From assembly GCA_020629575.1 (NCBI GenBank), contig JAHDDB010000001.1, forward strand, positions 14,598 to 52,832: DNA of 38,235 nucleotides. Direction: 5' to 3'. Of this stretch, positions 1-38,235 are shown piece after piece (position 1 is the stretch's first letter; each line of letters opens with the position of its first letter). Source of the stretch: Caedibacter sp. (GTDB taxonomy: Bacteria > Pseudomonadota > Gammaproteobacteria > Francisellales > Francisellaceae). The notes under the pieces are model-generated. The model made no database searches, was not told where the DNA came from, and saw only the letters and a program-made list of their open reading frames with translations. The translations under genes were made by a program, and so were the position numbers.

Positions 1-62
1 TCGGAACTCGGAACTCGGAACTCGGAACTCGGAACTCGGAACTCGGAACTCGGAACTCGGAT
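1..62. repeat. Heptanucleotide tandem array, unit CGGAACT, about 8.6 perfect copies, truncated by the window edge
   Basis: tcggaac repeated without error from base 1 to about base 60; ends 5 bp from the stop codon of the adjacent glycosyltransferase ORF. Confidence 0.98.
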
Positions 63-66
63 AACA

Positions 67-885
67 TTAAAACACCCCACCCCATTTGCGCCAATACTTT
101 AACGCTGATTGAATGGCTACATTTCTTAGCTTTTTGGAATTATACGACCCCCGCCCCCATGCATGCGTTACCTGGCACTGAGGCAAATAGACATTATTAC
201 CATAACTAAGCGCGCGACGCGATAAATCTGCATCTTCCATATATAAGAAAAACTGCTCATCAAACCCTTGCAAATTTTTTAAGACATCTGTTTTAAAAAA
301 CATAAAGCATCCAGTACAAAAAGGAACTTGCTCAATAATGTCATTATATGAACGATCTCGATATTCGTAAGCATCCAAGTAGTCCTGAAAATATCTGCGT
401 AAAATATTTGGCGCGAAACGTCTTAAGTACAAGTGAAAAAGCTTGGGGTTACGCTTACATAAATGATGGCGCTGCCCATCTTTGCCATATACAGCGGGTG
501 TAATTAAGCCCACATCATCATATGAGATCATATATTCCAAGGCATGCAAAAGTGCATCCTCCTTAATGACAATATCGGCATTGCAAATCAAATGATATTG
601 ACCATCTGAATGCGGTAAACTCAAATTATGCGCCGCACCATAACCAATATTGTTAGTTGTTTTGATATAGCAATGCGCCAAACCTAACTCCCCTGTCAAA
701 CTTGACAACAGCTCTTTAGATTCAGGGTTTGTAGAGTTTTCAATAAATACCAGCGAAGTAGTCAATGGGTATTTCTTATTAGCAAATTCAACCGCTTTTT
801 TATATGAGTTAAGGAGATTGACCAAATCCTCCTCCTTTTCCTCATATAATACTACTGAAGTTACTAATTTTATTGCCTGTGACAC
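67..885 (-). CDS. Family 2 glycosyltransferase (rhamnosyltransferase-like)
   Basis: 272 aa; GT-A style N-terminus (VTSVVLYEE), NADIVI, and FLYMEDADLSRR typical of rhamnosyltransferase-like GT2 enzymes. Confidence 0.85.
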   Translation of the reverse strand: MSQAIKLVTSVVLYEEKEEDLVNLLNSYKKAVEFANKKYPLTTSLVFIENSTNPESKELLSSLTGELGLAHCYIKTTNNIGYGAAHNLSLPHSDGQYHLICNADIVIKEDALLHALEYMISYDDVGLITPAVYGKDGQRHHLCKRNPKLFHLYLRRFAPNILRRYFQDYLDAYEYRDRSYNDIIEQVPFCTGCFMFFKTDVLKNLQGFDEQFFLYMEDADLSRRALSYGNNVYLPQCQVTHAWGRGSYNSKKLRNVAIQSALKYWRKWGGVF

Positions 886-1035
886 TTAATAATTTCCAAA
901 AAAACTTTTTCCAATCTAATTCGCTGTATATCTTACACTGGTTTTATCTCAATAAACACAAGAAATATAATTAGTAAAACTCACGAATTGAATAGAATTA
1001 AGAACCATCGCCATTCAATCGATAAAACCTCACCT

Positions 1036-2205
1036 TTATCTAAATTTATTTATCACTCTCATCATAAAAGCATTTTTCTTAATCCTTTCTTTAATCCTTG
1101 TAATTATCTTTTCTCTAGCACTATGAGGTCTTAAATTTACAGCAATCTCATACCATTTAAAGAAAAATGTTATATTTCTTCCAAGTTTTTTTTGACAAAA
1201 GCTTGGCGCTTTGCAAATTTGTTGCAAAGCTAATAAAAATTCCTCTGATGCGCTTTGCCAATCATGCCATTTACTCGATGTGATAGATGCGTTAGCTTTT
1301 AACCTAGCTAACTCTTCTTTATTTACTACTAAATTATTTAATAAACTAACTACTTGCTCCTCATCGTCTTTTTCTACAATATAAGAATTATAACCATTGA
1401 TCATATATTCATCACACCCTGTAACTTTATAGACAATTGCTGTTCCACCACAATGAAAGATTTCTAAGGGCGGCCCAAACATCCCCTCAACATAGCTTAA
1501 TTTAACAAGAACATCACATTGCTCATAAATACGTGGTGTTTCATGCATTGGAACTTTGGAGAACACTTTGTCAGCCATCTCATGGGAATTACATCTGCTT
1601 GAGGTAAGCAACCACACTTCATCAGCCTGTGAGTTTCTTGCCAGAGCTAATGCCTTCTCGGTGTTTTTAAATGGCACTCCTAGAGGCCCTTCAACTAAAA
1701 CTCTAAATTTTTCATCTTTTTTCGAAGATTTACTATAATAAATATCTTTTCTAATACCATTTCTTACTAATTTCACATCTAACAAATAATTCTCTTGTAA
1801 GAAATTTTTTATCCAAGTGGCCTCTGTTATAATGGATAGCCCAAACATATAAGTAGAATCGACAAGCTGCCTAAGTTCAACATCGTCCTCCGGGTAAAAC
1901 TTTGACTCAATAGACTGAACAAAATAACAATATTGCTTAGCATTAATCCTATGCATTTCATAAACTGTACGCCACCATGTAGCTATTAAGACGTCAAACT
2001 CACTACTTAAACATTCTGAATATGTTCTCCACGTCAATTCTTTTGCTTCAGGGTGCCATTGTAGATCTAACTGAGGGTTAACTTTATGCTCTGTTATCAA
2101 TGTAACGTTGATATCTTTCTTACGATTCATACGTATTGCATGCTCGAAAATCACATAGGTTCCACCACTAATTTTTTCGGAACCAACCAAAAATGCTATC
2201 TCCAT
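1036..2205 (-). CDS. Glycosyltransferase, GT4/GT1-like
   Basis: 389 aa; N-terminal SGGTYVIFEHA and C-terminal GMFGPPLEIFHCGGTAIVYKVTGCDEYM resemble the GT-B donor-binding region. Confidence 0.75.
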   Translation of the reverse strand: MEIAFLVGSEKISGGTYVIFEHAIRMNRKKDINVTLITEHKVNPQLDLQWHPEAKELTWRTYSECLSSEFDVLIATWWRTVYEMHRINAKQYCYFVQSIESKFYPEDDVELRQLVDSTYMFGLSIITEATWIKNFLQENYLLDVKLVRNGIRKDIYYSKSSKKDEKFRVLVEGPLGVPFKNTEKALALARNSQADEVWLLTSSRCNSHEMADKVFSKVPMHETPRIYEQCDVLVKLSYVEGMFGPPLEIFHCGGTAIVYKVTGCDEYMINGYNSYIVEKDDEEQVVSLLNNLVVNKEELARLKANASITSSKWHDWQSASEEFLLALQQICKAPSFCQKKLGRNITFFFKWYEIAVNLRPHSAREKIITRIKERIKKNAFMMRVINKFR

Positions 2206-2208
2206 AAC

Positions 2209-4152
2209 TCATCTCCTCCCCTTAACGATTCTATAAGCTTTATAAATTGGTACCAACCAACTAAGTCCACTGGTAATTAACTTATGTGCAGGCCAAAATA
2301 CTGACAAGTAATTACGAGGAGAGCAGATAAAAATCTTTACATTTTTCCATTTACTATTACTCTCCGTTTTAAATTGTGTAACCTGATGAACGCCAAAACT
2401 TTCAACATGGCTTAATTCATCATAAATATAAAGATGGTGTTTATCTGGAGACAGAATAAAGGCTCTATACTCACGATCTATGTAATTTTCTATTTCACCC
2501 CTAGCAAATCCTGAGTTTACAGCTATAGTAGCAAAACATTTAACATAACTATAGATTTGCTGCTGGTACCTTTTAAGCTGCTTTTCATATAACGCATTCT
2601 CATAACTATTCTCTGATATTTCAGGCTCACCTAGCTTAGTGTAATATTGGGTGCTACCGTGTGGAGCTGCTAATATTACCTCATAAATAGAAGTACACTC
2701 ATCATAGAAACCTCTACAGGCTACATTATTATTTAGCTGATCAAATAAAATCCCGTATTTATGATTACTTTCTGATACACATGACAAAAAATTTAGCCCA
2801 AGATAAAACCCTGTAAAAACATGTTCATCAAATATTTCAACTAGATTATCTTGAATTGACCCCTTCCAGCCAACATCAACTATATAAACGTTACTGCCAT
2901 CATAGTTGAAACTCTTCCAATACTGCTGAATTGCATCCCTTTGCGTCAATCTATTTACTTCATAAAATTCTTTAAATTGATCTAAATCTCGAAGTTTGAA
3001 ATAGACCTCAGACGAATTAAAGCCTTGTATTTTCTCTTCAACGTCACACTCAAGTTCAGTCGCTATACAACTCATTTGCTTTTCTGAAAAATTTAAATTT
3101 AACATAAATTCTTTAGGTGATATATCTATGTATTGTCTAAAAAGACGTGAAAAGTCCTCTTTTGGAAGACTTTTAAGAGATGGTAGAAAAGTTGCTCTAC
3201 GTGACACATAAAAATAGTGACTAGTAATTTTATTACCAATCATTAAACAATAATCGTCAAATAGACGCTTTAAAAACCACCCTTCTCGAGCCATGAAAAA
3301 AACAGTATTTACTCCATTTTTAACCAATCGAGCATGGAGTTTCTGAATAAATAAGTACAAAGAAAGCCCTAATGCTCGATAATCCACATCAGCTCTATGC
3401 AGATACATATTATCAAAAGATTTAGCCATAGATGTAAATGTTCTATAATTGAAAAAATTTTTATAATATGCATGAGCATCTTGAGAGCTTAATAATATAG
3501 CATTCAAACCCTTCTCTTTAGCGTTCACATAATCTGAATGCTTATTATCACCATACATTGTAACTAAGCTTAAATCCGAGAGTCTAAGCAGTGTTTTCAA
3601 CTTATCATACATTCTACCTGAGCGTTTTGACGCCATAAGTTCAGCAGATATAAAAACATCATCAAACAAAGATTCAATTTGGTGATATTCTAATAGCGAT
3701 TGAAACATCTCTTTACTAAAATAAAAGTCCGAAACCACATACACTTTAACTCCATTTTGACGCTTGCTTTTTATATACTCAAGGCTCTTATAGTTTAAAA
3801 ATTGAACCTCCCTCTCCAAATCAAGCTCTATTTTAATAGACACTTCACGAAACTCTGGAAATGTCATAGAGATTCCATCAATTAAAGCATACAACTTTTT
3901 AATCATGTCATCATATCTAAACTCTAATTCATTATCCTTTTGTAAGCTCTCTTGACAAAGTTGCGCCTCAATGTTATACCGCATATCATATAGCAATCCT
4001 CTCTCTTGAATCCCCAACTCAGATTCCAACCTTCCAGCCCATAATTTTTTCACATGCTCCGGAGGAACACTTCTGTGGACTATGGTATCAAAAAAATCTG
4101 AGAACAAAAGTTCTTCTTTTTCATTATTACCTATTAAATTATTTAATTTCAT
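2209..4152 (-). CDS. HAD-superfamily hydrolase-like polysaccharide biosynthesis protein (COG5610-like)
   Basis: 647 aa; N-terminal LFSDFFDTIVHRSV HAD motif I, VYVVSDFYFS motif II-like, YGDNKHSD motif IV-like; C-terminal VYIVDVGWKGSIQDNL. Confidence 0.65.
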   Translation of the reverse strand: MKLNNLIGNNEKEELLFSDFFDTIVHRSVPPEHVKKLWAGRLESELGIQERGLLYDMRYNIEAQLCQESLQKDNELEFRYDDMIKKLYALIDGISMTFPEFREVSIKIELDLEREVQFLNYKSLEYIKSKRQNGVKVYVVSDFYFSKEMFQSLLEYHQIESLFDDVFISAELMASKRSGRMYDKLKTLLRLSDLSLVTMYGDNKHSDYVNAKEKGLNAILLSSQDAHAYYKNFFNYRTFTSMAKSFDNMYLHRADVDYRALGLSLYLFIQKLHARLVKNGVNTVFFMAREGWFLKRLFDDYCLMIGNKITSHYFYVSRRATFLPSLKSLPKEDFSRLFRQYIDISPKEFMLNLNFSEKQMSCIATELECDVEEKIQGFNSSEVYFKLRDLDQFKEFYEVNRLTQRDAIQQYWKSFNYDGSNVYIVDVGWKGSIQDNLVEIFDEHVFTGFYLGLNFLSCVSESNHKYGILFDQLNNNVACRGFYDECTSIYEVILAAPHGSTQYYTKLGEPEISENSYENALYEKQLKRYQQQIYSYVKCFATIAVNSGFARGEIENYIDREYRAFILSPDKHHLYIYDELSHVESFGVHQVTQFKTESNSKWKNVKIFICSPRNYLSVFWPAHKLITSGLSWLVPIYKAYRIVKGRR

Positions 4153-4200
4153 GCTCTCTCATAGCCATCAGTTTCGGTTTGCTTATCAATAATATTCAGC

Positions 4201-5616
4201 TTAATCATTCTTTAACTTTCCATCTTGAACTTGAGTAGACTGCTTCAACTCTCTAATTAACTCATCACGCGCATCTATCATCTGCTCCATTGCCTTGATT
4301 GATTCATCACGCGCATCTATCATCTGCTCCATTGCCTTGATTGATTTATCACGCGCATCTATCATCTGCTCCATTGCTTTGATTGACTCATCGCGCGTGT
4401 CTATCATCTGCTCCATTACCTTAATTGACTCATCACGTGTTTCTATCATTTTTCCCATTATCTTGAAATACAGATTTGGATCAACAGAAACAACTCGTTC
4501 ATTTTGAAACCTTAGTATATTTAATATCTTATTGCATAGCTCAATAGGTGTTCTGCACCCATACTCTATTAAACATGGATCTACCGTATACATTCGATCA
4601 TTAAGCAGATACCACAAAACAATCTCTTCAACGGAAAGTATCTTTTCATTATTATACCCATACAATACCGATCTAATTAGGCCTCCCAGCATATCTTCTC
4701 TCTCTAAAACCCTAAAGTAACCACTTTTAGCTAACCGTTCTCTTCCTAATAAGATTAAAGGCTTTCTATGATAAAGAGCCACAAATGCAAGTGTTGAACT
4801 AATCGTAATCACAACATCAACAATTTTTATCAAATCATAAACAACAATGTTAGCATCTAAGTACAAATAATCATGCTTTGCAGCCAGCAATTTAAGTTGA
4901 TGCTTCTCCTCTCTTGTGCAATTTGGGTGTGGTTTAATAATAAGGAGAATATTTTCATCTCCTACAACATTATCAGCCACAGCCACTACTGCCTCATATG
5001 AGGATCGGAAAATAGGCGACACCTCTCTTTGCTGCTCACAACTATTCGGCTCTGTTAAACCAGCAGCCTCATCCCATACACCTAAGTACAAAATTTTCTT
5101 TCTAACATCATGAGCTAACATCTGAATTTCATCATTATTCGCTAGTTGATTATCATACCTTGGAATAATGTAGTTTTCCAAATACTTTAAGTCCAAACGA
5201 CTCGGAAAATCAATGTTTGATAATTTGCACTCAGACAACACCTCGCTTCCATATAAGCTTTCATCAATAGAATACAAATTCCTTATTGCACTATATTCAG
5301 CAACTAAAAACGGTATACGTTCGTTTTTAAAATATTGTGCGAGCACAGAATATATGCCGTGCATACCATTCCATAGTATGAAGAAACTATTTGGAAATAA
5401 AATATCCCATATTTTAGGGATTGCATACACTTCATCGACAGTTGGAAGTCTCTTTATATCAATTAAATCAAAGCTACATTTACATAACCGAAAGGCCTGA
5501 TGGTGCACCCCAAATGCAACAGCACATAGAGACACTTCATGAGAAGCATCCGACAAACTTTGTAGAAAGTCACCAAATCCTTCCCCCAAATAACCAATAA
5601 AAACTATTTGATGCAT
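4201..5616 (-). CDS. Capsule/O-antigen biosynthesis protein (KpsS/KpsC/CDP-glycerol-transferase-like GT-B fold) with C-terminal coiled-coil repeats
   Basis: IIKPHPNCT and DVVITISSTLAFVALYHRKPLILLGRE motifs. Start likely at the internal Met (MHQIVFIGYLG), giving a TGATG stop/start overlap with the upstream gene. Confidence 0.6.
   Translation of the reverse strand: MHQIVFIGYLGEGFGDFLQSLSDASHEVSLCAVAFGVHHQAFRLCKCSFDLIDIKRLPTVDEVYAIPKIWDILFPNSFFILWNGMHGIYSVLAQYFKNERIPFLVAEYSAIRNLYSIDESLYGSEVLSECKLSNIDFPSRLDLKYLENYIIPRYDNQLANNDEIQMLAHDVRKKILYLGVWDEAAGLTEPNSCEQQREVSPIFRSSYEAVVAVADNVVGDENILLIIKPHPNCTREEKHQLKLLAAKHDYLYLDANIVVYDLIKIVDVVITISSTLAFVALYHRKPLILLGRERLAKSGYFRVLEREDMLGGLIRSVLYGYNNEKILSVEEIVLWYLLNDRMYTVDPCLIEYGCRTPIELCNKILNILRFQNERVVSVDPNLYFKIMGKMIETRDESIKVMEQMIDTRDESIKAMEQMIDARDKSIKAMEQMIDARDESIKAMEQMIDARDELIRELKQSTQVQDGKLKND
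4263..4472 (-). repeat. Five tandem copies of a 42-bp in-frame repeat (14-aa unit DESIKAMEQMIDAR)
   Basis: catcacgcgcatctatcatctgctccattgccttgattgattcat-type units start at 4263, 4305, 4347, 4389 and 4431, exactly 42 bp apart. Confidence 0.95.
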
Positions 5617-6923
5617 CAGAAAAAACCACATTTTTCAATAATTTGATCTGTAGTTGCCATATTAGCTATCTCAAAAACAATTTTCCTTTCAGTTGATATC
5701 GTTTCAAATGCCATTGATAAAACTTGCTTTTCATATTGTTTTGGAATTACAACAATACCATCATTATCAGCAAATATTAAATCATCCACAAAAACAGTGA
5801 CTCCAAATAAGCTAATCGGCTTATTAAAAGACTCCATCGTGGCTCGCTTTCTTACATCTTTACACTTATACCCCATTGAAAAAACAGGAAAGTCCAAATC
5901 AGCAACATCCTTAGAGTCTCGAGTTTTCCCACCAATTATTGCACCAACAGCACCCGATCTAATTGCTAAATTTGCATTCATCTCTCCAAAATAAGCATAC
6001 TCAGGGCAGGCATTTTCGACAACGATAATATCATTTGTAATGATTGTTTCATATGACTTCAAGGCATCGTATATCCCCTGGTAGGCTTCTCCAGGATTTA
6101 GAGGACGTAATTTTAGTGTCTTAGCTCGCCCCAATAACTTTTTGCACGGCAAATTTAAGGTAAGTTCAGTTATTGTAGAATGCTCAATGCCCAGATCATC
6201 CAAAATATCTGATAGCATTGCACTCGTTAATTTACTTGATAAGTTTTTGAAAAGGCTTCGCTCACTCTCTCTTATCCCTGCCGCAATATAATTGGCCAAA
6301 TCAAAATCCTGCGTATAATTAACATCTATTGCTTCAATAGGCAATGCCTTTAAAAGATAAGGTTTCTCACCAACTCGTTGTTTTAGATGAGCAGCTTCTT
6401 TTTTTATCATATAAAGGCCCATAGTTTCGATAACACTCTCTGGTAAATCTACGCTATTAGGTATTCTCCCTTTTTCTGTTAAATAAGCAGGCTGCCCATT
6501 TTGCCAAATATATTGTTTTTCACAGCGCACTAAAACAGCTGAGTCATAACAATCATTCTCCTTAAGAACCTTTACACCATTAGTTATAGTCTCATCACTA
6601 ATAAATGGACTGGTGCACAACATCTGTATATATATATCAGCATTAACTTGCTTGACCTCATTAAAAAAAAGTTCATGTCCATCTGTTTTATTGGAAGCTA
6701 AACTTTTATCTCTCTTCATTAGCTTACAATTACGATCTTGTGCCATATCAAGTATAACATCAGAATCAGAGTCCAAATAAACTTCATCAATAACTTCACA
6801 CGCTAACAGCTTATCCAACGCATGTAAGAATAGCGGCTTACCATCAAGCAACCGAATATTTTTGTTTTCAAATCTTTCACTATTGCCTTTGACTGGCAGA
6901 AATGCAACCACCTTCATTTTCAA
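5616..6923 (-). CDS. Bifunctional protein: acylneuraminate/ulosonate cytidylyltransferase-like N-domain fused to RraA-like (HMG aldolase family) C-domain
   Basis: N-term FLPVKGNSERFENKNIRLLDGKPLFLHALDKLL; C-term SGAVGAIIGGKTRDSKDVADLDFPVFSMG and FADNDGIVVIP typical of RraA-family proteins. Confidence 0.8.
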   Translation of the reverse strand: MKMKVVAFLPVKGNSERFENKNIRLLDGKPLFLHALDKLLACEVIDEVYLDSDSDVILDMAQDRNCKLMKRDKSLASNKTDGHELFFNEVKQVNADIYIQMLCTSPFISDETITNGVKVLKENDCYDSAVLVRCEKQYIWQNGQPAYLTEKGRIPNSVDLPESVIETMGLYMIKKEAAHLKQRVGEKPYLLKALPIEAIDVNYTQDFDLANYIAAGIRESERSLFKNLSSKLTSAMLSDILDDLGIEHSTITELTLNLPCKKLLGRAKTLKLRPLNPGEAYQGIYDALKSYETIITNDIIVVENACPEYAYFGEMNANLAIRSGAVGAIIGGKTRDSKDVADLDFPVFSMGYKCKDVRKRATMESFNKPISLFGVTVFVDDLIFADNDGIVVIPKQYEKQVLSMAFETISTERKIVFEIANMATTDQIIEKCGFF

Positions 6924-8284
6924 CTCCTTTTTTCCTTAAAAATTTCAATATTTGAAGGGGCATATACCAGCCCTTCAGACATATGCCGCTTTGATTGAAA
7001 AACAATTTTTTCACAACGCCAACGTTGGTCAATATCTATTTTTTTACTACGAAAAGATGACAAACCAACATAAAAATAATATTCTCCAGGCACAACGTTT
7101 GCATCAAACTTAATTATCAACTCATATTTACCTTCACTCAACTCAAAATATTCATTTTTGCCAGAAAGACTACTGTCACCCCAAACAACTACGCCCTTAA
7201 TATTCTTTAGAGAATAACCAATAACCAAATTTTGCAACTGTTTTTTTGAATTAATTTTGAGCTTAATTTCTGTGCTTACCCCAGATAACAAATGACTTGA
7301 ATCGCCTTGCATAAATGACACACTCTCAATCAAAGCATCATGGGTTCCAAACCTGTGCTCACTCCCATCTTCCTTTAAGGGGGATACATTATAAACTTTA
7401 TCAGAATTACGAACTAAGGTTTCATATTCAAAAACCACCTCCTCTGTATTGTAAGAATCGAGCAAGGCCTCTCCTGAATGTACTAAAATAGCCCTATTAC
7501 AATATCTAACTGTCTCTTGCATTGAGTGTGTCACAAATAAGATTGTTCTTCCCATTGTTTGAAATTCTTTAAATTTCATAAAGCACTTATACTGAAAAGC
7601 AAAATCACCTACCGACAGAGCCTCATCCACAATCAAAATATCAGGGTCAACATTAATCGCAACTGAAAATGCTAAACGCGCAAACATTCCACTTGAATAG
7701 CCTCTAACCGGTTGGTGAATATGCTCACCAATATCAGCAAAAGAGACAATTGATTCAAGTTTTTGATCAATCTCCTCTTTGCTATAACCCCTAATTGAGC
7801 CGTTAAGATAAATATTTTCAATACCCGTCATCTCCATATTAAAGCCGGCGCCCAGCTCTAATAATGAGGCAATTTTACCCTTGACTTCAACTGTGCCGCT
7901 AGTCGGTGTTAAAACACCAGTAATAATTTTGAGCAAAGTCGATTTTCCCGCACCATTTTTACCAATAATACCGACCGTTTCACCTTTTTTAATCTCAAAA
8001 GACACATCATTTAATGCATAAAAATCTTTATGATACTTTTTGCGTAGTGGATGCAATGCCTCTTTAAAACGATCCTTTGGATTGCTGTACATAGGATAGA
8101 CTTTGGTAAGGTTGCTACATTTGATTGCAACCTCTGAGTTGGGTGTTAGGACTTCGGAGCTAGGTGTTATGTGCTCAGGATTAAAAACTATGTGTTCGGA
8201 GTTAGGAGTTATGTACTTAGAGCCAGGTATTATGTGTCCTGAGTTCGGAGCGGTTTTGTCTTTGCCTTTCATTTCAGTACTCAT
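6920..8284 (-). CDS. wzt: Polysaccharide ABC transporter ATP-binding protein with C-terminal Wzt-like domain
   Basis: GIIGKNGAGKST Walker A, GYSSGMFARLAFSVA signature, ILIVDEALSVGD Walker B; about 150-aa C-terminal extension as in carbohydrate-binding Wzt proteins. Confidence 0.88.
   Translation of the reverse strand: MSTEMKGKDKTAPNSGHIIPGSKYITPNSEHIVFNPEHITPSSEVLTPNSEVAIKCSNLTKVYPMYSNPKDRFKEALHPLRKKYHKDFYALNDVSFEIKKGETVGIIGKNGAGKSTLLKIITGVLTPTSGTVEVKGKIASLLELGAGFNMEMTGIENIYLNGSIRGYSKEEIDQKLESIVSFADIGEHIHQPVRGYSSGMFARLAFSVAINVDPDILIVDEALSVGDFAFQYKCFMKFKEFQTMGRTILFVTHSMQETVRYCNRAILVHSGEALLDSYNTEEVVFEYETLVRNSDKVYNVSPLKEDGSEHRFGTHDALIESVSFMQGDSSHLLSGVSTEIKLKINSKKQLQNLVIGYSLKNIKGVVVWGDSSLSGKNEYFELSEGKYELIIKFDANVVPGEYYFYVGLSSFRSKKIDIDQRWRCEKIVFQSKRHMSEGLVYAPSNIEIFKEKRS
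8126..8251 (-). repeat. Coding heptamer-derived repeat: six 21-bp/7-aa units at the Wzt N-terminus
   Basis: APNSGHI-IPGSKYI-TPNSEHI-VFNPEHI-TPSSEVL-TPNSEVA; minus-strand DNA reads CATAACT CCTAACT CCGAACA..., variants of the heptamers in the noncoding arrays. Confidence 0.9.
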
Positions 8285-8628
8285 GATTTCCCCATTAAGT
8301 ATTGCTGCAATTTAGTAAGCATCGCTAATAATTGATCGCTTTGTGCTAACCAAAATCGTGCGGTTTCCTCTTGTATATACCCTATTTCCTGCGCGATGTA
8401 TGTTTGTGTAGCAAACTCAGCCGCAGAACCTTTTGCAATATCTAGAAAGCGCACTTGATCCTTCACTGAATTCTTTTCCATACCTTCAGCAATATTACTC
8501 GGTATAGATAAACCTGATCGTGTAATCTGATCTTTAAATCCATAGTCCCTACAGTCTGCAAATATTTTGTATACATTTACACTCAGCTCTTTAGCCAAAT
8601 TCCATACTTCTAACTTTTCACACTTCAT
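8281..8628 (-). CDS. Four-helix-bundle protein (S23/IVS-type family)
   Basis: 115 aa; LEVWNLAKELSVNVYK ... FKDQITRSGLSIPSNIAEGMEKNS is the family hallmark; 4-bp overlap with wzt. Confidence 0.9.
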   Translation of the reverse strand: MKCEKLEVWNLAKELSVNVYKIFADCRDYGFKDQITRSGLSIPSNIAEGMEKNSVKDQVRFLDIAKGSAAEFATQTYIAQEIGYIQEETARFWLAQSDQLLAMLTKLQQYLMGKS

Positions 8629-8635
8629 AAGCCAA

Positions 8636-8673
8636 TCTTAACTCTTAACTCTTAACTCTTAACTCTTAACTCT
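8636..8673. repeat. Heptanucleotide tandem array, unit CTTAACT, about 5.4 perfect copies
   Basis: tcttaac x5 plus tct; fills most of the gap between the wzm stop (8682) and the four-helix-bundle start (8628). Confidence 0.97.
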
Positions 8674-8681
8674 ATTAAAAA

Positions 8682-9482
8682 TTATAAAACATCTGCAAAA
8701 TGCGGTCTTAGCTGCCTAAAAACAAACGCGCCCAGAATAAAAATGCATAATGTCACAACCCAAAAATATACTGTCAATACAGGATGCTGCCAAAACCATT
8801 GTTTAGAGATAAATATATCCCTATAGCCCTGAACAATATAATATAAGGGATTTGTTTTCAAAATAAATAAAACTTTTTCAGGCACAATATTTGTTGCATA
8901 TAATATCGGTGTTCCCCAAAAAAGAATCTGACAAATCACACTGACAATTTGTGTCACATCTTTTAAGAAAACTTGCATTGCCGCTGTTAACCAACCAAGT
9001 CCTAATAATAAAATCCACAATGCAAAAACATAATAAATCAACTGTAAATAATATAAGTCTGGATAAAAGCCATAAACAGCAAATAACGCAATGGTGAATA
9101 CTATAAAAAATAAATGAATATAGCACGACGAGATAATTTTAATAATCGGCAATAATCTAACTGAAAACACAATCTTCTTGACAAGATAACTATACTCTAT
9201 AACCACATTAGTACATTTACCCCACGCATCTGCAAAAAAGAAGTAAGGGATAAGACCTGCAACAAGCCAGCAGATAAATGGCACGTTTTCAACCGGTTGC
9301 GACTTAAAACCCACGCTAAATACAAACCAATACAGGCAAATCATAATGGTTGGCTGAATAAACGCCCATAAAATCCCTAAAGCAGACCCCAAATACTGCT
9401 GCTTAAAGTCATTTTTAGCTAAAGATTTAAGCATTTTCCGTTGACGGAAAATATCCTTTAGAAATAGAATCAAACTACGCAT
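8682..9482 (-). CDS. wzm: Polysaccharide ABC transporter permease
   Basis: ABC-2 type: LAKNDFKQQYLGSALGILWAFIQPTIMICLYWFVF; start placed at the internal Met (MRSLILFLKD) overlapping the rmlB 3' end. Confidence 0.88.
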   Translation of the reverse strand: MRSLILFLKDIFRQRKMLKSLAKNDFKQQYLGSALGILWAFIQPTIMICLYWFVFSVGFKSQPVENVPFICWLVAGLIPYFFFADAWGKCTNVVIEYSYLVKKIVFSVRLLPIIKIISSCYIHLFFIVFTIALFAVYGFYPDLYYLQLIYYVFALWILLLGLGWLTAAMQVFLKDVTQIVSVICQILFWGTPILYATNIVPEKVLFILKTNPLYYIVQGYRDIFISKQWFWQHPVLTVYFWVVTLCIFILGAFVFRQLRPHFADVL

Positions 9483-10491
9483 AAGTCCTCTGTTGCAAAT
9501 AAAACTCAATCGTCTGCTTAAACATTTTCTCAAAGTCTTGCGATGGCTTCCAACCTAATTCATTTTGAATTTTGCTATTATCAATCGCATAACGCCAATC
9601 ATGCCCTTTGCGATCTTCGACAAATTTAATTAGCTTTTGGTGTGGGGCATTATCTGGACGATAATCATCCATCAACTGGCAAATAGTTTTAACCAAGGTT
9701 AAATTATCCACCTCATTCTTGCCACCAATATTATAGACTTCTCCTACTTGAGCTTTTTCAAGAATACACTGGATTGCATCACAATGATCCGCAACATATA
9801 GCCAGTCACGAATATTACTGCCATCCCCATAAACGGGAATTGCTTGCTGCTCAATACAACTGTTGATAACAACAGGGATAAGCTTCTCGGGATGCTGATA
9901 TGATCCATAGTTATTAGAGCAATTTGAGATTGTTACTGGCAATTTATAGGTATGATAGTAGCAACGCACAATATGATCAGACCCTGCTTTTGATGCCGAG
10001 TAAGGTGAATTAGGTTTATAGGCTTTGCCTTCTGTAAATGCCGGTGCTTCTTTTGTTAAAGTACCATATACCTCATCTGTAGACACATGATGAAAACGAC
10101 ACTGAGTCTCATCAAGCCCCTTTTCATCCAGCCAAAATTTCTTTGCCTGCTCTAGTAAATTAAAGGTCCCCATCACATTCGTCTCGAAGAACACTTTAGG
10201 ATCCGCTATTGAGTTATCAACATGCGACTCTGCGGCAAAGTGTACAATAGTATCAACGTTATGTGCTCTTAGCGCTTTCGCAACCTGAGTCTCATCACAA
10301 ATATCACCTTCAATAAAAAGATGCTTTTCAGCATTTGGTAAACCATCAAGATTTTTGAGATTACCCGCATAAGTTAATTTATCGTATGATATGATTTTTT
10401 GATGCTTGTTACTGGTTAATAACATACGTACAAAATTGCTGCCAATAAACCCGGCAGCACCCGTTACTAGGACTACTTTAGCTTGAAACAT
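9475..10491 (-). CDS. rmlB: dTDP-glucose 4,6-dehydratase
   Basis: VTGAAGFIGSNFVR Rossmann motif, HVSTDEVYG, YSASKAGSDH. Confidence 0.96.
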   Translation of the reverse strand: MFQAKVVLVTGAAGFIGSNFVRMLLTSNKHQKIISYDKLTYAGNLKNLDGLPNAEKHLFIEGDICDETQVAKALRAHNVDTIVHFAAESHVDNSIADPKVFFETNVMGTFNLLEQAKKFWLDEKGLDETQCRFHHVSTDEVYGTLTKEAPAFTEGKAYKPNSPYSASKAGSDHIVRCYYHTYKLPVTISNCSNNYGSYQHPEKLIPVVINSCIEQQAIPVYGDGSNIRDWLYVADHCDAIQCILEKAQVGEVYNIGGKNEVDNLTLVKTICQLMDDYRPDNAPHQKLIKFVEDRKGHDWRYAIDNSKIQNELGWKPSQDFEKMFKQTIEFYLQQRTYA

Positions 10492-10517
10492 TTCTATATC
10501 ACCTTTCTAAAATTTAA

Positions 10518-11369
10518 CTACTCTGACTCTACAGTTTCTTGAATATAATCAAGCCAAGAATGCTGTTGGATACCATAATCCTTAATAATTTTACTCACAT
10601 TTAAACCTGAATTTTGCGGTCTTTTGGCTTTCAAAGGATAATCCTTAGTCTCAATAGCATCAACTGCCAAAACCCTTTTGCCATCAACAAAAGGTAAAAC
10701 TCCACAAGCCAACTGCTGCCAAGTTGTTAATGGGAAACCGCAATAATGATACACTCCCCAACATTGCTTTTGACTCTGCACAACATCTAATATCACACGC
10801 GCAATATCGCGAGCAGCTGTCGGGGCTCCATATTGATCAGCAATAACTGCTAGCTCTTCCTTTTCTTTTGATAAACGAGCGATAGTTTTAACAAAGTTAT
10901 GACCATGACGCCCAAAGACCCAGCTTACACGAATAATGAGGTGCTTTTCTAATTTTTGAACCTGTTGCTCACCTTTTAACTTAGACAACCCATAAACGCC
11001 ACTTGGATTAGTCACATCTAGCTCGTTATAAAGTGTTGTTTTTTGCCCATCAAACACATAATCCGTTGATATATGCAATAACGGGATATCATAGTACTGA
11101 CACATTTGCGCGATCACGCCTACTGCCTGATGATTAACAAGATCAGCTAATTCAGGCTCATCTTCAGCTTTATCTACTTGGGTATAAGCAGCCGCATTGA
11201 TCACAAAATCATAGTTATGATGTTTAGCAAAAAAGCGATTTATACCCTCAAGATCAGTTAAGTCCAGCTCATCACGAGCTGTTGCATCGAAAGAAATATT
11301 GCGCATTTTGCATGCTTGAACTAACTCATAGCCAACCTGACCATTCTTACCAATGATTAAGATATGCAT
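10518..11369 (-). CDS. rmlD: dTDP-4-dehydrorhamnose reductase
   Basis: ILIIGKNGQVGYEL, HISTDYVFDG, GVYGLSKLKGE. Confidence 0.95.
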   Translation of the reverse strand: MHILIIGKNGQVGYELVQACKMRNISFDATARDELDLTDLEGINRFFAKHHNYDFVINAAAYTQVDKAEDEPELADLVNHQAVGVIAQMCQYYDIPLLHISTDYVFDGQKTTLYNELDVTNPSGVYGLSKLKGEQQVQKLEKHLIIRVSWVFGRHGHNFVKTIARLSKEKEELAVIADQYGAPTAARDIARVILDVVQSQKQCWGVYHYCGFPLTTWQQLACGVLPFVDGKRVLAVDAIETKDYPLKAKRPQNSGLNVSKIIKDYGIQQHSWLDYIQETVESE

Positions 11370-11372
11370 AAA

Positions 11373-11948
11373 TCAACTCCAATCCTGATAGTTTGGCAAT
11401 AATCCTCGCGTCAACAACTCATCAAGAGTCAACGCCTCTTGATCCTTTTGTGATAACGACAAAGTCATACCTGAAACCGGCCATTCAATTTCAAGCTTTG
11501 GATCATCCCATTTCAATGCCAGCTCAGACTGTGGGTAATAATAATCCGTGCATTTATAAAAAAAGTCAGCTGTTTCACTTAACACAACAAAGCCATGGGC
11601 AAAGCTAGGTGGCACCCAAAACTGCCGTTTGTTTTCTTCATTTAACTCAACCGCTACAGACTGACCGAAAGTTGGTGAGCCAACTCGTATATCAACGGCA
11701 ACATCAAAAACAGCTCCTCTTAAGACACTTACCAGCTTACCTTGCGTGTGTTCTCGTTGATGATGAAGTCCGCGTAACACACCTTTGGTTGAGCGTGACA
11801 GATTATCCTGTACAAATTGATAATCCACTTCTAGCATCTCTTGATAACGATCCTGAGAAAAGCTTTCATAAAAAAAGCCGCGATGATCACCATAAACCTT
11901 AGGTTCAATAATTTTAACCTCTGGAATAGCCGTTGCAATAATCTTCAT
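11373..11948 (-). CDS. rmlC: dTDP-4-dehydrorhamnose 3,5-epimerase
   Basis: DHRGFFYESFSQDRY, LRGLHHQ, WVPPSFAHGFVVLSE. Confidence 0.96.
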   Translation of the reverse strand: MKIIATAIPEVKIIEPKVYGDHRGFFYESFSQDRYQEMLEVDYQFVQDNLSRSTKGVLRGLHHQREHTQGKLVSVLRGAVFDVAVDIRVGSPTFGQSVAVELNEENKRQFWVPPSFAHGFVVLSETADFFYKCTDYYYPQSELALKWDDPKLEIEWPVSGMTLSLSQKDQEALTLDELLTRGLLPNYQDWS

Positions 11949-11951
11949 AAA

Positions 11952-12824
11952 TTAATTCACTAACTCTTTTAAATATTTACCGTAATGCGTCTTTGATAAT
12001 GGTTTTGCTATTTTTAATACCTGAGCTTTATCAATCCAGCCATTATGGTAGGCAATTTCTTCAGGGCAGCCTATTTTCAAGCCTTGCCTACGCTCAATGG
12101 TAGAGACGAATCTTGAGGCTTCCATCATGCTTTCATGCGTACCAGTATCAAGCCAAGCATAACCTCGCCCCATGGTCTGTACATTAAGCTTTTTCCGCTC
12201 GAGATAAAGGTGATTTAAAGAGGATATCTCAAGTTCACCTCTATCCGATGGCTTTACCTCTTTAGCAAGCTTGCAAACATCTGAATCATAAAAATAAATA
12301 CCCGTTACGGCATAATTTGACTTTGGCTTTTTAGGCTTCTCTTCAACGGAAAGCACCTGCTTGTTTTCATCAAACTCCACAACACCATAACGCTCAGGAT
12401 CCGACACCCAGTAGGCAAACACCTGTGCGTCTCCATTGTTTTCAACATCACTTTTTGCATCAATTAACAACTTTGGCAAGCCATGTCCAAAGTAAATATT
12501 GTCCCCCAGAACCAAACAAGCTGAATCTCCTGCCAGAAAATCCTCGGCCAAAATAAAAGCTTGCGCTAAACCATCTGGCGAGTGTTGTACAATATATTCA
12601 AAACGCACACCCCATTGACTACCATCTTGTAAAAGTCGTTGAAATGCTGGCTGATCATGCTCTGTTGTAATAACCGCAATTTCTTTGATCCCTGCCAACA
12701 TCAGTACGGATAATGGATAATAAATCATCGGTTTATCATACACGGGAATCAACTGTTTACTCACACCTAAAGTTGCTGGATAAAGTCGTGTACCACTACC
12801 ACCGGCTAGAATAATACCTTTCAT
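11952..12824 (-). CDS. rmlA: Glucose-1-phosphate thymidylyltransferase
   Basis: MKGIILAGGSGTRLYPATLGVSKQLIPVYDKPMIYYPLS. Confidence 0.97.
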   Translation of the reverse strand: MKGIILAGGSGTRLYPATLGVSKQLIPVYDKPMIYYPLSVLMLAGIKEIAVITTEHDQPAFQRLLQDGSQWGVRFEYIVQHSPDGLAQAFILAEDFLAGDSACLVLGDNIYFGHGLPKLLIDAKSDVENNGDAQVFAYWVSDPERYGVVEFDENKQVLSVEEKPKKPKSNYAVTGIYFYDSDVCKLAKEVKPSDRGELEISSLNHLYLERKKLNVQTMGRGYAWLDTGTHESMMEASRFVSTIERRQGLKIGCPEEIAYHNGWIDKAQVLKIAKPLSKTHYGKYLKELVN

Positions 12825-13000
12825 AAGTCTAATTTTCAGTCCTATCTTCTACGAATATAAAATAACCACCAATTAACAGTGGGCAGCCGCAATTTAAGCT
12901 CAAGATCATATACTTTTTGCTATTCCATCACAAGCATATCAGAGATTTTTTTACCATTTTAACACAGAGCAAAGAGCCTCTTGATTACATATCAAACATT

Positions 13001-13056
13001 TAACTCATAACTCATAACTCATAACTCATAACTCATAACTCATAACTCATAACTCA
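13001..13056. repeat. Heptanucleotide tandem array, unit CATAACT (taactca), 8 perfect copies
   Basis: taactca x8; supplies the stop codon and last residues of the adjacent HepT-like ORF. Confidence 0.98.
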
Positions 13057-13529
13057 AGATTAAACTTTGTTCTGCAAAACTCACACACTCTTATATAAAT
13101 TTCTGCAAGCATATCACTTTTGTGATAAATAAGATTAATGCTATCGACAACTTCAGCAATATTAAATGAATATTCATGCGCTATTTCATTCCTAGCTTCT
13201 CTTAGATTAAGCCATTGATTTTTATCAAGCACCTCAAGCTCTTCAAGACGATTTAGAATATCTATGAAAGTTTTTCTCTTTACATCTTCCCCTGCTAATA
13301 ACAAAATAGCGGGAAAAATTTTGCCCCCCATCGTATCCTGAAGCTTTAAGAACCTATATATCAATCCATCAATAAAACTCAAACTGACATCATCTAATGA
13401 TTGATAGGCTTCAATACTAAGCGGCATATGCTCTGCCAAGTATTTTTTAGATGTCTCAATTTTTTTAATATGCTTATTGCATTCATATATTTTTTCTTGA
13501 AATGTATTCAACACACTGTCACCACTCAT
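13047..13529 (-). CDS. HepT-like HEPN-domain protein
   Basis: 160 aa with LREARNEIAHEYSFN, matching the HEPN RX4HXY motif; 4-bp overlap with an MNT gene. Confidence 0.75.
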   Translation of the reverse strand: MSGDSVLNTFQEKIYECNKHIKKIETSKKYLAEHMPLSIEAYQSLDDVSLSFIDGLIYRFLKLQDTMGGKIFPAILLLAGEDVKRKTFIDILNRLEELEVLDKNQWLNLREARNEIAHEYSFNIAEVVDSINLIYHKSDMLAEIYIRVCEFCRTKFNLEL

Positions 13530-13822
13530 AGCTTAACCCCTTTAGTTGATGCTTCTTGCTCAATTAGTCTACTTTCATCCGTAGCGATGATAACATCTAT
13601 TTTCTGCTCACCTATCAAGTTTTTCACGCTAACCAAAAAATCTATTTTCTTCTCAAGCAATTGATCTCGCGATAACTCTTCGTTAGGTACGAGGTATAAA
13701 TCAATGTCACCACCTCTTTTACCATCGTCGACTCTACTACCAAAAAGATAAATACTACCAGCACCAAAAACCTCTAAAAATGAGCTTTTGATTGCCTTAA
13801 TCTCATATTCTGTCAGTCTCAC
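13526..13822 (-). CDS. MntA-like minimal nucleotidyltransferase
   Basis: 98 aa; IYLFGSRVDDGKRGGDIDLYLV (GSX9DXD). Confidence 0.85.
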   Translation of the reverse strand: MRLTEYEIKAIKSSFLEVFGAGSIYLFGSRVDDGKRGGDIDLYLVPNEELSRDQLLEKKIDFLVSVKNLIGEQKIDVIIATDESRLIEQEASTKGVKL

Positions 13823-13850
13823 ACCGGTCTCCTGATTTTTAATTCAACAT

Positions 13851-14147
13851 TCAAAACACTCTCACTGCTGTTCGACAAATCTCAGAAGATAAAAGTTCAT
13901 CTTCTGAATGATAGGGCACTACATCCACTGCAATTTGATCAAAACCCATTTGCAAAAGCGCTGTTTTAAATTTCACTTTACACTGCCAAAATTGCTCTTT
14001 ATCCATTTCAACATCAATGGCTAAATCAATATCACCACCGCTTAAGCTATCATTAGCACGGCTACCAAACAAGTATACAGGCACTTCGCCAAAGCTTTGA
14101 GAAACGGCCTTTTTCAAAACGCTTTTCATTCGTTCAGATAATCTCAT
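13851..14147 (-). CDS. Second minimal nucleotidyltransferase (paralogue)
   Basis: 98 aa; VYLFGSRANDSLSGGDIDLAI; same length and N-terminal MRL as the neighbour. Confidence 0.85.
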   Translation of the reverse strand: MRLSERMKSVLKKAVSQSFGEVPVYLFGSRANDSLSGGDIDLAIDVEMDKEQFWQCKVKFKTALLQMGFDQIAVDVVPYHSEDELLSSEICRTAVRVF

Positions 14148-14300
14148 TGTTTAAGCACTCTTTTACCACTAATTTTATGCCAAAGCATTCTAATACAGCC
14201 CAGATATAAATGCCATCACCTTCCCTACATCAACTAATTTGAAATCGGCAATAGCTTCCAGCGCGCTTTCCGTTTACCATGTTGTCGTTTGATTATTTGA

Positions 14301-15269
<969 letters not shown>

Positions 15270-15300
15270 GTCATAATGCAGAAATAATAAGTTGAACTTC

Positions 15301-15361
15301 AATCACCCTTCACCCGCGCAGCTTAAGCTACACGAGCAATCCCGCAAGAGGGGAGGTACTA
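15301..15361. repeat. Dispersed intergenic repeat (family B)
   Basis: aatcacccttcacccgcgcagcttaagctacacgagcaatcccgcaagaggggaggtact; near match to the reverse complement of 20923-20983. Confidence 0.75.
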
Positions 15362-15402
15362 ATTGATGCAAATTATTCTTTATTCAGTACTAAAAATTCA
15401 AA

Positions 15403-17610
15403 TTACGCAATCACACGCGTGACATTCTCAACATAAGCCGTTGAGCTCATTTTCTTAGCCAACGTATCTAAAGTTTGCATATCCGTCAAAATCAAGCTTA
15501 GTTTGATCGTTTTATGTTTATCTGAATGCGAAGGTTGTAATGCGGCAATTGTTATCTTTTCAATCGTTAAAATACTGGTAACTTCGTACACCGCCTTTTC
15601 AACATCACTACAAATCAACAGCAAATCAACCTGATAACGTCTTAAGTCCTTTTTTCCCCATTGCACATCAAGCACCCGCTCAGGTGAGCTTAAGCTTAAA
15701 CGCAAGAAGTTAGAGCACACCGCTCTATGCACAGTCACGCCTCGACCATGTGTTAAATAGCCAACAATATCGTCACCTTGCACCGGCTTGCAGCATCCTG
15801 CCATATGTGACAATAAATTATCAACACCATAAATCGTTAAATCTGTTTTGCATGCATTGTCTTTTAAACTTTGTGTGACATTAACACCCTTAATCGCCAC
15901 TTCTTCAACTGTTGGTTTTTCAATAAGCTTGTAATGCTCAACGATATAATTAACCACCTGATTAAAGCGCAGAGACCCCGTCTCAATTCCTGCATACAAT
16001 GTTTCCTCATCTGCCATATTAAAATGTGAGGCAACTTCAGCATAATCAATTGACTTTAAGCGATGTTGTTTTAATTCATCTAATAGGCGCTCGCGACCTA
16101 ATGCTGCATTTTGCTCTTTATTAAGCTGTTTAAACCAACGCGCCACACGTGCGCGAATTTTCGCTGAATGAATAAAACCACTACCTGCATTTGCCCAATC
16201 CAAACTGGGACTTGGCTCCTTGTGAGTGAGAATTTCAACCTTATCTCCTGTACTAAGCTTTGTTGTCAACGGCACAATCTTGCCATTGATTTTAGCCCCC
16301 TTAGTGCGATGCCCAATCATCGTATGCACCATATAAGCAAAATCAAGCACGGTAGATCCTAACTCCAGATCAATCACATCACCATTAGGTGTAAACACAT
16401 ACACACGATTTCCGGCAAGCTCTTTTTTAAGCTCATCGCTTTTTAACTCATCGGCAAGCTCAGTCTCCCAGTCAAGTAATGATCGCAACCAATTAACACG
16501 TGCTTCGTAACTTGGATCATGTTTAACTCCTTCTTTATAGCGCCAATGTGCCGCCACCCCCATTTCAGACTCATTATGCATTTGATGTGTCCTAATCTGA
16601 ATCTCGAGCGTCAAACGCTCAGGCCCATAGACAACCGTATGTACCGAGCGATAACCATTAGGTTTAGGTGTAGCAATATAATCAGCAAACTCACTGGCAA
16701 TGGGCTCCCACAATTGATTAACAATACTCAAAGCACGATAACATTCATCAACCGAATCAACCAATACACGCATCGCTCGAATATCATATAGCTCATCAAG
16801 ATTACGCTCTTTCTTGCGTAGTTTGCGCCATATGCTATAAATGTGCTTCACCCGACCAGATAGCTCAAAGTGAATATTTTCTTTTTTAAGCTCAGTCGCA
16901 AGCATATCCATCGCATCATGAATATAAGCCTCACGCTGCAAGCGTTTCTTTTTCAACCCTCTGGCGATTTTCTTATATTCAACAGGATATAAACAGGCAA
17001 AAGCACGATCCTCAAGCTCCCACTTTGTTTTTGACAAGCCCAAACGATTTGCCAATGGGGCATATATCTCAAGGATTTCCTTGGCGATTGTCTGCCTGTA
17101 GCTTTCCGTCCAGTTCTTAACCGCACGCATCGTGCATACTCGATCTGCTAATTTAACCAACACGATGCGCACATCTTCAACAATGGTTAATAGCATCTTA
17201 CGAAAGGTATCAATTTGTGCCTGATTCGGTTTGTCATTTTGCAATGCTCTAACTGCCGACATGGCAGTGGCACCATCAAGAATCTTCAACACTGTTTCAC
17301 CACAAGCTTCAAGTACAAGCTCAGGCGAAATTTTTTGATTATAATGAAGTTCAAATAACAATGCGGCGGCGACAGATTCTTCATCAGCCTGCAAATCAAA
17401 AAGAACTGCTGCCATTTCAACACCATAACCAAAACAAGTACCACCATGCACTGAAGGCTCATCAACCCCATATTGCGCTAAAATATCAATGGCGCCGGCA
17501 ATCGTTGCTAAGCGTTGTTTTGGATAAAAGTCTTCTAATAAAGGTAACCATTTCTGAAAATCAATCAACCCTTCATCGGTTAAGGCATATTTGTCCGTTA
17601 CTTGCACCAT
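15403..17610 (-). CDS. relA: (p)ppGpp synthetase RelA
   Basis: 735 aa; PKPNGYRSVHTVVYGPERLTLEIQIRTHQMHNESEMGVAAHW, TGS and ACT domains; N-terminal HD motif degenerate (ALLFELHYNQ), as in RelA. Confidence 0.93.
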   Translation of the reverse strand: MVQVTDKYALTDEGLIDFQKWLPLLEDFYPKQRLATIAGAIDILAQYGVDEPSVHGGTCFGYGVEMAAVLFDLQADEESVAAALLFELHYNQKISPELVLEACGETVLKILDGATAMSAVRALQNDKPNQAQIDTFRKMLLTIVEDVRIVLVKLADRVCTMRAVKNWTESYRQTIAKEILEIYAPLANRLGLSKTKWELEDRAFACLYPVEYKKIARGLKKKRLQREAYIHDAMDMLATELKKENIHFELSGRVKHIYSIWRKLRKKERNLDELYDIRAMRVLVDSVDECYRALSIVNQLWEPIASEFADYIATPKPNGYRSVHTVVYGPERLTLEIQIRTHQMHNESEMGVAAHWRYKEGVKHDPSYEARVNWLRSLLDWETELADELKSDELKKELAGNRVYVFTPNGDVIDLELGSTVLDFAYMVHTMIGHRTKGAKINGKIVPLTTKLSTGDKVEILTHKEPSPSLDWANAGSGFIHSAKIRARVARWFKQLNKEQNAALGRERLLDELKQHRLKSIDYAEVASHFNMADEETLYAGIETGSLRFNQVVNYIVEHYKLIEKPTVEEVAIKGVNVTQSLKDNACKTDLTIYGVDNLLSHMAGCCKPVQGDDIVGYLTHGRGVTVHRAVCSNFLRLSLSSPERVLDVQWGKKDLRRYQVDLLLICSDVEKAVYEVTSILTIEKITIAALQPSHSDKHKTIKLSLILTDMQTLDTLAKKMSSTAYVENVTRVIA

Positions 17611-17785
17611 TGTTATCTATCCAAAAATCATCTTAAAAAGTCTAAAGTCCACACGTGGGATTCAAGCATGCACGATCAATTAAAACTGTATTTAAGAATA
17701 ACGAAAATCAGTGAAAAACCCTAGTGAAAGTATGATAAATATCAAATATATTGCGTCAGGTAAAAAAAGCAAAAAAGGTGAAAAA

Positions 17786-18296
17786 TACTAAGTCAATCGA
17801 TAAGCCGGGTTCTGTCGTGGACAGTCATTTCTCTAGGCATTATGTCACCATAATGCTCAAGCAGCCTACCCGGTTGCAGCGCGAGCCACACTATTACAAC
17901 CCTATTTGGCCTTGCTTCAGATGGGGTTTACCATGCCACTTTTGTTACCAAAAGCGCGGTGCGCTCTTACCACACCGTTTCACCCTTACCCATATAACAA
18001 TACAGGCGGTCTATTCTCTGTTGCACTTTCCGTAAGCTTACGCTTCCCAGGCGTTACCTGGCATCTTGCTCTTTGAAGCCCGGACTTTCCTCGTCCTACC
18101 ACTTTTTGTAACTTTGTAAGTTTTCTTTATCAAAACCCTAAACGGCTAAAATTACTGTCACCTAATTCCCCTCTTCACAAGAGGGGTGGCAGCCGTAGGC
18201 TGACGGGGTGTTTATGAAATCATAGTTTTCTCTTAAATGCGCAACTCCAATAAATTACAAAAAGTGGTAGGACGCGACTGTCTGATCAACTTAGTA
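17786..18296 (-). ncRNA. rnpB: RNase P RNA, bacterial class A, with a large P3 insertion
   Basis: Minus strand: CTAAGTTGATCAGACAGTCGC (P1/P2 5' strands), GAGGAAAGTCCGGGCTTC, GCCAGGTAACGCCTGG, GGTAAGGGTGAAACGGTG, CAAGGCCAAATAGGG, GGGTAGGCTGCTTGAG, GACTGTCCACGACAGAACCCGGCTTATCG, ATTGACTTAGTA (P1 3' strand); P1 pairs over 13 bp. Confidence 0.95.
18160..18213. repeat. Dispersed palindromic repeat (family A) inside the rnpB P3 insertion
   Basis: cctaattcccctcttcacaagaggggtggcagccgtaggctgacggggtgttta; nearly identical to the reverse complement of 27342-27397. Confidence 0.85.
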
Positions 18297-18301
18297 GGCA
18301 G

Positions 18302-18478
18302 AATTATATACCCATCACAAACCATTTTACAGAATTTTTTGCTTTGTATTTTGCATGCTTTTGGCAAGTTGAATTTTGATAATAGTCCTAGCTATTACCT
18401 GCAATCCAACTTACTAAAATCTTCACAAACTACTTTACAAGTAAACACCGCAAAATGATTTACGATGGGTATATACTT
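18302..18478. repeat. Imperfect ~177-bp palindrome with 27-bp terminal inverted repeats (23/27)
   Basis: AAAATGGTTTGTGATGGGTATATAATT (minus, 18328-18302) vs AAAATGATTTACGATGGGTATATACTT (plus, 18452-18478); central stem TAATAG/CTATTA at 18380-18397. Confidence 0.75.
18303..18308 (-). promoter_or_regulatory. Putative rnpB -10 box TATAAT
   Basis: Minus strand gatgggtaTATAATtctgcctactaag; the predicted start falls at the P1 5' end. Confidence 0.6.
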
Positions 18479-19152
18479 AACTGACGACGAATGGCAATAA
18501 TCTCTTGATCATAATTTGTTTTCAAACGACTAAACTCGGTTTGCAATGCCAATAATTGCTCATTCGCCGTTTTTTGAAAATCACGCACTTCTTGATCACA
18601 GGTCATACGCGTATTAAGCAATTCATTCTGTGCTGTTTGATAGTGCTCTTGTGCTAACAAACGCGTACTTCTAATAATCGCTAATGCCTGAAAAAGCTTC
18701 TGAATAATTGCAGGTTCCGCCTGCAAACGCTCCGAAGTCAATGACTCGCGCGGTGCGATCGCCTCATAAGACTCATCGGAATTACCATTACCGATAAACT
18801 GCGTTCTTGAATAAGATTTTCTATATTCGCTTTGTCCATGAGTGGATTGCTGTTGGCGCGTAGGCTTCTTTGATTTAAAGCCATTCATATCTGGTCTGCG
18901 CAACGAAGAAGTGCCTGTATTTCTCGTATCATCAGATCTTGATTGTGAAAATTTAGGTCTTGCATTTTTATTTTCATGCATTAATTGTGCATTTTCTTTT
19001 TGCCACTTACCAAGAAGGATCGCGATCTGTGCATGCGTACCCTTACCTAATTCTCGACGCACATACTCAAGTGTGACTTTGCGCCCCTCACGACTTAGGC
19101 GTTCAGCCACCGCAGCAAGTTCATCATAAGTTATCTGGTTATCTTCCGACAT
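18460..19152 (-). CDS. KfrA N-terminal-domain DNA-binding protein
   Basis: 230 aa; ITYDELAAVAERLSREGRKVTLEYVRRELGKGTHAQIAILLGKWQ is KfrA_N-like; coiled-coil C-terminus. Confidence 0.75.
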   Translation of the reverse strand: MSEDNQITYDELAAVAERLSREGRKVTLEYVRRELGKGTHAQIAILLGKWQKENAQLMHENKNARPKFSQSRSDDTRNTGTSSLRRPDMNGFKSKKPTRQQQSTHGQSEYRKSYSRTQFIGNGNSDESYEAIAPRESLTSERLQAEPAIIQKLFQALAIIRSTRLLAQEHYQTAQNELLNTRMTCDQEVRDFQKTANEQLLALQTEFSRLKTNYDQEIIAIRRQLSIYPS

Positions 19153-19429
19153 GAATTCCCTTAATTAAGATATTTCATATTTTTGTTTTTTAATTTTTTA
19201 AATTTTTTTTATTTCTTCTTACTTAGCATTTACTTTTAAGCTTAATTCAATCTCACCAAAGGTTTCAATATTCCAATAAATAGAAACAATCCCTAAACGA
19301 GTCACCTAATCGCAAATGAAAAATGTACGCCCATCGAATACGTACAATCTAGTTTTAGCAGAAAATCATTTTAAAGGTAAATGAAAACGGCTGAATTATG
19401 ACTAAAAATATGCTCAAGCTCAAGAAAAA

Positions 19430-20650
19430 TCATGCTAATACTGATAAAAGACCGATACTACTTAATATTTGCAACACAATAATAAATGCACCCAATAGGA
19501 TCAATAATGATAAATATATTTTACTGGGTAGCGTATTGCGCCCCTCACGATTCCTTAATGACCATGCCATGCACGCCGGCAGTATAATTAGCAAAATACA
19601 AACAAAGATACTGGCATAGCCTAATGCAGCTAAAAAGCCATTGACAAAAAAAACAGCAAATATCAATGGTGGCACATAGGTGATCACAAAGTTTAAAAGC
19701 TTTGCTTTGGTTGATTTCTTCAAGCGATAAGCATCTTGATTAAAGTGAAATAACGCTAACGTCACGCCAAGAAATGATGTTGTGACTGCAATATTAGAAA
19801 ATCCAACAATAAAACCACTGGCCGCATGCACATTCAGTAGATGATGATACGCCTTACCTAAATCAACACCATGTGTCATGAGATATTTAAAACCATATTC
19901 ACCCAAAACAGGAACAACACCTAAAGTAACAATAACCCATACCACATAGACGACAAATGGCACACTCGCGCCAATGACAACAATGCGTTTTAACTCATGA
20001 TCATTTTTAAAATAATTACGAATCGTTGGGATCACAATATGAAACCCAAAAGAAGTGATTAAAATAGGAAAAGCATACCATGCATAGCCGATACCCATGC
20101 TTTGTGCTCTTAACAAACTGGTTTGCACATACGGAACAATCACCACAATAATCCCAATAAAACAAAGTGCTTTAAGAGTGAAAAACAGTTTATTTAGTTG
20201 GTCAACTGCTGATGTACCAAAATAAATAACCGCACCCAATATCACAGTAAATAACAGCGCCCCGTATCCATTCGAGTTACTTACACCTAGCACATATTGA
20301 TCAAGCAGCCCACCACCCATAGCAATATATGCTGTGGTTAACGCATATAGCAATAATAGATAAGCCAGCCAATTGACAACTTGCCCAAAGCGTCCCAAAG
20401 TAGCAAATGCCATGGTATTTAAATCTGCCGTTAAGGGCTGACGCACATTGACTTCAACGATCAACAGTGCTGTTGCTAACATAATAATCCAGTTGATAAA
20501 CAACAAGATTAACGCGCTTTTAAAGCCAACCGCAGCAACAGCATAAGGAATACCCAGCATTCCCGCGCCAATTGATGTGCCAGCAATTAACAAAATACCC
20601 CCAAGTTTTTTCATCCCTGAAACCGTATGCGGTGTATGATTTTCCAACAT
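19430..20650 (-). CDS. Aromatic amino-acid permease (HAAAP family, TyrP-like)
   Basis: LGGILLIAGTSIGAGMLGIPYAVAAVGF; multiple TM segments; FHFNQDAYRL. Confidence 0.88.
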   Translation of the reverse strand: MLENHTPHTVSGMKKLGGILLIAGTSIGAGMLGIPYAVAAVGFKSALILLFINWIIMLATALLIVEVNVRQPLTADLNTMAFATLGRFGQVVNWLAYLLLLYALTTAYIAMGGGLLDQYVLGVSNSNGYGALLFTVILGAVIYFGTSAVDQLNKLFFTLKALCFIGIIVVIVPYVQTSLLRAQSMGIGYAWYAFPILITSFGFHIVIPTIRNYFKNDHELKRIVVIGASVPFVVYVVWVIVTLGVVPVLGEYGFKYLMTHGVDLGKAYHHLLNVHAASGFIVGFSNIAVTTSFLGVTLALFHFNQDAYRLKKSTKAKLLNFVITYVPPLIFAVFFVNGFLAALGYASIFVCILLIILPACMAWSLRNREGRNTLPSKIYLSLLILLGAFIIVLQILSSIGLLSVLA

Positions 20651-20811
20651 GTTTTTGAATCAAAAAATTAGCGAAGGTTCATCTTATCATCATCACTCAA
20701 AGTGACAACTGGTTTTCTAAGATAGTTTTATATTTTTCTATAGACGCAAATAAATGCAACATGTTTTAATAGCTATCAATGCGTTACTAATTAAGGAAAA
20801 CAGGAGAAAAA

Positions 20812-20904
20812 ATGTGTAGTCAAACACTAAGCATTAAGGATGAGCATATTGATTTTCAAGGGATTCTTGATGGATTATATTACCCATATTATATGGAAAA
20901 ATAA
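20812..20904 (+). CDS. Small ORF, 30 aa (MCSQTLSIKDEHIDFQGILDGLYYPYYMEK), or 5' remnant of a larger gene
   Basis: ATG preceded by caggagaaaaa (good Shine-Dalgarno); not in the supplied ORF list because of its size. Confidence 0.35.
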   Translation: MCSQTLSIKDEHIDFQGILDGLYYPYYMEK

Positions 20905-20922
20905 GTTTTCCATCTAAACAGT

Positions 20923-20983
20923 CGTTCACCTCTCTCCTTGCGGGAGAGCTCGTGCAGCTTGTGCTGCGCGGGTGAGGGGTATT
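20923..20983. repeat. Dispersed intergenic repeat (family B), inverted relative to 15301-15361
   Basis: cgttcacctctctccttgcgggagagctcgtgcagcttgtgctgcgcgggtgaggggtatt. Confidence 0.75.
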
Positions 20984-21062
20984 AAAACTCAACTTGAATT
21001 TCTAACAAACTTTAAAGCATCTTTGGCTAAGACTAAATATTCACCCTCAAGTGCTCACCGCA

Positions 21063-21132
21063 CCCTGAGCGTGACTCGAAGGGTAAGTTTGGGAAAATCG
21101 CACTTCATAAAGGCTTCGACTTACGCTCAGCC
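21063..21132. repeat. Intergenic imperfect inverted repeat (family C)
   Basis: ccctgagcgtgactcgaaggg (21063-21083) vs ggcttcgacttacgctcagcc (21112-21132). Confidence 0.7.
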
Positions 21133-21180
21133 AACGCTTACACAATAAAAGTGGTCAGGAATATGGTCATAGCCACATCT

Positions 21181-22194
21181 TTAAAGATTTAAAGGTGCCC
21201 TTGGTTTCACATTGATTACCATATCCTGATCAACAAAGCCATTTGCTAAACGATAAGCACCTGCTATGGCAATCATCGCCCCATTGTCTGTGCAATACGC
21301 CAAAGGCGGATAATAAACTTGCCAATGATTTTTAAGTGCCAACGCACTAAGTGCTGATCGCAATCCTTTGTTAGCACTAACACCACCAGAAACGACTAAA
21401 TTCTTCATATCGGTATGCTTTAATACACGCTTACATTTAATCACAATCGTATCAATTAGTGCCTCTTGAAATGCATAAGCAATGTCAGCTTTAATTTGTT
21501 CACTTTGATCCTCTTGCGCCTGCCAAGTATTAAGCACCGCTGTTTTCAGACCACTAAAACTAAAATCAAATCCAGGACGATCACACATCGGACGCGGGAA
21601 AACAAAAATACCTGCTCGCCCTTGTTCAGCAAGACGTGCCAAATGCGGACCACCAGGATAAGGCAATCCCAATAATTTAGCCGTTTTATCAAAAGCCTCA
21701 CCTGCGGCATCATCAATTGACTCACCTAATAGTTCATATTGCCCAAAGCGCTTAACCGCTATTAGCTGTGTGTGCCCTCCTGAAACTAATAACGCCACAT
21801 AAGGATACTCAGGTCTAACCTCTTCACTTAATAATGGTGCTAATAAATGTCCTTCCAAGTGATGAATCGCAATTGCAGGAATATCAAGCATATAGCTTAA
21901 TGTTTTGGCAAATGTTGCGCCAACCATTAGCGCGCCAACCAATCCTGGCATTGCCGTATAGGCAATGGCATCAATATCCTCAAGTGTTAGCCCTGCGTGC
22001 GCTAACGCCTCCTTTGTCAGTGGAATGAGTTTGGCTACATGATCACGCGAAGCAAGTTCAGGCACCACTCCACCGTATTGCGCATGCAAATCAATCTGGC
22101 TGAACAATGCATTGGCAAGAAGTTTGTGTTTCGAGCCATCATAAATGGCAATGCCCGTTTCATCACATGATGTTTCAATACCAAGGACAATCAT
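21181..22194 (-). CDS. tsaD: tRNA N6-adenosine threonylcarbamoyltransferase TsaD
   Basis: [41 protein letters not shown]. Confidence 0.97.
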
Positions 22195-22415
22195 TCCTTA
22201 ACAACCTTATCACGCAGTTTTCTTTTGCGTGACAACAGCATCAAAACCATACCGATAACAAGCCCCAAAACAAAAACCACCAACAGTAACAATATCAACG
22301 GCAAATGAAACGTACCAACCAAATAATTAAAGGTTACTTCCTGTGCATTCAATACTGCCAACGCCGCAACTAAAACAAATATAATCACTAAGATTATGTA
22401 TCCAAATAAACGCAT
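22191..22415 (-). CDS. LapA-family (DUF1049-like) small membrane protein
   Basis: 74 aa; two hydrophobic segments; [32 protein letters not shown]. Confidence 0.75.
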
Positions 22416-22467
22416 TATATCTCCTATAGCATATGCATTAATTCATGCCGTGCATGATAGTATATCT

Positions 22468-22496
22468 TTATGGGCGTATGCAATACGCCCCTACAA
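22468..22496. repeat. Palindromic repeat gggcgtat-gca-atacgccc
   Basis: Perfect 8-bp arms with 3-nt loop, abutting the clcA stop codon. Confidence 0.8.
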
Positions 22497-23870
22497 ACTT
22501 CTGTTTTTACGTTTTTTATCCTTTCTAAATGACAAATAAAGCTTTTTACGCTTTGCCAATACGAGCGTACGACTTAACAGCGTGCTATAAATAGGGCTTC
22601 CTCCCATAAAAATTGCAGCAATCGTTGCACTAAAACACGTAACAATCAATGGCAAGATCAGCGCATAATTCATCGTCATCTCAACAACGAGTACGATCCC
22701 CGTTAGTGGCGCACTAACCGTCGCAGTAAAAAGTGCACTCATGCCTGCAACAGCAAAAACTTGTGGATTGGTTATAAGATCCGGAAAAAGCGCATGCGCG
22801 ACAATGCCAAAAAACATACCAAAGATCGTCCCCAATGCCAACATTGGAGCAAATATCCCACCAGGGACACCCGTGCCATAGCTAACCAAGGTTGTGATAA
22901 AGCGCAAAACAAATAAAGCGATTAAGGCTGACAAAGCAATCTCACCGTGCAATGCATCGGGCATGACTTTATAGCCACCGCCAACCACATGCGGCAAAAA
23001 GACAATGAGCAAACCCGTTGCTGCACCAATAAGAATGATCCACTTCCAAAAATCAAAGCCTGAACGCTTAGCAAAAAAATTCAATGAATGAACGAGATAT
23101 TTATTAAACAGCACACCCAATGCACCAAAAATCGCACCAAAAACGACAAAAAGCCATAAACTTGATAAGGGTGGCGCGTTATATGCTGTCATATCGATAT
23201 CCATCATCTGGCGAATGTTATACCCTCCAGTTTGCAACAATGCTTCGAGCAAAATATCGGCAACAACGCAGGCAACAATCACCGTTTGCAATGATTGAAA
23301 GCTGTATTTGAATTGACGACGCATTTCTTCAATCACAAACAAAATCCCCGCCAAAGGCGCATTAAATGCTGTTGCAAGACCAGCGCCTGCACCTGCGGCA
23401 ATAAGTACATGCGCATAATCATTATTCAATCGAAAGACACTTTTAACCAACTGACCAATCGCCCCACCCATTTGAATGGTGGGGCCCTCTCTTCCTAAGA
23501 CAAGTCCACTTGATAAAGACATTACCCCACCGATAAACTTCGCAGGTAATACACGCCACCATCGAAGCTCGCGCACACCTTCAAGTGCTCCTTCAATCTC
23601 CTGGACGCCACTACCTGAAGCCTCAGGCACCATACGTCTGACAATAACTAACGATAGAATCAAAAACATGCTTGAGAAGAACATACTAAATAGGCAAAGC
23701 AAGAATAGATTATCTTGTAGCGCAGTAAAAGCTGCTTGCTGCCCTGCCAATATCCAATGGATACATAACTGAAAAAGTGCTCCAATACTCCCCACTAACA
23801 CACCGACAATGGCACCATAAACGGTTGATCGCAATACATCCTTTGGGTAATGAACTTTATTCATCCTCAT
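22491..23870 (-). CDS. clcA: ClC-type chloride channel/antiporter
   Basis: 459 aa; GSGVQEIEG, GREGPTIQMG, GTGVPGGIFAPMLALG. Confidence 0.93.
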   Translation of the reverse strand: MRMNKVHYPKDVLRSTVYGAIVGVLVGSIGALFQLCIHWILAGQQAAFTALQDNLFLLCLFSMFFSSMFLILSLVIVRRMVPEASGSGVQEIEGALEGVRELRWWRVLPAKFIGGVMSLSSGLVLGREGPTIQMGGAIGQLVKSVFRLNNDYAHVLIAAGAGAGLATAFNAPLAGILFVIEEMRRQFKYSFQSLQTVIVACVVADILLEALLQTGGYNIRQMMDIDMTAYNAPPLSSLWLFVVFGAIFGALGVLFNKYLVHSLNFFAKRSGFDFWKWIILIGAATGLLIVFLPHVVGGGYKVMPDALHGEIALSALIALFVLRFITTLVSYGTGVPGGIFAPMLALGTIFGMFFGIVAHALFPDLITNPQVFAVAGMSALFTATVSAPLTGIVLVVEMTMNYALILPLIVTCFSATIAAIFMGGSPIYSTLLSRTLVLAKRKKLYLSFRKDKKRKNRSL

Positions 23871-24072
23871 CCTTAAAATGATTTATTTTTTCTATATCCT
23901 AGGCGTTAGCATAGAAACTCTTTAAGATTATTACAAGCATTCAACAATTTAACTTTCATTCACAGTGACCTTTTGCTAAAATACCGCTGTTTTTGCTCGA
24001 TAGTTTTATAGCGCAATAACAAACAACAATTTGATATGGATTTTGACGATTGTACATCGACTGGGAGAAGTC

Positions 24073-24591
24073 AATTGCGTTAGCGCAATTAGCCAATGAC
24101 TCATTCATCTACATGACGCTTTGAATCCAACCGCACATAGTGTATTGACACTTTGAGTCTATGCTATGTGTTTTTAAAAGAAAGCATAAAATATGCAAAA
24201 CAGATTTAGATGATTAATAACTGCAGTTATCTAAGACAACTGCAAGCAACCTTGGAGAATCTATTCACAAGGGCTGCACACATTAAACGTTAAATCACAC
24301 AAAGGTATTAGGGCAAAGTTTAAGTGTCCCTAATTTGTGTAACCACTTATGACAAAGAGCATAAGTGACCATAGCAGAATATTTGCGTTTTTGGTCGCAT
24401 AAGCACAAACGCAAGATGAGAAAACTATAGGAATCACAAAAAAGATGATTGTTTTTATAACAATAATAACAATAACAGCGTGCTTTTATTGGGCTTTAAC
24501 TAGCCAGGCACGCACTTTATTTCATGCAAACACATCATCTACGCACTTAGCTTCATCCTTTGTACCTTTTAAACAACTTGAATTTAAAAGG
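24073..24591 (+). promoter_or_regulatory. Candidate structured 5' leader of rne (at least seven hairpins)
   Basis: Perfect stems AATTGCG/CGCAATT, CACATAG/CTATGTG+T5, TGCAGTT/AACTGCA, TTAGGG/CCCTAA with ACACAAA/TTTGTGT, CACTTATG/CATAAGTG, TTGCGTTT/AAACGCAA, CCTTTTAAA/TTTAAAAGG. Confidence 0.6.
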
Positions 24592-24601
24592 ATAACAACA
24601 C

Positions 24602-27316
24602 ATGAAAAAAATGTTAATCAATGCGCGTCAAGCAGAAGAAACGCGTATTGCAATCGTCGACAACGTTCAATTGATGGATTTAGACATCGAGAGTGTTGAC
24701 AGAGAACAGAAAAAAGCCAATATCTACAAAGCAAAAATTTCACGCATTGAGCCAAGCTTAAATGCTGTTTTCGTTAATTATGGTGAAGATAAGAACGGTT
24801 TTTTGCCATTTAAAGAAATCTCCCCTGAATACTTCAAGAAGACAGCCAAAGACCAAGACACTCCGTTAAATGAGTTGCTTGATGTCGGTCAAGAATTGAT
24901 TGTGCAGATTGCTAAAGAAGAGCGTGGTTCAAAAGGTGCGGCTTTAACAACTTTCATCACACTTGCTGGCTGCTATATGGTATTGATGCCAAATAATCCA
25001 AGTGCCGGCGGTATCTCTCGTCGCATTGAAGGTGACGAGCGTCAAAAACTCAAAGCCCTTTTTGATTCTCTAACCATCCCTGCCAATATGGGCGTTATTA
25101 TCCGCACAGCAGGTGTTGATCGCTCAGCTGATGAAATTCAAGCGGATCTTGATACTTTGACAACACTTTGGGATGCAATCAAACGTGTTTCATATCAGCG
25201 TAAAGCACCTTTTTTAATTCACAAAGAAAGTGACATTACTATTCGTGCTATTCGTGATCACTTAAAAGAAGATATCAAAGAAATTATTATCGATGATGAG
25301 GAGTCTTACGAAGACCTTAAGCGCCAATTAAGCATGCTACGTCCGAGCTTTGTCGAGCGTTTGCAGCTTTATAAAAAAGATCTGCCATTATTTAACGCTT
25401 TCCAAATTGAAAAGCAAATTGAAAGCGCATTTAAACGTGAAGTGCAGCTGCCATCGGGTGGCTCAATTGTGATTGATACCACAGAAGCATTAACTGCAAT
25501 CGATATTAACTCAGCACGTTCTACCAAAGGTGACAATATCGAAGAGACGGCTTTTGCGACAAACCTTGAAGCAGCTGAGGAAATCGCGCGACAATTACGC
25601 TTGCGTGACCTTGGTGGTTTAATCGTTGTTGACTTTATTGATATGGCATTTTTCCCCAATCAAAAGGCAGTTGAGCAAAAGCTGGTTGATTCTTTATTCC
25701 ATGATCGCGCACGCATCCAAATGACGCGCATCTCTAAATTTGGCTTGGTTGAAATCTCGCGCCAGCGTTTACAAGCATCTCTTGGTGAGTCAGTAATGCA
25801 CTCATGCCCACGTTGCGCAGGACATGGTTTTATTCGTTCAATCCCATCCTTAGCATTATCTATTTTACGCAATGTTCATGCTGAGGCAGTGCGTGATAAA
25901 ACCAATGAATTACGCGTACAATTACCCATTGATGTCGCAACATTCCTGCTAAATGAGAAGCGTGATGAATTAATGCAAATTGAAGAAGGTACTAGTACCA
26001 AGGTTACCTTAATTCCTAATGCCAACTTACAATCTCCACATTTCAGCGTGCAACGCATTTGGGGTGATGCTTATACGGCAAGTCGTCCAAGCTATGATTT
26101 GATTGAGGATAAGAAAGATGTTGAGCTTTATAAAACACCAAAACAGGATAAATCAAAGCAGCCAGCGTTAAAATCTGCTGATTATAATCAGTCATCTAAC
26201 AGTAATGACAATAAAAAATCTGACAACAAGCCTCAAGCTACTAAAGAACCCCATAAAGAAGCCAAGCATAGCAAAGCTGAACCAAAAGGTTTTTGGGCAA
26301 AGCTAAGCGCCTTTTTCTTCAGCGATAAAGAAGACAGTAGTGAGCGTAATACACGCGATCAAAAACAATCACACAAATCTACGCAACCAAAGAAAGGTCA
26401 ACACAATAGATCTGATAATAAGAACAATGAGCGTAGTGAGCATCGTGGCAAATCTCAATCTCGTGACGGGCGTAATAATGATCGTGATAACAATCGTCGT
26501 GATAATCGCAACAACAATAGAAATCAGAATGGGAATAAGCCACGTCATCAGCAACAAAGTGAAGAGCGTAATGATCATCACAACAAATCTGCTGATACAC
26601 GTCAAAATAGTGACAATCGCAGTGATCGCGGCAATAAGAATGACCGCAATGACCGTAACAATCGCAATGATAGAAACGATAGAAATGATCGCGACAGAGG
26701 CAATAAAGGCAACCGTAACAATAATCGCAACAACCAACGTCTACAAGTTCACCAAAGTGAAGAGATGGTCGATATTGCTGCACTAAAGAAAGATTCACCT
26801 GAAGCACAAAAAGCGGCAAAAGAAAAAGCGATTATGAAGACAATCTCAACCACACCTGAAGAGAAAATTTCAGTGATGGTTAAAGAAGTTTTAGCCGAAG
26901 TGACGACACTGACCAGTGATCAGGCTGTTCAGGTTGAAACGCATGCTTCACAAACCCGCAAAGTTAAATATTTAAACTTTGAAGTAGTTGACACGCAAGC
27001 ATTAACTGCTGAGATTGCCAAGGAAGAAAAACTTAAGCAAAAAGAGCTTTCCAAACAAGCTAAAGAAGCGCAAGGGTCAACAGCTGAAGCTGAAGAAATT
27101 GGCATCATTATCGGTGAAACCATACTACAAAGTGATGATAACACTACTAATGAGAATAATGAGAACGAAGTTGAAACCGTTGCAGCAAGTGATAATGACG
27201 ACAGCAGCAAGCAGGAAAAAAAACCACGCGCGCGCAAATCAACACGTAAATCTGCGCACATCGAATACTCTCCTGCCGTTGATGTGAGCTCTCAAGGCTA
27301 TATCACTAAAACCTAA
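24602..27316 (+). CDS. rne: Ribonuclease E
   Basis: 904 aa; S1 domain NIYKAKISRIEPSLNAVFVNYGEDKNGFLPFKEI; catalytic GGLIVVDFIDM; Zn-link SCPRCAGHG; Arg/Asn-rich disordered C-terminus. Confidence 0.95.
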   Translation: MKKMLINARQAEETRIAIVDNVQLMDLDIESVDREQKKANIYKAKISRIEPSLNAVFVNYGEDKNGFLPFKEISPEYFKKTAKDQDTPLNELLDVGQELIVQIAKEERGSKGAALTTFITLAGCYMVLMPNNPSAGGISRRIEGDERQKLKALFDSLTIPANMGVIIRTAGVDRSADEIQADLDTLTTLWDAIKRVSYQRKAPFLIHKESDITIRAIRDHLKEDIKEIIIDDEESYEDLKRQLSMLRPSFVERLQLYKKDLPLFNAFQIEKQIESAFKREVQLPSGGSIVIDTTEALTAIDINSARSTKGDNIEETAFATNLEAAEEIARQLRLRDLGGLIVVDFIDMAFFPNQKAVEQKLVDSLFHDRARIQMTRISKFGLVEISRQRLQASLGESVMHSCPRCAGHGFIRSIPSLALSILRNVHAEAVRDKTNELRVQLPIDVATFLLNEKRDELMQIEEGTSTKVTLIPNANLQSPHFSVQRIWGDAYTASRPSYDLIEDKKDVELYKTPKQDKSKQPALKSADYNQSSNSNDNKKSDNKPQATKEPHKEAKHSKAEPKGFWAKLSAFFFSDKEDSSERNTRDQKQSHKSTQPKKGQHNRSDNKNNERSEHRGKSQSRDGRNNDRDNNRRDNRNNNRNQNGNKPRHQQQSEERNDHHNKSADTRQNSDNRSDRGNKNDRNDRNNRNDRNDRNDRDRGNKGNRNNNRNNQRLQVHQSEEMVDIAALKKDSPEAQKAAKEKAIMKTISTTPEEKISVMVKEVLAEVTTLTSDQAVQVETHASQTRKVKYLNFEVVDTQALTAEIAKEEKLKQKELSKQAKEAQGSTAEAEEIGIIIGETILQSDDNTTNENNENEVETVAASDNDDSSKQEKKPRARKSTRKSAHIEYSPAVDVSSQGYITKT

Positions 27317-27341
27317 TTCATTGGAGTTATGTACTTTAGAA

Positions 27342-27465
27342 ATTAAAACACCTCGTCAGCCTACGGCTGCCACCCCTCTTATAAAGAGGGGAATTGGACA
27401 AGGACTGGTATTATTCCTCTCTTTGCAAGAGGGGTGCCAAGCTTGCGAGGCGGGGTGTTGAAATG
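27342..27465. repeat. Composite of two inverted copies of dispersed repeat family A
   Basis: attaaaacacctcgtcagcctacggctgccacccctcttataaagaggggaattgg ... ttcctctctttgcaagaggggtgccaagcttgcgaggcggggtgttg. Confidence 0.85.
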
Positions 27466-27542
27466 AGCAAATTAAGCAACATGAATGCTTAAAATAATTA
27501 CTTTCTTTTTGGATTGCGATAAAGTTTAACAAGTGAGGACAA

Positions 27543-28118
27543 ATGATGATTAAGTTTAGATCTAAAGCACTTTTTATTAGCGGTATTTTATTAGCAAGTT
27601 TAAGCATTCAAACAGCAAACGCTTGTCTTTCCAAAGCCTATAATGATGCATATGCATTGTTTAAGCATGGTCAATATAGCCAATCTGTGCCTGCATTTAC
27701 CAAACTCTACAATAACGGTTGCCCAACTTCTCCCTACTTTCTAGGGACTTATTACACCTACGGGATTGCCGTTAAGCCTAATTATGATACAGCGATCAAA
27801 TATTTTGATAAGTTCCTTGATAAGAAAAATCTGGCACAACCTCGCGACTATCGCGCCAATGCCTATCGTGCTTTGGCATTGATTTACAACGCTAAAAATC
27901 AACCAGCAAAAGCTCATAATTATCTTGTTGACTCTGCCAAGCTAGGCAATACTGAGGCAATGTACTTATTAGGTCGATCATACATCGGCAAAGATCAACC
28001 GTATTATACAAAAACCGATCTTCACCAAGCCTTTATCTGGCTTAATAAAGCCGCTAATTATGGCAATATTGCCGCCATGAAACTCATCTATCAACATGAA
28101 TTACAAAAAGATGCTTAA
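27543..28118 (+). CDS. Secreted Sel1/TPR-like repeat protein
   Basis: 191 aa; N-terminal signal-like segment ALFISGILLASLSIQTANA; Sel1-like AMYLLGRSYIGKDQ...AFIWLNKAANYGNIAAMKL. Confidence 0.75.
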   Translation: MMIKFRSKALFISGILLASLSIQTANACLSKAYNDAYALFKHGQYSQSVPAFTKLYNNGCPTSPYFLGTYYTYGIAVKPNYDTAIKYFDKFLDKKNLAQPRDYRANAYRALALIYNAKNQPAKAHNYLVDSAKLGNTEAMYLLGRSYIGKDQPYYTKTDLHQAFIWLNKAANYGNIAAMKLIYQHELQKDA

Positions 28119-28141
28119 AGCATAATAAATAGGTAAAACAT

Positions 28142-29542
28142 ATGTTTAAAAGTTTATCCGAACGCTTAGGTGGCTCACTTGACAAACTCAAAGGTCAAGG
28201 CCGCTTAACCGAAGACAATATTAAAAGCGCCTTACGCGATGTGCGTATGGCGTTACTTGAGGCTGATGTCGCCCTACCCGTTGTTAAAGAGTTTATCAGT
28301 CGCATTCAAGAAGAAGCATTGGGTGAGAAAATTCGTACAAGTCTCACACCAGGGCAGACCTTTATTGCAATGGTTAAGAAAGAGCTTGAACGCACATTAG
28401 GTGAGAAAAATGAAACACTTAACTTAGGTGCTCAACCACCTGTTGTTATCTTAATGGCAGGTTTACAAGGCTCTGGTAAAACAACAACTACTGCAAAGCT
28501 TGCAAAACTCTTAAAAGAACGTCACGACAAAAAAGTCATGGTGGTTAGTGCCGATGTTTACCGACCAGCGGCGATTAAACAGCTACAAACTTTAGCTGAG
28601 TCTTTAGATATCAGCTTTTGCCCATCATCAGCTGATGAAAAACCTATTGATATTGCCGAGCGTGCATTGCAACTTGCCAAGCAACAAGTATGTGACGTTT
28701 TAATCCTTGATACCGCTGGGCGTTTGCATATTGATAATGAAATGATGGATGAGGTCAAAGCATTACATCATGCGATGAACCCAACAGAAACACTCTTTGT
28801 CGTTGATAGTATGACTGGTCAAGATGCGGCAAATACAGCTAAAGCATTTAATGATGCTTTGCCGTTAACCGGTGTTGTCCTGACTAAAGCCGATGGTGAT
28901 GCCAGAGGGGGAGCTGCTCTTTCTATTCGTGAGATTACTGGCAAGCCGATTAAGTTTATCGGGATGGGTGAAAAAACCGATGCTTTAGAGCCTTTTCATC
29001 CAGATCGTATCGCTTCACGCATTTTAGGTATGGGCGATGTGCTTTCTTTAATCGAAGAAGTTGAGCACAAAGTCGATCAAAAAGAAGCAAAAGAGCTCGC
29101 AACAAAACTTAAAAAAGGGAAATCATTCACCTTAGAAGACTTTAAAAGTCAATTACAACAAATGAAGAAAATGGGTGGTGTCGGCTCAATGCTAGATAAA
29201 CTGCCAGGCATGGGTAACATGTCTGCTAATCTTCAGGATAAAGTTAATGATAAGATGTTTGTACAAATGGAAGCAATCATTAACTCAATGACGCCTTTTG
29301 AACGTCGCAAACCTGAATTTATCAAGTCATCACGTAAACTGCGTATTGCTAAAGGCTCTGGCACACAAGTGCAAGATATTAATCGTCTATTAAAGCAGTT
29401 CACACAAATGCAAAAGATGATGAAGAAAATTAGTGGTAAAGGCGGCATGGGCAAAATGATGGGGGCTATGCGCCAAATGAAACAAATGAAAAACATGCCA
29501 GGCATGATGCCTCCTGGTGGCAAAGGTGGTAAGCTATTCTAA
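28142..29542 (+). CDS. ffh: Signal recognition particle GTPase Ffh
   Basis: GLQGSGKTTTTAKLA, LDTAGRL, Met-rich M domain MMKKISGKGGMGKMMGAMRQMKQMKNMPGMMPPG. Confidence 0.97.
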   Translation: MFKSLSERLGGSLDKLKGQGRLTEDNIKSALRDVRMALLEADVALPVVKEFISRIQEEALGEKIRTSLTPGQTFIAMVKKELERTLGEKNETLNLGAQPPVVILMAGLQGSGKTTTTAKLAKLLKERHDKKVMVVSADVYRPAAIKQLQTLAESLDISFCPSSADEKPIDIAERALQLAKQQVCDVLILDTAGRLHIDNEMMDEVKALHHAMNPTETLFVVDSMTGQDAANTAKAFNDALPLTGVVLTKADGDARGGAALSIREITGKPIKFIGMGEKTDALEPFHPDRIASRILGMGDVLSLIEEVEHKVDQKEAKELATKLKKGKSFTLEDFKSQLQQMKKMGGVGSMLDKLPGMGNMSANLQDKVNDKMFVQMEAIINSMTPFERRKPEFIKSSRKLRIAKGSGTQVQDINRLLKQFTQMQKMMKKISGKGGMGKMMGAMRQMKQMKNMPGMMPPGGKGGKLF

Positions 29543-29675
29543 ATAGCTTTTTGACTCAACTTCATTTGATCAACTTCAAAAATAAATTATCTACTATTTT
29601 CACTTTTATGCAGCAGGAAAATCAGGTACTGTAACGTTTTAGCAATCAAAATGATCAATTTCTGGAAACTTTTTC

Positions 29676-30890
29676 ATGGCAAATAACTCATTAGCAAAGC
29701 AGCTTGGCTGCATGATGATTGTCACCGGCACTGAAATCGGTGCTGGCATTTTAGCACTCCCTATTATCACCGCCAAGCTTGGCTTTATTATCAGTAGTAT
29801 TGTGATGCTTATTGCGTGGAGCATTATGACCTATACCGCGCTTTTAATTGCTGATATCTCGCTATCAATGCCAAAGGGTGCAAGCTTTGCCTCTATTGCT
29901 AAGCGCACATTAGGCTTGCCTGGCGTTATCATCACTTGGATTTCATTTTTGCTCTTGATGTATTGTATTAGTGTGGCGTATATCTCAGGTGCTGCTTCTG
30001 CTTTTAACTCATTACTGCCTAGCATTTCCTCCAGCGCATGGTCATTAATCTTCGTTGTTGTTTTTGGTGCAATCGTCGTCGTTGGTACATCAGCCGTGGA
30101 TGTTATCAATCGCATACTGCTCTCAGCTAAGCTTGTTTTTTTAGTACTTGTTTGTTTGATTTTTTTAAACTTCGTCGACTTTAGCAATTTAGCCGTTTCT
30201 CCAGTAGATTTGGTACCAACGTTATTAATTGCGATCCCAGTGATTATTACTTCTTTTACATCACATATTATTGTACCAACTTTAAGTGATTATCTTAATC
30301 AAGATGCTAAAGCATTATTTCGCGTGATTTTTATTGGCAGCATCATCCCGCTAATACTTTATTTCTTGTGGCTCATTGCAGTACTTGGTGTATTACCTTT
30401 GCATGGACCAATCAGCTTTATGAGCTCTATCTTTGATCACATGAGTGTTGATCAGGCGAATGTTGGTAATATCCTACATGCACTAAAAGAGAAAATCACC
30501 ACAACAACTGCGAATATCAGCATGAACGTCTTTACTGATATCTCAGTGATGACATCATACTTAGGTGTTAGCTTGGCACTTTATCACTTTAATGTTGATA
30601 GTTATCGCTTAAATCGCCTGCCTACTCAATTTAAGACGTTTATTGCGATTATCTTAACCTTCATTATTCCATTACTAGTTAACTTGCTTGACCCTAATCT
30701 GTTTATTAGTGCTATTGGCTATGTTGGTGTGTGTATTGCTGTTTTACTCTTAATGATGCCTGCCGTTATTGCCTATAAACTCAATAAGTCAGGGCATGTT
30801 TTCCATTATAAAATCAGTCAATTCTCGCTATTGTGGCTTATCTCATTTATTGCTGGTATTGCCATTATTGTGATTCATTTTTCTGCCTAA
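29676..30890 (+). CDS. Aromatic amino-acid permease (second HAAAP paralogue)
   Basis: LGCMMIVTGTEIGAGILALPIITAKLGF; YHFNVDSYRL, parallel to the 19430-20650 protein. Confidence 0.88.
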   Translation: MANNSLAKQLGCMMIVTGTEIGAGILALPIITAKLGFIISSIVMLIAWSIMTYTALLIADISLSMPKGASFASIAKRTLGLPGVIITWISFLLLMYCISVAYISGAASAFNSLLPSISSSAWSLIFVVVFGAIVVVGTSAVDVINRILLSAKLVFLVLVCLIFLNFVDFSNLAVSPVDLVPTLLIAIPVIITSFTSHIIVPTLSDYLNQDAKALFRVIFIGSIIPLILYFLWLIAVLGVLPLHGPISFMSSIFDHMSVDQANVGNILHALKEKITTTTANISMNVFTDISVMTSYLGVSLALYHFNVDSYRLNRLPTQFKTFIAIILTFIIPLLVNLLDPNLFISAIGYVGVCIAVLLLMMPAVIAYKLNKSGHVFHYKISQFSLLWLISFIAGIAIIVIHFSA

Positions 30891-30908
30891 CCGTAAGCGA
30901 GTTATTAT

Positions 30909-31646
30909 ATGAGAATTTCTCGTGTATTTTACCCTGCGGTTTCTGCGCAATCCGCAATGATCCCCCTTTCTACTGAAACAAGTCATTATCTTATTCGTGT
31001 ATTAAGGCATAAACAGGGTCATCAAGTTATTTTATTTAATAATACTGATGGGCTTGAGTATCTTGCTGAAATCAGTCACGCAGACCCTAAAAAAACAATA
31101 CTTCAGATATTATCTAAAACTGAAAAGCACAATGAATCACCCATTCATATTCATCTTTTTCAGGCACTGTCTAAGGGGGACAAGTTAGAAACAGTCATTC
31201 AAAAAGCCACCGAACTGGGTGTTAATGAAGTTACTCCAATACTAACCAAACGCGTTGATTATAAGCTCAACCAAGACCGCATAGCGCATAAACTAGAGCA
31301 TTGGCAGAAAATTGCCATAAGTGCGAGTGAGCAATCCGCGCGTGTATTTGTGCCTACAGTTAATATGCCTCAAGCTTTAGTTGATGCATTAACTATCGAT
31401 GCAGATATTAAGTTATTCCTATCTCCTTATAGCAATGAGACAATTACCCATCTCTATCAACAACAATCAGATGCTAAACGATTTGCTATTTATATCGGTC
31501 CTGAGGGTGGTTTTAGTGATGATGAAGAGGTACTTGCCTTAAATAAAGGCTGTCACAGCATACGCCTTGGCAAAAGAATACTACGCACAGAAACTGCGCC
31601 TTTGACAATTATTGCTATATTACAGGCTTTGTGGGGTGACTACTGA
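30909..31646 (+). CDS. rsmE: 16S rRNA (uracil1498-N3)-methyltransferase
   Basis: ATELGVNEVTPILTKR, YIGPEGGFSDDE, LGKRILRTETAPL. Confidence 0.94.
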   Translation: MRISRVFYPAVSAQSAMIPLSTETSHYLIRVLRHKQGHQVILFNNTDGLEYLAEISHADPKKTILQILSKTEKHNESPIHIHLFQALSKGDKLETVIQKATELGVNEVTPILTKRVDYKLNQDRIAHKLEHWQKIAISASEQSARVFVPTVNMPQALVDALTIDADIKLFLSPYSNETITHLYQQQSDAKRFAIYIGPEGGFSDDEEVLALNKGCHSIRLGKRILRTETAPLTIIAILQALWGDY

Positions 31647-34600
31647 ACCTGTTTAAGACTTGGTTTATCCCAACTACCAGTCACATCAAAACTCACTAAG
31701 CCAATATTTCTAAAGATGGTATTACCTAAAAGTTTTGTGCCTAAATAAGTCGCAAAAGCCACAACAGGACCACCAATAGCACCTGCCACTGCCGCGGTTG
31801 TTCCAGAGAAATGCGGCTGATATTTAATGCGCTGGTTGAGTTGTTTATTGGTTATATCGACATTACCCGTCACCACCAAAGCAAAGCTAGGGGTATCAAT
31901 AATCACTGAAGGATTGCTTTTTGCCAAACCATTATCAAGCGTATAAGCACCAATAATACTATTAAACGCCATACCACGATGTTCAAAATCATCATAAGGC
32001 ATAAATAAACGTTTGAAATATGAATCCAGACTTAATAAACCAATATACTTAGCAATCCCTGAATCAACCGACAACACGACACCATTGAGTAAATCAGCTG
32101 TTGCTTTCCCTGAAATAGTCGAAACGTTTGGCATAAGGTCTGGCCAGCTTAATTGTACTTGGACATTGCCAGATCCGCCTTTTAAGAAATTATCATAGCC
32201 AAAGTTATGCAGCATATCACCCCAATTTAATGAAAAGACATTGGCATGTACATAACTACCATACGAGGAAAGCTTTGCTGTCGCTAATAACTTGGCATTT
32301 GGATCATAGGCAGATAATACCGGGATCGATAACACTCCTCCTCTAACCGTTGTTGCCATTAGAAAATTTGGGATCGAGTAACCACCCACTTGCAAGTTAG
32401 TCAACTTGACATTCATATCGGGCGTTTTGCGCAACACATCAGATGTTAATAAGATGTTTAACATCGTCATAACGTCAGTTTCATTTCTTGTATTATTTTC
32501 TTTTCTAGCTTCACCTCTCGTTTGTGGTAAAGCAAAAAATAAATTATCTGCACTAACTTCAATCGGTTCACTTAATGTATCAGGAACGCTGATAACCAAT
32601 GATTTTTGTGACTCTCCACGCGCAATATAGTTTGTGTAATTATGCACACTATTGGTTTGCAAAGTGACATTTTGGTAATTGCTCCCAAAAAGGTTTAACT
32701 GATCAATACTAAGCATCACTTTTGGGCGCAGTAACTGATTAAGCTGTCGATAAACACAGTCGTTATAATTTGCAACCACAAAGCATCCTGTTTGACTAAA
32801 GTTTTCATCAATTATCGGCACGTCTAAGTGCAAGATCTGCTGCCATTGCTCTTTATTTGCTACATTTAGAATATCAGTACTACTGATACTTTGCATTGCA
32901 TTGACTATCAACTGGCTACTTAACATTGATAGCTGTCCATATAAACCTAAATCAGAGACAACACCCTTATCATTAACATTCATGCTTGCGCTTAGCTTGT
33001 CCTGATGTTTGATATCCAATTTGTTACTGAGATGCCATGAGACTGTCTTATTTGCTGATCGATTTTTTTGCCATGTGCTTTTTAATAACAACGGGGTATA
33101 TTCAAAACTTTTTTTCGTTAGTGGTTCACCTAAATTATTCTGCCAGCCCAGTAAGTTAGAATTCACTTGCAAAATACCTTCATTGATATTTCCTCTAATG
33201 GCAAATTCAAATGGCAACACACCTTGCATCACATGATATATCCCATGATCTAATTGCTCAGCACTGAACCTAGGTGAAAATGCGACAGATGCTCCACCTT
33301 CAAGGTTAATACCAGGGTGCCTCGGGGCTCATAATAGATTTTGGGACTTCCAAGTCAGCCAAAATCGAATCGCTTCCCTCGGCGGTTTATTCTTTTGGGC
33401 GGCACGGCTCCCTCTCAAGCAGGCTGCGACGAAAACTACGTATTCTTCTTCGCCACCTTGCTCCTGTATGCCTCTACGGCGTGAAAATATAGCTTCAAGC
33501 ACAGACTTGCTCTGGCGCCTACGGCACGTCGCGCGCTGGGAATGAAGCCACGCCTACCTTGTCTACTCGACCTCGCGTTCCGCTCTCCATGTCTCGCAGC
33601 GTCGGATTTTCAAGATCGGTAACATCTACCATACCCTTGAGATTAAAAGGGATATTCCTATTCAAAAAACCTGAAAGATTTTGAATTTTGAGCGTTTGAT
33701 TATTAATCAGCACTTCGGCATTAACATCATAAAGTGATTTAGAAAGTGGTTTTTTAATATCAATAACACCAGATTTAAGCTCAACTTTACCTGCAAAGCG
33801 ATCCTTTTTTGTATGATCACCCAAGGCGATACCAATATTAAGCCTGGCATTAATGTCCCCTTGATACTGCGCATATTGATTAATTTGTTGTGCCAAAGTT
33901 CCATATTTCGTTTGTGCTAAATACGCATAGGCATGTTGACTATTAGTCGCAACATCCGCATTAATACTGAAAGTCGCAGGCACATCAGGCGCAATATTAT
34001 CAATCTTCAAATCAACATTTTTGATCGGAATACCGGCTAAAAATCCGCCATTAACCTTAGCAGTAAATACCTCATTATCAAAATGCAAAGCCCCCATAAC
34101 CTGGTGCGCTACACCTAAACCAAAATACGGTGACAAACTACCCTCTTGAATGGTCGCATCAATCTTAAATATACCGTCATGCTTGGGGTATGGAATTTTG
34201 CGTGCAATGCCATTTATTGCAAAGTTAGCATCTAATTTTTTAGCACCATATAAACATTGCATTAACCAATCATACAACGGCTTAGGTATTCCTTTTTGTG
34301 GCAAAAAGGCTTGATATTCAGTTGTAAGATTTTTGCCATTTAACTTACCCTTAAGATAAAGACTAAAGTTTTTAGGATCAGTCAATGGCACATCAACAGC
34401 ACCTTTACTGATAAAATGAATATTCGCATTCGTTAACGCCAAATCATCAACCACAAAGCGAATTTTTGAAGGCTCTTTGATGATATCTATATTTCCTTTA
34501 ACTGCGATCTCTGGCCAATCTCGACTAAATATATGATTCTCCGCCATATCAAAACTTGGCGAGTCTATGATTAGTTTCACGTGGTTTTCACGCCACCAAA

Positions 34601-35840
34601 CGTTGCCACTTAAACCTTTAAAGTCGACATGATGATCGCTATTAGCAATACCTAGATCATTAAAATTCGCTTTTAATTGCATGCCTCTTAAACTAAAGTC
34701 TTGCAAATCAAAGCTGAAACGCACATTGCTTAGCACGCCAGAGAGCACAATGTTTTTACGCCAATCACTGTTTTCCATCTGCACTAATGACGAGAAATCT
34801 GCTAAATCAAGCCGTGGAATATTCATCACTAAACGATGTTGATCTAATGAAAAAAGTGCCGATCTGAAGGTGTATCGCTTATGATTCATGACAAAAGACA
34901 AAGGATTAGCACCTAATACAAAGCGATTTTGATAACGAAACAATTGCAGATTAAACACGATATTACTAAATATTGACTCATCTAATTGACTGGTTTTAAA
35001 CTCAGCTTTTGATAACTCACCCATAATCATGACTGAATCTAGTCCCTTGGTTGAGCTAACCACAGACAATGCTAATTGATGATCAGTCAAATGTGATATT
35101 TTCACTTGTTTTGTCACGCCATCAATTAAAGTTGCTAAGATATTATGCTTATCATTTAAGGTACTATCAAAATAGTATTTATGCTCTTTGTTCTCAACAA
35201 CCGAGACGATATCAATTTGCCCAAGCTTGGGCAGCATATTAGCCTTCTTCTGTGGTTGTAACGTTAAGCGTAAAACGCCTTTTGCTTGCGTTCTCTGCTG
35301 ATAACTTGCATTAACTACAAGCTCTGCCAATGATTGAGTATTTTTAAGGATATCAACGCGCATATTCTGCAATTCGAGATTATTTTGTTGCAATAGATAC
35401 CCCAAGATACTCGACCAGCGTCCACCGATTTCATCAATCTCTGCTACTGACAAGGATTGTAACATTCGATAATCAAAGGCCTTGTCACTGGAATAAAAGA
35501 CAAGTTTGGGTTCTGCCACCGTGACATCTTTGGTGACAAAGCGCCAACTCATCAGTGACTGCCATGCATTAATATGAACCGTCATTCTAGGAATATTAAG
35601 AGAAAACCCTTTATCTTTAACCTTAACATCTTTGACCTCAATCACAGGATTGATGCCATGCCAACTGGCATACTCGACTTTTAAAGAGACGCTCGATCCC
35701 GTTACCTTTGATAATACATCTTCAATCGAACTTTGATACGCAGGCAGAAGTCTCAAAACACCATAGCCAACAACACAAACAACAATTAGAAAAGTAGCAA
35801 ATACTGAGCTTAACCATAATATAAATATTCTTCTTTTCAT
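31640..35840 (-). pseudogene. yhdP: YhdP/AsmA-like (DUF3971) protein, split by an insertion into 33519-35840 (N-part) and 31640-33232 (C-part ORF)
   Basis: N-part homologous up to ...GMVDVTDLENPTL; C-part frame extends upstream of its Met as PGINLEGGASVAFSPRFSAEQLDHGIYHVMQGVLPFEF; adjacent to rng as in Enterobacteria. Confidence 0.75.
33316..33598. mobile_element. ~280-bp GC-richer insertion interrupting yhdP; class unknown
   Basis: Composition break relative to flanks; in-frame stop (GTGCCGTAG on minus strand); hairpin gattttgggacttccaagtcagccaaaatc near one end; no long ORF. Confidence 0.6.
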
Positions 35841-35865
35841 AAATTGCTGCTCATTAGATACATAA

Positions 35866-37344
35866 TTACATTAGCACAATATCATACATTTCTTGAGCAT
35901 AGCTTAATTCTGGCTGAAGTTTAACGGGTTTACCAATAATAATTTCTAATTCGCCTAAACCAAATGACTCATCATTTTGCAAAGCATCAATCACCGCGTT
36001 TGCAGCAACGATCAAAAAGCCATTGCTTTGATAAGCATTTGCCTCACGATTAATCTCGCGAAAAATCTCATAGCAAATACTTTGCACTGATTTAATACGC
36101 CCTTTTCCTTTGCACATTGGGCAAGGCTCACACAAAAACTGTGCCAAGCTTTCCTGTGTACGTTTACGTGTCATTTCAACCAAACCGAGCTCTGATAAAG
36201 GTGAAAATGTCGTGCGTGCATAATCAAGCTCTAACGCCTTTTCAAGCGCCTCTAGCACTAGTGTTTTATGCTCTTCGTCTGACATATCAATAAAATCGAC
36301 AATAATAATACCACCGAGATTTCTTAATCTTAACTGCCTTGTTAAAACCCGTACAGCCTCTAAATTAGTTTTAAAAATGGTCTCTTCAAGATTGACCATC
36401 CCAACATAACCACCGGTATTGACATCAATCGTTGTCATGGCTTCTGTTTGATCAATAACAATGTGCCCACCAGACTTTAATGGCACTTTACGCTCAAGCG
36501 CTCGTGATAACTCTTCTTCAACACCATACATGTCAAAGATTGGCGTGTTTGAGCTATATAACTCCAATTTCTCACGCACACCAGGCACAAATTTATCACT
36601 AAAACGGCATAACTCACTATACATATCAATATTATCAATGCGAATGCGCTCAACCTTATCATTAGCAAAGTCTCTTAACGCACGCATAACAAGGCTTAAA
36701 TCTTGATAAACAACACCCGGCTTTGTCACGGTACTGGCTGAATCAACGACGTCTTGCCATAAGTTTTGCAAGAAATTAATATCTTTTCTAAGCTCCTCAG
36801 AGGATAAACTTTCGGCAACCGTGCGAATGATAAACCCGCGTGGGTAGTCCGAGCCAATTGCTTCTTTCATCACTTGTTGTAATCGACCACGCTCCTCCTC
36901 GGATTCAATGCGCAAAGAGATGCCAATATGGTCTAAGTCTGGCATATGCACTAAATAGCGTGATGCTAATGACAAATGCGCACTTAAGCGCGCACCCTTA
37001 CTGCCTAATGGGTCTTTAAGCACTTGCACCAAGATGCTTTGCCCTTCTCTCAACCAATGACGCACATCAGCTTCTTTGCTGTTTAAGTCAATGCCGGCAC
37101 TTTCATCTGAGGCAATAGGCATGACATCAGAAACATGTAAAAAACCAGAGCGCTCAAGTCCTATATCAACAAATGCAGCCTGCATTCCGGGTAAAACCCG
37201 CGTGATTTTCCCTTTATAAATATTGCCAACAATACCGCGCTGATTCTCACGCTCAAAATGCACTTCCTGCAACACACCATTTTCAATTACGGCAACCCGC
37301 TTTTCGTGTGCTGCTATATTCATTAAAATCTCTGCTTTTATCAT
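35866..37344 (-). CDS. rng: Ribonuclease G
   Basis: MIKAEILMNIAAHEKRVAVIENGVLQEVHFERENQRGIVGNIYKGKITRVLPGMQAAFVDIG; start moved to the internal Met by analogy with RNase G. Confidence 0.93.
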   Translation of the reverse strand: MIKAEILMNIAAHEKRVAVIENGVLQEVHFERENQRGIVGNIYKGKITRVLPGMQAAFVDIGLERSGFLHVSDVMPIASDESAGIDLNSKEADVRHWLREGQSILVQVLKDPLGSKGARLSAHLSLASRYLVHMPDLDHIGISLRIESEEERGRLQQVMKEAIGSDYPRGFIIRTVAESLSSEELRKDINFLQNLWQDVVDSASTVTKPGVVYQDLSLVMRALRDFANDKVERIRIDNIDMYSELCRFSDKFVPGVREKLELYSSNTPIFDMYGVEEELSRALERKVPLKSGGHIVIDQTEAMTTIDVNTGGYVGMVNLEETIFKTNLEAVRVLTRQLRLRNLGGIIIVDFIDMSDEEHKTLVLEALEKALELDYARTTFSPLSELGLVEMTRKRTQESLAQFLCEPCPMCKGKGRIKSVQSICYEIFREINREANAYQSNGFLIVAANAVIDALQNDESFGLGELEIIIGKPVKLQPELSYAQEMYDIVLM

Positions 37345-37442
37345 AACAGCCACTACCAAAATCCAAATCATTTACTCATAAAACAGTTTACTGGATTTAA
37401 CTCGGTGCAGCAGTAGTTTTTACGGTGTTTTTGAGAGTTTAA

Positions 37443-38204
37443 CTACTTAACCTTGATTGCAACCATGCGTAAGCGCACATAATCAGCATACCACTGATCA
37501 TTTTGATATTGTGTGCCTTTTGCCAACGACTCAACCTCGCTTAAATAGTCGTCATGACTGTCATTTGGAATCTGGCTTAAGACATCATTGCGAAACATTT
37601 TCACCCAATTGCGTAATCCCTCATCCGTTTGTAGCAAGGTCGGGCGATCAAAATGAACAGCAAAACTCACACGAAAACCGTTATTTTCAAGCAATGTCGC
37701 ATATTCAGCAATTGATGGATAAAAATTAAAAGCACTGAACTTTGTTACGCCATAAGCTTGAGCTGCTGTCTCAATTGCTGTAAGCACGTTATTAACATTG
37801 CCTTTACCACCCATCTCAAAAACAAAGCGTCCATTGGGTTTTAGCACTTCGTTAATATTTTTAATCACCGCATCGGCATTGTGCATCCAGTGAAGGGCTG
37901 CATTAGAAAAAACAGCATCAAAGCTTTCCTTAGCAAAAGGAAAAGCTAATTCGGCATTGTGCTGTGTAAACTCAATATGTGGATAATCTTTATTTGCCTG
38001 ATCAACCATTGACTGCGCAAAATCAATACCATAGACCTTGTGACTTCTTTTGGAAATTTCATGACTTAATTCACCATTGCCACAACCTAGGTCTAATATA
38101 AATTCATTTTGTTGAGGAGCCAGTAACTCAACCACTTCATAACCATAGTTTGTAACAAAATTATGTTGTGTTGTATAACGCTTAACATCCCATTGTGTTG
38201 TCAT
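37443..38204 (-). CDS. Class I SAM-dependent methyltransferase
   Basis: 253 aa; ILDLGCGNGELSHEISKRSHKVYGIDFAQSMVDQA; FDAVFSNAALHWM. Confidence 0.85.
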   Translation of the reverse strand: MTTQWDVKRYTTQHNFVTNYGYEVVELLAPQQNEFILDLGCGNGELSHEISKRSHKVYGIDFAQSMVDQANKDYPHIEFTQHNAELAFPFAKESFDAVFSNAALHWMHNADAVIKNINEVLKPNGRFVFEMGGKGNVNNVLTAIETAAQAYGVTKFSAFNFYPSIAEYATLLENNGFRVSFAVHFDRPTLLQTDEGLRNWVKMFRNDVLSQIPNDSHDDYLSEVESLAKGTQYQNDQWYADYVRLRMVAIKVK

Positions 38205-38235
38205 TGTTTTATCCTCAATTGACCGTCTGAGGTTT

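Follow-up and report, generated by a model that had tools for sequence, protein, structure and literature searches.

The rnpB gene in the window (the whole 38,235-nucleotide stretch of DNA analysed here) very probably encodes a functional class A RNase P RNA, present in one copy, whose P3 helix tolerates the arrival and turnover of non-autonomous palindromic MITEs at its tip, closed off by a long clamp stem. The genome is that of a further species of the marine genus Cysteiniphilum (Fastidiosibacteraceae; Gammaproteobacteria), represented by a draft assembly of 2.16 Mb in 206 contigs that is 96% complete and contains many short repeats. As read from six rnpB sequences, the gene is one that in this genus repeatedly gains and loses foreign DNA at a single spot in P3, while the core stays nearly constant.

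A complete class A RNase P RNA gene spans the insert

The gene lies on the minus strand at positions 17786–18296 and measures ~511 nt with its insert. It matched the Rfam model RNaseP_bact_a (RF00010) with 296.2 bits (E 4e-96; cut-off 100), and no second copy was found in the 2.16-Mb draft. P1 consists of 13 bp, two of them G-U, as read from the sequence; its 5′ strand, TACTAAGTTGATC (18284–18296, minus strand), pairs with the 3′ strand, GATTGACTTAGTA (17786–17798, minus strand), and both strands are present in the minimum free energy (MFE) fold. P2 comprises 7 bp between GACAGTC (18276–18282, minus strand), which is conserved in the genus, and GACTGTC (17820–17826); MFE folding draws this helix incompletely. 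Closure of P1 and P2 requires the full 511 nt, as the original prediction had proposed, and the same two helices occur in the sister species. The catalytic core from P4 to P18, together with the 3′ end (17786–18091, minus strand), is of the standard class A type, with the consensus helices formed from P4 onwards in the Rfam alignment. No match to group I or group II intron families was found in the window at Rfam gathering cut-offs.

A DNA pattern built from P1, P2 and P3 recovered the gene from Cysteiniphilum sp. JM-1, C. halobium, C. litorale, C. marinum and a metagenome-assembled genome (MAG) from the Caspian, so that the comparison within the genus covers six genomes including that of the window. 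Gene order around rnpB is the same in all six: the gene is flanked upstream by a KfrA_N-domain gene and downstream by a RelA/SpoT gene. Alignment of the five sister genes, which the original prediction had suggested as a check, places the true P1 and P2 5′ strands at 18276–18296, followed by P3.

A truncated MITE fills most of the P3 loop

The 143-nt P3 loop belongs largely to a dispersed repeat. Searched against its own genome, it gave 44 matches (itself included) at 80–98% identity, mostly over loop positions 1–108. The repeat, MITE family A, occurs in all six Cysteiniphilum genomes. Its full copies are imperfect palindromes of ~177 nt with terminal inverted repeats and the ends CTGGAGTTACGCAC...GTAACTCCAG, and are flanked by target duplications of ~7 nt (TTAGACA, TAACTAA, TTATTAA, TTATTTA, AAATTAA and TAAAAAA). 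The rnpB copy (18147–18250, minus strand) is the 5′ part of such an element and makes up ~104 nt of the loop. Its left end at 18250, TTGGAGTTGCGCA (family consensus CTGGAGTTACGCAC), is kept, and its right end is deleted from ~18147. The repeated flank is only TTTA/TTTA; the target duplication is partial because the right end is gone. The earlier claim that the P3 loop had been invaded is thus borne out, most of the loop belonging to a MITE that recurs dozens of times in this genome.

The rest of the loop (18112–18146, minus strand) contains TTTAGGG, which resembles the C. halobium loop GTAATTTAGGGTTT, and CAAAGTTAC, which is also present in JM-1. Likewise, TTTAGGGTTTT, the sequence that follows the MITE A copy, resembles the same C. 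halobium loop. On the evidence of these alignments, the likeness of the flanks is consistent with insertion of MITE A at TTTA in a pre-existing loop. Further MITE copies lie in intergenic gaps of the window, at 15282–15371 (family B), 20928–20995 (family B) and 27346–27395 (family A).

The P3 stem is conserved by pairing and predates the insert

The loop is closed by a perfect inverted repeat of 20 bp with 143 nt between its arms, exactly to the base as originally described. The 5′ arm is CGTCCTACCACTTTTTGTAA (18255–18274, minus strand) and the 3′ arm TTACAAAAAGTGGTAGGACG (18092–18111, minus strand); both emerged from the inverted-repeat search and the MFE fold and show covariation across five species. 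The arms can be extended to 23 nt at 96% identity in the repeat search, or to 23 bp with one G-U in folding. Among perfect inverted repeats of ≥20 bp with arms ≤400 nt apart, this one is unique in the 38-kb window, where each arm occurs once. Its assignment to P3 was correct; in the sister genes, P3 follows P1 and P2. In five species, 97 of the 98 P3 pair cells hold standard pairs, and two-sided changes were seen at 8 of the 20 pairs, mostly in the MAG lineage. When each full RNA was folded, P1 and the long P3 formed and the insert made a separate domain in all three MITE-bearing species.

The original prediction had read P3 as a 20-bp stem with an invaded terminal loop, which was right; as a refinement, the stem does not belong to the present insert. 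Species with different loop sequences have the same stem, and the stem therefore predates the insert. We also considered the arms as terminal repeats of the insert and rejected this, because, among the matches listed, a 188-nt query including both arms matched dispersed copies only between its positions 31 and 156 and never matched the arms outside rnpB.

P3 turnover among Cysteiniphilum species

The P3 region measures 183 nt in the window, 191 nt in C. halobium, 188 nt in JM-1, 104 nt in the MAG, 71 nt in C. litorale and 24 nt in C. marinum. C. halobium and JM-1 share a dispersed palindrome of another family (B) in P3. The original prediction knew of no precedent in P3 of a gammaproteobacterium; the window genome is not unique in this respect, as other Cysteiniphilum species carry other P3 inserts. 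C. litorale combines this 20-bp stem with a plain 31-nt loop that shows no trace of family B. In the MAG, the loop is unrelated and the stem largely different yet perfectly paired; the MAG insert was considered as a dispersed repeat and discarded, being single copy.

C. marinum retains a P3 of 8 bp, which reads CGTCTTAC-AAAAAGTGGTAGGACG, with the unpaired loop AAAAAGTG. This loop equals a portion of the long stem's 3′ arm, and TTAC is found at both presumed deletion ends. Because the loop is leftover 3′ arm, as expected from deletion between TTAC repeats, its sequence identifies it as the deletion scar of a long stem.

Over the core (the stretch from AGGAAAG), the window genome, C. litorale, C. 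marinum and the MAG differ from JM-1 at 1–3 sites, the window at 3, and C. halobium differs at 16 of 313 aligned positions. The latter species is by far the most divergent, with ~85% identity to all others, and C. litorale is closest to JM-1. Since C. halobium carries family B, this family is probably the older state in P3, although it could also have been transferred between species. The sequence of gains and losses proposed below is drawn from six species, with several tree nodes at 30–77% support and thus poorly resolved.

A second MITE interrupts the rnpB promoter

Immediately upstream of the gene lies another element, MITE family C (18302–18478, minus strand), a ~170-nt palindrome inserted at a TA target, with the ends TATACCCATC...GATGGGTATA and 52 matches in its own genome. 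It is absent from the five sister loci. The insertion splits the ancestral −35 box (TTGCCA) from the −10 box TATAAT (18303–18308) and gives the KfrA_N-domain protein encoded upstream a changed C-terminus, ...LSIYPS. A consensus scan found no good sigma-70 site that uses the remaining −10 box; with a MITE in the promoter as well, expression of the window rnpB might therefore be altered. A −10 box lies directly upstream of P1 in all six species, and transcription should thus cover the P1 5′ strand.

Proposed model and alternative explanations

Based on these comparisons, we propose a plausible history of P3. The helix would first have lengthened in the genus to ~20 bp with a loop. MITE B may have entered early, being still present in C. 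halobium and JM-1, and may have been lost in other lineages; in the window genome, MITE A would have entered the loop, and the right end of the element would then have been deleted. Acting as a clamp, the long, compensated P3 stem could confine the insert to the far end of a peripheral helix, so that the insert would fold alone while P1, P2, P4 and the core still form. We infer that the RNA is active and that the stem has been selected as an insulator. Contacts of the bacterial RNase P protein with P2/P3 lie near the core (PMC2858038). Proximal P3, the expected docking neighbourhood of this protein, keeps its position and is little changed.

A different fate of the RNA, compatible with the MITE origin of the insert, is suggested by analogy with 23S rRNA intervening sequences, which are hairpin-tip inserts closed by a long duplex and variable between close relatives. 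RNase III might cut the 20–23-bp P3 duplex and remove the MITE loop, leaving pieces of ~40 nt and ~325 nt joined by P1, P2 and the remaining P3 pairs; we give such a two-piece RNA somewhat less than an even chance. In its favour, a large loop closed by a perfect 20-bp duplex at a hairpin tip has the anatomy of an rRNA intervening sequence, ~20 bp are kept in all three MITE-bearing species (with one mismatch in C. halobium) as against 8 bp in the species without a loop, and RNase III genes are present in five of the six genomes, namely the five sisters. However, no RNase III above the family cut-off was found in the window draft, which at 96% completeness in 206 contigs may have an assembly gap there. 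Moreover, because C. litorale keeps a 20-bp stem with a mere 31-nt loop, the stem need not serve excision. The broader proposal, that RNase III excises the P3 MITE inserts, that the ribozyme works naturally in two pieces and that P3 of this genus is a site like those of rRNA intervening sequences, is judged slightly less likely. If the RNA were nicked, it would be, to our knowledge, the first natural two-piece bacterial RNase P RNA.

Other readings fare worse than an intact RNA with a tolerated insert. That the insertions mark a decaying or silent rnpB, with RNase P activity from another source, is very unlikely: the window copy does carry two MITEs, one of them in the promoter, and one J18/2 base unlike that of its closest sisters (AGAT to AGAG), but the gene is single in the genome, its core is 3 sites from that of JM-1, and other species retain inserted P3 loops alongside conserved cores. 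The reading of the J18/2 change as a defect was rejected, as L058 and L064, two further species of the family, also have AGAG in their rnpB. It is also most improbable that the RNA starts after the insert and that the upstream P1/P2-like segment is a relic. The Infernal alignment with RNaseP_bact_a, proposed with the original prediction, recovered the gene at 296 bits but began at 18115 and there reached model position 1. In that alignment, however, the P3 3′ arm is forced into the P1 slot with several non-standard pairs and no P3 is formed; the insert-free C. marinum uses a normal P1 and P2 of the same sequence, and P1, P2 and the −10 box are conserved across Cysteiniphilum. Comparison with the sister genes thus rules out the 5′ end at 18115, which we judge to be a model artefact because Infernal cannot bridge the insert. 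An assembly artefact is similarly hard to credit. The 206-contig draft is rich in short repeats, and several element copies lie at contig ends; against this, each of the two insertions is bordered on either side by sequence of the rnpB locus, in the gene order shared with five relatives sequenced separately, long P3 regions also occur in four sister genomes, and repeats of 100–180 nt are short relative to usual paired-read spans.

Comparison with known systems

The Cysteiniphilum RNA shares with class A RNase P RNAs (RF00010) the core helices, the conserved segments, the single copy and the order of P1, P2 and P3; the difference lies in the 183-nt P3 of the window, compared with roughly 18–32 nt in most of the family. 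The resemblance to 23S rRNA intervening sequences extends to the hairpin-tip site, the 20–23-bp duplex and the variation among relatives. Those sequences, however, are excised by RNase III, leaving a fragmented rRNA; in Cysteiniphilum, excision is a possibility suggested by the sequence, and C. litorale has kept the stem without a large insert. The MITEs resemble other MITE and REP-type repeats: they are short palindromes, non-coding, present in dozens of copies and bounded by terminal inverted repeats, with target duplications of ~7 nt for family A and TA for family C. Unlike the three other A and B copies noted in the window, all intergenic, the rnpB copy falls within the transcribed region of an essential RNA gene.

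Short tandemly repeated repetitive (STRR) sequences lie inside cyanobacterial rnpB (Vioque 1997, cited in PMC2858038). As far as that citation describes them, they are similar in that members of a genomic repeat family occupy a peripheral part of the essential rnpB; they are short tandem repeats, whereas the Cysteiniphilum insert belongs to a transposon-like, palindromic family whose full copies have terminal inverted repeats and target duplications, and it lies in P3 of a gammaproteobacterium. CPR bacteria have diverged RNase P RNAs with extended helices (PMC8172020), and these are likewise strongly enlarged and poorly aligned by covariance models. There, an extended P15 and missing helices are involved; in Cysteiniphilum, it is P3 and an identified mobile element. 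Among the open-access papers searched, none was found to describe a mobile element in the P3 helix of an RNase P RNA; this absence is weak evidence, as subscription papers fell mostly outside the search. Repeated invasion, swapping and clearing beside a near-unchanged core mark the outer end of P3 as structurally free. The genus thereby offers a natural series of insertion mutants in an essential single-copy ribozyme and illustrates how transposable elements are taken up by an RNA gene.

Long P3 regions outside the genus

In related genera of the family, P3 mostly measures ~18–32 nt. The exception is three Francisella-like species (L065, L068 and L070; genomes G016, G020 and G022), with a P3 of 84–88 nt; two of these begin with CGTCTGACCA, like the P3 arm of the MAG, though the lineages are distant. 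We surveyed 387 gammaproteobacterial genomes with a pattern that allows about 60–181 nt between P2 and the core. Of 12 matches read one by one, only those in the window genome and in G388 (L129) have a genuine long P3 (>60 nt), a rate that is a lower bound because genes whose P2 or core sequence departs from the pattern are missed. The gammaproteobacterial G388 gene has a 70-nt P3 that forms a 26-bp hairpin, in which the motif TCGGAGTCAATT looks REP-like; the hairpin was rejected as a dispersed repeat, as it is single copy, with no second locus. The other matches were set aside as a chance upstream CARTCGC or, in L127, an internal duplication. The rnpB gene of L127 (G232) contains an internal direct duplication of ATGGAGGAAAGTCCGGGCTCCACAGGGCAAGGTGCCAGGTA, of which only the second copy runs on into the core. 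Enlarged hairpins were also seen in the P12 region of rnpB in L135 (G131) and L124 (G105), that of L135 being a long palindrome.
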